Both the position numbers and the translations under genes were made by a program. 64,000 bases of DNA from Methylomonas sp. MK1. Lineage in GTDB: Bacteria; Pseudomonadota; Gammaproteobacteria; Methylococcales; Methylomonadaceae. Where the stretch lies: NCBI RefSeq assembly GCF_000365425.1, contig NZ_AQOV01000002.1, forward strand, positions 372,001 to 436,000. Direction: 5' to 3'. This document shows positions 1 to 64,000 of the stretch, one piece after another. The notes below the pieces were generated by a model. That model saw only the letters and a program-made list of their open reading frames with translations. It made no database searches and was not told where the DNA came from. Each line of letters starts with the position of its first letter. Positions within the stretch are counted from its first letter, which is position 1.

Positions 1-958
1 CCCGAAATTCATGGGTTTGATTAGTCATTTAAGAAGTCAGATGCAAAGAGTAGCCGGAGCATGGGACGAATGGCGCAAGGCTTTGGGATACGAGAATCTG
101 CCGGATAAGAATCCGTTTGTTGAGGATTGGCTTAATAGTCTTATCGACAAACGGGATAGAAAGTCGGCTGAGAAATTAATAATGAGTGTTTATAACAATC
201 AATTCTCACCAGACCAAAAGCAAAACGACGAATATAAAAAGGATTTATATAGAAGCACGATTATCGGTTTCGAGAAGCTTAAAGCCAAAAAACAATTAGC
301 AAAACTGGAAGCTATCAGTAGTGTTACGAGTCCTGAATTTCAAGCTATATTTCAGTCGCTAGATGACATGGAGGAAACCTATTACTGGGATATAACCAAC
401 AATCGCCTACATATCATAGAGAAATTCAAAAAAATCGTAGATAACAAAGAACTCGAAAAAGTCGCGCAAGAGTATCTTTTCGAGCACTTATGGCTTCTCG
501 ATCCAACTTGGGACAGAATTAAAGGATCCGAGCATTTGGAATTAACATTGACCGCTGAATTAAAGAAAGCCAGACCCGATGCCGATAGCGGTGCCAGAAT
601 TGATATCGCTTATAGGAACAGCGCTGGTCGTCAGATTATTATCGAACTCAAGAAGCCCGGAATAACTCCGGATTTTTACAAATTATTGAAGCAAGCGAAG
701 AAATATAAAGATGCCGTGAAGCAGTTCCTTGTCGAACATCCGGATACTTTCCATGGTTCCGTAGATGCTATCGATATATGCTTATTGCTCGAAAAGGATA
801 TTGCAATGGATGAAGATCAAAAAAATATGCTTCAGAGTGCAAATGCCAGGATTGTTACTTATAAAGGCTTAATCGAAAACGCATTTAGGGTGTATCAGGA
901 ATATCTAAATGCACATCAAGAAGCCTCAAAAATCGAACAATTGGTGCAAAAAATCTAA
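1..958 (+). CDS. C-terminal part of a restriction-type ATPase/PD-(D/E)xK protein (5' end outside window)
   Basis: The frame is open to the window edge, and the ATG at 11 has no ribosome binding site, so this is probably the C-terminal part of a longer protein. Residues 1-110 (from that ATG) are helical and charged. Around residues 150-215 there is a PD-(D/E)xK nuclease pattern: Glu154, then Asp198 in RIDIAY, then Glu212 and Lys214 in IIIELKKPG. It converges with a cytosine methyltransferase gene and overlaps it by 4 bp, so the two very likely form a restriction-modification or related defence pair. From memory, such C-termini occur behind GHKL-type ATPase domains next to Dcm enzymes, but that ATPase domain would lie outside the window. 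The region is visibly more AT-rich than the core genes downstream, which suggests transfer. The nuclease call is moderately sure; the full architecture is inference. Confidence 0.6.
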   Translation, partial: PKFMGLISHLRSQMQRVAGAWDEWRKALGYENLPDKNPFVEDWLNSLIDKRDRKSAEKLIMSVYNNQFSPDQKQNDEYKKDLYRSTIIGFEKLKAKKQLAKLEAISSVTSPEFQAIFQSLDDMEETYYWDITNNRLHIIEKFKKIVDNKELEKVAQEYLFEHLWLLDPTWDRIKGSEHLELTLTAELKKARPDADSGARIDIAYRNSAGRQIIIELKKPGITPDFYKLLKQAKKYKDAVKQFLVEHPDTFHGSVDAIDICLLLEKDIAMDEDQKNMLQSANARIVTYKGLIENAFRVYQEYLNAHQEASKIEQLVQKI

Positions 959-1992
959 TTCAATGATTCCAAATGCTTCAAAATCACTTCGCCTTGTTGC
1001 CTAATAAAATCCGGTGGCAAGGCGTTTCCTATCATCAACGCAGCGGAGTCTTTGCCTCTGCGTAATGAAAAATAGTAATCTTTAGGAAAGGTTTGCAGCA
1101 ATGCGGCTTCCCTTAAAGTAATTGCTCGGTTTTCTTCCGGATGCAAAAAACGGCCTTTCGACGGATTATGACACCCGCCGGTTATGGTTGGTGAAACGTC
1201 GTTCCAACTCATTCTGCCGTACACATCCCTAAATCCATTCGGATACCGTTTATGGCATTCCAACCAATATTCCAGCGGTAAATCCGATCGGCTACCGCCG
1301 TCTTTAGGTACCAATGAAATCATTTTATTGACTTTCTCAGACCGGTTGTCCGGTAAGTCGTGCAGCGGATCACCGCTATAGCCTGCTTTCGGTAACCAGG
1401 CTATAGCCTCCTTTACCGTGGTTTTGGCTTCAGCCGGTTTTGGTTGCTCTACCGCGCCGAATCGGCTGGCTGTAAAAATCATGCGCTTGCGTCTTTGAGG
1501 GATGCCGTAATCGGAAATATCGTCGATACGTAAATTTGAATCGCCGATCCTATAGCCTAAGTCTTCGAGTTGCGCGATTGCACTAGTCATTCTTATGTCT
1601 TTCGCAAGTGCCGGCACGTTTTCCAACATTACACATTTGGGCAGGAACACCTTTACCCAGCGAACGAATTCGAAAACAAGGTCATTACGTCGATCATCTA
1701 CACTAGACTTTTTGTTTCTGGTCCTTAGCGATGAGAAACCTTGGCAAGGCGGACAACCAGCCAGTAATGATAATTCGCCGGGCTTCAATCCCAACGCCGA
1801 CATCACTTCAGCTGGCGATAGGTTGCAAATATCATCTTCCAATAATAGGGTTCTTTTGTGGTTGTGGCGATAGGTTTCGGCCGCAATGTCGAGCAGTTCG
1901 ACACCAGCAAGCACACGAAAACCGGCTTGCTCAAGCCCGCATGTCAGCCCGCCGGCACCACAAAATAAATCGATGGCTGTGTAATTTTTCAT
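955..1992 (-). CDS. dcm: DNA (cytosine-5-)-methyltransferase
   Basis: This 345-residue enzyme methylates C5 of cytosine in a specific DNA sequence using S-adenosylmethionine. All hallmark motifs are in order: motif I FCGAGGLTCGLEQAGF at the N-terminus (SAM binding), motif IV GCPPCQGFSS with the catalytic Pro-Cys, motif VI ENVP, motif VIII QRRKR, and motif X GNALPP near the C-terminus. The length is normal for a small m5C methylase, and the target-recognition region lies between motifs VIII and X. It converges on the nuclease-like gene and overlaps its end by 4 bp. The target sequence cannot be read from the protein. The symbol is used generically for the family. Confidence 0.95.
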   Translation of the reverse strand: MKNYTAIDLFCGAGGLTCGLEQAGFRVLAGVELLDIAAETYRHNHKRTLLLEDDICNLSPAEVMSALGLKPGELSLLAGCPPCQGFSSLRTRNKKSSVDDRRNDLVFEFVRWVKVFLPKCVMLENVPALAKDIRMTSAIAQLEDLGYRIGDSNLRIDDISDYGIPQRRKRMIFTASRFGAVEQPKPAEAKTTVKEAIAWLPKAGYSGDPLHDLPDNRSEKVNKMISLVPKDGGSRSDLPLEYWLECHKRYPNGFRDVYGRMSWNDVSPTITGGCHNPSKGRFLHPEENRAITLREAALLQTFPKDYYFSLRRGKDSAALMIGNALPPDFIRQQGEVILKHLESLN

Positions 1993-2305
1993 AACTTATA
2001 TTGTAGTAATGCTTTGCATCGAACGCCATCTAAAGATAAAGGCCGTTCGATTAGCCATAGCAAAAGATTAGGGCAAAACTCCCTATATCCTACTGGCAGG
2101 CAGATGTTGGGCTTATTGCTGTCATTCCGACCATAACGCATCAGTCCGCTCATGGCCGAAGTCTGTCTTCCCTCGTAAGCCAACATCAAAAGGTTAAGGC
2201 CTAATCTGTATTCCACTGGGCGATACCCTATTGCGTCGCAGTTAGGCTTTACTGTTTCGGCACAACACCCTGTCATTAGTCCTCGGGCTGAAGAATTTGT
2301 GTTAG
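1993..2305. other. Gene-poor stretch upstream of the methyltransferase
   Basis: About 310 bp between the methyltransferase start and a gene remnant. A 106-codon minus-strand frame spans it and ends in an ATGA overlap with the methyltransferase, but its Cys-rich composition resembles no protein I know and looks like translated intergenic DNA. The methyltransferase promoter must lie here; no clear -35/-10 pair was found. Confidence 0.3.
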
Positions 2306-2503
2306 CCAAAATCTACCGGCGGTGCCGGCCAAGCTAAAGCGGAATTTTTTGCCGAGCTGTTTTATTATGGCGACTACAAGGATGTGTTCGCTCCCGGGCT
2401 GGCTCGGGTGTTTTTGACCGACAAGGATTTGCGATGCCTCCCTGCGCTGTATTCATTCGGCTGTTTTCGGCCTCTACTTGTTTCATTTTTCCCTGCCTGC
2501 TGA
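2306..2503 (+). pseudogene. 3' remnant of a truncated gene
   Basis: A frame open from 2306, just after an in-frame TAG, to the TGA at 2501 reads like real protein, for example AEFFAELFYYGDYKDVFAPG, but has no start codon. It overlaps the first 70 bp of the following secreted-protein gene. The simplest reading is the C-terminal end of a gene whose 5' part was removed when the restriction-modification module arrived, with the junction near 2306-2312. I do not recognise the family. Confidence 0.4.
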
Positions 2504-5500
2504 TGATCGCTAGCGCTACTGTGTGTCAGGCCGCGCTAAATGACACACTCAATCTACCTATCAATCCCACGCCGCAGCAACCGGCCTTATTGCTCGAGTT
2601 GGGCAACGCACCACACGCACAGTCTCGCTCCTTACCTGGTGTCCAATTCATACAGGGTCAAGCGCTGCAAGAGCCGCAAGCCGGCGTTAGCTGGCAAGTC
2701 GAAAACGAAGCGGTGAACGTGCTGCATTCGGGCTTTGGCCAATGGCGAGCGGCTTTTCGTTTCAATTTAACCCAGCCAGTCGTCGCGGGCGATTTCCAAT
2801 TTTGGGCGCGCTGGCGGCAGGGCGGCGATCCGAATGTTTGCATACAGACTTTTGACATCTGGGCGGGACCGGATGCCGGCCGGTTGGCGTTGCGCGGTAG
2901 TTTGTCGCTAAAACCTAAGGGCTGGGAATATGCTTGGATTACCGGCGATAAGTCGGTGCCGCTGCAAGCCGGCGATAGGGTGATCGCGATTCGTAATAGC
3001 GGCAACGGCCATGATGCCAAAGTGTTTGATGCGTTTTTATTGGCGTCGCCGTGGGCGGTATTGCCGTTTGCGGGTAGTGTTGATCAACCGGCGGTGCTGT
3101 TGGAATTGGGCAAAGCGCCGGCTTTGGCAGCGTTGCCCAAGCCGCGCTATCTTGACGTTGTTACAGGCAGTGCCACGGCGGGCCGCAATACCGGCGCACT
3201 GGCCACCGAGCAGGATGAAGCATTATTGTTTCATCAGGGCTTTGGTGAGTGGGGTGGACGTTTTCGCTTTGAATTACCGACAGCGCTTAAGCCTGGACAA
3301 TACCAGCTATTGGCCCGCTATAAAAGCGGCGGCGAGGTGTCGCAGGTCAAACAAAGCTTCATCGTCAAGGCCGGAGCCAACCCTGAGGAGTTGGCGACTC
3401 GCGCCGAGTTTGCGCTGACCAATACCACGCCGTGGGAATACCAATGGTTGCCGGCTTCCACCAGCGTCACATTGTTGCCGGGCGACCGGTGGTTGGAAAT
3501 CGAAAATAGCGGCAAAGCGGATGGTGCCAAAGTCTTCGATGCGTTTTTATTAAAACTGGATAAACCGCTGGGCGATTGGATGTCCGTCGAGCAGGCTCAA
3601 GCCAGAAATCGTTTCTTGGCGTTGACCAAGCCTGCCGCCGCAGGCCCGCGACACCTTTATCTGTTGGATGGCAAAGGTGAAAACGCCGAGATGTTGTTTC
3701 GCGGGTTGGCTGCGGATGTGGCGCGGCCATTCTATGAAAATTTGCCGGTGACCTATTTGATTGGCCCGGAAGCCGAAACAATGGCCAGGCGATTGAATAT
3801 CGAGGTTCTGCCCGCAGCGGTAATCACCGACGATCATTTCACCGTGCTCGGGGTATTCACGCAGCCTAGGAACCAAACGGAGGTGGTCAAGTTTCTGGCC
3901 GAACCTGGCAAATTCGGCACGATGCCGAAACCAGCTCCAGTTGCTCCCTCGCAGCCAACTTCGCTGAACAATGGCGTGCCATCAGCGTGGCTGGTCGGCG
4001 GCTTGCAGGATGGGCAGGCCGGCCTGTCGGTGTTTGGCTTGGACACTGAAACTGTCTCAAGGCCCAATCCAGAACAACCGTATCTGAGTCTGGAAATGAT
4101 GGGCGGCAAAATGCGCGATTGGCGCATCGCACTAACTCAGGCCAACGGTGAGACCGATATTGAAGCCAGCACCCAGCACGCCTATGGCTGGTCGCGCGGC
4201 ACGGGGTATGCCCAGCTTTACGTTTACGCCGAACGGGCAACGCAAACGCATCTGCATTTGCGACATTCCGGTATCAAATCCGTCGGCTGGCTGGATGGTC
4301 AGTCTGTTACGTTTAGCGATGATCCGACGCCACCGGTCGGATTTGCCAACTCCATCGGCACGCAAGCCAAAGCTCTATTGCACGATTTGACCACCGAAGG
4401 CTTGCCGGCAACTGCATCAGCGGAGCGCACGCAGTTCCCGCATTTGGCGATGTTAAACCTGACGCCCGGCTGGCACAGCTTGTTGCTGAAATTGGTGATG
4501 CAACATGAGCAAGGGCAGCGCTTTTATTTCTCCGGTCTGTTTACCGATCCCGCCGGGCGGTCGCTGTCGGGCTTGAAAACTCAAATCGCCGATCCCGATG
4601 CCGATTTGGCTTTGCAACGTATCGCCGCCAAATTGCGGCCAATAATGTTCGTCGATGCCCCGGCCAACCTGCTGCATCCTGGGGATGCGGCGAAGTTAAA
4701 AGTGGATTTACGCTGGCAGCCGATTTTGGAAGAAACAACTTTACCGGTGCCGCTACTGCGCTTTCCGGCAAAGTTACGCCTGCGCATGGTTGATTACAGC
4801 GGTAAACAAATCGCCGAACGGGAAGTCACTGATACCTTTCCCGGTCAGGTCGAAGCCGATTTTGGCAAGCTTCATGAGGCGGGTTATTACGCGGTTTATC
4901 CGTCCTTGTATACGAACGACGGCCGCTTGATCATGCATCATCCGGCCGACGGTTTTAGTGTGGTCGGCGGCAATGCCGCCCAAAAGCAACGGCTGCCGCA
5001 AAAGAAACTCTGGAACAACGATTACTACGCGCTGGCAGACGGTGACAAAAGTTTTAGACAGTCTGGAGGCTATTTTGCCTGGCTGGAACGGATAGGGATT
5101 TTCAGAAGCTACGGTAGCTATCCGGGCTTTGATCCCGAATATAAGCCGCAATGGGAACAAGCCAAGCAGCGCGGCTTGCAGCTATTCGCCGATTCCTCCG
5201 GCGATAGCAATTGGTTGAACGACCAGCCTACTGACGGCCAAAACTTCATCAATTCTGCGGCCGCTTACACCCGCTATTTCAAAGCCACGAACGAAATAGA
5301 CATTCGCCATGAAGCCGATTGGCAAAAGCTGCGCGAGCCGGCGCACTGGGTCGAACGGGCGAAATGGGAATACCAGTTGGCCCATCAAGCGCGCAGCGAT
5401 GCGCATGTTGTCGGCGGCAGCCTGGTCAGGCCGGGCGAGGGTGATTGGTTTAAACAGGTGTTGCAACTAGGTCTGGATAATTATCAGGATGCTTGGGACG

Positions 5501-6117
5501 TGCACGCCTATCCGCAACAGCCGCCGCGTTTCGGCGGACCGATTGGCAATAGTTCCAGAGAAGATGAGCGGGGTGTGCTGGCTGCTCATACTAGCCTGGG
5601 TCGAAGCAACAAATTACCGTTCTGGCTAGGCGAAACCGGCGCCAAGGCCATGCACGGCTTCAGCGGCCGGCGCTGGCAGGCCGAGCAGGTGGCGAAAATC
5701 ATCGCCTGGGTCAACAGCCGTCAGGATTATCTGGGCGTAGCGTTTTGCATCGCTCATGAATACGACTTGGCTTATGGTCGCTTCTGGGACTATTCCTTGG
5801 GTCACAAGCCCGGCGAAGCGGCGATGTATATCGCCGGCGCGTTGATCGACGGTTTGCCTTACCGTGCTGTAGATGCCCAGGACGGCAATATTCAGGCCGC
5901 CTATTTTGGCGATACCTTCATGATCTGGCGCACAGACGAAACCAGCAGCGTCTGGACCATGCAGCTAGAGCCTAGGAAAGCCTGGGTGGCGGTGGACGTG
6001 GTTGGGTATGCGGAAGACTTGGCCGTCGGTGCCGCGGGCCAAGCCTTTGTTTCCATTTCATCCAGCCCTATCTATGTGTTACCGCGCGCTGATTATCTAA
6101 ATTTGATTCGCGATTAA
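2434..6117 (+). CDS. Large exported protein with tandem N-terminal domains and a glycoside-hydrolase-like C-terminus
   Basis: The 1227-residue product begins with a signal peptide (hydrophobic core about residues 8-28, cleavage likely after VCQA). Two homologous domains follow, starting with PALLLELG (about residue 50) and PAVLLELG (about residue 219), and each ending in AKVFDAFLL (about 194-202 and 363-371). Both look like beta-rich carbohydrate-binding modules. Residues 405-490 resemble a thioredoxin-like fold without CxxC. The C-terminal third looks like a clan-A TIM barrel: Asn953-Glu954 (ATNEID) as possible acid/base and Glu1067 (WLGETG) as possible nucleophile. A role in trimming or binding an exopolysaccharide is inferred from the architecture and the adjacent acyltransferase. 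An alternative ATG lies at 2503, but it would cut into the signal peptide. Substrate unknown. Confidence 0.6.
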   Translation: MPPCAVFIRLFSASTCFIFPCLLMIASATVCQAALNDTLNLPINPTPQQPALLLELGNAPHAQSRSLPGVQFIQGQALQEPQAGVSWQVENEAVNVLHSGFGQWRAAFRFNLTQPVVAGDFQFWARWRQGGDPNVCIQTFDIWAGPDAGRLALRGSLSLKPKGWEYAWITGDKSVPLQAGDRVIAIRNSGNGHDAKVFDAFLLASPWAVLPFAGSVDQPAVLLELGKAPALAALPKPRYLDVVTGSATAGRNTGALATEQDEALLFHQGFGEWGGRFRFELPTALKPGQYQLLARYKSGGEVSQVKQSFIVKAGANPEELATRAEFALTNTTPWEYQWLPASTSVTLLPGDRWLEIENSGKADGAKVFDAFLLKLDKPLGDWMSVEQAQARNRFLALTKPAAAGPRHLYLLDGKGENAEMLFRGLAADVARPFYENLPVTYLIGPEAETMARRLNIEVLPAAVITDDHFTVLGVFTQPRNQTEVVKFLAEPGKFGTMPKPAPVAPSQPTSLNNGVPSAWLVGGLQDGQAGLSVFGLDTETVSRPNPEQPYLSLEMMGGKMRDWRIALTQANGETDIEASTQHAYGWSRGTGYAQLYVYAERATQTHLHLRHSGIKSVGWLDGQSVTFSDDPTPPVGFANSIGTQAKALLHDLTTEGLPATASAERTQFPHLAMLNLTPGWHSLLLKLVMQHEQGQRFYFSGLFTDPAGRSLSGLKTQIADPDADLALQRIAAKLRPIMFVDAPANLLHPGDAAKLKVDLRWQPILEETTLPVPLLRFPAKLRLRMVDYSGKQIAEREVTDTFPGQVEADFGKLHEAGYYAVYPSLYTNDGRLIMHHPADGFSVVGGNAAQKQRLPQKKLWNNDYYALADGDKSFRQSGGYFAWLERIGIFRSYGSYPGFDPEYKPQWEQAKQRGLQLFADSSGDSNWLNDQPTDGQNFINSAAAYTRYFKATNEIDIRHEADWQKLREPAHWVERAKWEYQLAHQARSDAHVVGGSLVRPGEGDWFKQVLQLGLDNYQDAWDVHAYPQQPPRFGGPIGNSSREDERGVLAAHTSLGRSNKLPFWLGETGAKAMHGFSGRRWQAEQVAKIIAWVNSRQDYLGVAFCIAHEYDLAYGRFWDYSLGHKPGEAAMYIAGALIDGLPYRAVDAQDGNIQAAYFGDTFMIWRTDETSSVWTMQLEPRKAWVAVDVVGYAEDLAVGAAGQAFVSISSSPIYVLPRADYLNLIRD

Positions 6118-6125
6118 TAGCTGGG

Positions 6126-7220
6126 CTATTTATGTCGTCTTTGCAAGGAAAACGGCTTTTCTATCCAGCAAAATAATGCTGCGGAGGGTAATAAGGTAAC
6201 CAGGAAAATCGGTGCTAAACCAATCCAGAATAGTAGTTCGCTATCGTGATGTGGGGGAAGTAATTTGGCAAATACCATGAAAATGGCTTTTAATGACAGG
6301 CCATGAATTAAATAATAAGAGTAACTCATGTTGCCCAGCCATCTAAGGTAGGGTAGGGTAAATAAATAGTTGGTAAATCCTGAAGTACAAAAACATTCCA
6401 GACAGAAAATAAAAAACAGCGTGAAAAGCAATAAATACTTTAATGAAATATTGATGTGGTAATAGCTGGTTATTGCAAATGATGTAATAGCTAATATTAA
6501 AGCCAATAAGCCTATGGGCGGAAAGTGTTTTAAATAACCGCTTTCGACAGATTCGTATAAAATTATTCCGGAAACAAACATTAATAAGCGAATTGGACCG
6601 CTATGATTGTAAAAATAGCCGAATAATATGAACGATGCCGATAAAAACAATAATACCCTGTATCTTCTTGGCCAAGAGCGCAGCTTAAGTGTCATTATTA
6701 GTAACGGAATCAACAGGTAGTAAAAAAACTCATAGCTCAATGACCAGGCGACAGTGATGATGGGAGTAATATGGAACAGACCGGGCATCAGCAAATAATT
6801 TTGCATCACGAAAACAAATCCGCTTTTCCAGTCGTGGGGGATTTTTGATTCGGATGGAAAAGCAAACGAAAGTGCTAGATAAATAATAAACACCACCGTA
6901 AAAGTTGGATAAATTCGCTGTATTCTGCGGTATAAGTATTTTTTGAATTCGGTAGGCTTTTTTATCAGCATGCCGTAAATCAAATAGCCGCTTAATACAA
7001 AAAACAAATCAACGCCGGTATTGCCTATGGTATGGATGTTTTTCGCGATTTCGTGAGTAATCGAATTTGTCAGCAACCACGGTTCTATTAATGTCACATA
7101 GTGAACCAGAAATACCAGAAACACTGCAAAACCGCGTATACCTTCCATCGAGCGAATGGCGTTATGGCCAACATGGGATATTTCGAAAGTATTACGGATC
7201 CAACTTGCGATAGTTATCAT
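6126..7220 (-). CDS. Acyltransferase 3 family membrane protein (OafA/YrhL type)
   Basis: A 364-residue integral membrane protein with about ten hydrophobic segments. The family's N-terminal signature is present: RSMEGIRGFAVFLVFLVHY, with the catalytic-type His in the first membrane segment, followed by GVDLFFVLSGYLI. Such enzymes move acyl groups (often acetyl) onto sugars of surface polysaccharides at the inner membrane. It ends 8 bp from the end of the exported glycosidase-like gene and converges with it. It is clearly more AT-rich than its neighbours, hinting at separate acquisition. The substrate is unknown; the family call is firm. Confidence 0.85.
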   Translation of the reverse strand: MITIASWIRNTFEISHVGHNAIRSMEGIRGFAVFLVFLVHYVTLIEPWLLTNSITHEIAKNIHTIGNTGVDLFFVLSGYLIYGMLIKKPTEFKKYLYRRIQRIYPTFTVVFIIYLALSFAFPSESKIPHDWKSGFVFVMQNYLLMPGLFHITPIITVAWSLSYEFFYYLLIPLLIMTLKLRSWPRRYRVLLFLSASFILFGYFYNHSGPIRLLMFVSGIILYESVESGYLKHFPPIGLLALILAITSFAITSYYHINISLKYLLLFTLFFIFCLECFCTSGFTNYLFTLPYLRWLGNMSYSYYLIHGLSLKAIFMVFAKLLPPHHDSELLFWIGLAPIFLVTLLPSAALFCWIEKPFSLQRRHK

Positions 7221-7288
7221 AGTGTTTGCTTAGCTCATTAAAGCAGGGTAGAGGGTAAAGGCGATTAAACTACACGCCAAGAAACGCA

Positions 7289-7373
7289 GCTGATTTACAA
7301 GTTGCCAAGGCCCGTTCGATACATTAAACGCACTTGGCTGAAATTTGAACGGGCAAATCAGCCGTTTGTAAAT
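7289..7373. repeat. Nested and competing inverted repeats in the gcvT leader
   Basis: GCTGATTT (7289-7296) and GCCCGTTC (7310-7317) pair with GAACGGGC (7347-7354) and AAATCAGC (7355-7362). Between the left arms, GCCAAG (7304-7309) can pair with CTTGGC (7334-7339). ATTTACAA (7293-7300) can instead pair with TTGTAAAT (7366-7373), which excludes the outer stem. The structure sits about 60-140 bp before gcvT. It could be an RNA switch, a protein binding site or a remnant of a small element. Confidence 0.5.
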
Positions 7374-7431
7374 TTACTTGGTTGGAGATCCGGCCCGGCG
7401 CTAGACTAATGAAATCCCTAAACAGTATAGG

Positions 7432-8529
7432 ATGGTCATGGTGACTAGTTCAAAGCAAACGCCCTTATACGATCTACACCTGCAACTTGGTGCCAAGATG
7501 ACTACGTTTGCCGGCTACCAAATGCCAGTGCAATATAAAAACGGCATCATTCACGAGCATTTGCACTGCCGCAGTCAGGCCGGATTCTTCGATATTTCGC
7601 ACATGGGCCAATGCCGGATAGTGGGCGAACACGCAGCAGACGCCTTAGAAAAGCTCACGCCCGGTGGCATCGTCGATTTAAAGCCGGGTGCGCAGAAATA
7701 CACGGTATTGACCAATGCCGAGGGCGGTGTAGTCGACGACATTATCGTTACCCGCATTGAAGCGGGCTTATCCCTCATCGTCAATGCCGGCTGCAAGGAC
7801 AAGGATTTTGCTTATCTGCGTAGCCAGTTACCGGTCAATTGCTTGTTCGAACCATCAAACGATTTAGCTTTATTTGCCATACAAGGACCGGGCGCAGCGG
7901 CGGTAATGGCTAAGTTTTCGACCGAGGCTGGCGGACTAAAATTTATGCAGGCTTGTGCCACCGACATTGCCGGGAGCGCATGCCATATTAGCCGTAGCGG
8001 GTACACCGGTGAAGATGGCTTCGAGATTTCTTTGCCGCAAGCCGACGCGGAACGAATCGCACGTTTGTTTTTGGCGGACGAGGCTGTCGAACCGATAGGT
8101 TTGGGCGCTCGCGATACTTTGCGGCTGGAAGCCGGGCTTTGTTTGTATGGCCATGAACTGAACGAAACGATCACGCCGATAGAGGCGGGCTTGCAATGGA
8201 TATTCAAAAAAGGCTACAGCGATTTTCCCGGCGCTGAGAAAATTCTGGCGCAACGGCAAAACGCCGCAGAGCGAGTGCGTGTCGGTTTGCTGGTGGATGG
8301 TCGAATTCCGGTAAGGGATGGTTGTGAGATCGTTCATCAAGACCAGCAAATCGGCTATGCGACTAGCGGCAGTTTCTCGCCCAGTCTGAACCGGCCGGTA
8401 GCGATGGCGTTGCTGGATCGCCGGTTTGCCGGGCTCGGCACGACATTAACCGCAATGGTGCGGAACTCGCCGATTAGTGTCACGGTCACTTCGCTACCTT
8501 TTGTTCCCCATCGTTACCTAAGAAGATAA
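7432..8529 (+). CDS. gcvT: Aminomethyltransferase, glycine cleavage T protein
   Basis: A 365-residue T protein, normal for the family. It takes the aminomethyl group from lipoylated H protein, releasing ammonia and giving 5,10-methylene-tetrahydrofolate. Recognisable parts are the N-terminal [20 protein letters not shown], the folate-domain [10 protein letters not shown], and [14 protein letters not shown] with [21 protein letters not shown] in the middle. A second in-frame ATG at 7438 is an alternative start. gcvP begins 4 bp after the stop, so the two are co-transcribed. The gene order lacks the usual gcvH between T and P. The leader carries a set of inverted repeats. Confidence 0.95.
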
Positions 8530-8533
8530 GCCC

Positions 8534-11443
8534 ATGTCTGCAAAAAGCCCCCGTCTCGACCAACTGGAAATGCGCGGAAATTTTATTCAGCGCCATATCG
8601 GTCCCAATCCGCAGCAGACTCAGGAGATGCTGGCCGAGTTGGGTTTGCAGGATTTGGAAGATATTGTCGGTCAAGTCATTCCCGCCAATATTCTCAACCG
8701 CGAACCCTTAAAACTCACCGGCACCATCAGCGAACGCGCGGTGATCAAATACCTGCGCAAAATGCGCGAGCGTAACAAGGTACTGGTGTCAATGATAGGC
8801 ATGGGCTACTACGACACCATCATGCCGGCCGTGATCAAGCGCAACGTGCTGGAAAACCCCGGCTGGTACACCGCCTACACCCCGTATCAAGCCGAAGTGG
8901 GGCAGGGCCGGCTGGAGGCTTTGCTGAATTTTCAACAAATGATCATCGATCTGACCGGCATGGAGATCGCCAACGCCTCGTTGTTGGACGAAGCGACAGC
9001 GGCTGCGGAAGCGATGACGATGTCGCGGCGCTTAGCCAAAAGCCAGTCCAACACCGTGTTGATCGACAAAGACTGCCATCCGCAAACCATCGCGGTGGTG
9101 CAGACCCGGGCCGGCTCCCTGGGCTATGAAGTAGTCGTCGCTGATCCCTTCGACAATCTGGCACAACACGATTTCTTTGCCTTGATTCTGCAATACCCAG
9201 GTTCCAGCGGCGAAATCCGCGATCTTAGCGAAGCAACCGCAATTGCTCACAGCAAACAAGCACTGGTGACGGTGGCCGCCGACTTGCTGAGTTTGGTGTT
9301 ACTAAAACCGCCGGCTGTTTTCGATGCCGACATCGCCGTGGGCAGCGCTCAGCGTTTTGGTGTGCCTATGGGTTACGGCGGGCCGCATGCGGCTTTTTTT
9401 GCCACCCGCGACGACTTCAAGCGCTTGATGCCGGGCCGTTTGATCGGCGTATCCAAGGATAGTCACGGCCAGATCGCCTTGCGGATGGCCTTGCAGACCC
9501 GCGAGCAACATATCCGCCGCGACAAGGCTACTAGCAATATCTGTACTTCGCAGGTTCTGCTGGCGGTGATTGCCGGTTTTTATGCGGTCTATCACGGCGC
9601 GGACGGGCTGCGCCTAATCGCCAGCCGGGTGCATCGCTATGCGCAGATTCTGGCTGCGGGTTTGACGCAAAGCGGCCAGCAAGTGCAGAGCCAATGTTAT
9701 TTCGACACCGTGGTGGTCAGGGTGCCGAATCGCGCCCGCCGCATCGCCGCGCAGGCAGCTGATGTGAACATCAATCTGCGGATTATCGACGCCGATACGC
9801 TGGGGATTTCCCTGGACGAAACCACCAACCGCGAGCATTTGCGCACCTTGTGGCAGGTGTTCGCTTCGCCCATCGCTGAATTGCCGGATATTGGCGCGCT
9901 GGATGCGACACTGAATGAATGCATCCCAGACGCACTGTTGCGCGACGATCCGATTCTGCAAAATCCGGTATTTAGCTTGTATCACTCGGAAACCGAGATG
10001 ATGCGTTACATGCGTCGGTTGGCGCGGCGCGATATTGCTTTGGATAGGGCCATGATTCCGCTAGGTTCGTGTACGATGAAGCTCAACGCTGCCACAGAGA
10101 TGCAGGCTATTTCGTTCTACGAATTTAATGCCATGCATCCTTTTGTGCCCCTGTATCAAGCGCAAGGCTATCAGCAATTGTTCGCGGAGCTGGAAGACAT
10201 GCTCTGCGATTTGACTGGTTTCGACGCATTTTCCCTGCAACCCAATGCCGGCTCGCAAGGCGAATACACCGGTTTGCTGGTGATTCGCAAATATCACCAG
10301 GTTAACGGCCAGGGGCAGCGCACTATTTGCCTGATTCCGGCGTCCGCGCACGGCACCAATCCGGCCAGCGCCAGCTTGGCTGGCTTGACCGTGGTGGTGG
10401 TGGCTTGCGACGAACAAGGCAATGTCAGCGTCGATGACCTGCGCGCCAAAGCCCTGCAATATCAAGACACGCTGGCGGCGCTGATGATTACTTACCCGTC
10501 CACCCACGGCGTTTATGAACAAGCCTTCCGCGAGATCTGCGACATCGTCCATCAACACGGCGGCCAGGTGTATATGGATGGCGCCAATTTCAATGCCTTG
10601 GTGGGTCTCAGCCGGCCCGGCAAAATCGGTGCGGACGTCGCGCATTTGAATTTGCACAAAACCTTTTGCATTCCGCACGGCGGTGGTGGTCCCGGCGTCG
10701 GGCCGATAGGTGTCGGTGCACATCTGGCGCCGTACTTGCCGGATCATCCGCTGGTCGAAGGTGTCAACCCGGCCAAAGGCGAGCACGGCACGGTCGGCAC
10801 TGTATCCGCCGCACCCTGGGGCTCGGCCAGCATTTTGACCATTTCCTGGGCATATATCGCCATGATGGGCGCCACCGGCTTACGCCGGGCTACCTTGGCG
10901 GCCATCATGAATGCCAATTACATCGCCCGCCGCCTGGCGCCGCATTATCCAATTCTGTACACCGATGCCAACGGCTGGGTGGCGCACGAGTGTATTATCG
11001 ATTGCCATCAATTCCGCAAAACCGCCAATGTCACCGTAGAAGACATCGCCAAACGCTTAATCGATTACGGTTTCCACGCCCCGACCGTGTCGTTCCCGGT
11101 GGCTGATACCCTGATGATAGAACCCACCGAAAGCGAGAATCAAACCGAGATCGACCGCTTCTGCGCAGCTTTGATTGCGATTCGGCAGGAGATTAAAGAA
11201 ATCGAAGACGGCTTGGCCGACAGCCATAACAATGTGCTGCACAATGCGCCGCATACCCATCGTTTGCTGTTGGAAGAATGGACGCTGCCGTATTCCCGGC
11301 AAAAAGCCTTCTTTCCAGATAGTCATCAGCACGACGACAAATACTGGCCGCCTGTCGGTCGCATCGATAATGTCTACGGCGACCGTAATGTGATGTGCAG
11401 TTGCCCGACCGATTGGGCTGAGCCGATGGAGCCAGCGTCCTGA
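8534..11443 (+). CDS. gcvP: Glycine dehydrogenase (decarboxylating), P protein
   Basis: A 969-residue fused P protein (both halves in one chain, the usual proteobacterial form). It decarboxylates glycine with pyridoxal phosphate and passes the aminomethyl group to lipoyl H protein. Signatures seen: the N-terminal [23 protein letters not shown] in the first half, and in the second half the PLP-lysine motif [20 protein letters not shown]. It follows gcvT by 4 bp and is followed after 8 bp by an exonuclease/GIY-YIG gene, suggesting a three-gene transcript. In a methylotroph this system links glycine to C1-folate units. No gcvH is in the window. Confidence 0.97.
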
Positions 11444-11451
11444 ACTCAAAT

Positions 11452-12834
11452 ATGCAAGCCCTGGCTTTTGTTGACCTGGAAACCACCGGCGCCTCAGCTA
11501 CCAAAGACCGCATCACCGAAATCGGTATCGTTTTGGTTGATGAGGATGGCGTGCGCGAGTGGAACCAATTAGTAAATCCGCAAACCCGTATTCCGTTGTT
11601 CATCGAGCAATTGACCGGCATCAGCAACGAAATGGTCGCCGAGGCCCCCAGCTTTGCGCAAGTGGCCGGTGAAGTGGCGGAATTGCTGGAAGGCCGCTTA
11701 TTCATCGCCCACAACGCCCGTTTCGATTACGGCTTTTTGAAGAACGAGTTCAGCCGGGTTGGCATGACTTTCCGCCCCCAAGTGTTGTGTACCGTCAAAC
11801 TGTCGCGGGCTTTGTATCCGCATTTTCACCGGCATAACCTGGATAGCCTGATCGAACGGCATGGTTTGCAGGCCAAAGACCGGCACCGGGCCTTGGCCGA
11901 CGCCCAATTGATTCATCAGTTTTGGACCCAAGCTTACGAACAATTTTCCGACGAAACCGTCGATGCTGCCGTGCAGCGTTTGGTGGGTCGTTCTAGTTTG
12001 CCGTCCAATATCGATCCCTTATTGATTCACGACTTGCCGGAAACGCCGGGCGTCTATTTGTTTTACGGTGAAAACGATCTGCCGTTGTACATTGGCAAAA
12101 GCGTGAATATTCGTAACCGGGTGTTAGCGCATTTCGGCGCTGATCATAAGAACAATAAGGAGATGAGCCTGGCCCAGCAACTGCGGCGCATCGACTGGAT
12201 CGAAACCGCCGGCGAGTTGGGTGCTTTACTCACCGAGTCCAAGTTGATCAAGCAAATGATGCCGGTGCATAACCAGCGCTTGCGTCGGAAAAGCGCGTTG
12301 TGCGCCTGGCAATTGCAACAGCAGGGCGAACATTTACGCCCGGTTTTGACCTGGGCAGACAATCTGGATTTTGGGGCGCAGAACAATTTATACGGTTTGT
12401 ATCACAGCCAGCGCGATGCGCAAAAAGCCTTGCGCAGCGTCGCCGAGCAGCACGGCCTGTGCCTGAGCGTATTGGGCCTGGAAAAAACCGCCGTCGGCCG
12501 GCCTTGCTTTGGCCACCAGATCAAAAAATGCCGCGGCGCCTGCGTCGGTTTGGAAGCGCCTTTGGCGCACGCGGCACGGCTGTTGATCGCCATGCAAAAA
12601 CTCAAACTCACCGTTTGGCCGTATCCGGGCGCGATCGGCGTGCGCGAGGCAGGGGAACTGCACATCATCGACCGCTGGTGTTATTTGGGCTCGGCCAAAA
12701 ACGAGGGGGAGATAGTGGCGATATTGCAGAGCGGGCGCCCGGCTTTTGATCGGGATACCTACATGTTGCTGAGTAAGTCCTTGAAAAAGGCGGAGGTTGT
12801 GGGGTTGTCGAGAACGTTGGAAATGGTTGGTTAA
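11452..12834 (+). CDS. DnaQ-like 3'-5' exonuclease fused to GIY-YIG endonuclease (Cho/UvrC-N-like)
   Basis: A 460-residue two-domain DNA repair protein. Residues 1-175 are a DEDD exonuclease: Asp8 and Glu10 in FVDLETTGAS, ITEIG, and HNARFDYGFL, with HRALADA at the third motif. From about residue 195 there is a GIY-YIG nuclease, ETPGVYLFYG followed by LPLYIGKSVNIRNRV, with a UvrC-like Cys-rich stretch CFGHQIKKCRGACVG near 345-360. The combination is a known fusion family often annotated as a polymerase III epsilon-like or excinuclease protein. It is closely coupled to gcvP, although no functional link is obvious. It probably acts in nucleotide excision repair as an auxiliary incision enzyme. 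Confidence 0.85.
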   Translation: MQALAFVDLETTGASATKDRITEIGIVLVDEDGVREWNQLVNPQTRIPLFIEQLTGISNEMVAEAPSFAQVAGEVAELLEGRLFIAHNARFDYGFLKNEFSRVGMTFRPQVLCTVKLSRALYPHFHRHNLDSLIERHGLQAKDRHRALADAQLIHQFWTQAYEQFSDETVDAAVQRLVGRSSLPSNIDPLLIHDLPETPGVYLFYGENDLPLYIGKSVNIRNRVLAHFGADHKNNKEMSLAQQLRRIDWIETAGELGALLTESKLIKQMMPVHNQRLRRKSALCAWQLQQQGEHLRPVLTWADNLDFGAQNNLYGLYHSQRDAQKALRSVAEQHGLCLSVLGLEKTAVGRPCFGHQIKKCRGACVGLEAPLAHAARLLIAMQKLKLTVWPYPGAIGVREAGELHIIDRWCYLGSAKNEGEIVAILQSGRPAFDRDTYMLLSKSLKKAEVVGLSRTLEMVG

Positions 12835-12973
12835 CATGACCTTTGCGGCGATGTTGCGGGGGAAATGGATGTAGAGTTGCAATGCTCGAATGGCGGCTGG
12901 CGCTTCGCTTATCCTCCCTACGATCCTCAGCTTCAAACACCGGATTTATTTATAATTCGAATCAGGAGAATTT

Positions 12974-13507
12974 ATGGCGGTATATCCGATGCTGGCGTCT
13001 ATGATGGCCGGTACTAACATCCATTCATCGCATGTCTTTGAAACGCGCGTCATACCGTATCTGCTGGAGACTTGGCTAGACGACTACAGACGTTTCATTA
13101 AAGGCAGTGAAATTTTCGAGACTAATGTTGACGACTTTTCGTATTTGTTCGATGTGACGGTTGAACGATTGATCGCCGCATGGGGTGTTAGCAACGGTCG
13201 ACATGCTGGTGCCCGCGACCGTTCTCGAATGGCCGGCCACCCTCTCAGTGATGGTCCAGATTATCACCGGGGCCACTCTATCCCGCATACCCTGGGTGGA
13301 ACGACAGATATTAACTTGGTTCCGCAACTCGGCGCCGTCAATATCGGTCCTTTCCGGCAGCTGGAGAAACGCGCGGTAGCCACCCCCGGTTCCTTGTATT
13401 TTACCTATTGGATATACGGCGCGTCAGGCAGTCAGAGGCCGTTGTATGTTCAACAGGGTCTGTTAATCCCGGGGAGTTTTCCTGACATTAGAACTCATCC
13501 GAATTAG
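12974..13507 (+). CDS. Small protein with HNH-like (NucA/DRGH-type) nuclease signature
   Basis: A 177-residue protein with a good Shine-Dalgarno (AGGAG, 7 bp before the ATG). Residues 1-70 are helical. Residues 93-131 hold GPDYHRGHSIPHTLGG (His98, Arg99, Gly100, His101), then DINLVPQ (Asn114), Asn123 and Glu131. This order, RGH then NLVPQ then N then E, is that of DNA/RNA non-specific (beta-beta-alpha metal) endonucleases. No signal peptide is present. It stands alone, with no obvious immunity or secretion gene. It may be a toxin-type nuclease fragment or a housekeeping hydrolase. I do not recognise an exact family, so the nuclease function is inference from the motif. Confidence 0.55.
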   Translation: MAVYPMLASMMAGTNIHSSHVFETRVIPYLLETWLDDYRRFIKGSEIFETNVDDFSYLFDVTVERLIAAWGVSNGRHAGARDRSRMAGHPLSDGPDYHRGHSIPHTLGGTTDINLVPQLGAVNIGPFRQLEKRAVATPGSLYFTYWIYGASGSQRPLYVQQGLLIPGSFPDIRTHPN

Positions 13508-13951
13508 ACGTTTATCTCGCTCCCACGCTCCGGCGTGGGAATGCATAACGTTTTCATCGGTTGCTCCAGGCCCGCGTTTATCCTTTGGATTGGGCGGGAG
13601 TTATTTCCGAATCTGTTACTACGGGGGAAATCTGTGACGAGACGTCGTCTTCCGGAATGGCGTATAGCGTTTGCTTATACGCCTTATGATGCGTTCGGCG
13701 GTTCTTGTCCGGATCGCCGCGAGGTAAGTGCTGGCTGGACCGTGCTTTGTGGGGTGGCGAAATGGTCTAGTCTAGGCGCCATAGCGTGCTTGCTAAGCGG
13801 TCATTCGCGTCAATGCCATGCCGATAGGGCTTGTCAGGCATTTGTCGCTAGCCAAAATCCAGTGTTTTTCAGTTCCGCTTCATCGGAATGCTGCTATTAT
13901 CAATCTCACACGACAGACTGTTAACTTCACTGCTCGATTCCACACCAGCCG
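13508..13951. other. 444-bp gap with two inverted repeats
   Basis: No convincing gene. It contains the palindrome at 13521-13540 and a second inverted repeat, GGCGTATA (13659-13666) with TATACGCC (13676-13683). A 129-codon plus-strand frame starting inside the first palindrome looks like translated repeat DNA. The 3' end must carry the promoter of the sensor gene at 13952; no strong consensus was seen. Confidence 0.4.
13521..13540. repeat. REP-like palindrome (TCCCACGC-TCCG-GCGTGGGA)
   Basis: A perfect 8-bp stem with a TCCG tetraloop, 14 bp after the stop of the nuclease-like gene and followed by AATGCAT. This sequence type is familiar to me as a dispersed intergenic repeat in proteobacterial genomes. 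It could also stabilise or end the upstream transcript, but there is no T tract. Confidence 0.6.
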
Positions 13952-15844
13952 ATGTCTGAAAACACCATCAAATACGCCCAACTTGTCGATCTTGCCAGTC
14001 TGCAAACGCTGATGGACGATTTGTACCGGGTGGTCGGCATACCAAACGCGATTATCGATACCGACGGCATCGTTATCACCAATGCCGGATGGCAAGATGC
14101 CTGCGTAAAATTTCATCGGGTCAACCACAACACATGCAGTAACTGCATAGAAAGCGATACGGCATTGGTTGAAAGCATGCTGAAGGGTGAGCGGTTTGCA
14201 ATCTACAAATGTCTGAACGGGTTGGTGGATTCGGCCATGCCGATTATCGTCGAGGGCCAGCACGTCGCCAATATTTTTACCGGTCAATGTTTTATTGAGC
14301 CTCCCGATCTGGAGTTCTTCCGCCGTCAGGCCCGGCTTTATGGGTTCGAAGAAAATAGTTATCTGCAAAGCATCAGCAAGGTACCGGTCATTGCGAAGCA
14401 GCGGCTGGAAACCATCACCGAAATGTACGCGCAACTCGCGCAAGCTTTTGCCAAACACGGCGCGGATCGGTTGCAGCAAAAGCAGGCGGCTGCGGAATTG
14501 GCGGAGCTGAATAACGAATTGAATCGGCGCGTCGAGGAAAGAACCGAGCAACTGATTCAAAACAATCAGCAACTGCTGTTGGAAAAGCGGGCCTTGGCCG
14601 CCAGCGAAGCACGCTTATCGGCACTATTCAAACACATGAGTAGCGGCGTGGCGGTATACCGAGCCAGCGAGGACGGCCGGGATTTCATTATCATCGGTTT
14701 CAACAAAGCCGCCGAGCAAATCGAAAAAATCACCCGTAAAGAATTGATCGGTAAAAAACTTACCGAAATGTTTCCGGGGGTATTCGAATTCGGCTTATTC
14801 GAAGTCTTGCATCGAGTGGCCAAAACCGGAACGCCGGAGGCTTTTCCGCCGTCGTATTACCATGACGAGCGGATTCAGGGTTGGCGGGAAAATTATGTGT
14901 ATAAATTGCCTGGCGGTGAAATCGTCTCGATTTACAACGATGTCACGGAGCGCAAGCTGGCGGAAAAGGCCTTGCATCTGACGCAGTTTTCGGTGGATAG
15001 AGCCACTGAATGTTTGTATTGGATAACCGCCGACGCTAGATTCCAATTTGTAAACAACACCGCCTGCCAAGTATTGGGTTATAGCCGGGAGGAGTTGTTG
15101 ACATTTTCGGTAATGGATATCGACAAGGAGTTAACAGCAGAAAATTGGCCCGCGCATTGGCAGGAAGTCAAACAAAAAGGCGCGTTAAAAATGGAAGCCA
15201 TTCATCGCTGTAAAGACGGCCGGGAAATTCCGGTGGAAGTGGCCGCGAATTATCTGGTCTTCGAAGGCCTGGAGTATAACTGCGCGTTCGTGCGCGACAT
15301 CAGCGAGCGCAAAGCCCTGCAAGCGGAGTTGGAGCGCCAGGCGCGCATCGATTATCTGACCGGGATTGCCAATCGCCGTTATTTCATGGAGCAGGGCGAA
15401 GCGGAGTTGGCGCGCAGTGATCGTTACGGCAACCCGTTGTCGGTATTGATGCTGGACATCGACTATTTTAAAGCCGTCAACGACAACTACGGCCATGCGG
15501 CCGGCGATCAGGCCTTGCAAAAACTGGGCTGCATTTTGGTGGAAGTTTTGCGGGAAATCGACATTCCCGGCCGCATGGGCGGCGAAGAATTTGCGATCTT
15601 ATTACCGGAAACCGGCTTGCTTAAAGCCCTTGAGGTGGCGGAGCGACTCCGAAGCGTGGTGGCCGGCAGCGTGATTCCGGTTGAATCGGGGTTTGAATTG
15701 CAATTTACCGTATCGATTGGCGTGGCTACCCTGACGGATAAAAACAGCAGTATCGGCGATTTACTGAATTTGGCTGATAAGGGTTTGTATCAAGCTAAAC
15801 ACAGCGGCCGGAATAAGGTCTGTAGTTTTTCGCTACAACATTAG
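13952..15844 (+). CDS. PocR-PAS-PAS-GGDEF diguanylate cyclase
   Basis: A 630-residue cytoplasmic signalling protein without membrane segments. Residues 10-185 form a PocR ligand-binding domain, with conserved cysteines in HNTCSNCIESD, YKCLNG and GQCFIEPP. A coiled coil follows at about 185-215, then PAS domains at about 220-335 and 345-455 (each ending in SERK/TERK), and a GGDEF domain from about 460 to the end. The GGDEF domain has DIDYFKAVNDNYGH and an intact RMGGEEF active loop, so it should make cyclic di-GMP from two GTP. PocR domains are proposed to sense small organic molecules such as C1 or short-chain compounds; the ligand here is unknown. It is a single gene, convergent with the ACP gene. 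Confidence 0.9.
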   Translation: MSENTIKYAQLVDLASLQTLMDDLYRVVGIPNAIIDTDGIVITNAGWQDACVKFHRVNHNTCSNCIESDTALVESMLKGERFAIYKCLNGLVDSAMPIIVEGQHVANIFTGQCFIEPPDLEFFRRQARLYGFEENSYLQSISKVPVIAKQRLETITEMYAQLAQAFAKHGADRLQQKQAAAELAELNNELNRRVEERTEQLIQNNQQLLLEKRALAASEARLSALFKHMSSGVAVYRASEDGRDFIIIGFNKAAEQIEKITRKELIGKKLTEMFPGVFEFGLFEVLHRVAKTGTPEAFPPSYYHDERIQGWRENYVYKLPGGEIVSIYNDVTERKLAEKALHLTQFSVDRATECLYWITADARFQFVNNTACQVLGYSREELLTFSVMDIDKELTAENWPAHWQEVKQKGALKMEAIHRCKDGREIPVEVAANYLVFEGLEYNCAFVRDISERKALQAELERQARIDYLTGIANRRYFMEQGEAELARSDRYGNPLSVLMLDIDYFKAVNDNYGHAAGDQALQKLGCILVEVLREIDIPGRMGGEEFAILLPETGLLKALEVAERLRSVVAGSVIPVESGFELQFTVSIGVATLTDKNSSIGDLLNLADKGLYQAKHSGRNKVCSFSLQH

Positions 15845-15870
15845 AATTGCATCGACTCGTCAAAACCCTC

Positions 15871-16128
15871 TCAACTCCGCGCCGCTTCGATAAATTGCGC
15901 CAAGGCCGCCACAGAACCGAAGATTTTCACCACATCGTCGCGTTCGGCATCGATTTTTACCTGATAAGTTTTGCGAATCGCCAAGCCCAGTTCTAGCGCG
16001 TCTATGGAATCCAGGCCCAAGCCATCATTGAACAGCGCGGCATTGCTGTCTATATCCGCCACATCGACATCTTCCAGCGCCAGCGTGTCGATAATCAGGT
16101 GTTTTATTTCAGTTTCCATCTCGCTCAT
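15871..16128 (-). CDS. Acyl carrier protein
   Basis: An 85-residue acidic four-helix carrier protein. The phosphopantetheine attachment site is Ser41 in LGLDSIDALELGL. Its start overlaps the end of the upstream acyltransferase gene by 20 bp, so the two are translationally coupled and probably work together. It is not the housekeeping AcpP: there are no fab genes nearby, and the sequence around the serine (DSIDALE, not DSLDTVE) differs. ACP/PlsC pairs of this kind are found in aryl-polyene and other specialised fatty-acid clusters, but no other cluster genes are present here. An alternative start is Met4. Confidence 0.9.
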   Translation of the reverse strand: MSEMETEIKHLIIDTLALEDVDVADIDSNAALFNDGLGLDSIDALELGLAIRKTYQVKIDAERDDVVKIFGSVAALAQFIEAARS

Positions 16129-16903
16129 GGCGTTCTCGTTGTTGAGTAAAATAATCCTGTAAATACTGCGTTAAGCGCCGCACCGCTATCGAGCGCGGTT
16201 GCAGTTCCCGGAAAGGCTGTAATTCGACATCCTCGCCTACAATCATTTGCAAATGAAAACGCCGCTGCGGGATTTGGTACCAAGCTTGGGTTTTAGTGAG
16301 GGTACTGGGTTTGCAGGTCAGCGTTACCGGCGTGATTATACTATCGGCTTTTAAGGCAATGGCCGCCGCGCCGCGTTGAAATCGATAGGCCTGGCCTGGC
16401 ACCGAGCGGGTGCCTTCCGGAAAAATGATCATGGTGCCGCCGTTTTGCAGCCAAGTGGCGCAATCATTGACCATCGTTTCAGAATCGGCGTTGCTGATAT
16501 AGCCGGCATTCAAGATTGGGCCGCGCATCGCCGGGTTGTGCCACAGGCTGGCCTTGACGATGCAGTTGGCTTGTTTGATTCGGCTGATCAGAAATACCAC
16601 ATCCACCAAGGTCGGGTGGTTGGCGACAATCAGCTGGCGGGGACGGTTGAGTTTTTCCAGACCGATCACTTCATACGTCATCACGCCCAGCCTGTGCATC
16701 AGGCCTATAAACACATAAAAACTGATATGTACCGTGTATTGGGCGCGGCCGGCCTTTTGCGCTCGGTTGCCCGGCCATATTGCCAAGAGCGGAAACACCA
16801 GCAGCCACAGCATCACGCCGCCGATCCCGAAGCTGGTAAAGCTGATCGCAGTGGCCAGTAAACGCCAGCCGTAATCAAGTTTTTGAATTAGAGTTTGTGC
16901 CAT
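16109..16903 (-). CDS. 1-acyl-glycerol-3-phosphate acyltransferase-like (PlsC family)
   Basis: A 264-residue membrane-associated acyltransferase. One long hydrophobic segment (about residues 18-42) is followed by the PlsC motifs: NHPTLVD with His96 and Asp101 (HX4D catalytic pair) and FPEGTRS at 161-167 (phosphate binding). It probably transfers an acyl chain from ACP or CoA to a lipid acceptor at the inner membrane. The coupled downstream ACP suggests ACP-bound acyl chains as donor. The pair resembles the acyltransferase/ACP couple of specialised lipid clusters. The acceptor is unknown. Confidence 0.88.
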   Translation of the reverse strand: MAQTLIQKLDYGWRLLATAISFTSFGIGGVMLWLLVFPLLAIWPGNRAQKAGRAQYTVHISFYVFIGLMHRLGVMTYEVIGLEKLNRPRQLIVANHPTLVDVVFLISRIKQANCIVKASLWHNPAMRGPILNAGYISNADSETMVNDCATWLQNGGTMIIFPEGTRSVPGQAYRFQRGAAAIALKADSIITPVTLTCKPSTLTKTQAWYQIPQRRFHLQMIVGEDVELQPFRELQPRSIAVRRLTQYLQDYFTQQRERHERDGN

Positions 16904-17227
16904 CGCCAGCTGCGGTTCTGATCGCCGAACTGCAACATAGCTTGGTCGGCGGGCAGGAATTGGATTAGGGGCGGCAATTGTAGCGGTTACTGGCTATCGT
17001 GACGAGTTATCGACGATAAACCTAAAAATCAGTAGAGGCGTTTGCAAACCGTTCGTGGTCGACTTGCAAGGATTCAGTAAGTACAGCAAAGCAGGAGCAG
17101 TTGCTGAGCACATCACCACCCCGCCCATCCTTCGCCAGGCTCAGGGCGAACGGAATGTCGATATGCTCAACTGCGTATTACTATCAATCAAAGGGCTTGG
17201 AACTATGTTCCTGATGAAGTTCGGACT
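16904..17227. other. 324-bp gap containing a dispersed-repeat-like segment
   Basis: No gene supported. At 17123-17155 there is a segment of the form TTCGCCAGGCTCAGGGCGAA, in which TTCGCC (17131-17136) and GGCGAA (17145-17150) form a hairpin. It resembles a widespread intergenic repeat. A 101-codon frame crossing it is judged spurious. The promoter of the PlsC/ACP pair should lie at the left side. Confidence 0.4.
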
Positions 17228-17980
17228 TTATATGCAGCCCGGTAGCGGACGGGAATCCTCTTTACTGAATTGCGGCAAGGTGGCGAAGGCTTCTTTCAGC
17301 TTTTCGTGCCACATCTTGCGGATTTTGCTCAGATACTCGTTGTCCTCCTGGAAACAATAGTATTCGTCCAGTATCAGTGTATCCCGATGATAGATCAACA
17401 GTTCCACCGGAGCGCCGACGCTGGCGTTGCTGCGCATGGTCGAATCCATCGAAATCAAACAGCAGCGGCCGGCTTCGTGCAGTGAGGTATCGATTTTTAA
17501 AAATCGGTCCAGCACCGGTTTGCCGTATTTATTTTCGCCGATTTGCAGATAAGGGGTCTGCCGGGACGTAGTGATGCAATTGCCTTCCGGGTAAATCAAA
17601 TAAGCGCCGTGCGGTTCCTGGCCGATTTGCCCCGCCAAAATAAAAGTGGCGGACGGATTGAAGCTGCTTTGCCCTGCATCCACATGGCGGCGCTGTTTTT
17701 CGACGCTGATCCGTCCCAGATAGGCGGCCGCTTCCGACAGATAGTTGACCGTGTCCAGATTAACTTCGGTCTCTTCCTTCATATCGCGCTTCAACTGGTC
17801 GATCACGGCCTGCGTGGTGGCCAGATTGCCGGCGCTGAGCAGCACGATTTTCCGGTCAGATGCCGTACAAAATGGGTGCATTTTGCCGTAAATGCTGACG
17901 TTGTCGATGCCGGCATTGGTTCTGGAATCCGAAGTTAAGACCAATCCGTCCTTTAGGGATACAGCAATACAGTAAGTCAT
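17228..17980 (-). CDS. anbu: Anbu-type proteasome-like peptidase
   Basis: A 250-residue Ntn-hydrolase of the ancestral beta-subunit (Anbu/BPH) family. The start at 17980 gives MTYCIAVSL, so removal of Met exposes Thr1. Asp17 (TSDSR) and Lys32 (IYGKMHP) sit where proteasome beta subunits have their catalytic Asp17 and Lys33. Longer upstream frames would bury the threonine, so this start is preferred. Typical parts follow: LLSAGNLATTQAVIDQL, FILAGQIG and CLISMDSTMRSNASVG. Anbu proteins form open helical or ring-like assemblies and are usually encoded with ATP-grasp, alpha-E and transglutaminase genes; those genes are in this window at 42.7-49.0 kb instead. Its substrate is unknown. Confidence 0.9.
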   Translation of the reverse strand: MTYCIAVSLKDGLVLTSDSRTNAGIDNVSIYGKMHPFCTASDRKIVLLSAGNLATTQAVIDQLKRDMKEETEVNLDTVNYLSEAAAYLGRISVEKQRRHVDAGQSSFNPSATFILAGQIGQEPHGAYLIYPEGNCITTSRQTPYLQIGENKYGKPVLDRFLKIDTSLHEAGRCCLISMDSTMRSNASVGAPVELLIYHRDTLILDEYYCFQEDNEYLSKIRKMWHEKLKEAFATLPQFSKEDSRPLPGCI

Positions 17981-18516
17981 GTGCTCTGTGCCTGAATATA
18001 GGGATAGCCGAAGTGTACTAAAGATACAACGCAAAGGCCAAGGCAAGTCTTGCATTAACTTGTAGTTGATTATGTTCGCCGTTAGTGATCGGGTGTTTGC
18101 ACCACAACGATGCAACACAGCCGGCTTTTGGGATCAGTTAGGTGCAAAATGAGTTGGTTTAACAGCTAGTCGAAATTCCGTGTTTGTCGCGTTAGGTGGG
18201 CTGTTTTCCGCCGATAAACTTGAATGGAGTCACAAAAATTTGCCAATTTGTTGCTCAATTAAGGTCTGAATAAACGCTTTTCAAGCGCCGGTTAAGACAA
18301 ACTTCGTCGCTGATTTTTTCTGGAATAATCTATGCTTGTTTACCGCAATTGTCGAAATAAGATCATTAAAACAGTGGCTTAGTGGGGTTTTTGAGCTTGT
18401 CGACAAGCGTTGGGTGCACGCTGTCTTGTAAAAAGCGTTTTTTAATTTTAGTGAATGGGCTAGGTGTTGAGGTGTCTAGCCAGTATGAGGTTTGACAAGT
18501 TTTTAAAGGGAGGAGG
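17981..18516. other. Intergenic region between divergent Anbu and sensor genes
   Basis: About 540 bp that is AT-rich and without a convincing gene. It must carry the divergent promoters of the Anbu gene and the Cache sensor. I looked for GG-N10-GC sigma-54 sites on both strands near the Anbu start and saw none. Confidence 0.4.
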
Positions 18517-18520
18517 ATGA

Positions 18521-18634
18521 ATGCCATTTTGTGGATTTCGTCGGGGTTTGTCGGTAGGTGAAGGTGAGCCGCAGACTAGCCTGACAGAATGGCTAATCCC
18601 CGATTTTCAATTGCTAGCGAGAGGAGTTTTATGA
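18521..18634 (+). CDS. Possible 37-codon leader ORF coupled to the sensor gene
   Basis: An ATG at 18521 follows a very strong Shine-Dalgarno (AGGGAGGAGG, 18507-18516) by 4 bases. It opens a 37-codon frame beginning MPFCGFRRGLSVGEGE and ending in TGA at 18632-18634, which overlaps the sensor's ATG (18631) as ATGA. A second ATG at 18517 would give only 14 codons. The strong ribosome binding site and exact stop-start overlap suggest a translated leader that couples translation of the sensor. No homology is recognised. Confidence 0.35.
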   Translation: MPFCGFRRGLSVGEGEPQTSLTEWLIPDFQLLARGVL

Positions 18635-20655
18635 ATGATTTTTTGCAGTCCCATTCGACAAAATTATTGGGATCAATGCCGGTGGTTAAAAGTTTTGAGG
18701 GGCGGTTAGCGTCTTTAAACGATTGGTGGGGCAAAATCACGCTGATAGGGAAAATAAATAGCCACAACGTGGCGACGACTATTTTGGACGATATGAGTCG
18801 TACCCAGCTTAAATTCGGCGAACTACAGAAACAATTGACCCATAATTTACTGGTCGAAAATGTGCAAAAACTGGTGCTGGATAACTCGTCGAAAGCGCAA
18901 GTGGCTATCGATTTGTTGATTCGTAACCTATTCGAGCGCACTGCAGATGTGGGTTTTCTGGCAACCGACGACGATATCAGAGTGTTTCTCGGTTCCGCGA
19001 ATGTCAGCACCGAGCAAACGCAGTTTATCGAAAACAGGCTCCGTGAATATGTCAAAAAATACAGTGTTTACGACGAGATTATCGTCTTTGATACCCAAGG
19101 GAACGTAAAGGCCCATTTGGACAAAGCCAATCCCATATCCTATTCCAATGATCCTTTGTTGGCGGCAACGCTGAAGTCAGATCAGGATTATCTCGAAACC
19201 TTTCGCTATTCCGATTTACAAAGTGAGCGACGCCATTCTTTAATTTATTCCTGCAAAATTACCCAAACCGATGACAAGAGTTCGCCGGTGTTGGGCGTTT
19301 TATGTCTGTGCTTTCGCTTTGATGACGAAATGCATAGCATTTTCGATGGACTCTTGATGTCGGGTGATATTGGGGTTTTAGCGATTATTGATCGGGATGG
19401 ACAGGTGATTGCCAGCAGCAACGAACACTTGCTGCCGCTCAATACCGGATTTAAAGGTGATGCGGGCTTGAGGATGCTGAATTATCGGCGTCAGGACTAT
19501 ATCGTGAATATGCGCAGCACCAACGGTTATCAGGGCTTTTATGGTCTGGGCTGGCGCGGCCAAATGATGACCGGGCTGGGTATGGCGTTCGTTCGCGAAG
19601 AAAGGCAGCTGTCCCGTAACAGCTATACCGAGATCATGCATCAGGCAAGTTCTTTTCCGCAGGAATTACGGGAAATCCATCAGGCTTCTTCCGATATCAA
19701 TACCGACCTTGGTTTGCTGGTGTTAAACGGACAGATTGCATCGGCCCGTAAAAATGCCACCGAATTCATGCCGGTGCTGGAAGCCATCAGACAAATTGGC
19801 TCTGATATTACCGCCATATTTAACGCGTCGGTTAAGAGCCTGCAGGAAGTGACGGTGATGTCCTCGCATCTAAATAATGCTGGATTTTTGGCGTCCTTGG
19901 CGGTCGATATCATGGATCGAAATTTATACGAGCGGGCTAACGATTGTCGCTGGTGGGCGCTCACCTCAGCCTTTAGGCGGGGCTTGACGAATGCTGAGCT
20001 TAGTTTCACCGAAGCCCGCCAAATCAGCGAAATCCTGCAATATATCAACGCACTTTATACGGTGTACACCAATCTTTATCTGTATGACAGCCAAGGTCGA
20101 ATTCTGGCAGTCTCCTCGCCCCAGTATCAGATGTTAGTCGGCGTCAAGTTAGACGAGTCAACCGGTGCGACCGAGGCTTTAAAGCACAGCGATTCCCAGC
20201 ATTACACGGTATCGGCGTTTGATAAAACGCATCTCTACGGCAATCGGCATACTTACATCTATAACGCCGCAATTACCGATCTGGAGGACCCGCGTAAAGT
20301 GTTGGGTGGCATAGGCATTGTGTTCGATAGCGAACCGCAGTTTGAATCGATGCTGAACGATGTTTTGCCTCGCGATAAACAAGGTAAGGTATTGGCTGGC
20401 TGTTTTGGCGTGTTTGCGCAGAGAAACAAAACGATTATTGCCGTCGCCAATAATCCCGCGCTCAAAGTTGGAGACACCTTGGACGTTGATGCGGCATTTT
20501 TAGGATTGAAAACCGGTCATCGTAGTTCGGAAGTGATACAGCTAAATGGTACGAGTTACATCTTTGGTGTCGCTGTCTCCAAGGGATACCGCGAGTACAA
20601 AGTGCAGGATGGTTATCGTAACGATGTAATTGCCATGGTGTTTATCCCTTTTTGA
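18631..20655 (+). CDS. Tandem Cache-like sensor protein without recognised output domain
   Basis: A 674-residue protein. The start at 18631 is chosen because GAGGAG lies 5 bases upstream; an ATG at 18589 lacks this. Two homologous sensing halves are visible: one headed DLLIRNLFERTADVGFLA with a PAS-like fold (YDEIIVFDTQGNVKAHLD, then VLAIIDRDGQVIASS), and one headed VDIMDRNLYERANDCRWWAL (YTNLYLYDSQGRILAVSS). This is the double-Cache pattern of chemoreceptors, but I see no membrane segments, HAMP, kinase or MCP signalling domain. It would therefore be a cytoplasmic ligand binder. It sits immediately before the nif operon but has its own stop and about 320 bp of separation. Ligand and partner are unknown. 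Confidence 0.6.
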   Translation: MNDFLQSHSTKLLGSMPVVKSFEGRLASLNDWWGKITLIGKINSHNVATTILDDMSRTQLKFGELQKQLTHNLLVENVQKLVLDNSSKAQVAIDLLIRNLFERTADVGFLATDDDIRVFLGSANVSTEQTQFIENRLREYVKKYSVYDEIIVFDTQGNVKAHLDKANPISYSNDPLLAATLKSDQDYLETFRYSDLQSERRHSLIYSCKITQTDDKSSPVLGVLCLCFRFDDEMHSIFDGLLMSGDIGVLAIIDRDGQVIASSNEHLLPLNTGFKGDAGLRMLNYRRQDYIVNMRSTNGYQGFYGLGWRGQMMTGLGMAFVREERQLSRNSYTEIMHQASSFPQELREIHQASSDINTDLGLLVLNGQIASARKNATEFMPVLEAIRQIGSDITAIFNASVKSLQEVTVMSSHLNNAGFLASLAVDIMDRNLYERANDCRWWALTSAFRRGLTNAELSFTEARQISEILQYINALYTVYTNLYLYDSQGRILAVSSPQYQMLVGVKLDESTGATEALKHSDSQHYTVSAFDKTHLYGNRHTYIYNAAITDLEDPRKVLGGIGIVFDSEPQFESMLNDVLPRDKQGKVLAGCFGVFAQRNKTIIAVANNPALKVGDTLDVDAAFLGLKTGHRSSEVIQLNGTSYIFGVAVSKGYREYKVQDGYRNDVIAMVFIPF

Positions 20656-20676
20656 TTACAGCGGCATCCCCCAACC

Positions 20677-20694
20677 CACCGGCTGACGCCGGTG
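20677..20694. repeat. Hairpin CACCGGC-TGAC-GCCGGTG
   Basis: A perfect 7-bp stem with a 4-base loop, 22 bp after the sensor stop and without a T tract. It is similar to the hairpin at 24686-24705, so both may be copies of one REP-type element or weak terminators. Confidence 0.45.
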
Positions 20695-20823
20695 TCGCTC
20701 GATGGACCAAATAACTTGTTCGGGTTAAATCCGCAAATAGGCGGCGTGGTCAGTGTTAAGGTTGGAACAGCCCGGTTAAGCGCGGTCGCTTTGTGCAACT
20801 CCTTACAATCGTTCGGCTGAGAA

Positions 20824-20839
20824 TGTGTCTTTACAAACA
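20824..20839 (+). promoter_or_regulatory. NifA upstream activator site (TGT-N10-ACA)
   Basis: TGTGTCTTTACAAACA matches the NifA site TGT-N10-ACA exactly. It lies 99 bp upstream of the GG of the -24 element, within the usual 80-150 bp range. Confidence 0.8.
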
Positions 20840-20840
20840 T

Positions 20841-20866
20841 TAGGCAGCCTTTTTTGCGGCTGCCTA
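20841..20866. repeat. Hairpin between NifA site and IHF site
   Basis: TAGGCAGCC (20841-20849) and GGCTGCCTA (20858-20866) form a 9-bp stem with a T-rich loop. It may end read-through from the sensor gene before the nif promoter. Confidence 0.5.
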
Positions 20867-20893
20867 GATGTTATCCTTAATTATTTTCATATT

Positions 20894-20906
20894 AATCAAT
20901 AGCTTA
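20894..20906 (+). promoter_or_regulatory. IHF binding site
   Basis: AATCAATAGCTTA matches the IHF consensus WATCAANNNNTTR at every position and lies between the NifA site and the -24/-12 promoter, where IHF bends DNA to bring NifA to the polymerase. Confidence 0.75.
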
Positions 20907-20921
20907 AAATGATTTCATAAC

Positions 20922-20937
20922 TGGCATGGCCTGTGCT
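20922..20937 (+). promoter_or_regulatory. Sigma-54 (-24/-12) promoter of the nifB operon
   Basis: TGGCATGGCCTGTGCT has GG (20923-20924) and GC (20935-20936) separated by exactly 10 bases, as sigma-54 promoters require. Transcription should start near 20948, upstream of the nifB ATG at 20974. This rules out the more distal in-frame ATG at 20926. Confidence 0.85.
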
Positions 20938-20973
20938 TTCTCACTGCATAACCAATCAAGTGAGGTGAAGAAT

Positions 20974-22470
20974 ATGGAACTGCCAGTAATAAACGAAACT
21001 CCAGCAGCCAGCGCAGGCGGCTGCTCCTCCCATTCTTGCGGTACAAGTGATGATCAACTCGGTCATTTATCCGACGAGATTCGCTCCAAAGTAGAAAACC
21101 ATCCTTGTTACTCGGAAGACGCCCACCACTATTTCGCCCGTATGCATGTGGCGGTAGCGCCGGCTTGTAACATTCAATGCCACTATTGCAATCGCAAATA
21201 CGATTGTTCTAACGAGTCACGTCCCGGTGTGGTTTCTGAATTGTTGACGCCCGATCAAGCCGTGAAAAAAACCATGGCGGTGGCTGCCAATATTCCGCAA
21301 ATGACGGTACTGGGTATCGCCGGCCCCGGTGACCCATTGGCTAACCCAGAAAGAACTTTCGAAACCTTCCGCCGTTTGAGTGCCGAAGCGCCGGACATCA
21401 AACTCTGCGTATCCACCAACGGTCTGGCCTTGCCCGAATCGGTCGAAGAACTGGCCAAGCACAACATCGATCACGTCACGATCACGATCAACTGTGTCGA
21501 TCCGGAAATCGGTGCGCAAATTTATCCCTGGATTTTCTGGGAAAACAAACGCATCAAAGGCGTGAAAGGCGCGAAGATTTTGATCGAGCAGCAACAAAAA
21601 GGCCTGGAAATGCTGACTGCCAGAGGTATTTTGGTCAAAGTCAACTCGGTGATGATTCCCGGTGTCAACGATAAGCATTTGGCGGAAGTCAGCAAAATCG
21701 TCAAAGCCAAAGGTGCTTTCCTGCACAACGTGATGCCGCTGATTGCCGAAGCCGAACACGGCACCTTTTACGGCGTGATGGGCCAACGCGGCCCGACGCA
21801 GGACGAGTTGATGGATCTGCAAGACTCTTGCTCCGGCGACATGAACATGATGCGTCACTGTCGGCAATGCCGGGCCGATGCGGTCGGTCTGCTGGGCGAA
21901 GACCGCGGCGACGAGTTCACGATGGACAAAATCGAGGCGATGGAAATCGATTACCAATCGGCGATGGAAAAACGCAAGGTCATTCACGAAGCGATTGCCG
22001 AGGAAATGCATAGCAAGCGCGCTGCCAAGGTCGAAAAAGCCGCCAGCCACGCTGACGAGCCCAAGCTGAATACCCGTCCGGTGTTGATGGCTATCGCGAC
22101 CAGCGGTCAAGGCGTGATCAATATGCACTTCGGGCATGCGAAAGAGTTCCTAATCTATGAAGCATCGCCAAACGGCGTGCGTTTCATGAGTCATCGTAAA
22201 ACCGATCTTTATTGCGGCGGCGATGATACCTGCGGCGACGGCGAGAGCGTATTGCAACAAACCATTCGTTCTCTGGCCGGCTGTGAAGCGGTGTTGTGCT
22301 CGAAAATCGGTTACGAGCCCTGGGACTTATTGGAAAAAGCCGGCATCGTGCCAAACGGCGAGCATGCGATGGAGCCTATCGAAGAAGCCGTGATGGCGGT
22401 TTACAAGGAAATGGCTGCCGCCGGCAAGCTGGATGAGGCTGCGCCGCAAGAAGAGCGGGCGACGGCATAG
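20974..22470 (+). CDS. nifB: Nitrogenase FeMo-cofactor core synthase NifB
   Basis: A 498-residue radical SAM enzyme that fuses two 4Fe-4S clusters and inserts carbide to make NifB-co, the precursor of all nitrogenase cofactors. The radical SAM motif is CNIQCHYCNRKYDC near residue 70, and additional cluster-binding cysteines occur in SSHSCG and MRHCRQCRAD. The C-terminal part (from LNTRPVLMAIA) is a NifX/NafY-like domain that holds the cofactor. The ATG at 20974 has GAGGTGAAG 5-13 bp upstream and lies 3' of the predicted transcription start. It heads a NifA/sigma-54 controlled operon ending with nifQ. The structural genes nifHDK are not in the window. Confidence 0.97.
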   Translation: MELPVINETPAASAGGCSSHSCGTSDDQLGHLSDEIRSKVENHPCYSEDAHHYFARMHVAVAPACNIQCHYCNRKYDCSNESRPGVVSELLTPDQAVKKTMAVAANIPQMTVLGIAGPGDPLANPERTFETFRRLSAEAPDIKLCVSTNGLALPESVEELAKHNIDHVTITINCVDPEIGAQIYPWIFWENKRIKGVKGAKILIEQQQKGLEMLTARGILVKVNSVMIPGVNDKHLAEVSKIVKAKGAFLHNVMPLIAEAEHGTFYGVMGQRGPTQDELMDLQDSCSGDMNMMRHCRQCRADAVGLLGEDRGDEFTMDKIEAMEIDYQSAMEKRKVIHEAIAEEMHSKRAAKVEKAASHADEPKLNTRPVLMAIATSGQGVINMHFGHAKEFLIYEASPNGVRFMSHRKTDLYCGGDDTCGDGESVLQQTIRSLAGCEAVLCSKIGYEPWDLLEKAGIVPNGEHAMEPIEEAVMAVYKEMAAAGKLDEAAPQEERATA

Positions 22471-22479
22471 CCCAATATT

Positions 22480-22580
22480 TCCTCTCTGGCCGGAGAGGGT
22501 AGGGCGAGGTGAATCAAAAAAGCTTTTGCTTATTCAATTCTCCTCACCCCAGCCCTCTCCATCAGGAGAGGGAGATTGTT
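22480..22580. repeat. Imperfect palindromic intergenic repeat after nifB
   Basis: GGAGAGGGTAGGGCGAGGTG on the left is nearly the reverse complement of CACCCCAGCCCTCTCC on the right, and each arm also folds on itself (CCTCTCTGGCCGGAGAGG; CTCTCCATCAGGAGAG). This is a familiar type of dispersed MITE/REP-like element. Between nifB and the ferredoxin gene it could set mRNA stability. Confidence 0.6.
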
Positions 22581-22615
22581 AGAAATGATTAACCATCGAA
22601 TACAAAGGTAACGTC

Positions 22616-22900
22616 ATGGCCTTACAAATTATCGAATCCTGCGTCAACTGTTATGCCTGCGAGCCGTTGTGCCCCAGCAAGGCAATCTACATGTCGGAAA
22701 AAGCCGGACATTTCCGGATTAACCCGAAAAAATGTACCGAGTGCGAAGGCGATTATAAAGATACGCAATGCGCCAGCATCTGCCCGATTGAAGGTGCCAT
22801 TCTCGATGCCTTAGGCGTTCCGATTAATCCGCCCGGTTCGCTGACCGGTATTCCGCCGGAAAAAATGGCAGAGGCGATGGCGGAACTACAAGCACATTGA
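22616..22900 (+). CDS. fdxN: 2[4Fe-4S] ferredoxin, nif-associated (FdxN type)
   Basis: A 94-residue ferredoxin with two cluster motifs: CVNCYACEPLCPSKAI, and CTECEGDYKDTQCASICP, whose long insert between the second and third Cys is typical of nif and Alvin-type ferredoxins. It sits right behind nifB, where FdxN is known to donate electrons for NifB cluster assembly or to nitrogenase. GGTAACG precedes the ATG at 22616. The next gene begins within 6 bases of its stop. Confidence 0.92.
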   Translation: MALQIIESCVNCYACEPLCPSKAIYMSEKAGHFRINPKKCTECEGDYKDTQCASICPIEGAILDALGVPINPPGSLTGIPPEKMAEAMAELQAH

Positions 22901-22905
22901 CGGCC

Positions 22906-23331
22906 ATGGCCACCGTGCATTTCTATGAAAAGCCGGGCTGCTTGAACAATACCCGGCAAAAGCAGTTGTTGAGTGCTGCCGGCCATTTGCTGGTGGTTTA
23001 CGATCTGCTGCAACAGCCATGGGGCAGGGAACCGGGCAAGTTGCGCTCGTTTTTCGGCGACATGCCGGTCGCGGATTGGTTTAACCGCAGCGCGCCGGCT
23101 GTCAAACAAGGGTTGGTCGATCCAAACACTGTCAGCGAAGACGAAGCTATAGCGCTGATGGTGGCGCAGCCGTTGTTGATTCGGCGGCCTTTGATGGAGG
23201 TCAACGAACAACGCGTCTGCGGTTTCGACCAACAACAGGTCGATGCCTGGTTGGGCTTGGCGACAGCCGTATCGCACAAAAATTTGGAAACCTGTCCCAA
23301 GCAGTCGCATGCCGAGGCATGCAAGCCATGA
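22906..23331 (+). CDS. Nitrogenase-associated ArsC/Spx-family protein (NifO-like)
   Basis: A 141-residue thioredoxin-fold protein of the ArsC/Spx family. The N-terminus MATVHFYEKPGCLNNTRQK holds the single ArsC-type cysteine, and RRPLMEVNEQRVCGFD is the conserved second part. Members found inside nif operons are called nitrogenase-associated protein or NifO. In diazotrophs NifO has been linked to molybdenum supply or nitrate effects, but the reaction is unproven. I chose the ATG at 22906; a TTG at 22897 overlapping the ferredoxin stop is possible. Its end overlaps the flavodiiron gene by 4 bp (ATGA). Confidence 0.8.
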   Translation: MATVHFYEKPGCLNNTRQKQLLSAAGHLLVVYDLLQQPWGREPGKLRSFFGDMPVADWFNRSAPAVKQGLVDPNTVSEDEAIALMVAQPLLIRRPLMEVNEQRVCGFDQQQVDAWLGLATAVSHKNLETCPKQSHAEACKP

Positions 23332-24605
23332 ACAGCGTCCAATTGGAGAGCGAAGACGGCGTACCGCTGGCGGTAGCCTTATCCGAGCGCGTGCATTGGG
23401 TCGGCGCGCTGGACCCGAATCTACGCACTTTCGACATCATTCTTAAAACGGCCAACGGCACCAGCTACAACGCCTATGTGATTCGCGGCAGCGAAGGCGT
23501 GGCGGTAATCGATACCGTGAAGGAAGGCTTTGCCAACGACTTTTTCGCTCGCTTGGAAAGCGTCGCCGATTATTCGGAAATCAAAGTCATCGTTCTCAAT
23601 CACTTGGAGCCCGATCATACCGGCGCTTTGCCGGAGCTGATGAAACGGGCCCCGCAAGCGCAGTTGTTCATTTCCCAAAAAGCCCAATCCATGCTCAAAG
23701 GCCTGCTGAAACAGGACGAACTGAGCTACACCCCGGTAGTGACCGGCGACAAAGTGTCATTGGGAGACCGTAGTCTGGAGTTTTTGCACACCCCTTATTT
23801 GCACTGGCCCGACACGCAATGCACCTATGCGCCGGAAGAGGCGATGCTGTTTTCCGGCGACGTGTTTGGCTGCCATTTCTGCGACAACCGTTTGTACAAC
23901 GACAAGGTCGGCGATTTCCGCTTTTCCTTTGAATACTACTACGCCCACATCATGCGGCCGTTCAAGGAATACGTGGTCAGGGCCTTGGAATTGATAGAGC
24001 CTTTGCCGCTGAAATTGATCGCGCCCACTCACGGTCCGATCTTGCGGGATCGCCCACAACATTACATCCAGCGCTACCGCCAGTTATCCAGCCCGGCGCT
24101 GCATAACGAACTCAGGCCCAATCAAAAAACTTTGCTGATTTTTTACATCAGTTCCTACGGCAATACCCGACGGATGGCGGAAGCGATTTATCAAGGCGCG
24201 ATGCAAATAGAGGACGTGCGGGTATCGCTTTACGATTTGGAAGGCGGCGAGGTTGCGCCGTTCGTGGATTTGATCGAGGAAGCCGACGGCCTGGTGTTGG
24301 GCACGCCGACCATCAACGGGGATGCGGTCAAGCCGATTTGGGATCTGCTGTCTTCGTTGGCTGTGGTCAATCTAAAAAACAAACTCGGCGGTGTCTTTGG
24401 TTCTTACGGCTGGACCGGCGAGGGTGTGCGCTTGGTGGAAGATCGTTTGCGCGGCTTGAAACTGCGGGTGCCGATTCAGGGCCTGCGCGTCAAGTTGATC
24501 CCGACTGACGACGAGATCCACGAGTGCAAAGCCTTTGGCTTGGAATTGGCTCAGGAGTTAACCGGGGCCAGAGAGTCGAGAGTGATTAATTTTGCGGACC
24601 TGTAA
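23328..24605 (+). CDS. Flavodiiron protein (FprA-like oxygen or nitric oxide reductase)
   Basis: A 425-residue class-A flavodiiron protein: an N-terminal metallo-beta-lactamase-like diiron domain (NHLEPDHTGALP, GDVFGCHFCDNRL, APTHGPILR) followed by a flavodoxin domain (IFYISSYGNTRRMAEAI, GTPTINGDAVKP, GSYGWTGEGVRL). Such enzymes reduce oxygen to water or NO to N2O with FMN-delivered electrons. The ATG at 23328 overlaps the previous stop as ATGA and has GAGG 10 bases upstream; an ATG at 23319 has worse spacing. Its place inside the nif operon, next to ferredoxins, suggests it removes oxygen near nitrogenase. Confidence 0.9.
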   Translation: MNSVQLESEDGVPLAVALSERVHWVGALDPNLRTFDIILKTANGTSYNAYVIRGSEGVAVIDTVKEGFANDFFARLESVADYSEIKVIVLNHLEPDHTGALPELMKRAPQAQLFISQKAQSMLKGLLKQDELSYTPVVTGDKVSLGDRSLEFLHTPYLHWPDTQCTYAPEEAMLFSGDVFGCHFCDNRLYNDKVGDFRFSFEYYYAHIMRPFKEYVVRALELIEPLPLKLIAPTHGPILRDRPQHYIQRYRQLSSPALHNELRPNQKTLLIFYISSYGNTRRMAEAIYQGAMQIEDVRVSLYDLEGGEVAPFVDLIEEADGLVLGTPTINGDAVKPIWDLLSSLAVVNLKNKLGGVFGSYGWTGEGVRLVEDRLRGLKLRVPIQGLRVKLIPTDDEIHECKAFGLELAQELTGARESRVINFADL

Positions 24606-24685
24606 ACCGGATAAAACAGACGCCTGCTATTGAGCCTACAGCGTTATTCGTAGGCTAAACCGATCCAAGGACGCATCGGTGACCT

Positions 24686-24705
24686 CACCGGCCGCAAGGC
24701 CGGTG
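24686..24705. repeat. Hairpin CACCGGCC-GCAA-GGCCGGTG
   Basis: A perfect 8-bp stem closed by a GNRA-type GCAA loop, 80 bp after the flavodiiron stop and 87 bp before the ferredoxin start. With no T tract it is more likely an mRNA-stabilising or REP-type element than a terminator. It resembles the hairpin at 20677. Confidence 0.55.
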
Positions 24706-24792
24706 AAAATCAGGAATCGTTTCGGTTCCAAACCGGGAGTCCTCAGATTAGAGGCTGCCGAGATTACTTTTAAACCTTATGGAGTTTTTACA

Positions 24793-25080
24793 ATGGCCAA
24801 AGCGACCATTACATTTGAAGATATAAACGTGACTGTTACCGTCCCCGCCGGCACCCGGGTTATTGAGGTGTCCGAGAAAGTAGGTTCCGGCATTACTTAC
24901 GGTTGCCGGGAAGGCGATTGCGGAACCTGCATTATGAAAGTGACTGCTGGTTGGAACAACTTGACCGAGCCGTCTGTACTGGAAGACAAAATTTTGCGGG
25001 AAAACATGGCTGGCAAACACAACCGTCTAGCTTGCCAAGCGCAAGTGTTGGGCGGCGAAATTTCCCTTAAACCAGTTTAA
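24793..25080 (+). CDS. 2Fe-2S ferredoxin (plant/adrenodoxin type)
   Basis: A 95-residue ferredoxin. The start at 24793 (MAKATITFEDINVTV) has GGAG 8 bases upstream and fits the family; longer frames read through the intergenic hairpin. Cluster ligands are in GCREGDCGTC, with the fourth cysteine in RLACQAQ. These are the usual four Cys with C-X5-C-X2-C spacing. It lies between the flavodiiron protein and a second 2Fe-2S ferredoxin, all in the nif operon direction, so it is a plausible electron donor to either nitrogenase or the flavodiiron protein. Confidence 0.9.
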   Translation: MAKATITFEDINVTVTVPAGTRVIEVSEKVGSGITYGCREGDCGTCIMKVTAGWNNLTEPSVLEDKILRENMAGKHNRLACQAQVLGGEISLKPV

Positions 25081-25100
25081 GAACGCAAAAGGAGTAACAC

Positions 25101-25451
25101 ATGGCATTAGTAACATTTACCAGTCCCGAATATCGGGATAAAACCGTCTACGCCGTTGCCGGCAGTCACACCCAGACTATTTTGAAGCTGGCTCTGGAAA
25201 ACAAAATCCCCATTAATTTCGAATGCGAAGATGGCGAATGCGGCACTTGCGTGGTCCGCGTCACCAGCATCGACAAAAAAATGGAGCGTATGGGTGGCAC
25301 GATGACCGAGAAGGAAAAAGCCCTGCTCAAACAAATCGGTAAAGTCACTACCGAACAGCTGGAGCAAATGATCGTTGACGACCTGCCGCCGGAATGGCGT
25401 TTGGCTTGCCAAATGATCGTTAGGGATGAAGATATTCGCGTCGAATATTAA
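25101..25451 (+). CDS. 2Fe-2S ferredoxin, nif-associated
   Basis: A 116-residue 2Fe-2S ferredoxin with CEDGECGTCVVRV and RLACQMIV as cluster ligands. Unlike its neighbour it carries an insert of about 30 residues (MERMGGTMTEKEKALLKQIG) between the third and fourth cysteines. The family resembles ferredoxins found in nif clusters, including the FeSII (Shethna) protein group, but I cannot assign it to that protective role. AGGAG lies 7 bases before the ATG. It is followed by nifQ after 37 bp. Confidence 0.88.
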   Translation: MALVTFTSPEYRDKTVYAVAGSHTQTILKLALENKIPINFECEDGECGTCVVRVTSIDKKMERMGGTMTEKEKALLKQIGKVTTEQLEQMIVDDLPPEWRLACQMIVRDEDIRVEY

Positions 25452-25488
25452 TTTCTGCGTCATCGTTAAAAAGGCCGGAGAATCGAGT

Positions 25489-26094
25489 ATGAGTTGCACA
25501 CTTTCCATAGAACCGAACGATAGGGCAGAGCCCTCGGTGGTTAAGTCGCGGCAACACATTTATCAAGATCTGATGGCCTGTGCCGACCAGTCGCCCAACA
25601 GCGTCTGGTTGGCGCAAATCATCGCCAGCTGGAGCGTCGGCGACGGGGTGCTTCCCGATAGCCTGGGCTTGAGCCCGGCACAATTTCAGCAATTGCTCGA
25701 CCGTTACTTTCCCGGCTACCCGTTAGCGCCACAAGCGTTTTCCGGAAGCAGTTTGGATTACAGTCGCATGTTGGAAAAACAGGATTTGGAAATCCTGCTT
25801 GGGCAATTTGCCGCCAATCCCGGCGCGGAAACCGAATGGCTAATCGCTATGATCGTAGCGGCCTGTTTGGGCAGCGATCATCTCTGGCAGGATTTAGGGC
25901 TGTGGTCACGTAACGATTTGTCGGCCATGCTGGGCTACAACTTTCCGGAATTGCTGGTTCGCAACAGCAAAGATATGAAATGGAAAAAGTTTTTGTACAA
26001 ACAACTGTGCGAAGCGGAAGGTTTGTACGTCTGCCGGGCGCCGTCCTGTGAGGTTTGTAAAGACTATCCGCAGTGCTTCGGGCCGGAGGATTGA
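25489..26094 (+). CDS. nifQ: Molybdenum donor protein NifQ
   Basis: A 201-residue NifQ, the iron-sulfur protein thought to deliver molybdenum for FeMo-cofactor assembly. The diagnostic C-terminal cysteine motif Cx4Cx2Cx5C is present as CRAPSCEVCKDYPQC. The start at 25489 has GGAG 8 bases upstream; a longer frame from 25426 would overlap the ferredoxin gene. It is the last gene of the nifB operon, and its N-terminal half is divergent, as is usual in this family. Confidence 0.9.
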   Translation: MSCTLSIEPNDRAEPSVVKSRQHIYQDLMACADQSPNSVWLAQIIASWSVGDGVLPDSLGLSPAQFQQLLDRYFPGYPLAPQAFSGSSLDYSRMLEKQDLEILLGQFAANPGAETEWLIAMIVAACLGSDHLWQDLGLWSRNDLSAMLGYNFPELLVRNSKDMKWKKFLYKQLCEAEGLYVCRAPSCEVCKDYPQCFGPED

Positions 26095-26190
26095 ACCGGT
26101 TTTCCGGGTCGGAATCGTTTAAATACCGCTCGGGCGTTGAATCTGCATTTTTCGTTCAATACATGTTTATTCGGTCAGCGCCGCGTCTGA

Positions 26191-26778
26191 TCACATCAAA
26201 CCCAAAATCCGATAAGCCCCTTTCGTGTTTAAAACCACGGTAACCGGTGCGCTGGATTTGTTTTCCCAATACCAGCCGTGCGAGCCTTCGAAGGGCGCGC
26301 TTAACGAGCCACTGGATTGGCTGTCGGTCGTTTCCTTGTAGCTTTTGAAATAGCCGGTTTTGTCACCTTGCGGCTCGCCGTGAAAATCAAAATACAGCGC
26401 CGTGCCATTGGTGGACCACGAATATTCCAGGGCCGCGCCTTTGGCTAAATGAAATTTGTATTCCAGGCCTTCGCCTGCCGGCACTACGATTTTTACCGTA
26501 TCTTGCCACTGCGCGGCCGCAGCCGGTTGCGCGGCGCTGACTGCCACAGGCGGCTCCGCGCAAGCGCTGGCTGTTGTCGCGCTGCCGGTTTTGTTTGATG
26601 ACGATAAACTGGTTAAACCGGTCATTTCGCCAAACCCGGTCGGATCTATGCCATATTCGGCGGGTAATACGGCTGTGACCAGAATTACGCCCGCCAAAAA
26701 CATTGCCGAAATACTGGCGATAGTGAGCGATTTAACGGATTGCACCGGCGGATTGCTGTCTTGCATCGAGTTATCCAT
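26191..26778 (-). CDS. Transmembrane anchor protein paired with HupE
   Basis: A 195-residue protein with one membrane segment (about residues 17-42, LTIASISAMFLAGVILVTAVL), a low-complexity Ser/Ala-rich linker, and a C-terminal beta-rich domain outside the membrane (EYKFHLAKGAALEYSWS to GWYWENKSSAPVTVVL). Its start overlaps the end of the HupE gene by 8 bp, so the two are co-translated. This pair recurs in other genomes to my knowledge, and the small protein is usually annotated only as an anchor protein. Function is unknown; metal delivery with HupE is a guess. Confidence 0.65.
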   Translation of the reverse strand: MDNSMQDSNPPVQSVKSLTIASISAMFLAGVILVTAVLPAEYGIDPTGFGEMTGLTSLSSSNKTGSATTASACAEPPVAVSAAQPAAAAQWQDTVKIVVPAGEGLEYKFHLAKGAALEYSWSTNGTALYFDFHGEPQGDKTGYFKSYKETTDSQSSGSLSAPFEGSHGWYWENKSSAPVTVVLNTKGAYRILGLM

Positions 26779-27472
26779 GGATGATGTACCCCGTGATTTG
26801 GTAGCCGAATAGAATCAAGCCGCCGGACATTAACAGGGTGTTGGCAGCTGCGGAAAAGGCGTAATAACTGCGGTGGCGCCGCCAAAAGTCCAGCGCGATC
26901 AAGATAAACAGGAGGGCCAGAAACTGGCCGATTTCCACGCCCACATTAAACGCCAACAAGTTTTTCCAAAGCCCAGCTGCGGGCAGCGAAAAATCCTGTA
27001 ATTTGGTCGCCAAGCCAAAGCCGTGAAACAAGCCAAAAATCATCACCGCCCATTTCGTATTGGGCTGAAATCCCAATAGACGCTGAAAACCGCCCAGGTT
27101 GTCGAAGCCTTTATACACAATGGACAAGCCGATGATGGCGTCGATCAGAAACGGGTTGACCGAAATGTGGCCCAGCACACCGGCCAGCAGCGTCAAACTA
27201 TGGCCCAGGGTGAACAAGCTGACGTAAACCAATACATCGCGGGTGCGGAACAAAAAGAAAATCACGCCGACCAGAAACAACAGATGATCGTAGCCGGTGA
27301 CCATGTGCTTGGCGCCGATGTACAAAAACGGCCCTATGGCGATACCTTGGTTGGCCAGCAAAAATCGTTCGGTATTGGCATCGACGCCGTGGGCGAAGGC
27401 GGTAGTGCTGAGCAGGACTAGACAAAGCGGTAAGCCAATCATTCTGATATTTCGCTGGATTGCGGGTGTCAT
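26771..27472 (-). CDS. HupE/UreJ family membrane protein
   Basis: A 233-residue protein with a signal peptide (FAHGVDA near the cleavage site) and about six membrane segments. Family motifs are present: HMVTGYDHLLFLVGVIFFL, FTLGHSLTLLAG and FGLFHGFGLATKL, each with conserved His and Asp that could bind metal. HupE/UreJ proteins are nickel permeases for hydrogenase or urease, although neither enzyme is encoded here. The HupE-like group with a downstream anchor protein is less well studied. It lies next to the nif operon on the opposite strand, where a hydrogenase that recycles nitrogenase H2 would make sense, but that is inference. Confidence 0.8.
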   Translation of the reverse strand: MTPAIQRNIRMIGLPLCLVLLSTTAFAHGVDANTERFLLANQGIAIGPFLYIGAKHMVTGYDHLLFLVGVIFFLFRTRDVLVYVSLFTLGHSLTLLAGVLGHISVNPFLIDAIIGLSIVYKGFDNLGGFQRLLGFQPNTKWAVMIFGLFHGFGLATKLQDFSLPAAGLWKNLLAFNVGVEIGQFLALLFILIALDFWRRHRSYYAFSAAANTLLMSGGLILFGYQITGYIIHG

Positions 27473-27800
27473 ATTTAAAAATCCAATGGCAATGGGGGCG
27501 GAGTATAGCCGACTCGGATACTTCGGTTAAATAGCCAGTCTGTTGCCGGCCAAACAAATCACAGCTTACCGCGCTTAAATTTTTATCCGCTTTGAACCTT
27601 TGCTAATTTCAGGTGATTTACAAGGTAATTGCCCTGCGCGAAACCGCTAGTGTTAATCTGCTCCAGCGTATCTAGCCAAATCAGGCAAAGGCTGAGATTT
27701 TTTAAAATAAATGCTTAACGCAAAAATATCCAACTAATAGTGCCGATTGATCGGCCTCCAATGGCCTTGTTCCAAGGCAAACCAAGCACCAAGGAAATTT
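27473..27800. other. 328-bp divergent intergenic region
   Basis: AT-rich, no gene. Two small hairpins precede the next start: GCCGAT-TG-ATCGGC (27742-27755) and GCCTTG-TTC-CAAGGC (27764-27778), the second just before the ribosome binding site. A riboswitch was looked for and not recognised. Confidence 0.4.
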
Positions 27801-29579
27801 ATGAATAGTTCAAAAACCAGTCTATCCGGTAAGCACATGGCTTTGGCTGTGTTATCCGCGCTGATAGGTTCGCCTGCCTGGGCTAATACGATCAACGTTA
27901 CCAATTTAATTGATGTAAGCGCAGTGGCCGATGGCAGTTGCACATTGCGCGAAGCGGTCGCCAACGCCAATAGCGACAGTGACACAACAGGTGGTGACTG
28001 CCCGGCTGGTACAGGCATCGATACCATCACCTTTGGCGTCAATGGTACTGCTGTACTGAGCAGCACCCTGACCATCAGCGATGTCGATGGACTGACCCTT
28101 GATAGCTTGGGTCGTAGCGTCACGCTAAGCGGCGGCAACGCCGTGCGGGTGTTTTGGGTCACACCCGGCGCGGGCTTAACGTTAAAGAATCTGACCGTCG
28201 CCAATGGTTATGCGGACCCGCAGGGCGGCGGCGTTTATAACCAATTCGGTAACCTCACCGTGTTGAATAGCACCTTTGTCGGTAATACCGCCACCCGCAC
28301 CGGCGGCGGTATTGCCAACTACTCGGATACCTCTCTAGCCAATCCCGGCGGTAATCTCACGGTGGTTAACAGTACGTTCTCCGGCAACAGTTCGGTTTTC
28401 GGCGGCGCGATTAGAAACTCCGGTATTGCGGCGACGATTATCAACAGCACCATTGTCGGCAATAGCGTGCAGCTACCGGTTTGCCCGCCGGGCTTTTTTT
28501 GCTCCCTGGAAGACAACGGCGGCGGCATCGAAAATCTTGGGACGCTGAATCTACATAACAGCATAGTCGCCGGCAATACGGCGGCGGTGGGTGATGCCGA
28601 TATTGGCGGTTCGCCAACGACTGCCAGTTACAACTTGATTGGCTTTCCCGCTACCCTGTTTTACAGATGGAACGGTATTGGCCCGATAGTGCAGGTAGAT
28701 GGCAGCAATGGCAATATCACCGGTGTCGATGCGAGCACATTGGTCGCAGCTACTTTGGCTAACAACGGCGGCCCGACCCAAACTTTGGCGTTAATCCCTG
28801 GCAGCGCCGCCATTGATGCCGCCGATAACGCACTGTGCGCAACTGCACCGGTGAGCAATTTGGATCAACGCGGCTTGGCTCGCCCGCAAGGCCCGCAATG
28901 CGATATCGGTGCTTTCGAATTGGCAGCTGTACCTTCGGCGGATCTGGCAGTCAGCGGCACAGCCAGTGCGGCGATGGTGCGCGACAGCATGACCTTGACA
29001 ATTGTCGTTAAGAATAACGGTACAGCCGATGCCACGGGTGTGAAGTTAATCGATACCTTGCCGGTCTCCGGATTGTCTTCAATCTCCGCAACTACATCGC
29101 AAGGCAGTTGCAGTGCGCCAGTCAGCGGCAAGATCACTTGTAACTTGGGTAGCCTGGCAAACACAGCCACCGCTACGGTCACCGTAAAAGCCATTCCCAG
29201 CGCTGCTGTTACGTTGAGCAATCAAGTGACTGTGCTGGCCGACCAAAATGACGGCCAGCCGCTTAACAACAGCGCCACGCAAACCGTCGCGGTGCAGCCG
29301 CTGTTGTGTAATGGTTTGGTGCCCACCATAGTCGGCACTCCCGGTGCGGATACTTTGGTCGGTACCAAACGCCGCGACATCATCCACGGTTTGAGCGGTA
29401 ACGACACCATCAGCGGCGGCGCGGATAACGACATCATCTGCGGCGGTCTAGGCCAAGACACACTGAAAGGTGACGCCGGCAACGACACCCTAAACGGGGA
29501 AGCGGGTACGGATAGCTGCGACGGTGGTTCCGGCACCGATACCGCGACCAATTGCGAGGCTAAAATCGCTGTTCCTTAG
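27801..29579 (+). CDS. Exported CSLREXD/beta-helix protein with DUF11 and RTX-like repeats
   Basis: A 592-residue exported protein. The start at 27801 has AAGGAAA upstream and gives a signal peptide ending near SPAWA; a longer frame from 27747 would spoil it. A CSLREXD-type motif (GSCTLREAVANAN) comes first, then a right-handed beta-helix with repeated LTV.NSTF.GN units (about residues 120-300). A DUF11 adhesin-type Ig-like domain follows (about 380-500), and then glycine/aspartate-rich calcium-binding repeats (GLSGNDTISGGADNDIICGG). It is likely a surface or secreted adhesin. It has an N-terminal Sec signal, so the RTX-like end need not mean type I export. Confidence 0.75.
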   Translation: MNSSKTSLSGKHMALAVLSALIGSPAWANTINVTNLIDVSAVADGSCTLREAVANANSDSDTTGGDCPAGTGIDTITFGVNGTAVLSSTLTISDVDGLTLDSLGRSVTLSGGNAVRVFWVTPGAGLTLKNLTVANGYADPQGGGVYNQFGNLTVLNSTFVGNTATRTGGGIANYSDTSLANPGGNLTVVNSTFSGNSSVFGGAIRNSGIAATIINSTIVGNSVQLPVCPPGFFCSLEDNGGGIENLGTLNLHNSIVAGNTAAVGDADIGGSPTTASYNLIGFPATLFYRWNGIGPIVQVDGSNGNITGVDASTLVAATLANNGGPTQTLALIPGSAAIDAADNALCATAPVSNLDQRGLARPQGPQCDIGAFELAAVPSADLAVSGTASAAMVRDSMTLTIVVKNNGTADATGVKLIDTLPVSGLSSISATTSQGSCSAPVSGKITCNLGSLANTATATVTVKAIPSAAVTLSNQVTVLADQNDGQPLNNSATQTVAVQPLLCNGLVPTIVGTPGADTLVGTKRRDIIHGLSGNDTISGGADNDIICGGLGQDTLKGDAGNDTLNGEAGTDSCDGGSGTDTATNCEAKIAVP

Positions 29580-29655
29580 GCTAAGCATGATTTCATATAG
29601 AGGATAGACTGGGTAAAACAATGTGAAACCCAGCGGAAACCATACTTTTGCAAGT

Positions 29656-30060
29656 TTATTTCTTGGGGATGGCAGGATGCCGATTACCCAAATGGTCGAT
29701 GTCGTCCAGGCTCATAATCGGCGAATACATTAGATCGTTAATATCGCTGGAGCGCTCCCAACCCAAAACCATCTGACCTATGGCGCGTTTGGTCATTTTG
29801 ATGAAGCGCGATTCCAGCTGTTGGCGGCCACCGGGCGAATTTTCCGATTCCGGGTGCATGCGCGCGGCGGAAACCACCGAACAGCGGCAGACCTTGTCAT
29901 GGTAGGAAAACTGGAAACGAAAATTTCTGGCCCGGCTGTTGATGTCGCGGTTAGTCAGAAAAATAAAATAGGTGTTGCTGTCCGCTTCCGGCAAACGCTG
30001 CATTACGGTTTTAGCCTGTTCGAAGATGTCTTCCGCCGCGAATTGTTGAGAGCCCGGCAT
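29656..30060 (-). pseudogene. 3' part of a frameshifted archaemetzincin-like lipoprotein
   Basis: This frame continues the lipoprotein gene at 30011-30358 after a shift of one frame near 30040-30060. It reads SQQFAAEDIFEQAK, TYFIFLTNRDIN and CSVVSAARMHP, an order seen in archaemetzincins. The place of the zinc motif HExxHxxG reads KRAIGQMVLGW, so zinc ligands are missing. It could be a decayed gene, a sequencing error or a non-catalytic family. An internal ATG at 30060 gives 134 codons, but no ribosome binding site is seen there. Confidence 0.5.
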
Positions 30061-30358
30061 CGGCCATCAGGCCTTGCGTGCCCATAGCCACAGTGCCCTT
30101 AACCCACAGCCCGAATTCCTTACTCAAATCCCTGCCGATTTGCGCCGCAATATCTTCCGAGAAATCATTCAACGGAATCAGATAAACATTCACGGGACCG
30201 GTTTTTTCGGTGGCTGCTGGTGGGTAAAGTGAGGCGGTCGATATAGATTTTGGGGCCGGAGCGGGGTTGGCTGCGGCTAATGGCTGGGTATATGGAGAGC
30301 TTGTTGTGCAGCCAGCCAGGGCGGCCGATAAAATAATCGTCATTGATAGATGTTTCAT
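30011..30358 (-). pseudogene. 5' part of a frameshifted archaemetzincin-like lipoprotein
   Basis: The start at 30358 gives a lipoprotein signal, MKHLSMTIILSAALAGCTTS, with lipobox LAGC. After a proline/alanine-rich linker comes VNVYLIPLNDFSEDIAAQIG and KEFGLWVKGT, the first strand-helix unit of an archaemetzincin-like fold. The frame then runs into a stop in the region overlapped by the other half. Only joining both frames gives a complete domain, so a frameshift is the best explanation. Confidence 0.55.
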
Positions 30359-30498
30359 TTGCGCTGTCTCGAGTCGATGCATAAGTTGGCATGGAAACGG
30401 ATATGGGGTTTCCAAACGATGCCAGATGACTATCGCTTGGCTGTGTTAAACAAAGTGAAACTCATCGAAAATCTTTAAAGCAGGGTTTTAATCCACAG

Positions 30499-33400
30499 CT
30501 ATGTGCTGCTGGGACGAGTAACATCAATCACAACAACATCAAGTCTATGTCTATCATCGATAGTTATTAGTGATCGAAGCGCATCTTCTAGTTCCTGAGC
30601 GGTTTCAGGTTTTTGTATTGGTTCTGGAGGCGTGGGCATGCGTTTTGTTGGTTTTTCGTCAAACCAAAATACCAAGTAAATACCATATCCGCTGGCTTGT
30701 GGGTCGCGTGTATATAGGGTATCCAACTGGTTTGCGCAGGCCGTCCATAAGGCCGAATGGTAATTCCGTTTAATTTCAATAGGCAATTTCTGTAAGGCTG
30801 CGTTCAGTAACACTATATCTGCGCGTTTGTCATCTACCATATGCCCTTCAGGTTCCACCGCTATTTCCAAAGGCGTAAACTTTTGTCTTAGCAAATCGAT
30901 TAAACGGTCGCGGCAGGACTCCTCGGATTTGGGCTGGTTTGTAATTCGGCCATACGAGTCTTCGTTCCAGAATATTTTAAAAATATCTGTATTTTCTGTT
31001 CGAATTTTAATGGCAACATCTTTTAAATATTCGATAGTTAAATTATAAAGATCAGCTATGTTAGTTGGTTTGCCATTTGATAGCGCTGAGATTGTTTGTT
31101 GCCAGTTAGGTTGGGAAAATAGTTGTTTTCTCCTTAAAGAGCTCTGATTGGCTGCTGCGTGTTTTAAGTGATCTAAATAGCTATACAGTGTAGGTTCATT
31201 AATAAATTTATTTAAGACCTCTATTGATTCGTTATCCACTCGTGTTGCTAGCTGGGTTATTTTATTTTTAACAAATTGCGCAGCATCAAAAAACTCATGC
31301 GATTTATTGTTATCTTCGATTATTTCGTCAATATTAGGGTATCGACTGCCAGTCAACGTAATAATAAATTCTATTTGACTATTTGAAAGTAAAGTGGGGT
31401 GAGTTGTAGTGTCAGCAATTCGAATTCGATCACTAAACCATATGTATGTCAAAATAAAATCATCACGTTTTGAGGAGAAGTCTTCAATCGCTTTTTTGAA
31501 ATTTTCAAAATCTAGTAAAAATCCAATACAAAACCATAATGCTTTTTGTTTTAAACGTATTTTTGTATGGGGTTTTATTGAGGAATATGTGAGTAGGAGT
31601 AACTGATTTTTCGCTTCAGGGATCGTAATGGCTTTTAATAGTAAAGTCCGCAATGACTCCATTGATGCTTTTGGATATTGGCTTAACAATCGCAAAATAG
31701 TTTCAGTCCTGTTTTTATCAAGATTGGAGTTTTCGCAAATATCTCTTAGGCCAATCACATGTTCTTTCTTGCTTGCCAAAAATAACTCCACTACTTCCAA
31801 GTAAGCTGATTGGACAAGTTCGGGATCATATTGAAATAATGCATATTGCCAGTCAGGTGTTATTTCTGTGCGGGAATTCCCTTCAGTAAGATAAAATGAG
31901 GGGAATAATAGATTTATTGTTAGGCTTGATTTGAGTGCTGGTTTAGGGATGTCGTTTAAATCGTTTTTTGTATTCCAGTATTCATTTGTTCCGGCTAATA
32001 TTGCAAACCACCAATCTTTAAACCTTCCTTCTGAATATAGGCTTACTATTTCAAATGTTGTAGGGAGATCGTTTCTGTAAAGTGCGGCTTGTAGTCCTTC
32101 TAGCGAAAATTGCAAATTTGATTCACCCAGTTCTATTTCCAGGCGTTTATGTGGTATCAAAGTGTTATCAACATCAGAAAATCTTGAAAAATATATCTTT
32201 GCTAACCAACTCATCCAACCAAGATGCGAGCCTGCGCGGATCAAGGCCAGGTCTTTATCGAAAGCTATACGATTTTTTTGCTGGTTATTCAGTCTATTTT
32301 CCCTGAGGGTGACGGTTTTATTTATTTTATTCCAGCGCCATTCTGGGATTTCACATTGGCAGGTACGAGACCATATGTCTTCAAGTTCGGGATGATTAGT
32401 GCGGTAGTTAAATAAAATGTCAAATAATTCAATATTGGTTGTTTGCGAAGTTATTATGACTAAAGTCAACTCAAAAATAAATTGATCATGCTCGTCACAG
32501 TGTTCTTTATTTGCAATTTTTGAAAATGAATGTGTTGCAATTTCATCGGCATTGTATTGATATCTGACCAATTCCCGAAAATTATTCCAAAATCCATGGA
32601 TATTAGAAAAGTCTTTATGCTCATTTAGTGCCAGGTTAAATATAAGGATTAAAAAACACGGGTTTTCTTCTAGCCAGGATTTAATAACGTCCCTGCGATG
32701 GCGTCCGTAGCCAGAATAGAACTTTAATCTTGATATCCAGCGCCATAGTTGGTTTGCATCAATGTTGCCTTCGGCGTGTAAAGTTCGTTCTAATAATTCA
32801 TATGCAAAGCTCCAAACCTCATCATATTCACTGACATTATCGAAATTTATTTGCGATAACAAATCAAGTGTGTTTGGTAAGTCGTTAATAGGTAAGGCTC
32901 GGCTTAAGAGCCACAAGTTACCTGTAACAACTTTGTTATGGTCGTAGTGATTAATGTGGTCAATAATAAGATGAATAGTATCTTCAGGAGAAAAATACTC
33001 ATTATATAATTTGTAAATTACTTCTTCTTTTAAACGAATGTCGTCGTTGGACGACTTAAGAGTTTCTCGGGTTGCTTTGACGGCTAATTGCTTTCCATTC
33101 GGAATGGCATGTATTAATCCTTCAATTGCACGAGACCTTTCGGCATAGGGTGCGCAGTTGTCGCAAAATAGATTTAATAACTCATCTTTAAGTTCAGGTT
33201 GTTGTTCCCCAAACTTAATTGCATCTAATACAATTGATCGCAAATGAAATTGTTGCGGTTTTCTTAATAATATAGATTTAAACTCACATGCTATATCTGG
33301 AGTGGATAAAAAACCAAGCGGCGCTCCTGACCAGTCTTCGGCACGAAACCAAGGGTTTTTTTCGGTAAGGTTTAGTAATTCATTTAGTAGTTTTTTCCGA

Positions 33401-34521
33401 CTTGATAGTGAAAGACAGCTTACATCTCCAAGAACTAATACTCCGTAGGGGTCATTTTCTAGTAACGAATCAGTATGTTCGGGTAACAATTGAGTTAACC
33501 ATGCATATAAGCCGCGCAGTTCCGGCGCTGGATGATTCTCTATTCCCAGCCAGCTAACTACTCGTCGAACAGGTAAGCCATTACGAACAGATTTAACTAA
33601 CCAGCATGCGGCTAAATATTCGGCAATAGTCCGATGAGAATACCCGACTTGTTCTTCCTGATGATTGGTAATAACAAATGCGCGTTTTGTTATAGCCGCC
33701 AACACTATTTCCGAATCGGGATAAGGTATATCGGCATAACTGTTATCCGCGTTTGTAAGTAATGAAATGCCCTCAATATCTGTAATCAGTAATACAGCAC
33801 AAGCAGCGCCAGCAGCATCTTTTAGCTGATCGATTTTGTATGCAGCTAATCGTTTGTGTTTGTGATTGCTGTTATGTTCCAACAGAAGTAAATCCGTTGC
33901 GTTTTCGAACAATTCAGTTTTTGTACTCGGCCATTGTCCATTTTTTACAGTATCAGCCAACATTATTAATGTTTGCGGGTTGCTGAGCATTGTTTCGATT
34001 CCTTTTTCGAATGCTTTTGCTTTGAATTCAGTAGGGTTGGCAATATTTTTTTCGCTCAATATTTGATCAATTCCATCCTCGTTCAAGGCTTCGAGGATCA
34101 CTACACAATATCCACCAGTTGCATCGAAGTATGGCTTAAATAATTCAAGGTCTGTTTCTCCAAGCCAATCAGCCACCCGGCATGATAATCTGACCTTGGA
34201 GGGCTTTATTTGTTTGATGTGCTTGATTATTTCATCAATCGAATCTGGCTGATCTGTGCGTGATCGCTTCTCGTCTAGGGCATCGATATAAATTGGCTTA
34301 TTGCTAAAATTTTCATCAGCATGAATTGTAAAATTTCGCGAGGATATGAAGTTTCCTTTTTCATGGTCTGCGCCGTTTCTGAAGAGATATGTTTTTCCAG
34401 CTCCAGGCTCCCCTAACAAAATAATATTTGGTATTTCCAAAATATCTGCAAACGTTAAAGCTTGGTTGCTTTCGTTATTTTGATTGGGAGGATATATTTT
34501 TTTGATTGCTCGGTCTAGCAT
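30499..34521 (-). CDS. Large NACHT/STAND-type NTPase with C-terminal PD-(D/E)xK nuclease domain
   Basis: A 1340-residue protein. The P-loop GEPGAGKT is at 37-44, only 36 residues from the start, and the Walker B with the NACHT-like acidic run is PIYIDALDE at 76-84. RLSCRVADW at 111-119 fits the sensor-1 arginine region. A winged-helix-like segment follows (YSHRTIAEYLAACWL, near 290), and then about 800 residues of helical repeats with no known name. The last 140 residues hold a nuclease pattern: Asp1235 (RADIVL) and Glu1249-x-Lys1251 (PIEIKR), then a Trp/Gln-rich helix. The gene is far more AT-rich than its surroundings and lies beside toxin-antitoxin genes. It is a likely single-gene antiphage protein, with the repeats sensing and the nuclease acting; that role is inference. 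Confidence 0.7.
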   Translation of the reverse strand: MLDRAIKKIYPPNQNNESNQALTFADILEIPNIILLGEPGAGKTYLFRNGADHEKGNFISSRNFTIHADENFSNKPIYIDALDEKRSRTDQPDSIDEIIKHIKQIKPSKVRLSCRVADWLGETDLELFKPYFDATGGYCVVILEALNEDGIDQILSEKNIANPTEFKAKAFEKGIETMLSNPQTLIMLADTVKNGQWPSTKTELFENATDLLLLEHNSNHKHKRLAAYKIDQLKDAAGAACAVLLITDIEGISLLTNADNSYADIPYPDSEIVLAAITKRAFVITNHQEEQVGYSHRTIAEYLAACWLVKSVRNGLPVRRVVSWLGIENHPAPELRGLYAWLTQLLPEHTDSLLENDPYGVLVLGDVSCLSLSSRKKLLNELLNLTEKNPWFRAEDWSGAPLGFLSTPDIACEFKSILLRKPQQFHLRSIVLDAIKFGEQQPELKDELLNLFCDNCAPYAERSRAIEGLIHAIPNGKQLAVKATRETLKSSNDDIRLKEEVIYKLYNEYFSPEDTIHLIIDHINHYDHNKVVTGNLWLLSRALPINDLPNTLDLLSQINFDNVSEYDEVWSFAYELLERTLHAEGNIDANQLWRWISRLKFYSGYGRHRRDVIKSWLEENPCFLILIFNLALNEHKDFSNIHGFWNNFRELVRYQYNADEIATHSFSKIANKEHCDEHDQFIFELTLVIITSQTTNIELFDILFNYRTNHPELEDIWSRTCQCEIPEWRWNKINKTVTLRENRLNNQQKNRIAFDKDLALIRAGSHLGWMSWLAKIYFSRFSDVDNTLIPHKRLEIELGESNLQFSLEGLQAALYRNDLPTTFEIVSLYSEGRFKDWWFAILAGTNEYWNTKNDLNDIPKPALKSSLTINLLFPSFYLTEGNSRTEITPDWQYALFQYDPELVQSAYLEVVELFLASKKEHVIGLRDICENSNLDKNRTETILRLLSQYPKASMESLRTLLLKAITIPEAKNQLLLLTYSSIKPHTKIRLKQKALWFCIGFLLDFENFKKAIEDFSSKRDDFILTYIWFSDRIRIADTTTHPTLLSNSQIEFIITLTGSRYPNIDEIIEDNNKSHEFFDAAQFVKNKITQLATRVDNESIEVLNKFINEPTLYSYLDHLKHAAANQSSLRRKQLFSQPNWQQTISALSNGKPTNIADLYNLTIEYLKDVAIKIRTENTDIFKIFWNEDSYGRITNQPKSEESCRDRLIDLLRQKFTPLEIAVEPEGHMVDDKRADIVLLNAALQKLPIEIKRNYHSALWTACANQLDTLYTRDPQASGYGIYLVFWFDEKPTKRMPTPPEPIQKPETAQELEDALRSLITIDDRHRLDVVVIDVTRPSST

Positions 34522-34602
34522 CTATGAGGGTTAATCGTAGGGGCGGATTGAAGTCAGGTTAGGTATGTAGCACATACCAATTTTCTTGTCATAAAACCAA
34601 AA

Positions 34603-34875
34603 TCAACCACCGCGCTGGTAATGATACCGACAAGCAATGACAGTAATATGGCTATCGGAAACGGCATAAACCAAGCGATGCGTATCGTCTATACGGCGCG
34701 ACCAAAAACCGGCCAGATTTTCCTTTAACGCTTCCGGTTTTCCGATGCCTTCGAACGGTGCGCGCAATACTTCCGTAATCAGTTTGTTGATGCGGGTTAG
34801 GGTTTTTTTATCCTGTTCTTGCCAATACAGATAATCGGACCAGGCGGCTTCTGTCCAAGCCAGCAGTCTAGTCAT
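34603..34875 (-). CDS. yoeB: YoeB-family mRNA interferase toxin
   Basis: A 90-residue RelE/YoeB toxin. The start at 34875 gives MTRLLAWTEAAWSDYLYWQ, the usual YoeB beginning, and overlaps the antitoxin gene by 8 bp. The sequence shows INKLITEVLRAPFEGIGKPE, SRRIDDTHRLVY and the C-terminal CRYHY, with the His-Tyr active-site end of the family. YoeB cuts mRNA on the ribosome. There is a short tail (QRGG) after the usual C-terminus. Antitoxin first and toxin second is the normal order. Confidence 0.93.
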   Translation of the reverse strand: MTRLLAWTEAAWSDYLYWQEQDKKTLTRINKLITEVLRAPFEGIGKPEALKENLAGFWSRRIDDTHRLVYAVSDSHITVIACRYHYQRGG

Positions 34876-35122
34876 CCAATAAAGCTCGTTCCGTGGTTTG
34901 GCCTTGGCGGTATTGGGCAATGGATTCGGCCAGGTGGGCGGCGTTGGCGGGCGATTTCAGCAGGTGCACGGTTTCCATCAGGCTGTTGTAATACTCTAGC
35001 GACATAACCACGGCGTCTTGGCTGTCGCGGCGGGTTATGACGGTGCAGTCGGCGTCGTTGACAACTTGGTCCAGCAGTGTTTTAAGGCCATTTCTGGCTT
35101 CGGTAAACGAGACTATGCGCAT
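34868..35122 (-). CDS. yefM: YefM-family antitoxin
   Basis: An 84-residue Phd/YefM antitoxin. The start at 35122 gives MRIVSFTEARNGLKTLLDQV, the DNA-binding N-terminus; an upstream in-frame ATG at 35155 lies inside the predicted operator and is unlikely. VVMSLEYYNSLMETVHLL is the family core, and the C-terminal SIAQYRQGQTTERALLDD wraps the toxin. It represses its own operon together with YoeB. It overlaps yoeB by 8 bp. Confidence 0.93.
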   Translation of the reverse strand: MRIVSFTEARNGLKTLLDQVVNDADCTVITRRDSQDAVVMSLEYYNSLMETVHLLKSPANAAHLAESIAQYRQGQTTERALLDD

Positions 35123-35147
35123 GATTGAACCCCAGTTGTTCCTAATA

Positions 35148-35155
35148 TTGTACAA
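35148..35155. promoter_or_regulatory. Likely YefM operator core (TTGTACAA)
   Basis: A perfect palindrome with the TGTACA core known for YefM-YoeB autoregulation, 26 bp upstream of the yefM ATG and overlapping a minus-strand TACAAT that could serve as -10. Confidence 0.55.
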
Positions 35156-35230
35156 GTCTAGGTTGTCGGGTGGGGCTTTGCAACTTTGCGATTAGGTAGG
35201 CCGGAATAAGCGAAAGCGTTTCCGGCAAAC

Positions 35231-35335
35231 TTAGCAGCCAGAAACGGTTGTCAGCTTATGGCGAGTTTGTTCGGGTAGCAAATTTGGCGAGCCAGCCGCT
35301 CAAAGCAGCATATGGGTATCAAGCAGCAGTTTCAT
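35231..35335 (-). pseudogene. vapC: vapC toxin remnant killed by an in-frame stop
   Basis: From ATG at 35335 the frame reads MKLLLDTHMLL, then TGA where VapC toxins have Trp (LLW), and continues in the same frame as AAGSPNLLPEQTRHKL before a TAA at 35231-35233. This is the start of a PIN-domain toxin with its first catalytic Asp, and the rest is lost. It overlaps the antitoxin gene by 17 bp, as an intact pair would. Confidence 0.75.
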
Positions 35336-35576
35336 CGTCAGTGCCGAATAGCTGCGCAATCTCTTCGCTGCCCATACTGTCAAAATCGTCGGGCACTTTG
35401 ATATGCCCGCTTAGGAACCCCAAGCGTCGGATCTGATCGCCAGTTGAGTTGTACAGTGCGGAAACTTTAACCAACTGTTTGCCTGCTTTGGCAATCATGA
35501 ACGGTTCGCCTTTGGCGGCTTGTTCGACCAAGCGAGATAAGTGAGTTTTTGCCTCGTGGATATTTACTGTTTGCAC
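35319..35576 (-). CDS. vapB: VapB/Phd-type antitoxin, now without a working toxin
   Basis: An 85-residue Phd/YefM-fold antitoxin: MQTVNIHEAKTHLSRLVEQAAKGEPFMIAKAGKQLVKV is the DNA-binding half (given here only as landmarks MQTVNIHEAKTHLS and GEPFMIAKAGK), and the acidic C-terminus ends EEIAQLFGTDDETAA. It is preceded by AGGTCTTCGTGC. Its partner vapC directly downstream has a nonsense codon, so this gene may persist as an orphan that protects against, or cross-regulates, related toxins. Confidence 0.85.
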   Translation of the reverse strand: MQTVNIHEAKTHLSRLVEQAAKGEPFMIAKAGKQLVKVSALYNSTGDQIRRLGFLSGHIKVPDDFDSMGSEEIAQLFGTDDETAA

Positions 35577-35663
35577 GAAGACCTCCGATAAACCAAGTTG
35601 AGTTGATTTAGCCTATCACGCATCTTTGCCGTTTGCCCCCTCAAAGTACTAGCGTTTGCTGAT

Positions 35664-36017
35664 TTAGCCGGCTAATAAACTCTCATATGGAATCGCCAAG
35701 CCGTCGTGCAGGCGTTTGATCATTCTTAGGCTCAAAGGGCGTTTGCGGTTAAGGACTTCCGATACGCGGCCGCTGCTGCCGATATAAGTTTCCAGGTCTT
35801 TTGCGCTGAGGTTTTGCTGCTCCATACGGAATTTGATGGCCTCGATAGGGTCTGGCGGGGCGATAGCGTAATGTTTGTTTTCGTAAACCTCGATCAAGGT
35901 AACCCATACCTCCATTTCATCGGCCTCCGGGGTATCCGGTTCGGCTTGGAATATGGCTTCCAGCCGTTGAAAGGCGGCTTTTAATTCATCGTCGTTTCGG
36001 ATTGGCTTAATAGTCAT
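35664..36017 (-). CDS. higA: HigA-family antitoxin (HTH)
   Basis: A 117-residue antitoxin with an Xre-type helix-turn-helix in the C-terminal half (AIKFRMEQQNLSAKDLETYIG, then VSEVLNRKRPLSLRMIKRL). The acidic N-terminal half (EAIFQAEPDTPEADEMEVW) is typical of HigA proteins whose toxin gene comes first. The start at 36017 is chosen over an upstream ATG at 36035 because it matches the family (MTIKPIRND). It overlaps higB by 11 bp. Confidence 0.9.
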   Translation of the reverse strand: MTIKPIRNDDELKAAFQRLEAIFQAEPDTPEADEMEVWVTLIEVYENKHYAIAPPDPIEAIKFRMEQQNLSAKDLETYIGSSGRVSEVLNRKRPLSLRMIKRLHDGLAIPYESLLAG

Positions 36018-36315
36018 TGACCGTCTCCACGTCAATTAGGTCGTATTGGGCATGTGTGCCAACAAACTTTATCCAGGCAATGCCGGCGCGATATTGCATT
36101 TCTACTACTAGACGGTATTTGTTGCCGCCAATGTTAAATACTACGCGATTGTTATTGCAGATGCTGGCATTACGATATTGATTCTTGATGGCTTGCGGTG
36201 AAGGCCAATTGGCTTTCAGGGCTTCTTCGTACCAACTTTCAAGTGGGCCTTTTGCATCGCGATGCGAGGGCTGTTCCCAAAATTTCTTGATGGTGCTTTT
36301 TGCTATGACCCGCAT
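36007..36315 (-). CDS. higB: HigB-family mRNA interferase toxin
   Basis: A 102-residue RelE-superfamily toxin of the HigB group: MRVIAKSTIKKFWEQ, ALKANWPSPQAIKNQYRNAS, RVVFNIGGNKYRLVVEMQY and KFVGTHAQYDLID are all hallmark segments. It cleaves translated mRNA. The toxin precedes the antitoxin, as is normal for higBA. Confidence 0.92.
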   Translation of the reverse strand: MRVIAKSTIKKFWEQPSHRDAKGPLESWYEEALKANWPSPQAIKNQYRNASICNNNRVVFNIGGNKYRLVVEMQYRAGIAWIKFVGTHAQYDLIDVETVNDY

Positions 36316-36334
36316 GATTATAGAGTTTTATCTC

Positions 36335-36344
36335 CCCAATTGGG
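36335..36344. promoter_or_regulatory. Palindrome upstream of higBA, possible operator
   Basis: CCCAATTGGG is a perfect 10-bp palindrome 20 bp before the higB ATG, in the place expected for HigA autoregulation. No family-specific consensus was checked. Confidence 0.35.
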
Positions 36345-36458
36345 AGCAGTGTAAGCGGTGCTGTTACTCTACGCAAGGAACAAATATTCGCTTAACAAGT
36401 GCGCTGAGACTTAATGCGAAGAGTGCATGTCGCTCGCCAATTGAATTTGCGTTACTGG

Positions 36459-36487
36459 GGATGCGCCGACTGTAGCTCGGCGCATCC
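36459..36487 (-). terminator. Strong hairpin after ppa
   Basis: GGATGCGCCGA (36459-36469) and TCGGCGCATCC (36477-36487) form a perfect 11-bp stem with a 7-base loop, 15 bp beyond the stop of the pyrophosphatase gene. No T tract follows on either strand, so it may act as an mRNA stabiliser or a factor-dependent terminator. Confidence 0.5.
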
Positions 36488-36501
36488 GTTCCAAAACAAC
36501 T

Positions 36502-37125
36502 CTACTCGTCGTCCTGGCAGCCAAAATGATACTGATAATCCGCGATTGCGCGTCTGATGACCTCATGGGCCTCTTCGCGGCCGTAGACATGAGTAATTTC
36601 ACAGACGCTTTTTTCGCTGGGTAAATGTTTGTAGGTCAGGAAGTAATGCTTCAAGCGATTGATATACGATTCGGGGCAGTCGGAGACGTCGCGCCATTGC
36701 CGGTAGAATTCGTCGCCTTTCATGACGGCGATGATTTTGTCGTCGGCCTCGCCGCCGTCTAGTAACCGAAAACCGCCGATGGGGATGGCTTGTAGCAGGA
36801 TGTCGCCATGCGTCACGCTACGTTCGCTTAATACGCAAATATCCAGTGGGTCGCCGTCGCCCTTGCTGACCGGTTTGCCGGATTGTGCGGCGGCGTATTC
36901 GGCGATTTTTTCCGCGCAATAACTGCGCGGAATGAAGCCGTACAGAGTAGGAATCATGTTGGAGAATTTTTGCGGCCGGTCGATTTTCAGATAGCCGCTG
37001 TCTTTGTCGATTTCGTATTTCACCGTGTCGGACGGCACGATTTCTATGAAGGCGGTGACGATGTCCGGGGTGTTGTCGCCGGGCGAGATGCCGTGCCAGG
37101 GGTGGGCTTTGTGTTTTATATTCAT
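36502..37125 (-). CDS. ppa: Family I inorganic pyrophosphatase
   Basis: A 207-residue soluble pyrophosphatase that splits pyrophosphate into two phosphates. The metal-binding signature DGDPLDICVL is present, with KYEIDKDSGYLKIDR and a GFIPRSYC segment upstream. It resembles the larger bacterial/eukaryote-like form more than E. coli Ppa (176 residues). It is a single gene with a strong hairpin after it. The same window encodes a pyrophosphate-using PEP carboxykinase, so pyrophosphate is both used and destroyed in this organism. Confidence 0.92.
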   Translation of the reverse strand: MNIKHKAHPWHGISPGDNTPDIVTAFIEIVPSDTVKYEIDKDSGYLKIDRPQKFSNMIPTLYGFIPRSYCAEKIAEYAAAQSGKPVSKGDGDPLDICVLSERSVTHGDILLQAIPIGGFRLLDGGEADDKIIAVMKGDEFYRQWRDVSDCPESYINRLKHYFLTYKHLPSEKSVCEITHVYGREEAHEVIRRAIADYQYHFGCQDDE

Positions 37126-37258
37126 CTAAGGTTTAGGGCTTTGGGGAACAAGGTTATAGGGATATTTACCAGGGTGGGGGCAATGCGCAAGCCAATCAAG
37201 TCTAATAGTAGTATCTGATTGGGCTTGCGTTAAATGCCGTTGAGTTTGTTTATCGGAA

Positions 37259-38317
37259 TTACTCGTCGGCGGCGACAGGCGCGGGCTTGAGCTTCATGTC
37301 TTTATTCAGCCGTTGCAGGCGCTTGATCATTTCTTTTTTCATCTGTTCGCGGCCTATCGAGTGCTTCAGGCTGCTGCCTATGCCCGCGACTTGATCGGTA
37401 GAACTGCGGATCGAGTAAAACACCAGTGTGCCGTCTTTATAGGGCAAGCCGCCGGCGACCACTTGGCTGGAGTTGTAAGAGTGGCCGACGTAAAATTGTC
37501 TGGAGACGATGATGCCGCCGCCTTCGCCGATGGCGATTACTCGGTGATTTAGCACGGCGGTGGGGCGGTCCTCCACGCGCCGATTCAACCATAAAAACTG
37601 TTCGCTGGTATTGGCCGGCAATGCGGCGGGATAGTTTAACCAGGCTTGTTGCAATTCCGGAAAGTAACGCGCCCAGGCTTTGCTGTTCACGGCGTCGTTA
37701 CGCAGTTCCGCAGCCGGGTCGGCTGTGCCGCCGTCGCGGCTGTAAGGGGCAATGCCGGCCAGGCCGCTTTTTTTATAGGCTTGCAGGCGTTGCAGTAAAA
37801 ACTCGCGGTATTTTTGGTTGGCGGTTCTCAGTATGTTTTTGTTGTCGGCGTCTTCCAGTCCGGCTTGCAGGCTTTTCAAACTGTCCAGTTCGGCTTTGGA
37901 GAGGTTGAATTCGTCGCCCGGCTCAGCTTCCAGAAAGGCCTTGGCTTCGTCCAATTGCTTTTCGGTAAACGCAAACTTCTTAAAACTATCGACGCTGGCG
38001 TTATCGCCCAGTATGCCGGTGGCGACGATGTCGCTCTCGCCGGCGTTGAGTTTGCCCTTTTTGATGTAATCGGCCAGTTGCGGCAAGCCTACCGGTATGA
38101 TCATCGCTACGCCAATAGCGAGTTCTTTTTGGCTGGTTTCGCTGACGTCGTAACCGACGATTTCGCCGCGTTCCAATTGCGGGATTTGTGCGGCGCTGAT
38201 GCCGAAGTTCTGTAGCGCTTGCTGTGGGCTAGGCGCGTCTTGAGCGTATGCCGCTTGCTGAAATAGCGCGGCGGCACTCAGTAAAAGGATGGGAAAAGAC
38301 AGTTTGTGGATCAACAT
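37259..38317 (-). CDS. Exported protein of unknown function
   Basis: A 352-residue protein with a clear signal peptide (LSFPILLLSAAALFQQAAYAQD, cleavage likely at AYA). The mature part is mixed helix and strand, without cysteines or known motifs: GEIVGYDVSETSQKELAIGV near the N-terminus, a helical middle with VNSKAWARYFPELQQAWLNY, and a C-terminal beta part (VIAIGEGGGIIVSRQFYVGHSYNSSQ). A basic tail (KKEMIKRLQRLNKDMKLKP) closes it. I do not recognise the family. It lies between ppa and the large GGDEF/EAL gene on the same strand, with gaps of more than 100 bp, so it is probably transcribed alone. Confidence 0.6.
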   Translation of the reverse strand: MLIHKLSFPILLLSAAALFQQAAYAQDAPSPQQALQNFGISAAQIPQLERGEIVGYDVSETSQKELAIGVAMIIPVGLPQLADYIKKGKLNAGESDIVATGILGDNASVDSFKKFAFTEKQLDEAKAFLEAEPGDEFNLSKAELDSLKSLQAGLEDADNKNILRTANQKYREFLLQRLQAYKKSGLAGIAPYSRDGGTADPAAELRNDAVNSKAWARYFPELQQAWLNYPAALPANTSEQFLWLNRRVEDRPTAVLNHRVIAIGEGGGIIVSRQFYVGHSYNSSQVVAGGLPYKDGTLVFYSIRSSTDQVAGIGSSLKHSIGREQMKKEMIKRLQRLNKDMKLKPAPVAADE

Positions 38318-38423
38318 AAAAACTCCGTTTCAAATAGGTATTCTGATAAAAAGTATGAGGCTTTGGGCCGCAGATTGCTGAAAGCGTTCATTCTGAAAAC
38401 GTGTGTGCATCGCCGCGTGCCGT

Positions 38424-41400
38424 TTATTTGTCCGAACCGAACAATTTAGAAATACTGGAATCGCCGCGTCCTGCCGGTTTTGTCGGCGTTGTTGCCGTTG
38501 AGGTGGGCGCCGGCTGCGGTGTCGGTTGCTGATTTTCCGTATCGAACAGCCGCGCAAACTCAGAAGCAGGCAGCGGTTTGGAAAACAGATAGCCTTGGCC
38601 GTAGTCGCAACCGGCGGCAGTTAGCAATTCCAGTTGCTGCGCGGTTTCGATGCCTTCGGCTATCACTTTCAAGCCCAGTTTATGCGCCATCACTATTATT
38701 GCTTCGCACAGCGCCAGGTCGCTGGAATCCGCTTCCAGATTGCGTACAAAACTCTGGTCTATCTTCAGATAATCGATGTCGAATTTTTTCAGATAAGACA
38801 GTGACGAATAGCCGGTGCCGAAATCGTCGATAGCCACCTGGATGCCCGCATCGCGGTAGGCGTATAAATGGTCGCGGACAATATTGTCGGCATCCAGCAA
38901 CAGGCTTTCGGTAATTTCGATGACGACGCATTGGCCTGATAAGCCTAGTTCATGCAAGTAGTCTATCCATTTGCTGTCACCCAGATTGCTGCGCGTAAAT
39001 TGTACCGGCGACTTGTTAATACCCATTTGTAAATCCGGGCGATAGTGGGCGCGCCACTCGGCGACTTGTTTTGCCGCCATCCGAAATACCCAATCGCCGA
39101 TATCGACTATCAGTCCGGTCTCTTCCGCCAACGGAATAAACTCCGCCGGGCTGATCATGCCGCGCGTGGGATGTTGCCAGCGGATCAGCGCTTCGGTTTT
39201 ATGCATTCTGCCGTTGCTCAATTCGATTATCGGTTGATAGTACAGGCAAAACTCTTGATTGGTCAGTGCTTGGCGCAGGTCGCTGGTCAGGCGCATCCGG
39301 TTTTGCGCGGTCTGCTCCATCTCGCTGGTAAAAAAGTTGTAGCGGTTGCGGCCTTGTTGCTTGGCGGAATACATGGCCTGATCGGCGTTTTTGATCAGTT
39401 GCTCAGCTTCCAGCGCGTCTTGCGGATAGAAGGTAATGCCGATGCTGACCGAGATGTAGGCCAGTTCCTCGCCCAAACGAAACGGTTCGGCAAGCTGGTG
39501 CAGGATGGCTTGCGCGACGCGGTCTATGCTGGTTTGCGAGTCCAATTCGCCCAGAATGATGGTGAACTCGTCGCCGCCCAGCCGAGCCACCGTATCGACA
39601 TTCCGCACGCAAGCCAAGATGCGCCGCGCGGTTTCCTGCAACAAAATATCGCCCATGCCGTGACCTAGGGTATCGTTGATCTCTTTGAAGCGGTCCAGGT
39701 CCAGCAGCATCACCGCCAAGCTGTTTTTGTCGCGCTGGGCTTTCTTGATTTCCTGGTTCAAGCGATCCTGGAACATGCGTCGGTTGGCCAAGTCGGTGAG
39801 CGGGTCGAAATTGGCTTGGCGCCAGATGGTTTGTTCGACATGTTTTTGCTCGGTAATTTCCGAGAACATCGCCACCCGGCGCTCTACTTCGCCGTGTTCG
39901 CCGTAGATGGTGTTGATCACCAGCCATTCTTGGTAAATATCGCCGTTTTTGCGTTTATTCCAGATCTCGCCTTGCCAGTGGCCGGTTTGTAACAGCGAGT
40001 GCCACATGGTTTGATAAAAATCCGGATCGTGGCGGCCCGATTTTAGAATGTCGGTGGACTGGCCTATCGCGTCTTCCGCGGTATAGCCGGTCAGGTGGGT
40101 AAACGCTTCATTGATCGCTATGATGCGATTATCGGCATCAGCGACCATCACCGCTTCGCCGATAGCCTGATAAATCATCGCCATTAACTGCATTTCGTGC
40201 TCAAGGCGTTTGCGCTCGCTGATGTCCAGCACCGAGACGATAATGTAGCGCCGGTTGTCTATATCGATAGGTGTCAAACTGATTTCCACCGGAAATTCCG
40301 TGCCGTCGCCGCGTATTGCGGTTAGTGAGCGGCTGGCACTCATCGGCCGCGCTTTGTTCTCTTGTAAAAATTGCGCGCGCTGTGCCGGGTGTTTGGCGCG
40401 GGCACGTTCCGGTACCAGCGCATCGACAGTCAGGCCTATCAGCTCATCCAAAGTATAAATAAATACTTTCGCCGCGGGCGGGTTGGCGAGTTTGATGAGA
40501 CCGGTTTCTCCGACTAAAAGAGTGGCTTCCGGCGAACCATCGACAATCTTGGACAATTGCAGCCATTGCAGCTGTTTGCGTTCGGTAATGTCAGTTTGGG
40601 TACCGATCATTCGCAAGGCCTTGCCCTGGGCATCGCGGCTGATCACCAGGCCACGGGTCAGAATCCAGCGCCATTGGTTGTCGCCATGTTTTACTCGATG
40701 CTCGTTGCTGAAGCGCTCGCTGCGATTTTCCAGATGTGTCTGCAAATCGGCCATCATCCGGGCGCTATCTTCCGGGTGTATCGTGGCTTCCCAATTACGG
40801 TAATCGTTTTCTCTGTCTTGTTCGCTGAAGTTCAGAATCTCCATGCAGCGCGGCGACAGAAACACTTTGCCATTGGTCAAATCCCAATCCCAAACGCCGT
40901 CACCGCCGCTTTCCAACGCAAATTTCCAGCGCAATTCGCTTTCTTGTAATAATTTTTCCGATAACTTGCGTTCGCTGATGTCCGTGGAAATGCCGCACAC
41001 TGCGTAAATTTCGCCTTGCGCATTGCGTAGCGGAAACTTATGCGACAAATAGGTGTGAATTTTACCGTCTTGATGGGTGAGTTTTTCTTCGAATATCTGC
41101 GCCTGGCCGCTATTGACGACCGCTAAATCGTTTTCCCACAGTAGTTTGGTGTCGTCGCCCGGAAATAAGTCGATATCCCGTTTGCCCCTGACCGTCTCGT
41201 TATCAACCGCGAACAGTTTTTCAAATTGGCGGTTGATCAGCTGGTATTGGCCTTGCAGGTCTTTGCTGTAAATCACCGTGGGCGTATTGTCCAAAATGCT
41301 TTGAAACCGCAATTCGCTGACCGACAGGGATTTGCCGAACTCGATGTTTAAGGATTCATCCTTGATCAGTTCGATAACGCCGACAATACGCTCCTGGTCG

Positions 41401-42614
41401 TCACGTAAGGGCATTTGCGTCGAACTGATCCAGCGGCCGTCGCCGGCGGTGAATGGGGTTTGATAGACGGTTTCGCCTTTTAACGCCTTTTGAATGCCGT
41501 CAGGGATTGGCGTTTGCGCCAGCCAGGGAAATAATTCAATGGGGGTTTTCCCCAGGCAAGCGGTTTGCGGCCGCCCCGTCAAGGTTTCCATAAAACGATT
41601 CCAGAGTTCGATACGGCCATGCAGATCGTAAACAATCACGCCTTCCTGAACCGAGCGCAGAATGTGTTTGTTGAAATCGCCGAGGGCTTTGCTGAATTGT
41701 TCCGACCGCTGGTAACGCTCGATGGCCAGCGCCAGGGAAATACCGACGCTGGACAGTACCAGCAAAAACGACCATTGCAGCAATAGGCCGGTTTCACTGC
41801 TGTCGGCTGCAAAAAAGCCTACCTGAAAAATCGCACCGAACATGCTTTGCAGCATGACCATGCTGATCAGTAACAAGGTGCCATGCAAGCCAAAATACAG
41901 TGCGCCGTAAACCAGAAAAGCGAACATATAAAAAGCTTTGCCGTAGTGGCCAAGATGCCACGGCCACTCCAGGAAAATCATTTGCCCCGCCAGAAACGCT
42001 GTTGTGACATAAAGCAACGCGCGCCAAACTTGATACGGGTTCCAGTTAAAACTTGGTGGCTGCCGCCAGACCAAAATAAGCGGCGTGAAAATCGCAATAC
42101 CCAAGACATCGCCCATCCACCAATGCGCTAGACTGATCGGCCATTGCTGCGCCGTTATGGCGTCGAAATGTAACAGAATTAAGGAGCCCGCCATGGCCGA
42201 AACGACCGAAGCCAAGGCGCCGGCAAACAGGATGCGTAAGTAGTCTTGCGGCTGTTGCAGTTTGCGAATCTCGCCCAGCAGATAGCAGCCGACAAGTGCT
42301 TCCACGGTATTGCCGAAAGCGATAGGCAAGGCCTGCTCCAGCGGATTGCCTGCCCACAGATTGCCAAGTAATGCGCCCAGGAACACGCCGGGCCACAGTT
42401 TTTTACCGCCGAGCAGCAAGGCTGCCAGTGCGATGCCGCCAGGCGGCCAGATGATGGAAACGACGTGATTGGCGGCGAAAAACATCAGCACCAGTTTGGC
42501 AACGAGTGCGTAGGCGACCGCCAGGCCAACAAGGCGGACTAGTTCTGCATTGGAAAAGGTCGAAAAACGGCGCAAGAGATTACCTTGATTTATTGAAAGC
42601 TGACGAATAGACAA
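38424..42614 (-). CDS. MASE1-PAS(5)-GGDEF-EAL cyclic-di-GMP enzyme
   Basis: A 1396-residue inner-membrane protein. An N-terminal MASE1 domain with about eight membrane segments (residues 25-310, including SIIWPPGGIALAALLLGG) is followed by about five PAS domains to residue 940, several ending in ISERK or ITERK. GGDEF (about 945-1105; ARLGGDEFTIIL) and EAL (about 1115-1370) domains complete it. The EAL domain keeps its catalytic set: EALIRW, DDFGTGYSS, YLKIDQSF and IAEGIE. Both cyclase and phosphodiesterase could therefore be active. It is a monocistronic gene, with signals unknown. Confidence 0.92.
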   Translation of the reverse strand: MSIRQLSINQGNLLRRFSTFSNAELVRLVGLAVAYALVAKLVLMFFAANHVVSIIWPPGGIALAALLLGGKKLWPGVFLGALLGNLWAGNPLEQALPIAFGNTVEALVGCYLLGEIRKLQQPQDYLRILFAGALASVVSAMAGSLILLHFDAITAQQWPISLAHWWMGDVLGIAIFTPLILVWRQPPSFNWNPYQVWRALLYVTTAFLAGQMIFLEWPWHLGHYGKAFYMFAFLVYGALYFGLHGTLLLISMVMLQSMFGAIFQVGFFAADSSETGLLLQWSFLLVLSSVGISLALAIERYQRSEQFSKALGDFNKHILRSVQEGVIVYDLHGRIELWNRFMETLTGRPQTACLGKTPIELFPWLAQTPIPDGIQKALKGETVYQTPFTAGDGRWISSTQMPLRDDQERIVGVIELIKDESLNIEFGKSLSVSELRFQSILDNTPTVIYSKDLQGQYQLINRQFEKLFAVDNETVRGKRDIDLFPGDDTKLLWENDLAVVNSGQAQIFEEKLTHQDGKIHTYLSHKFPLRNAQGEIYAVCGISTDISERKLSEKLLQESELRWKFALESGGDGVWDWDLTNGKVFLSPRCMEILNFSEQDRENDYRNWEATIHPEDSARMMADLQTHLENRSERFSNEHRVKHGDNQWRWILTRGLVISRDAQGKALRMIGTQTDITERKQLQWLQLSKIVDGSPEATLLVGETGLIKLANPPAAKVFIYTLDELIGLTVDALVPERARAKHPAQRAQFLQENKARPMSASRSLTAIRGDGTEFPVEISLTPIDIDNRRYIIVSVLDISERKRLEHEMQLMAMIYQAIGEAVMVADADNRIIAINEAFTHLTGYTAEDAIGQSTDILKSGRHDPDFYQTMWHSLLQTGHWQGEIWNKRKNGDIYQEWLVINTIYGEHGEVERRVAMFSEITEQKHVEQTIWRQANFDPLTDLANRRMFQDRLNQEIKKAQRDKNSLAVMLLDLDRFKEINDTLGHGMGDILLQETARRILACVRNVDTVARLGGDEFTIILGELDSQTSIDRVAQAILHQLAEPFRLGEELAYISVSIGITFYPQDALEAEQLIKNADQAMYSAKQQGRNRYNFFTSEMEQTAQNRMRLTSDLRQALTNQEFCLYYQPIIELSNGRMHKTEALIRWQHPTRGMISPAEFIPLAEETGLIVDIGDWVFRMAAKQVAEWRAHYRPDLQMGINKSPVQFTRSNLGDSKWIDYLHELGLSGQCVVIEITESLLLDADNIVRDHLYAYRDAGIQVAIDDFGTGYSSLSYLKKFDIDYLKIDQSFVRNLEADSSDLALCEAIIVMAHKLGLKVIAEGIETAQQLELLTAAGCDYGQGYLFSKPLPASEFARLFDTENQQPTPQPAPTSTATTPTKPAGRGDSSISKLFGSDK

Positions 42615-42740
42615 ACAAAATATCTTGGTTTATCTCACGAAATGCAAGGTTTTGTCACGGGCTAAGTGCTGGGTTTTCGGCGCATTCCTAACGGATGAAA
42701 GGTGGCTTCGCGCTGGTGATTCACCTGCGCCGGTTTGGGT

Positions 42741-43622
42741 TTATACGCCCAAATTTTCAACTTCCACAGCCACTTTTAATTCGTGGTTTTGGCCGCCGAA
42801 AATCACCCCTTTTAACGGCGTGACATCGCTGTAGTCGCGGCCCCAGGCGACGATGATGTGCCTATCGCCCGGCAATTGGTTGTTGGTGGGATCGAAATCC
42901 ATCCAGCCCAGGTCCGGTAAGTATACGGAGAACCAGGCATGCGAAGCGTCGGCGCCTACCAGTTTTTTCTTGCCGGGCGGCGGCAGGGTTTCGATATAAC
43001 CGCTGACATAGCGGGCGGCCAGACCTTGCGAACGGATGCAGCCTATGGCTAGATGGGCGAAATCCTGGCAGACGCCGCGCCGATGTTGCAGGACGGTGGT
43101 CAGCGGCGTGGCCAGGTTGGTGAATTCCGGGTCGAAGGTAAAATCACGGTGGATACGTTGCATCAGATCGTGTATCGCTTCGATCAACGCCTTGCCGGGT
43201 GTGAACGAGGCTTGCGCATAACCGGCTAGCTCGGCATCGGCGGCTATGAACGGCGAATCCAAGGCAAATTGCCGGGCCTCCAATAGTGGTTCGCTTCTAT
43301 CGTTCCAGAGCGCTTCCTTGACCAGTTCCCAGCTCATGCCGTGGCTGAAGTCCAACTGCACCGGTTGCGGAAAAATCTGTACTTCGCTGCTGGCGGTGAC
43401 CACAAACTCCCGATGCGGCTCGCGAATCGAAAACCAGGCAACTTGATTGCCGAAAAAATCGGTACGGGTCCGATAGTCGCAGGGCAAGGGGGTGATTTTC
43501 AGTTGCGAACTGAGCAATTGTTGATTCGGGCAGGGGCGCGGCTGCATCCGCACTTCGTTGTAGGACAAGCCTACGGCCTGTTGATAACGGTAGGTAGTGG
43601 TATGGGTAACCCGATAACGCAT
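42741..43622 (-). CDS. Transglutaminase-like cysteine peptidase of the ATP-grasp/alpha-E system
   Basis: A 293-residue protein. The N-terminal beta domain (MRYRVTHTTTYRYQQAVGLSY) is typical of this bacterial transglutaminase group, and the papain-like domain has the triad Cys185 (RRGVCQDFAH), His228 (DASHAWFSVY) and Asp244 (MDFDPTNN). It starts 10 bp after the fused ATP-grasp/alpha-E gene, so it is in the same operon. In comparative genomics (amidoligase work on ATP-grasp systems) such proteins are predicted to cut or transfer amide bonds on a peptide made by the ATP-grasp partner. Cytoplasmic, no signal peptide. Confidence 0.9.
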   Translation of the reverse strand: MRYRVTHTTTYRYQQAVGLSYNEVRMQPRPCPNQQLLSSQLKITPLPCDYRTRTDFFGNQVAWFSIREPHREFVVTASSEVQIFPQPVQLDFSHGMSWELVKEALWNDRSEPLLEARQFALDSPFIAADAELAGYAQASFTPGKALIEAIHDLMQRIHRDFTFDPEFTNLATPLTTVLQHRRGVCQDFAHLAIGCIRSQGLAARYVSGYIETLPPPGKKKLVGADASHAWFSVYLPDLGWMDFDPTNNQLPGDRHIIVAWGRDYSDVTPLKGVIFGGQNHELKVAVEVENLGV

Positions 43623-43632
43623 GGTGACTCCC

Positions 43633-46164
43633 TTAGGACAGCGATTGCGGCGCGTCCCCGTGGCGGAAATAATTGGCGGTCAAGGTATCGGACAACGCGG
43701 CCAACAGTGCGTAAATCTTGCTGAGTTGTTGGTCCAGCGCTTCGCGAATGCCGGATTCGGATACGCTCAATAAATCGTCGATGTTGGCGATATTTAGAAG
43801 ACAACTAGCCTCTAATAGTAGCCGCTCTTCAGCGCTTATTCGGCGCGTGCTGGGTTCGCGCGGTAGTTTACCGACATGTTCCTGCAAACGAGCGATTTGA
43901 TAGGCCAGTGAGCGGGGATTGTTGGGGTCCATCAGCAGCAATTCCAAAAACGAGGCCAACTCCAGATTGCTCCGGTAATGCTGGCGGTAGCAAATCAGGT
44001 TGTCGCTGGTATCCAGCAAGGATTCGATCAAGCGGGTTTCCGCCGCTTCGCTTTGCGGCATTGTAAACGCCGTTCTCAACACCGATACCAGTTGCAAGCC
44101 GCGCTCCAGGCGCCGGCCAATGTCCAAAAACAGCCAGCCGTTGCCGCGCGTCATGCTTTCCATCACCAGACCACTGAATGCGGAGAGCGTGGTGATCAGC
44201 TGATCCATTTGCTCCTGCATCGACCATAAACCGATTTTGCCGAGGCGGCGAGCTTCGGAAACCTGTTCCTCGATTTCGTCGATGACCCGCCAGGTATCCG
44301 ATGACCATAAATCGCGCACCGCGTAACCGGATTGGGTCATTCTGTTTACCGTGTTGGCCAGGCTGCCCGCTCGGCTTTCGTCAACCACTACCGCCAGTAA
44401 TTCGGCTTCGGGGGTGTGCAGCAAGCTTTCTTTATCTTCGGCAAAAAAACCGGGGTAGGTACCGGTCATGCTGGTGACGCAGCGCAGCTGGGTTTCCAGA
44501 CTGAGCTGATAGTCCGGGCTGTCGCGGTCAGGGTTGCTGAACAGTTTTTTTATCGTGGCCCGCAACAAGCGTACGCCACCTTCTGCGCGTTCCGCGTTGC
44601 GGCCCACCCAGAAAATATTGTCTGCGGCGCGGCTGGGTAAGGCATTGCCGTGGCCGGCTAGGCTGCTGCTGCGCTTGGCCGGAATGGCCGGGTGCTGCGG
44701 TTCCGTCGCGACCACCCAGGTATCTTTACTGATGCCGCCGGTTTGGTTGGTGATCATCATATTGCCGTATTGCGGCGCGCTGCGGCTCAAGCCGCCCGGC
44801 ATCAGGGTATAACCGTCCGCTCGCGCCACCATAAAGCAGCGCAGCAAGGTTTGGCGGGGTTCGTAGCCGCCGGAAACCATCGCCGGTACGGTGGAAAAGC
44901 TTTCGTATTCCTGGCCGACGTAAAGCGCCGGGCGGGCCTTGATACGTGCGCGCCAGTCCGCGAGTTGCGCGCGGCTGAGTTGATGGCCGAACACCGAGTG
45001 TTCGCCGGGTTTGCGGTAGATCGGTTTGATGACCAGGCGTTCCAGATTGGCGAGCACGTAATTTAACTCGCGGGCTTGGCCGCACCACCAGGTGGCTATC
45101 GAATTTAGCTTTAGGGTTTGGCCCAGGAAGTATTTGGCGATGCCCGGCAGGAAGGGCATGATGCCGGGATTTTCCAGCACGCCGCTGCCCAGCGGATTAG
45201 CAATCGCCACATTGCCGCGTCTGACGACTTCCAATAAGCCGGGGACGCCTAGCCGCGAGTCTTCGCGCAGTTCCAGAGGGTCGCAGTAATTGTCGTCCAC
45301 CCGCCTTAGAATCACGTCCACCCGTTGCAAGCCGACCAGCGATTTCAGCCAGACATAGCCGTCGCGAATGGTCAGGTCGTCGCCCTGTACCAGGGGGTAA
45401 CCCAAATAGGAGGCCAGGTAGGCGTGTTCGAAAAAGGTTTCGTTCAGCGGACCGGGAGTCAATACCACCACGCGCGGGGTATCGGCGTCGCCGGGGGCGA
45501 TAGCATTCAGGCCGGCGCGCAAGGACTGGAAAAAACGCGCCAGGCGGTGGACGTGGGTGTCGCGAAACAAGCTGGGCAAGACCCGCGACATGGCCAAGCG
45601 GTTTTCCAACGCGTAGCCGGCGCCGGATGGCGCTTGAGTACGGTCGCCGAGTACCCACATCTTTTTATCCGGGCCGCGCGCCAAGTCGGCGGCGCACAGC
45701 ACTAACTGATGTTGGCCGGGCAAGCTTACTTGATCGCAAACGCGCAGGAAACCACCGTGGTTGTAGATCAGCTCCAGCGGCAGCAGGTTTTTCTTGATGA
45801 GCTGGCGCGGGCCGTACAGGTCGGCCAAAATCAGGTTCAACAGTTCGGCGCGTTGCAGTAGTCCGGCCTCAATGTCGAACCACTCGTCGCCGGACAGCAA
45901 TAGCGGTATCGGGTCGAGTTGCCAAGGGCGGTTAATACCGTCCGGGTCGCCGTAGACGTTGTAGGTGACGCCGTTTTCGCGCAGCAGCCTTAGCGCTTCC
46001 TGGTGGCGTTCACCCACTTCGCGGGGGCCGAGCTGTTGCAATGCCTGCATTAGGTGGGCCCAATGCGGTCTAACCCGGCCCGTCTCGTCCAGCATTTCGT
46101 CGTGGATGCCCTTATCGAGGCGGTATCCCGGCGCGAAAGCTTCTGGTGTGCTTAAGGTTTTCAT
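43633..46164 (-). CDS. Circularly permuted ATP-grasp / alpha-E domain fusion protein
   Basis: An 843-residue fusion. Residues 1-480 are a circularly permuted ATP-grasp ligase domain (GVTYNVYGDPDG, APSGAGYALENR, VVVLTPGPLNETFFEH, VDVILRRVDDNYCDP, LVIKPIYRKPGEHSVFG and SGGISKDTWV-type ending TGGISKDTWVV). After a short Ser-rich linker, residues 515-843 are an alpha-E helical domain (SRAADNIFWVGRNAERAEG). In the second copy of the system at 46.6-49.0 kb these domains are separate genes. The ATP-grasp part should join an amino or carboxyl group to a peptide or protein; its substrate is unknown. Confidence 0.92.
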   Translation of the reverse strand: MKTLSTPEAFAPGYRLDKGIHDEMLDETGRVRPHWAHLMQALQQLGPREVGERHQEALRLLRENGVTYNVYGDPDGINRPWQLDPIPLLLSGDEWFDIEAGLLQRAELLNLILADLYGPRQLIKKNLLPLELIYNHGGFLRVCDQVSLPGQHQLVLCAADLARGPDKKMWVLGDRTQAPSGAGYALENRLAMSRVLPSLFRDTHVHRLARFFQSLRAGLNAIAPGDADTPRVVVLTPGPLNETFFEHAYLASYLGYPLVQGDDLTIRDGYVWLKSLVGLQRVDVILRRVDDNYCDPLELREDSRLGVPGLLEVVRRGNVAIANPLGSGVLENPGIMPFLPGIAKYFLGQTLKLNSIATWWCGQARELNYVLANLERLVIKPIYRKPGEHSVFGHQLSRAQLADWRARIKARPALYVGQEYESFSTVPAMVSGGYEPRQTLLRCFMVARADGYTLMPGGLSRSAPQYGNMMITNQTGGISKDTWVVATEPQHPAIPAKRSSSLAGHGNALPSRAADNIFWVGRNAERAEGGVRLLRATIKKLFSNPDRDSPDYQLSLETQLRCVTSMTGTYPGFFAEDKESLLHTPEAELLAVVVDESRAGSLANTVNRMTQSGYAVRDLWSSDTWRVIDEIEEQVSEARRLGKIGLWSMQEQMDQLITTLSAFSGLVMESMTRGNGWLFLDIGRRLERGLQLVSVLRTAFTMPQSEAAETRLIESLLDTSDNLICYRQHYRSNLELASFLELLLMDPNNPRSLAYQIARLQEHVGKLPREPSTRRISAEERLLLEASCLLNIANIDDLLSVSESGIREALDQQLSKIYALLAALSDTLTANYFRHGDAPQSLS

Positions 46165-46622
46165 AGGTTTAGTTTGCCGGTTTACCGGGTATAGCGCAAT
46201 TTATCAAAGCCGATCTCGTTTATTTATATTTTCTAAGCCGGTTTTTTAGCGCCGATGCCGATTCTGACGAGACTTTGGATGAATGCGTAGTCCAATAAAC
46301 CCGCAAGAAGCATGCCGTTACGATCAGGAATGGCCGCGCGCATGATTGACCGCGTGGGTTCGGTCACTCTGCCTAGAGTAGTCCAATATAAAGCATCGGT
46401 TTGATTCAAGCTTCTGAACTAAAGGGTATTTCCCCGCGTTAAGGTAAGATAAGTCGGTCGGGGCCGAGTATATTGATAGCCGTAGGCGCGCGACTTGGCA
46501 TTGCTATTGCTTTATTTCAGGTAACTGATTAGAACCGGTTTGCGTTGAAATGGTGCGGTGGTTTTTGCACCAATTCCGCGCGGACTTGCACCATAAAAGC
46601 AACGTTCACGGATGCATACAGC
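46165..46622. other. 458-bp divergent regulatory region of the two ATP-grasp operons
   Basis: No gene. It contains the sigma-54 promoter match at 46496-46511 pointing right, and downstream of it an inverted repeat TGGTGC (46551-46556) with GCACCA (46567-46572) that would lie in the 5' untranslated region. No leftward sigma-54 match was seen. Confidence 0.5.
46496..46511 (+). promoter_or_regulatory. Sigma-54 (-24/-12) promoter match for the ATP-grasp/alpha-E operon
   Basis: TGGCATTGCTATTGCT has GG (46497-46498) and GC (46509-46510) exactly 10 bases apart and an intact TTGCT -12 element. It lies 112 bp before the ATG at 46623. No enhancer site was identified, so the activator (NtrC, NifA or other) is open. 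Confidence 0.6.
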
Positions 46623-48077
46623 ATGATTACACCAACAATTTGGGCGGATTACAGCGCCGATAAGGCTTACGACGAGATGATAGCCGCAGGCGGCAAGCCA
46701 CGCGATGCCTGCGCCAGTTTGAGTCAATACTTACAATCTTTGGGCATGGACGCCATTAAAGGCCGGCTGTCGGCGGCGGAAGCGGCCATCATGGAGATGG
46801 GCATCACCTTTACCGTCTACAGCGATGAGGGCAATATCGACCGGGCTTGGCCTTTCGACATCATTCCGCGCCTGATCGATTTTCAGGAATGGCAAATGGT
46901 GGAAACCGGCCTGAAACAGCGTCTGAAAGCCTTGAATTGCTTTATCAATGATGTCTATAACCAGCAGCAGATTATCAAGGACGGACTGGTCCCAGCAGAA
47001 TTGATCAACAGTTCCAGCAATTTTCGCAAGGAATGTTTGGGCATGCAGCCCAAATTCGGCAGTTGGGCCAATATCTGCGGCAGTGACTTGGTGCGAGCCG
47101 GCGACGGCAAGCTGTATGTGTTGGAAGACAATCTGCGCGTACCGTCCGGCGTCTCGTACATGATCGAAAATCGGGTAATTACCAAGCGGATATTTCCGGA
47201 GTTGCTGGAAAATCTGAATATCATGCCGGTGGACGATTACCCGACCCAGTTGTTCGAAATGCTGGCCTCGTTGGCACCGGATGCCGACGACACGCCGCAA
47301 ATCGCGGTACTGACCCCTGGCATTTACAACTCGGCCTATTTCGAACACGCGTTCCTGGCGCAGCAGATGGGTGCGGAACTGGTGGAAGGCGGCGATTTGT
47401 TGGTCAAGGACGACGATTGCGTCTATATGCGTACCATTAAAGGTCTGGAAAAAGTCGATGTGATTTATCGGCGCATCGACGATCTATTTCTGGACCCTGA
47501 GGTATTTCATAAAGATTCGGTATTGGGTGTGAAGGGCCTGATGCGGGCCTGGAAGGCCGGAAATGTGGCCCTGGCCAATGCGCCCGGTGCCGGCGTGGCC
47601 GACGACAAGGTGGTCTATGCCTATGTGCCGGAGATGATTCGCTACTATTTGAACGAAGAGCCGATTCTGCCCAACGTGCCTACGTATCTGTGCAGCGACC
47701 CGGAGCAGTGCGCCTATGTGCTGGCGCATTTGCCGGAATTGGTGGTCAAGCCGGCGAACGAATCCGGCGGCTATGGCATGTTGGTCGGACCGCATGCTAC
47801 GCAAAAAGAAATCAAGCAGTTTCATAAACTGATTCAGGATAACCCGCGCAATTACATTGCCCAGCCGACCTTGGCCTTATCCACCTGCCCGACCTTATGC
47901 AACGACAAACTGGAGCCGCGGCACATCGATTTACGGCCTTTTATCCTGCAAGGTGGAAATAGTTTCGTTACTGCCGGCGGTCTGACGCGGGTGGCGCTGC
48001 GGGCCGGTTCGCTGGTGGTGAACTCCTCGCAAGGCGGCGGCAGTAAAGACACTTGGATTATCAATAGGGAGCAATAA
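46623..48077 (+). CDS. Circularly permuted ATP-grasp protein
   Basis: A 484-residue stand-alone ATP-grasp ligase (DUF404/407 type). The start at 46623 (MITPTIWADYSADKAYDEM) fits the family; the longer frame from 46545 reads through the leader. Landmarks are MEMGITFTVYSDEGN, RVPSGVSYMIENR, IAVLTPGIYNSAYFEHAF, VDVIYRRIDDLFLDP, VVKPANESGGYGMLVG and GGGSKDTWI. It stops 1 bp before the alpha-E gene. It is homologous to the N-terminal half of the fused protein on the other strand. It should activate a carboxylate with ATP to form a peptide-like bond. Confidence 0.92.
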   Translation: MITPTIWADYSADKAYDEMIAAGGKPRDACASLSQYLQSLGMDAIKGRLSAAEAAIMEMGITFTVYSDEGNIDRAWPFDIIPRLIDFQEWQMVETGLKQRLKALNCFINDVYNQQQIIKDGLVPAELINSSSNFRKECLGMQPKFGSWANICGSDLVRAGDGKLYVLEDNLRVPSGVSYMIENRVITKRIFPELLENLNIMPVDDYPTQLFEMLASLAPDADDTPQIAVLTPGIYNSAYFEHAFLAQQMGAELVEGGDLLVKDDDCVYMRTIKGLEKVDVIYRRIDDLFLDPEVFHKDSVLGVKGLMRAWKAGNVALANAPGAGVADDKVVYAYVPEMIRYYLNEEPILPNVPTYLCSDPEQCAYVLAHLPELVVKPANESGGYGMLVGPHATQKEIKQFHKLIQDNPRNYIAQPTLALSTCPTLCNDKLEPRHIDLRPFILQGGNSFVTAGGLTRVALRAGSLVVNSSQGGGSKDTWIINREQ

Positions 48078-48078
48078 G

Positions 48079-49023
48079 ATGTTATCGCGATCCGCCGAAC
48101 GCTTGTACTGGATGGCTCGTTACCTGGAGCGCACCGAAAACACCGCCCGCCTGATCAGCGCCACGATGCATCTGATCTACGACTTGCCTTACGGGGTGGA
48201 GTTGGGCTGGCGCAATTTGTTGAATATTTGCGGCGTGGAAGAGGCGTTTTACCAACGCTTTAAAAACCCCAGCGAGCAAAATACCACGCGGTTTTTGCTG
48301 GCCGACATGAGCAATCCGGGCTCTTTGCTGGCGTCCTTGTCGTTTGCCCGCGAGAATATTCGCACCAGCCGAGAGCTGATGCCGGACGAAGCCTGGCAGC
48401 AGGTCAACGAGATGTATCTTTACGCCAATAACAATCTGGATAGCCTGTCCAATCGCCGGGGTAGGGCGCTGTTTTTGCAAGAAATCATGGCCGGATGCCA
48501 ACGCTTTACCGGCTTTATGGCCGGGTCTATGAGCCGCAGCGACAGCGCCCGCTTTATCTGTATCGGCCGGAATCTGGAACGCGCCGATATGACCAGCCGG
48601 ATCATGGATTTTGGCACGGTTTTGCTGGCGGAAAATCGCAGTACTAAGATGCGCGAATACGAGACTATCTTGTGGATCAACGTCTTGAAGTCGTTGAGTG
48701 CGGTGTTGATGTATCGCAAGCACGTTCGCAATCGAATCAAAGGCGAAGACGTTTTGAATTATCTGTTAAAAAACCCCGACTTTCCCAGGGCTGTGGTGCA
48801 TTGTATCGAAGAGATAACCCACTGTATCAAGCGCTTGCCGAATGCGGTTGAGCTATTCCCGCAGCTGGAGCAATTGGAACAACAGGTACTGGCCATCGAT
48901 ATCAAGCAGACTACACCGGAGCAATTGCATCAGGTGCTGGACGGCTTGCAAGCTAAGTTCGACGATTTACACAAGCAAATCGCCGCAATGTGGTTTTTAA
49001 ATAATCTTGGCGAGGCCGAATAG
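48079..49023 (+). CDS. Alpha-E domain protein (DUF403)
   Basis: A 314-residue all-helical alpha-E protein. The N-terminus MLSRSAERLYWMARYLERTENTAR is the family signature; FICIGRNLERADMTSRIMD repeats a related motif in the middle. Alpha-E domains nearly always accompany circularly permuted ATP-grasp proteins and are thought to be their partner subunit. It starts one base after the ATP-grasp stop, so the genes are co-translated. No enzymatic function has been shown to my knowledge. Confidence 0.92.
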   Translation: MLSRSAERLYWMARYLERTENTARLISATMHLIYDLPYGVELGWRNLLNICGVEEAFYQRFKNPSEQNTTRFLLADMSNPGSLLASLSFARENIRTSRELMPDEAWQQVNEMYLYANNNLDSLSNRRGRALFLQEIMAGCQRFTGFMAGSMSRSDSARFICIGRNLERADMTSRIMDFGTVLLAENRSTKMREYETILWINVLKSLSAVLMYRKHVRNRIKGEDVLNYLLKNPDFPRAVVHCIEEITHCIKRLPNAVELFPQLEQLEQQVLAIDIKQTTPEQLHQVLDGLQAKFDDLHKQIAAMWFLNNLGEAE

Positions 49024-49210
49024 GAGAAAAATTGACACTATTGCCAACAGGAAGATTTTTACCAGCCATGCAGTTGTAGTGCTGTGAGCTAGGGTTGCTG
49101 AGCGGAAGCAAGCTGGATAGAAGGGGCGTTGCTTGGATTGCTACTGACCCAGGCCCCAGGTTTGCTATATCATGGAAGCATCGTTTTCTAAAACTAAAGG
49201 GGGGAGGATT

Positions 49211-52200
49211 ATGGATAAGCTAAGGGCGTTGGGTCTGGGGCCGGTGGGGCAAGACGAGCAAGCTGTTAAGCAACAACTGCATCTTTATATCAATCTGAAA
49301 CTGGCTTCGTGCGGGCAGCCGATTTGTATCGATACCGAGTCGGCGCAGTTTATGGATACCGCCCAGGACTTGCTGAATAGCTATCTGGAAAAAAGCCGCT
49401 TGTTGGCCAGTTCCTCCCTTTATCCCGCCGACAGACGGATTCAAGATTTCCTGGAGCGCTATTGCGCGGATCTTGGCTTGGCCAAAATCCCCAGCTTGCC
49501 GACGATGACCTTCGAGCTGGATAAGCACGGCGTGGCGCGCGAATTGTCCTTGCCCCTGGGCGAGGATGAATTTCGTTCCGAAATCGTGTCCAGCTTCCGA
49601 GTCAAGCAGGGCATTTTGCACAATCCGGCCAGTGACCGGCGTACCACACAAGGTTCGTTTCATGTTGCCGAAGGCGGCCTGCCGGTGCCTGGCGACAAGA
49701 AGCAGGTGCCTAAGCTGACCTTTGCCTTGATGTTGGGCGAGGCGCTGAATCCACCCGACGATTTGATGGTGCTGCCGTTTACCGCCCACCAACCCAAGCC
49801 GGCGCGGATGTTTGCATCCTTGCTGATGCGCCCGGTCGTCTGTCCGGAAATTCCCGGCGTTGCTGCCGAAAAGTCTATGGAAATCCGGTTTTTTGCGCCG
49901 GGCAACCTGGTTAGCAATCTGGATTTTGTTGAGAGTATCTTCGGTAACGGCGGCAATCCGGCTTTGCCGGAATGCGATGCGGCCCTGGATGTGGAGCATT
50001 GGTCCGGCCACAGCGGCTGCGTGATTCTGGCGCCGCATTTAACTAAGCTTACCAAGAAGCAGCTCGGATTGCCGCATTGGGACGAAGCCAGCGAACGGCA
50101 ACGCGCCGATGGCATGTGCTGGCAAGATCCCGAGGAACTGTATAACGACGGTCAGGCGTTTAAACTGACTGCGCGCGACCGTAGCGGTGTGATCGTCACT
50201 TTGCTGGCCGATAACTATTACGGTTATTGCAAGAAGGAAGTCAAAACCCAGATCAGCTATGCCGCCAATTTGTTCGGCTTGGCGGAAGAAGAGCATGCCG
50301 GCGGCGCATTGGCGTTTCGCCGCGTCAATCACGGCGATGAGTTTGGCATTGGCAGTTTGACCCGCGAACCGGGCTACGATTTCGATGAGATGACTTATCA
50401 CTACGGCGCGATCATGGATGTGCAGCCGGAAGGCTATGCGGTAGATAGGCATTTTCCGGACATTATCTACGTACCGCAGGATTTGCGGATGAGTCTGGCT
50501 ACCCAGAAAATTACCTGGCTCCGTAACGGCCAAAGCCATAGCATTCGCTTGCAACCAGGCAAAATCTACGTGCAGCCCAACGGTTATAAAATCGAGATGT
50601 GTAAGCATCCCGGCGCGCCATCCTGGCGCTTGATCGGCACCGTCGCGGAAGGTACGTTTTGTCACAAGCCCTGCACAGTGTCCGGCGGCGGCAAATCGGA
50701 AATTTCCAAATCCATCGAGGATGCGGCGATCTACGGGCCGCTGTTTGTGGACGATTTGCAGCACGATCTGGATCGGGTGCAGGCGATTTTCGATAAAGAT
50801 TATACCGGCCGCTTCTTGCCAGGCTTCGAGCGCGAAGACCGCGGCCCTAGCCGAACTGTGCTCAGTTCGGAGCGCAGCCTGGGTTCAGTAATCAAGTTAT
50901 TGACGCCTTCTCCCAACCATACGCCGGAATTTAACGATTGGCTGCGGTCCATTCCGCCCAGTATTTTGGCTTTGGTGTTTTTGATCAAGCGCTTTTACCG
51001 GCCGGAATGGGGTAACAATTGGCGCGACAATCTGTCGGTGGACATTATCGACGGCGCGCCCGGTCACGAGTTGAAGCTGAACCAGCGCAAGATCGTCGCC
51101 ACTTATTTACGGGTAGGTTTTGATCTGGACGGCGGCTGGCGAACCTTCAAGGTGCGGCAAGACTATATTGCTTGCGAGAAAGTACAGATGGAAGACGACA
51201 TCAGTGCTTCGGTTGTCGTACCGAAGCAAGCAGTGCGAGCCTGTCTGCCGGACGATGGGTATGAAATGAGTTTGAAGTTGGTCAGCAACTGCGAATATCG
51301 ACTGTTTCAACGCCCGGACGATGCGATTATTCCGGGTTACGACAAGCAGACCGAGCTGAACATGTCCGGGCCGGGTAATTTTATGGCCAATTTCGAGCCT
51401 TTGGATCACGAGCAGTTGTCGGCGGTGGTCGAGGACGTGATGACTTTTTCCAAATTCACCGCGCCTATGCAAAAGCTATTAAGCGATGCTTACCAGGACG
51501 GTAAAGGCTATGTGGTGTGTTCCGCACATCCGCGTTTGGTGAACGGCAAACCGTCGAAAAATCCGCGCTATCTGGAAACTCGCGTGGACGTGGTGAAACC
51601 CTTACGGAAATACGTGGCGGAAATCGGTGCGCGTTTGCATCGCAAAATTCCGCTCAATCAACCGCTCTGTCATCCGGTGGATGCGGTATTGACCGGGCGC
51701 CGCAACAATCCGCCCGAACCGGGTATCCGCGCGTTGGCGGTTTACAACCCGATTCATTATCAAGAATTGCCGGAACTGTTTATGGACTTTGTCTGTTCCT
51801 TGACCGGCAAATCGCCGTCTACTACCGGAGCCGGTAGTGAAGGTGCGCTGACTAAAGGGCCGTTCAATGCCTTGCGCGGCACGGTCGATTTGAACAATGC
51901 GCTGGTCTCGTTCATTTTGACCGGTTATCCGGGTTTTTCCAGCTCGGCCGGGTTTATTGGTCCGGATACCCGCGTCGATCACGACATCAGCTTGTTGATT
52001 CCGGAGATTTGGGCGCGGCTGTCGCGCGAAGAGCGCCACCCGGCATTTTTGTTGGAACATGGCTATCTGGAACCGTTAACCGATTTTGAACACAAGGGCC
52101 AAATCGTCTTGGCCAGCCGTTTGGGTTATCGCATCACCAGTCATTTCGTGCACGGCTTGATGGGTAAAATCTTCGATAATCCGTATGCGGTATTTACCGA

Positions 52201-52687
52201 CGAGATTTTGCAGCCCGAGCGTCAGGATCTGGAGGTGTTTGTGGATGGTATCAATAATATCGTCGAAACCCAGCAGCGCGTGGCCCAGCAATATCTCGAA
52301 GACGGCAGCATAGAAGACGCATGTCCGCCGCTGTATGCTTTGCTGCATATCATGGCCGACGGTCATTATCAGGGCAAGGATGCGCATCATCCGGAGATAC
52401 GGGCGATGTTTACCCGCGATTATTTGCTGGCCTCGGATTGGTATCGGGAACGCCTGCATATCAAGCAGCAGCGCGACATTGCCTTATGGCAACGGCATGT
52501 CGATTATTTGGGCGGCTTCCTACAAGAAAGCACTCACCAGACTTTGATTGGCGAATTGAAGCTGGTCGAGCGGCATCGGCAGGCGCAACAGACGTTGGTG
52601 GAGCTGGCGTCGCCGGCTTATTTAGAATCCTTGGTCGGTACCTTGGGTGCGGATCCGCTGGGGCCGTATCGGGGCGGGGCGGATTAA
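49211..52687 (+). CDS. Pyrophosphate-dependent phosphoenolpyruvate carboxykinase (PPi-PEPCK)
   Basis: A 1158-residue protein whose length and conserved segments fit the PPi-type PEPCK family (about 1100-1200 residues), unlike ATP/GTP-PEPCK. Landmarks are the P-loop-like SGGGKSEISKS near residue 491, GKSPSTTGAGSEGALTKGPF near 866, and FIGPDTRVDHDISLLIPEIW. The enzyme interconverts oxaloacetate plus pyrophosphate with PEP, CO2 and phosphate. The start at 49211 has AGGGGGGAGG 4 bases upstream; an ATG at 49172 has none. It follows the alpha-E gene by 187 bp and ends at a hairpin. Family assignment is from memory of conserved segments; a large uncharacterised transglutaminase-linked protein was considered and rejected. 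Confidence 0.75.
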   Translation: MDKLRALGLGPVGQDEQAVKQQLHLYINLKLASCGQPICIDTESAQFMDTAQDLLNSYLEKSRLLASSSLYPADRRIQDFLERYCADLGLAKIPSLPTMTFELDKHGVARELSLPLGEDEFRSEIVSSFRVKQGILHNPASDRRTTQGSFHVAEGGLPVPGDKKQVPKLTFALMLGEALNPPDDLMVLPFTAHQPKPARMFASLLMRPVVCPEIPGVAAEKSMEIRFFAPGNLVSNLDFVESIFGNGGNPALPECDAALDVEHWSGHSGCVILAPHLTKLTKKQLGLPHWDEASERQRADGMCWQDPEELYNDGQAFKLTARDRSGVIVTLLADNYYGYCKKEVKTQISYAANLFGLAEEEHAGGALAFRRVNHGDEFGIGSLTREPGYDFDEMTYHYGAIMDVQPEGYAVDRHFPDIIYVPQDLRMSLATQKITWLRNGQSHSIRLQPGKIYVQPNGYKIEMCKHPGAPSWRLIGTVAEGTFCHKPCTVSGGGKSEISKSIEDAAIYGPLFVDDLQHDLDRVQAIFDKDYTGRFLPGFEREDRGPSRTVLSSERSLGSVIKLLTPSPNHTPEFNDWLRSIPPSILALVFLIKRFYRPEWGNNWRDNLSVDIIDGAPGHELKLNQRKIVATYLRVGFDLDGGWRTFKVRQDYIACEKVQMEDDISASVVVPKQAVRACLPDDGYEMSLKLVSNCEYRLFQRPDDAIIPGYDKQTELNMSGPGNFMANFEPLDHEQLSAVVEDVMTFSKFTAPMQKLLSDAYQDGKGYVVCSAHPRLVNGKPSKNPRYLETRVDVVKPLRKYVAEIGARLHRKIPLNQPLCHPVDAVLTGRRNNPPEPGIRALAVYNPIHYQELPELFMDFVCSLTGKSPSTTGAGSEGALTKGPFNALRGTVDLNNALVSFILTGYPGFSSSAGFIGPDTRVDHDISLLIPEIWARLSREERHPAFLLEHGYLEPLTDFEHKGQIVLASRLGYRITSHFVHGLMGKIFDNPYAVFTDEILQPERQDLEVFVDGINNIVETQQRVAQQYLEDGSIEDACPPLYALLHIMADGHYQGKDAHHPEIRAMFTRDYLLASDWYRERLHIKQQRDIALWQRHVDYLGGFLQESTHQTLIGELKLVERHRQAQQTLVELASPAYLESLVGTLGADPLGPYRGGAD

Positions 52688-52710
52688 GCGCGACTGACTG
52701 CTGAAGTTTT

Positions 52711-52738
52711 GGGGTGGTCGCCGTGCTGCGGCTACCCC
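52711..52738. terminator. Hairpin between converging genes
   Basis: GGGGTGGTCGC (52711-52721) pairs with GCGGCTACCCC (52728-52738), 11 pairs with two G-T, loop CGTGCT. It lies 23 bp after the PPi-PEPCK stop and 20 bp from the stop of the converging gene, so it may serve both. TTTT precedes rather than follows it on the plus strand. Confidence 0.55.
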
Positions 52739-52757
52739 GCTAGCCTACCGCCATTAT

Positions 52758-54842
52758 TCAGTCGAGTATGCGGCTAAACTCTTCGATAGGCAGCGGTAGA
52801 CGGAAAAAATGGCCTTGAGCCCGGTCGCAATAGTGTTGTGTGAGAATATCCCGCTGCTGTTCGGTTTCCACTCCCTTGGCTTCGACCCGCAAGTTTAAGC
52901 CGTGGGCCAGGCCGATCAGCGAACGGACGATGCAGGCGTCGTCGGGATTATTACAGATGTCGTTGACGAAGGCCGGGGCTATTATCAGGGTATCCACCGG
53001 AAAGCGTTTTAGTCTTCTTAGCGAAGACAGGCCGCTGCCGAAGTTGTTTACCGTCAGCCGGATGCCGCGTTGTTTCAAGCCTTGCATGTAGTGCTCGGCC
53101 TGTTCGGCGCGCTCCATCAATATGCTTTCGGAAATTTCGAATTCCAGCCGGGATGTCGGTAAGCCGGTTTCCGAGAGCACCCTATCGATCAGCGCCAATA
53201 AATCGGTTTGCTTGAATTGGCGATTGGCAAGATTGACCGCCAGTTTCAATTCGCTCCGGGCCTGTAAAGCCGGGCTCATATAGTCTCGACAGGCGCTACG
53301 CAGTACCCATTCGCCGATCTCGCCAATCAAGCCGATGTCTTCGGCGATCGGTACGAACTCTTCCGGCGTCACCGGGCCGATTTCCGGCAGCCAGCGCAGC
53401 AAAGCTTCGGCGCCGACAATTCGGTTACTGTGCAAATCGATTTTAGCCTGGTAAACCAGGGAAAATTCGTTGCGCGCCAGACCGTGGCGTAACAGGTTTT
53501 CGATGGCTTGGCGGCGCAGTGATTGGGCGTTGGCGGTGGCGTTGTAAAACTCGAAGGTATTGCGACCGCGCTGTTTAGCCAGGTATAGCGCGTCGTCGGC
53601 ATGTTTGAGCAATTGCTGGCCGTCGCTGCCGTCGGTGGGATACACGCTGATGCCGAGACTGGTGCCGATGAACAATTGATGGTCGTCGATGAAAAACGCT
53701 TGGTTGATGGTATCGATCACCCGTCTGGCGATATCGCCGGCATCGGCCGGCGTCCGCAAATTCATGCCGATCAGCGCAAATTCGTCGCCGCCCAGTCTGG
53801 CGACGATTTCTTGCTCGCGCAAGCACTGCGTGATGCGTTTGCCGACCTCGATCAGCAATTTATCGCCGACTAGATGGCCGAGGGTGTCGTTGATGTTTTT
53901 AAAATGGTCCAAATCCAAATAAATCACTGCGAAGCGAGTCTGATAGCGTTTGGCCTGGCCGATGGCCTGATTCAGGCGCTCGTTGAATAGCGTGCGATTC
54001 GGCAGGTCGGTCAGAGGGTCGTAATAGGCCATGTGGCGGATGACTTCTTCCGAATTCTTACGGTCGCTGATGTCGTGAATGATGGACACGAAATGGGTCA
54101 CGTTATGGTGCTCGTCGAGCACCGGGGTAATCGATTCCAGACACCAGAACAACTCGCCGTTTTTTTTGCGGTTTAAAAATTCGCCGTGCCAAGCCGAGCC
54201 GGCGCGTAAAGTCGTCCACAAGTCTTTATAAGTCTTGGGAGAGGTCAGATCGGATTTGAGTAGATTGGCTTTTTGGCCCAGCACTTCCTGTTCGCAGTAG
54301 CCGGTTAATTTGTAAAAGGCCGGATTGCAATATTCGATGCGGGTCTTGGGGTCGGTGATCACCACGATGCTGGAGCTGAACTGCAAGGCCAGCGACAGCT
54401 TGCGCAATTCCTGTTCGGTTTTTTTATGGTTGTCTATTTCCTGGGCCAGCGCGCTATTGGCGGCCAGCAGCTGTTTCTGGCTGGGAATGGCCAACACCTT
54501 GGGAATCAAGGGCCAGATCAGGATGGCGGTGACGATGGAGCTGGCCGCGGTCGCGGCTTTGATGGCGCCGGACAGCCAGTAATCCGGTATCCAGATGTTC
54601 CAGATACTGAGCAGATGCGTGGTGCCGCACAGCAAGATAAACACGCCGAACTGCCAGTAAATCCAGCTAAACGGAATGTCTTTGCGTTTTTTTAGTACAT
54701 ATAACAACGCAAACGGGATGGAGTAATACGACAACACGATCAGCGCGTCGGACACTACATGCAACAACAATAAATCGCTCTGCCATAGGTAGCAATGGCC
54801 ATGCGGCATGTAGCTGGTAATGTCGAGAGTATGATCTTGCAT
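52758..54842 (-). CDS. Ethylene-receptor-like membrane sensor with PAS-GGDEF and degenerate EAL
   Basis: A 694-residue protein. Residues 25-125 carry three membrane segments that match the ethylene-binding domain of plant ETR1 and cyanobacterial Etr1 without gaps at key positions: Asp32, Tyr39, Ile42, Pro43, and Cys72 and His76 in ILLCGTTHLL, which in ETR1 are D25, Y32, I35, P36, C65 and H69 (Cu(I) ligands). A PAS domain (about 140-260) and a GGDEF domain with intact ARLGGDEF (about 265-430) follow. The EAL domain (about 435-690) has VNNFGSG for DDFGTG, LIIAPAF for LKIDRSF, and AKGVE for AEGVE, so phosphodiesterase activity is very unlikely. The protein should be a cyclase controlled by a copper-bound small ligand. 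Confidence 0.88.
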   Translation of the reverse strand: MQDHTLDITSYMPHGHCYLWQSDLLLLHVVSDALIVLSYYSIPFALLYVLKKRKDIPFSWIYWQFGVFILLCGTTHLLSIWNIWIPDYWLSGAIKAATAASSIVTAILIWPLIPKVLAIPSQKQLLAANSALAQEIDNHKKTEQELRKLSLALQFSSSIVVITDPKTRIEYCNPAFYKLTGYCEQEVLGQKANLLKSDLTSPKTYKDLWTTLRAGSAWHGEFLNRKKNGELFWCLESITPVLDEHHNVTHFVSIIHDISDRKNSEEVIRHMAYYDPLTDLPNRTLFNERLNQAIGQAKRYQTRFAVIYLDLDHFKNINDTLGHLVGDKLLIEVGKRITQCLREQEIVARLGGDEFALIGMNLRTPADAGDIARRVIDTINQAFFIDDHQLFIGTSLGISVYPTDGSDGQQLLKHADDALYLAKQRGRNTFEFYNATANAQSLRRQAIENLLRHGLARNEFSLVYQAKIDLHSNRIVGAEALLRWLPEIGPVTPEEFVPIAEDIGLIGEIGEWVLRSACRDYMSPALQARSELKLAVNLANRQFKQTDLLALIDRVLSETGLPTSRLEFEISESILMERAEQAEHYMQGLKQRGIRLTVNNFGSGLSSLRRLKRFPVDTLIIAPAFVNDICNNPDDACIVRSLIGLAHGLNLRVEAKGVETEQQRDILTQHYCDRAQGHFFRLPLPIEEFSRILD

Positions 54843-55142
54843 GCTTTCGATGACCGTGATGGAAGGCGGATGTCAAAAATCGGCTAGTCGGCGGCGAGCG
54901 AGCCTAGCTAGCTATTTATTCATACCTTCCTTAGCGTTATTGTATCGTGTGGTTGGCGGGGGAGCTTAACCCAAATCCCGCTAAATAAAAATAGCTAATG
55001 CCCGGATAGCGAGATGGCCGAGCTGGGGCCGCTGAAGTGGGGGGATTAGCGCGCGAGGCTGTTCCTCGCCAGGCTTTCCATGGCCGGCTTTGGAAGAGTA
55101 ACGGGATATTGAAACGATCCGTCCCTGGATGGTTTTCGGGGT
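54843..55142. other. 300-bp gap, nothing recognised
   Basis: It lies between the start of the sensor gene and the end of the next minus-strand gene. No hairpin, tRNA or coding frame is convincing. It includes the promoter of the sensor gene at its left side, without a clear consensus. Confidence 0.4.
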
Positions 55143-56270
55143 TTAGCCCTTGCGTTTGGCTTTGGTTTTTCCTTTGCCTTTTGGAAATTCCTGGGCGATT
55201 AGCGAACGCGCTAGTTTACGCAGGCCGTTGGAAGAGACTTCCAGGCCTAACGGCGAGCCTATCGATTCCAATTCGTACATCAAGTCCGTCGCGGCAATCA
55301 GCGTCACATAGCGCAGGCTGCTATTGCCCGGCAACTGCGTTGACGCGTCACGTAGTAGCGGGGCGAGTACGTCCCAGGAACTGTTGAAGAACTTGCGCAC
55401 CGGATCGTTTTCCGCGACATATTCCGCAGTCAGGCCTTGTTCAAAGGCTACGCCGGCTTTTTGCAGTACATCGCGCAAGCTTGCCCGGCCGGCATCGGCG
55501 TTAGTGGCGATAGGGGCTTTCTCAATATTCTTTTCCAAAGACGCCTGCCAGCTTTGCCAGAGGCTACGCCATTGTTTCAATTCCGCTTCGTTCAATACCG
55601 GGGCCGCTTTTAAGCCGCCGGTATTTTGGTTGGTAGCGCTGTAGCCCACGTTGATTAAAATACCTTTCTCATCGGCTTTGACCTGATTGAAGCGCAGGCT
55701 GTTGATGGTGTCGTGCAACTCCTCGCTATCTTCGGCGGCAATGAAGGGAAGCAGAGTTTTAGTAATGTCCGGGCGGGATTGGTTTAAATCGATTTTCAGG
55801 GCGGCCAGCTTAGGTTCGGCGGCTTTTTTGATCAGCGATTGCAGTTGGGCGATATTTAATGGCTGGCCGTTGCGATCAAACGCATTCAGTTGGGTGACCG
55901 GGAAGCTCAGTACGTTACCGGAAGCATCCAAGGTCGGCTGTTGCAAGGTTTGCAAAATGCCGGACCATTCGATCAAGGTCATGCATTTGCCGCCCAGCGC
56001 GGTGCCGACTCGGGCTTGTACATTGTTCTGAATTTTGACCTGGCCTTGCTCACCGCTGATTTGCGGATGGTCCAGATCCAGAAAACTGCATTGTTTGCCG
56101 TCTTTCCAGGCTCTTACCGATTCATTCGGGCCGTCGTACAGCTCGCTAACCAGCACACTTTTGATTAAACCGTACTCCATTGGCACCGGAATATTGATTT
56201 CGCGGGCCATACCGGTCTGTGCAGTCAGCAGCAAGCCGGTGGTAAGTAACAGGGTACGCATTTTTGACAT
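55143..56270 (-). CDS. Exported protein of unknown function
   Basis: A 375-residue protein with a signal peptide (MRTLLLTTGLLLTAQTGMARE, cleavage likely after GMA). The mature part opens with a beta-rich section (INIPVPMEYGLIKSVLVSELYDG) containing two cysteines (KQCSF, GKCMT) that could form a disulfide, and continues mostly helical. It ends in a strongly basic tail, PKGKGKTKAKRKG. The family is not recognised. It starts 4 bp after the stop of nadE on the same strand, so it is the last gene of a sucC-sucD-nadE transcript. Confidence 0.6.
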   Translation of the reverse strand: MSKMRTLLLTTGLLLTAQTGMAREINIPVPMEYGLIKSVLVSELYDGPNESVRAWKDGKQCSFLDLDHPQISGEQGQVKIQNNVQARVGTALGGKCMTLIEWSGILQTLQQPTLDASGNVLSFPVTQLNAFDRNGQPLNIAQLQSLIKKAAEPKLAALKIDLNQSRPDITKTLLPFIAAEDSEELHDTINSLRFNQVKADEKGILINVGYSATNQNTGGLKAAPVLNEAELKQWRSLWQSWQASLEKNIEKAPIATNADAGRASLRDVLQKAGVAFEQGLTAEYVAENDPVRKFFNSSWDVLAPLLRDASTQLPGNSSLRYVTLIAATDLMYELESIGSPLGLEVSSNGLRKLARSLIAQEFPKGKGKTKAKRKG

Positions 56271-56273
56271 GAT

Positions 56274-57920
56274 TTACTCCTTAACGTTGTCGGGCGCCGG
56301 TTTATTAAGCGCGGCCGTGCCGCGATAAGCGGATGAAATAGGGTAGCGGCGGTCACGGCCAAACGCTCTGGGCGTGATGCGGATACCGGGCGGCGATTGC
56401 CGGCGTTTATATTCGTTTCTATCCACCAGCGAAATAGCTCTGTGCACATCGGCAACCGCGAAGCCATGTGCTACGATCTCGGCGGCGGATTTGTCCTGTT
56501 CCACATACAAAGCAAGTATAGGATCCAACACAGAATAGGGCGGCAGGGAATCTTCGTCCTTTTGGTCCGGTGCCAATTCCGCCGACGGCGCACGGGTGAT
56601 GACCCGTTGCGGAATGACTGGTGACAGAGTGTTGCGGTATTCGGCGAGTTGGTAGACCAGTAATTTCGATACGTCTTTCAACGGCGCAAAACCGCCGGCC
56701 ATGTCGCCGTATAGCGTGGCATAACCCACGCTCATTTCGCTCTTGTTGCCGGTGGTCAACAGTAGCTTGCCTTGTTTATTCGAAATGGCCATCAGCAATA
56801 CGCCGCGGCAACGAGCCTGGATGTTTTCTTCGGTGGTGTCTTTTTGACTACCGGCAAACAGCGGGGCCAGCATGCCGTTGAACGCAGTCACCGCTGGTTC
56901 GATGGGCAGTATGTGATATTTGACGCCCAAGGCTTCGGCTTCCTGGATTGCGTCTCGGTTGCTCATGTCTTGCGTATAGCGCGATGGCATCAACACCGCT
57001 TCGACATGATTGGCACCCAGCGCATCAACCGCCAAGGCCAATACCAGCGCGGAGTCGATACCGCCGGACAAGCCGAGAATCGCGCCGTGAAAGCCGTTTT
57101 TGCGCACGTAGTCTTGAATGCCCAACACCAGCGCCTTGTATTCGCTGACCACGGGTTGATACAAGTCGGCGATGGTGGATATTTGCGGTTGTTGATCGAC
57201 AAATTCGACGATACCGAGTTGCTCCGTAAATTCCGCCGCTCGAAATACTACGCTGCCGTTAGAATCAGCGACAAATGAGGCACCGTCGAAAATTAACTCG
57301 TCCTGGCCGCCGATTTGATTGACATAAACCAACGGTATCTGCTCGGCTTTAATCTGCGAACAAATAATATCCTCGCGCTGCTGCATTTTGCCGGCATGAA
57401 ACGGCGAAGCGTTCAGGGTCAGGATGATGTCAGCGCCGGCTGCGCGGTTTTGGGCAATGATGCCGGGCTGCCAGATGTCTTCGCAAATCGTCAACGCCAA
57501 CTGGCTGTCTTTAACCGTAAACAGACAGGTTTGTGCGCCGGCGGTAAAGTAACGCTGTTCATCGAATACACCGTAGTTAGGCAGGGCCCGCTTATGGTAC
57601 TCGGCAAGCGTTCGGCCGTCGCGTAAGGCTATTGCGGTATTGTAGAGACTGTCGTCCCGCTGTTCGGGATAACCGATCACCACCGTTATGCCGGAGACCT
57701 TCTCGGCAATTTCGGCAACGGCTTGTTGCGCCTGGTGAATAAAATCCGGTCGAAACAGTAAGTCTTCAGGTGGATAACCGGTGACACATAGCTCCGGAAA
57801 CACGACCAAATCGGCCTGCCGCTGTTTGGCTTGTTCAGCGGCGGCCAGAATCTTGCCGGTGTTGGTCTGAATATCGGCAACTGTTAAGTTCAGTTGGGCT
57901 AGCGCTATTTTTATCGACAT
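56274..57920 (-). CDS. nadE: Glutamine-dependent NAD+ synthetase
   Basis: A 548-residue two-domain enzyme that makes NAD+ from nicotinate adenine dinucleotide, ATP and glutamine. The N-terminal nitrilase-type glutaminase has its triad in FPELCVTGYPPEDLL (Glu), YHKRALPNYGVFDE (Lys) and LTICEDIWQ (Cys). The synthetase domain has the P-loop LGLSGGIDSALV and the NKSEMSVGYATLYGD segment, and ends with the usual RRQSPPGIRITPRAFGRDRR. The start at 57920 (MSIKIALAQ) overlaps the sucD stop by one base; an ATG at 57938 is less likely. Confidence 0.95.
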   Translation of the reverse strand: MSIKIALAQLNLTVADIQTNTGKILAAAEQAKQRQADLVVFPELCVTGYPPEDLLFRPDFIHQAQQAVAEIAEKVSGITVVIGYPEQRDDSLYNTAIALRDGRTLAEYHKRALPNYGVFDEQRYFTAGAQTCLFTVKDSQLALTICEDIWQPGIIAQNRAAGADIILTLNASPFHAGKMQQREDIICSQIKAEQIPLVYVNQIGGQDELIFDGASFVADSNGSVVFRAAEFTEQLGIVEFVDQQPQISTIADLYQPVVSEYKALVLGIQDYVRKNGFHGAILGLSGGIDSALVLALAVDALGANHVEAVLMPSRYTQDMSNRDAIQEAEALGVKYHILPIEPAVTAFNGMLAPLFAGSQKDTTEENIQARCRGVLLMAISNKQGKLLLTTGNKSEMSVGYATLYGDMAGGFAPLKDVSKLLVYQLAEYRNTLSPVIPQRVITRAPSAELAPDQKDEDSLPPYSVLDPILALYVEQDKSAAEIVAHGFAVADVHRAISLVDRNEYKRRQSPPGIRITPRAFGRDRRYPISSAYRGTAALNKPAPDNVKE

Positions 57921-58795
57921 TATGTTTTGGAAAAACAATCCCGCATCGCGACGCCAATATCCGAAGGCGAACTGACCATACTGACGCCGGCTGCTTGCAT
58001 CGCCGCAATTTTGCCAGCCGCTGTGCCTGCGCCGCCGGTGACAATTGCACCGGCATGGCCCATACGTTTGCCGGGCGGTGCGGTTTGGCCGGCGATGTAG
58101 CCGACCACCGGTTTGCTGACATTTGCCTTGATAAATTCCGCAGCTTGTTCCTCGTCACTGCCGCCGATTTCACCGACCATGACGATGCCATGGGTGTCCG
58201 GGTCGTCTTGGAAACGGCTCAGTACATCGATGAAGTTCATGCCGTGGATCGGGTCACCGCCAATGCCGACGCAAGTGCTTTGTCCCAAACCTTCGCGGGT
58301 GGTTTGATGCACGGCTTCGTAGGTCAGGGTGCCGGAGCGGGAAACGATGCCGATTTTACCGGGCAGATGGATATGGCCGGGCATGATGCCGATCTTGCAT
58401 TGCCCTGGCGTAATCACGCCGGGGCAGTTGGGGCCGACCAGCAATGAGCTAGTGCCTTGCATTGCTGCTTTAACTTTTAGCATTTGCAGCACCGGGATGC
58501 CTTCGGTGATGCAGATAATCAGTTCGATGCCGGCATCGACCGCTTCCAGAATCGCGTCGGCGGCGAAAAACGGTGGCACGTAGATCATCGTTGCCGTGGC
58601 GCCGGTGGTTTTAACGGCTTGTTCGACGGTGTCGAATACCGGTAAATCCAGATGCTTGGAGCCGCCGCGTCCCGGCGTGACGCCGCCGACTAATCGGGTA
58701 CCATAAGCTAGAGCTTGTTCGGAGTGAAAGGTACCTTGTTTGCCTGTGAAGCCTTGGCAAATGACTTTAGTGTGTTTGTCGATCAAAATGGACAT
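57920..58795 (-). CDS. sucD: Succinyl-CoA synthetase alpha subunit
   Basis: A 291-residue alpha subunit that binds CoA and carries the phosphohistidine. Landmarks: [25 protein letters not shown], the CoA-site GGVTPGRGG, and the active His in [10 protein letters not shown] near residue 247. With SucC it interconverts succinyl-CoA and succinate with nucleotide triphosphate in the TCA cycle. The malate thiokinase of the serine cycle is a close relative, and residues cannot settle this by eye. Here no serine-cycle genes flank the pair, so SucCD is preferred. Start and stop overlap by one base with both neighbours. Confidence 0.93.
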
Positions 58796-59961
58796 TAGAC
58801 AGCCTCCGCCAATTTAACCGCTTGTTCGGCGGCGCTGTTCAAATCTTCGGCCGCGTAAAGACCCAAGCCTGAGTCTTTCAACATAGCCAGCCCTTGCTCA
58901 ACATTAGTACCTTCCAGCCGCACTACGACCGGTATGGTCAAATGCATTTCCTCGACCGCTGCCAGGATGCCGGCTGCGATCACATCGCATTTGACGATGC
59001 CGCCAAAAATATTCACCAAGACCGCTTTGGTGGTGCCGTCGGATAAAATCAATTTAAATGCAGCTTTCACCTTGTCTTTATTGGTGCCGCCGCCCACATC
59101 CAGGAAGTTGGCAGGTGCGCCGCCTTTGAGTTTGACCATATCCATGGTTGCCATTGCCAGTCCGGCGCCGTTGACCATGCAGCCGATATTGCCGTCCAGC
59201 GTGATGTAATTAAGATCGAACTGCTTGGCTTCCGCTTCCTTGGCGTCTTCCTGCGAGGCATCGCGCATCGCGGCGATGTCAGGGTGTAAGGGGATGGCGT
59301 TGTCGTCGAAATTGATCTTGCCGTCCAGCGCTACCAGTTTGCCGTCATCGGTTTGGATCAGTGGGTTGATTTCGATTTGGCTGGCATCCTTGGCTAAAAA
59401 CAGTTGATACAGGCCGGTCATGATAGTTTGCAGTTGGCTTTGCTGGTCCTTGCCCAGTCCTAGCGCTGCCGCAACTTGCCGACATTGATAGGGTTGCAGT
59501 CCCGCAGCGGGATGCACCGGCACGCGGACGATTTTCTCCGGCGTCTCTGCGGCCACCGCTTCGATGTCCATACCGCCGGCGGCGGAGGCGATAAAAATTA
59601 GCCGTTCGCTTTCCCGGTCCAGCAACAAACTCAAATAATATTCTTGGTTGATTGCCGAGGCTTCTTCCACCCAAACGCTATTGACCGGCAGGCCGGCGGC
59701 ATCGGTTTGATGCGTGACCAAACGCGTGCCCAACATCGCAGCACTGTAATCCTTCACTTCGTCCAGAGTCCGGGCAACCTTCACGCCGCCGGCTTTACCC
59801 CTGGCGCCGGCATGGATTTGGGCTTTAACTACCCACGCAGGACTGCTCAATGACTGTGCGGCTTGTTGCGCTTGTTCGGGCGTTGTTGCCACGGCGCCTT
59901 GCGGTGTGGGGATCGCAAACTCTTTGAAGAGTTGTTTCGCCTGGTATTCGTGAATATTCAT
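58795..59961 (-). CDS. sucC: Succinyl-CoA synthetase beta subunit
   Basis: A 388-residue ATP-grasp beta subunit. Landmarks: [47 protein letters not shown] and the C-terminal [14 protein letters not shown]. It supplies the nucleotide and succinate sites. It heads a minus-strand operon sucC-sucD-nadE-exported protein, with all junctions tight. It is divergent from pilS, with under 100 bp between for both promoters. Malate thiokinase (MtkA) is the alternative family member. Confidence 0.94.
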
Positions 59962-60059
59962 TTAGTGCTCCATGGATGGCTTAAATCGCGGCGTCTCAAG
60001 TTGGTGCTATGATTGAACTGACAAACATTCTAACTAACTCTGCATAAAAAACCCGGGCA

Positions 60060-61685
60060 ATGCTTTCTTCATCGGTCGATACTATTTATCCCTGCCCTTT
60101 TTCCAAAGGGTACGGCATTCCCGTTCGGCAAGCGTGGTTGATGTTGAAGATTTTCGCCCTCTATCGATTCATCACCGCCAGCTTGTTTGTGATGCTGTTT
60201 TATTTGCGGTTTGGGCCGTCGTTATTGGGTTCCTACGACGCATCATTGTACCAGTTCACCAGTGTTGCCTATCTGGGGATTTCGCTGATTGCCGCGCCGG
60301 TCGCATTTCGACCGCGTTGGGCTTATGCCAGTCTGGCACAGTTGTTTATTTTTACCGATATTGTCTTCATTACCTTGTTGATGCATGCCTGCGGTGGGAT
60401 TGGCAGCGGCATTGGCATCTTGCTGGCTATCTCCATGGCGGCGGGTGGCTTATTGATTGGCGGGCGCTGCGCGATGTTGTTTGCAGCCTTGGCTAGCCTG
60501 GCAATTCTTGCTGAAGAGGTGTATGCGATAGAAACGCATGCTTTCGAAAATACCACCATGACCTATGCCGGCATGCTGGGGGTGTCGTTTTTTTCGATAG
60601 CATTTTTGTCGGTAATATTGGCGCAGCGCGCCGAACAATCGGCGGTTTTGGCCAGACGGCACGAGCAGACTATCGCCAGGCTGGAAAGTCTTAACCGCTA
60701 TATCATCCAGCATTTGCAATCGGGCATCATGATCGTCGATGAGCGGCAGGTGACTCAGCTGTCCAATCAATCGGCGTTGCGGTTGTTGGGCTTGGTGTTG
60801 CACCCGGAGGAACTTGCCGAGGTGGCGCCTGAGCTGAGGCAGGCTTTCGAGTTGTGGCGCGCCAATCGGGACCAGGATTTTGCCATTATCCAATTAGCCA
60901 ATCGCAACGAAGTGCAAGTGCGATTTTCCGAGTTGAGTATGGATGACGAAGCCCTGTATATGCTGATTTTCGAGGACATTGCTTTGTATAACCAACGCTT
61001 ACAACAGAGCAAGCTGGCGTCTCTAGGCAGGTTGACCGCCAGTATTGCCCATGAAATTCGCAATCCGCTCAGTGCAATTAGTCATGCCGGGCAATTGCTA
61101 TCCGAAGCGCCGGATCTGGATGTGCAGGAACTGCGGCTGACGGAAATCATTCAGCATCATTGTCAGCGCGTAAACAGCATCATCGAGGATATTCTCAAGT
61201 TGTCTCGGCGCAACCCGTCGCAGAAACAAAAAATCGCTTTGGATCAGTGGTTACCGGCCTACATTAACGACCAAAAATTGAATCTGGGTGAGCGGGCGGA
61301 GTGTTTTAAATTGGTTTTTAAGGCGCAAGGCTTGAATGCCTGTATCGATAGCGGTCACTTGAAGCAAATTCTCGACAATCTCTGCGCCAATGCGCTGCAA
61401 TACGGTAGGCCTGAGCTAGGGCCTATCGTGCTTGAAGTCTCCCTGGTGCAGGATGCGCCGTGTATTAAAATTATCGATAATGGCGCCGGAATTGCCACTG
61501 AGCATCGGCAGCATTTGTTCGAACCGTTCTTTACCACCTCTCACCAAGGTACCGGCTTAGGTTTGTATATTTCCAGGGAATTGGCCGAACTGAATCAAGC
61601 GGAGTTAAGTTACGCCACCAGTTCCGGAAAACCTTGTTTCACTTTGTTGCTGGCTAATGCCGATCACGCTGTTATTGAAATATGA
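60060..61685 (+). CDS. pilS: Sensor histidine kinase PilS
   Basis: A 541-residue PilS-type kinase. About six membrane segments occupy residues 35-190, a PAS domain follows at about 210-310, and then the dimerisation/phosphorylation domain with SIAHEIRNPLSAISHAGQLL and the ATPase domain (DNLCANALQYG, DNGAGI, GTGLGLYISREL). PilS controls type IV pilin transcription through PilR. The ATG at 60060 has no strong ribosome binding site; Met28 (MLKIFALYRF) is an alternative start closer to the usual PilS N-terminus. The stop overlaps pilR by 4 bp (ATGA). No pil structural genes are in the window. Confidence 0.9.
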   Translation: MLSSSVDTIYPCPFSKGYGIPVRQAWLMLKIFALYRFITASLFVMLFYLRFGPSLLGSYDASLYQFTSVAYLGISLIAAPVAFRPRWAYASLAQLFIFTDIVFITLLMHACGGIGSGIGILLAISMAAGGLLIGGRCAMLFAALASLAILAEEVYAIETHAFENTTMTYAGMLGVSFFSIAFLSVILAQRAEQSAVLARRHEQTIARLESLNRYIIQHLQSGIMIVDERQVTQLSNQSALRLLGLVLHPEELAEVAPELRQAFELWRANRDQDFAIIQLANRNEVQVRFSELSMDDEALYMLIFEDIALYNQRLQQSKLASLGRLTASIAHEIRNPLSAISHAGQLLSEAPDLDVQELRLTEIIQHHCQRVNSIIEDILKLSRRNPSQKQKIALDQWLPAYINDQKLNLGERAECFKLVFKAQGLNACIDSGHLKQILDNLCANALQYGRPELGPIVLEVSLVQDAPCIKIIDNGAGIATEHRQHLFEPFFTTSHQGTGLGLYISRELAELNQAELSYATSSGKPCFTLLLANADHAVIEI

Positions 61686-63022
61686 ATATGCCTGTCACAC
61701 TGGTTGTCGACGACGAGCCCGACATCAGAGAATTACTCGAAATAACCCTAAACCGGATGCACATTCAAACCCGTTGCGCGGCCAATTTGGCCGAGGCCAA
61801 ACAGTTACTGGCCGCTGAAGTGTTCGATTTGTGTCTTACCGATATGAAGTTACCGGACGGCGACGGGCTGGATTTGGTCGATTACATTCAATTGGCCGGA
61901 TTGCAGTTGCCGGTGGCGGTGATTACCGCGCATGGCAGCATGGATATTGCGATCAAAGCCATGAAAAAGGGCGCGTTCGATTTTCTGTCCAAGCCCGTCG
62001 ATCTGGCTGTGCTTCGGCAGCTGGTCAGTCATGCGCTGCAAGCCTCGCTAACTCGGGTGTCCGACAAAGAGCGGCGCACCCGCGACATCTTGCTCGGCGA
62101 GTCGGCGCTGATGTGTGCCATTCGTTCGAAGATCGACAAGGTGGCTCGCAATCAGGCGCCGGTTTATATCAGCGGCGAGTCCGGTTCGGGGAAAGAGTTG
62201 GTGGCCAGATTGATACATCAGCAAAGCCCGCGCGGCGATAAGCCATTTATTGCGATCAACTGCGGCGCGATTCCTCCCGAATTGATGGAAAGCGAATTCT
62301 TCGGCCATAAAAAAGGCAGTTTCACCGGCGCGGTAGCCGACAAGCAGGGATTGTTTCAAGCGGCCGATGGCGGCACCTTGTTTTTGGACGAAGTGGCCGA
62401 TTTGCCTTTGCCCTTGCAAGTCAAATTGTTGCGGGCGATTCAGGAGAAAAAAGTCCGTCCGGTTGGCGAGCAGCGGGAGGTTGCAGTCGATGTGCGCTTA
62501 TTGAGTGCAACTCACAAGGATTTGACCAAAATGGTTCAAGAAGGCAGTTTTAGGCAGGATTTGTATTACCGGATCAATGTCATCGAACTGAGTTTGCCGC
62601 CCTTGCGCGCCCGGCCTGCCGATATTCCTCAGCTTACCGAGCACTTATTGGCGGGGTTGGCTAATGCTAACTGTATGGATTTGCCCAGGCTCAGTGACTC
62701 AGCGCTAAACGCTTTAAAGCACTATTATTTCCCAGGAAATGTCCGGGAGCTGGAAAATATACTGGAGCGAGCGCTGGCCTTGCACGATGGCGGCGTGATC
62801 GAAGCCGACGATCTGAACCTGCCTTTGGGGATGGAATTGGCGGCGGTCGAAGATTTTGATGCGGAGAAGATGTCGCTGGAAACGTATCTCGAAGACATAG
62901 AGAAAAAAGCCTTGAGCGCCGCGCTGGAGGAAAATCGTTGGAACAAAACCGCCACTGCTAAATACTTGGGCCTAAGTTTTCGTTCGCTACGGTATCGCTT
63001 GAAAAAGTTGGGTCTGGAATAA
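61682..63022 (+). CDS. pilR: Sigma-54-dependent response regulator PilR
   Basis: A 446-residue NtrC-family regulator: a receiver domain with the phosphorylated Asp in LCLTDMKLPDGDG, an AAA+ domain with Walker A GESGSGKELVARLIH, the sigma-54 contact loop ESEFFGHKKGSFTGA and Walker B GGTLFLDEVADLP, and a Fis-type helix-turn-helix at the C-terminus (WNKTATAKYLGLSFRSLRYRLKKL). It activates pilA in response to PilS. It is one of the sigma-54 activators available to this cell, besides the NifA implied by the nif promoter. Confidence 0.93.
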   Translation: MNMPVTLVVDDEPDIRELLEITLNRMHIQTRCAANLAEAKQLLAAEVFDLCLTDMKLPDGDGLDLVDYIQLAGLQLPVAVITAHGSMDIAIKAMKKGAFDFLSKPVDLAVLRQLVSHALQASLTRVSDKERRTRDILLGESALMCAIRSKIDKVARNQAPVYISGESGSGKELVARLIHQQSPRGDKPFIAINCGAIPPELMESEFFGHKKGSFTGAVADKQGLFQAADGGTLFLDEVADLPLPLQVKLLRAIQEKKVRPVGEQREVAVDVRLLSATHKDLTKMVQEGSFRQDLYYRINVIELSLPPLRARPADIPQLTEHLLAGLANANCMDLPRLSDSALNALKHYYFPGNVRELENILERALALHDGGVIEADDLNLPLGMELAAVEDFDAEKMSLETYLEDIEKKALSAALEENRWNKTATAKYLGLSFRSLRYRLKKLGLE

Positions 63023-63038
63023 CAAAAATCGATTGTAA

Positions 63039-63061
63039 GCGAGTAGGAGCCTACTACTCGC
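63039..63061. terminator. Hairpin after pilR
   Basis: GCGAGTAG (63039-63046) and CTACTCGC (63054-63061) form a perfect 8-bp stem with a 7-base loop, 17 bp after the pilR stop and 21 bp from the stop of the converging gene. A T tract is lacking, so it may be bidirectional but weak. Confidence 0.5.
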
Positions 63062-63081
63062 CTAAATAACTCGAAATATCC

Positions 63082-63555
63082 CTATTGATATTTGCTCATG
63101 CCTTTCAGTTGTTGCAGCGCGGCTTGGATTTTGGCGTTTGCGGCGTCGTCCAGTTCGTTGTTTTTATACACTTTGTCCAGCAAGCCTTCTTCTACTAATG
63201 CATCTTTGATCCAGCGTTTGGCAAAGGCATAGCTGGCTGGAACTTTGGCCACTTCACCTGTGTTTGGATTTTTCAGGCTATCGACAGCGGGTGTTGGAGA
63301 AACTGCGGCGGCTTTTTTTACCGGGGCGGATTTACTGGCTTTGGGGGCGGCGGGTTTGGGTGTGGCGGCTTTGGCTGGAGCGGGTTTTGCGGTGGTTTTT
63401 ACAGCTGCGGGAGGAGGAGGTGCCAGTTCGGTTTGGATTGCCGGCTTGGCGGGCTCGGGTTTACTTGTTTCCGGTTTTTCTTTTTTGCCGCCCATCACTA
63501 CAAATACTACATAAGCTACAAAAATAGTCGTCGCTATAAAAAGCAATTCAGCCAT
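63082..63555 (-). CDS. Small membrane-anchored protein with Pro/Ala/Lys linker
   Basis: A 157-residue protein. One N-terminal membrane segment (MAELLFIATTIFVAYVVFVV) is followed by a long linker of Pro, Ala and Lys (about residues 28-95). The C-terminal domain of about 60 residues is helical (KNPNTGEVAKVPASYAFAKR, then WIKDALVEEGLLDKVYK). It is preceded by a purine-rich GGGAAGGG. The family is not recognised. The shape, anchor plus flexible arm plus small head, suggests a cytoplasmic or periplasmic adaptor. Confidence 0.6.
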   Translation of the reverse strand: MAELLFIATTIFVAYVVFVVMGGKKEKPETSKPEPAKPAIQTELAPPPPAAVKTTAKPAPAKAATPKPAAPKASKSAPVKKAAAVSPTPAVDSLKNPNTGEVAKVPASYAFAKRWIKDALVEEGLLDKVYKNNELDDAANAKIQAALQQLKGMSKYQ

Positions 63556-63705
63556 AACCCTTCCCCTTTGTTTGTTTTATTTATTAAGATTCAGAACAAT
63601 GTGATGACACGTTTTAAACTCCGCGGGCGAATATACCAGAGCTAGTCAAGTCGGTAAACTAATACCCCATTTGCCGAAAAGTTCGCGAATTATGTTTAAT
63701 CCGTT

Positions 63706-64000
63706 TCAAGTGATTAAACTGGCTACCTGGCTGCTACCCAGCAAAAGGTTCAGCGAAACCTTCTGGCCATCCAGTAGATTCTGCTCGGGTTTGCCGAATG
63801 CGTAGCCTTGGCCGAAATTGACGCCGATTTCTTTCAGCTTTATCGCCGTACCTGCCGATTCGACGAATTCGGCGATGGTTTTCTTGCCGAGTTTTGAGGC
63901 AATTTCCACCATGGATTTAACGAGTATCTGGTCGGTTTCGTTGTCGAGCAGGTTTCTGATGAATTGACCGTCGATTTTCACGTAATCGACCGGAAAGGTT
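63706..64000 (-). CDS. C-terminal end of an EAL-domain protein (continues beyond the window)
   Basis: The frame is open to the window edge. It reads VDYVKIDGQFIRNL, then IAEFVES and GVNFGQGYAFGKPE, the last third of a cyclic-di-GMP phosphodiesterase domain. The Lys and Asp of VKID and the Glu of AEFVE are kept, so this part looks active. A GTG at 63981 inside the motif is not the true start. The rest of the gene lies past 64000. A short tail (QKVSLNLLLGSSQVASLIT) follows the domain. Confidence 0.85.
   Translation of the reverse strand, partial: TFPVDYVKIDGQFIRNLLDNETDQILVKSMVEIASKLGKKTIAEFVESAGTAIKLKEIGVNFGQGYAFGKPEQNLLDGQKVSLNLLLGSSQVASLIT

Follow-up and report, generated by a model that had tools for sequence, protein, structure and literature searches.

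By its sequence, the protein encoded by the eruA-like gene of Methylomonas sp. MK1, a methane-oxidising gammaproteobacterium, is an intact member of a family already named as antiphage. The gene lies in the 64,000-nucleotide stretch of DNA that was analysed, hereafter the window. We think it likely that the protein is an EruA antiphage member of the clade without a partner gene (the solo clade), that it is an NLR-related STAND switch built in the order NACHT module, superhelix, nuclease, and that its gene arrived with a yefM-yoeB pair (Table 1). The MK1 protein itself is not new, and the points worth following are its reversed layout and a partner gene that is specific to one clade of the family.

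Table 1. Features of the eruA region in window coordinates.
Feature	Position	Strand	Basis or remark
eruA-like gene	30499..34521	-	ATG ORF, 1340 aa, coordinates include stop; NACHT, ARM/HEAT-like helices, PD-(D/E)XK domain
NACHT module (NBD, HD1, winged helix, HD2)	33103..34521	-	residues 1 to about 473
Walker A GEPGAGKT, residues 37-44	34390..34413	-	conserved glycines/lysine in full-length loci
Walker B, residues 77-84 (D80, D83, E84)	34270..34293	-	conservation; strand 77-80 in predicted model
Helical superhelix, ARM/HEAT-like, presumed sensor	30973..33102	-	residues about 474-1183
PD-(D/E)XK domain	30520..30972	-	residues about 1184-1334
Nuclease-motif codons	30769..30819	-	D1235 30817-30819, E1249 30775-30777, K1251 30769-30771
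Inserted block (eruA, yoeB, yefM)	30360..35251	.	not in the corresponding slot of four relatives; blastn alignments to L135-L138 all lie outside it
YoeB toxin, in inserted block	34603..34920	-	PF06769, 138.9 bits
YefM antitoxin, in inserted block	34868..35155	-	PF02604, 80.2 bits
Phd/YefM-type antitoxin, PIN toxin cut off near 35252	35319..35576	-	PF02604, 31.9 bits
HigA-like HTH protein and HigB toxin	35664..36315	-	PF09907, 104.3 bits; HTH_3, 20.6 bits (cut-off 23)

An EruA protein with a predicted nuclease at its C-terminus

The MK1 protein is a full-length match above the curated cut-off of NF058535, the NCBIfam equivalog model named 'NACHT domain-containing antiphage protein EruA' (1052.4 bits, cut-off 1000; protein residues 15-1335 aligned to positions 8-1318 of the 1318 in the model). 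The layout had been put forward as a possible undescribed antiphage system; this existing family entry speaks against 'undescribed'. Above the cut-off, the model picks up solo members as well as L094, L096 and L097, which have a partner gene upstream. The NCBIfam model for the antiphage protein HyoA (NF058534) gave 169.2 bits, far below its cut-off of 1200. HyoA is a sister family, and its three full-length matches (L139-L141) have the same order, with an N-terminal P-loop module and a C-terminal E..D..E-x-K..Q. The closest relative of the MK1 protein among the 120 listed of 164 matches comes from a Methylobacter MAG (61% identity, full length).

Searches with the whole protein returned nothing above cut-off from Pfam and PADLOC and no match among PDB sequences (phmmer). 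Novelty argued from these empty searches was dropped, since NCBIfam already names the family. About three quarters of the 120 listed homologues (of 164) carry the Pfam label PF28130; our own Pfam scan was without PF28130. The founding description of EruA was not found in the open literature searched, where preprints are absent and few subscription titles are covered, so this is a weak sign on publication status. The name led there to an unrelated SlyA-type regulator of E. coli (PMC12839154), none of the listed papers with either name concerns phages by its title, and the accessible portion of the DefensePredictor main text (PMC13092281) contains no term starting with Eru or Hyo.

A P-loop (G-x4-GK-T) starts at G37 with 36 residues ahead of it, exactly as the original prediction of an N-terminal NACHT-type NTPase had it; when the protein was shuffled 1000 times, such a P-loop arose in 1.5% of cases. 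The Pfam NACHT model PF05729 did not match at E up to 1, and only AAA_22 and AAA_16 were returned, both below cut-off. A profile search with the N-terminal half recovered generic P-loops only, and Avs4 (8dgf) matched this half at E 5.8e-5. The NACHT assignment comes from the predicted fold and not from PF05729. The predicted model contains the NBD-HD1-WHD-HD2 fold, and Walker A, Walker B with its tandem acid and the winged-helix HR motif (H296, R297) are all present. The hallmarks G40, G42, K43, D80, D83, E84, R115, H296 and R297 are each kept in 82-83 of 83 full-length loci (101 non-self ORFs minus 18 that miss one or both ends): G40, G42, K43, D80 and E84 in all of them and D83 in 82, with G37 kept in 80. 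Structural alignments to NLR NACHT modules begin at model residue 1, which leaves no room for an N-terminal effector, as had been proposed.

The bare D-x13-ExK pattern is weak by itself, occurring in 34% of 1000 shuffles of the protein; the nuclease motif is credible because it is conserved and falls within a predicted fold. D1235, E1249 and K1251 sit exactly at the predicted positions. All three are invariant in 57 alignment rows (the MK1 protein and 56 homologues, hand-picked from the 120 listed of 164), and they are kept in 83, 83 and 82 of the 83 full-length loci, respectively. The predicted model has strands at 1221-1227, 1233-1239 (D1235) and 1245-1252 (E1249, K1251) and a helix at 1261-1270 (Q1265). 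This is the alpha-beta-beta-beta-alpha-beta core of PD-(D/E)XK enzymes with D and E-x-K on adjacent strands, and not a non-nuclease fold. When the 57 C-terminal domains were compared with Pfam, no family was matched by more than two members; matches of single members included MmcB-like (0.01), HSDR_N (0.03), BglII (0.18, the MK1 protein) and DUF4143 (0.2). A profile of the domain against the PDB gave unrelated matches only, and Foldseek with the C-terminal half gave nothing at E 0.001 or better.

The NACHT and nuclease ends occur together in 83/83 full-length loci, partly a selection effect because only loci spanning both ends were taken. They also co-occur in six of seven more distant members, and these six keep the nuclease residues as well (a decayed 275-aa fragment, L102, is outside the seven). 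The homologues thus retain the D and ExK residues, and the predicted fold and invariant residues point, as the original prediction did, to a C-terminal nuclease. From the model, this domain is the probable DNA-cutting part of the protein.

Two other arrangements of this end were observed. A HyoA-like protein in G132 (L142:1402-5688) lacks the nuclease. A similar short motif occurs at its C-terminus and at the beginning of the small ORF that follows, an arrangement resembling an adaptor pair that replaces the nuclease. An Azospirillum plasmid carries a 289-aa protein (L003:7950-8819) that is homologous to the EruA C-terminal domain and stands alone, either as a free domain or as a remnant.

A partner gene in one of two clades

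Neighbours were surveyed in 75 full-length loci, namely L004, L005 and all such loci among L008-L090. Clustering of their 1237 neighbour ORFs yielded one strongly recurrent neighbour, upstream and on the same strand in 42 loci; the counts describe these loci alone, and no enrichment for other defence genes is claimed. Of the 42 partner ORFs, 33 overlap the EruA ORF, 7 stop at most 6 bases from it and one lies at a distance of 434 bases; in the last case a start called too early obscures the spacing. The overlaps depend on longest-ORF starts. The partner is an AAA_14-DUF4143 protein that matches the PADLOC candidate PDC-S01 (model PDLC04791, 413-533 bits in three representatives). Examples directly upstream of clade II EruA homologues are L031:1887-3164 and L032:8564-9997, and in L065:8612-14110 the partner is fused in frame with EruA in one reading frame of 1832 aa. 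With a D..E-x-K pattern in its C-terminal part, the partner may act as a loader or as a second nuclease.

The partner was confined to one clade of an 84-row tree (a quick tree with 17 weak forks, SH-aLRT 100 on the inter-clade branch and a midpoint root for drawing only). With tblastn and the addition of in-genus loci, the count rose from 42/75 loci to 51 of the 62 rows in this clade (L100 duplicates L032). Eight of the remaining 11 rows have no partner, L040 has a 30-residue remnant, and L074 and L095 are without upstream sequence. The other clade has 22 rows including the MK1 protein, and the partner is in none of them; upstream sequence extends for 7.8 kb or more in 19 of its 21 loci, the exceptions being L008 and L045. 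In the window there was no tblastn hit to the partner at 1e-5, and the MK1 genome had no match at 1e-60. Placed by this tree, the MK1 protein is a solo-clade member of the EruA family.

At E 1e-60 the partner was found in 10 of 101 related genomes, directly beside EruA in seven. The other three are G030 (on another contig, EruA present), G087 (beside a decayed EruA, partner with a stop) and G090 (partner alone). The pairing with PDC-S01, including the fusion, points experimenters to the operon to clone; in the partner clade, either gene tested alone could yield a false negative.

A swapped insertion site and a patchy distribution

Two stretches flanking eruA were searched in 41 genomes, including that of MK1. 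Both lie a few kilobases apart in four same-genus relatives (G006, G011, G013 and G024); eruA is absent between them in all four, and blastn aligned nothing in these relatives to window 30376-35251. The slot holds a 1316-aa Metallophos-NACHT-LRR protein (L138:1926-5876) with toxin-antitoxin-like ORFs in G013, a GmrSD_N protein with HipA in G006 (L137), a HIT-hexapeptide protein with its neighbours in G011 (L135), and a HigBA stretch, a Phd-PIN pair and a 264-aa protein in G024 (L136). This small locus swaps defence-type genes and toxin-antitoxin pairs, and eruA came into it with yefM-yoeB where the relatives keep other defence-type genes.

The left edge of the block varies between 30360 and 30376 with the relative compared. 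The right junction lies near 35252 inside the gene for a PIN toxin, which L136 carries complete (PF01850); because this junction cuts the gene, the neighbouring antitoxin stands alone. The HigBA stretch is common to L136, which aligns to window 35252-36716 at 93.7%. The original prediction listed three toxin-antitoxin loci alongside the gene, which holds only in part: YefM-YoeB is complete, HigB is clear with a HigA partner that is an HTH protein below the Pfam cut-off, and the third is reduced to its Phd/YefM-type antitoxin. No terminal repeats of the block were found. Compared with shuffled sequence, promoter-like sites were rarer and terminator-like sites about equally frequent. A lipoprotein-like gene that borders the slot (window 29656-30415) is split over two frames (ORFs 30011-30415 and 29656-30060); in L135-L138 it is a single ORF of 231-272 aa, and it has no Pfam match.

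The gene has the low GC content noted at the outset (37.8% vs 51.7% for the window) and was probably acquired horizontally. The 5.23 Mb MK1 genome has one full-length copy and one further partial match, a weak one (29 bits). Some match at E 0.001 was found in 23 of the 101 related genomes, and full-length matches of at least 960 bits in 9, of which 5 are over the cut-off, MK1 included. Identity of the other eight to the MK1 protein is only about 28%; in same-genus G026 the family member and its counterpart in Methylomonas sp. LW13 are identical. Among 72,556 plasmid records, 30 contain a match (9 cover at least 80%), and among 50,697 phage records one does, in part only. IMG/VR contributed six loci, three nearly full-length and a fourth weakly so, and another query gave one more partial locus. 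The family appears under ten phylum labels, with 67 of the 83 full-length loci labelled and many of them MAGs.

DNA of the Citrobacter homologue is present in at least 8 of 5,426 E. coli genomes (a lower bound from a near-match search), 6 of them with at least 80%. In E. coli N17 and MS20657 the homologue (L113:13951-19632) is in an integrase-bearing element between tRNA-Asn genes, adjoins a divergent AriA/GajA-like ATPase and lies 12 bases before an LA2681-type HEPN gene. The homologue-HEPN pair is also found in Citrobacter (L019). As a general partner the HEPN gene was rejected, as it recurs only with the Citrobacter homologue among the 75 loci. This patchy, mobile distribution and the slot that swaps defence-type genes support the mobile defence gene originally envisaged.

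Proposed mechanism and relation to known systems

At rest, the NACHT module would hold ADP, folded against the superhelix. Binding of a phage product to the superhelix would trigger exchange of ADP for ATP, and NACHT modules would then oligomerise, as their NLRC4/NOD2/NLRP3-like fold suggests. The oligomer would bring together the PD-(D/E)XK domains at the C-terminal tips; by cleaving DNA these could stop the infection, through either suicide or destruction of phage DNA. The parts of this mechanism are known, because bNACHT25 and bNACHT32 carry a NACHT module and a PD-(D/E)XK DNase, in a different order (PMC12169576, available part). An N-terminal NACHT module with an invariant C-terminal nuclease motif suggests that an NLR switch may be able to act on an effector at either end, and raises the question of how an N-terminal wheel would activate C-terminal nucleases. 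Opinion is evenly divided for us on a wider reading, in which EruA and HyoA would form a reversed class of bacterial NLR relatives, with an N-terminal NACHT switch, a DNase at the far tip of the superhelix and an oligomer presenting nucleases outside its hub; the larger EruA clade would be a two-component system with PDC-S01, and the solo clade, including the MK1 protein, would work without the partner.

The C-terminal domain might instead be a sensor of DNA ends or phage DNA, with killing achieved otherwise, for example by the oligomer alone or by an unlinked partner. Position alone favours this, as NACHT proteins described in the accessible part of PMC12169576 have the effector first and the sensor last, and clade 14 bNACHT proteins in the same text defend without a discernible effector. 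The free-standing Azospirillum domain, perhaps a remnant, also fits. However, conservation extends beyond the fold to the catalytic residues: none varies across the 57 rows, 82-83 of 83 loci have them, and six of seven distant members keep them. A mere DNA-binding module could lose them, and we therefore regard a sensor role as unlikely.

EruA could also serve mainly against plasmids and other mobile elements, or as a DNA-repair or recombination switch, with phage defence incidental. The family travels on plasmids and integrative elements, where excluding competitors is plausible, and no phage target is known for the MK1 copy. We nonetheless consider this quite unlikely, given that NCBI names the family antiphage and that phage-defence-type neighbours occur in the slot of the relatives and in E. 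coli. It seems very improbable that eruA has lost its function in MK1 and persists as cargo through its yefM-yoeB neighbour: its arrival in one block with that pair, its unusual GC content and the decay of the clade II homologue in G087 agree with it, but the frame is open for 1340 codons and every conserved residue checked is present. An antiphage EruA switch is our preferred reading.

Among known systems, the animal NLRs NLRC4, NOD2 and NLRP3 share the predicted fold of the NACHT module; the MK1 protein differs in having no death-fold domain in front, ARM/HEAT-like helices instead of LRRs, and a nuclease at the end. Can2/Card1 is a CRISPR-linked CARF-PD-(D/E)XK nuclease, a different host protein, and the Pfam scan of the MK1 sequence gave no CARF hit at E up to 1. 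The antiphage protein DS-8 of DefensePredictor similarly joins a NACHT switch to a hydrolase, but this effector is a metallophosphatase and not a nuclease (PMC13092281, available text). The Metallophos-NACHT-LRR protein in the G013 slot is likened to DS-8 solely by domain make-up. bNACHT25, bNACHT32 and Avs4 share the NACHT/STAND switch, and in bNACHT25 and bNACHT32 an N-terminal PD-(D/E)XK DNase acts on activation (PMC12169576, part available). The MK1 protein is reversed relative to these, with nothing ahead of the NACHT module and the nuclease at its C-terminus.
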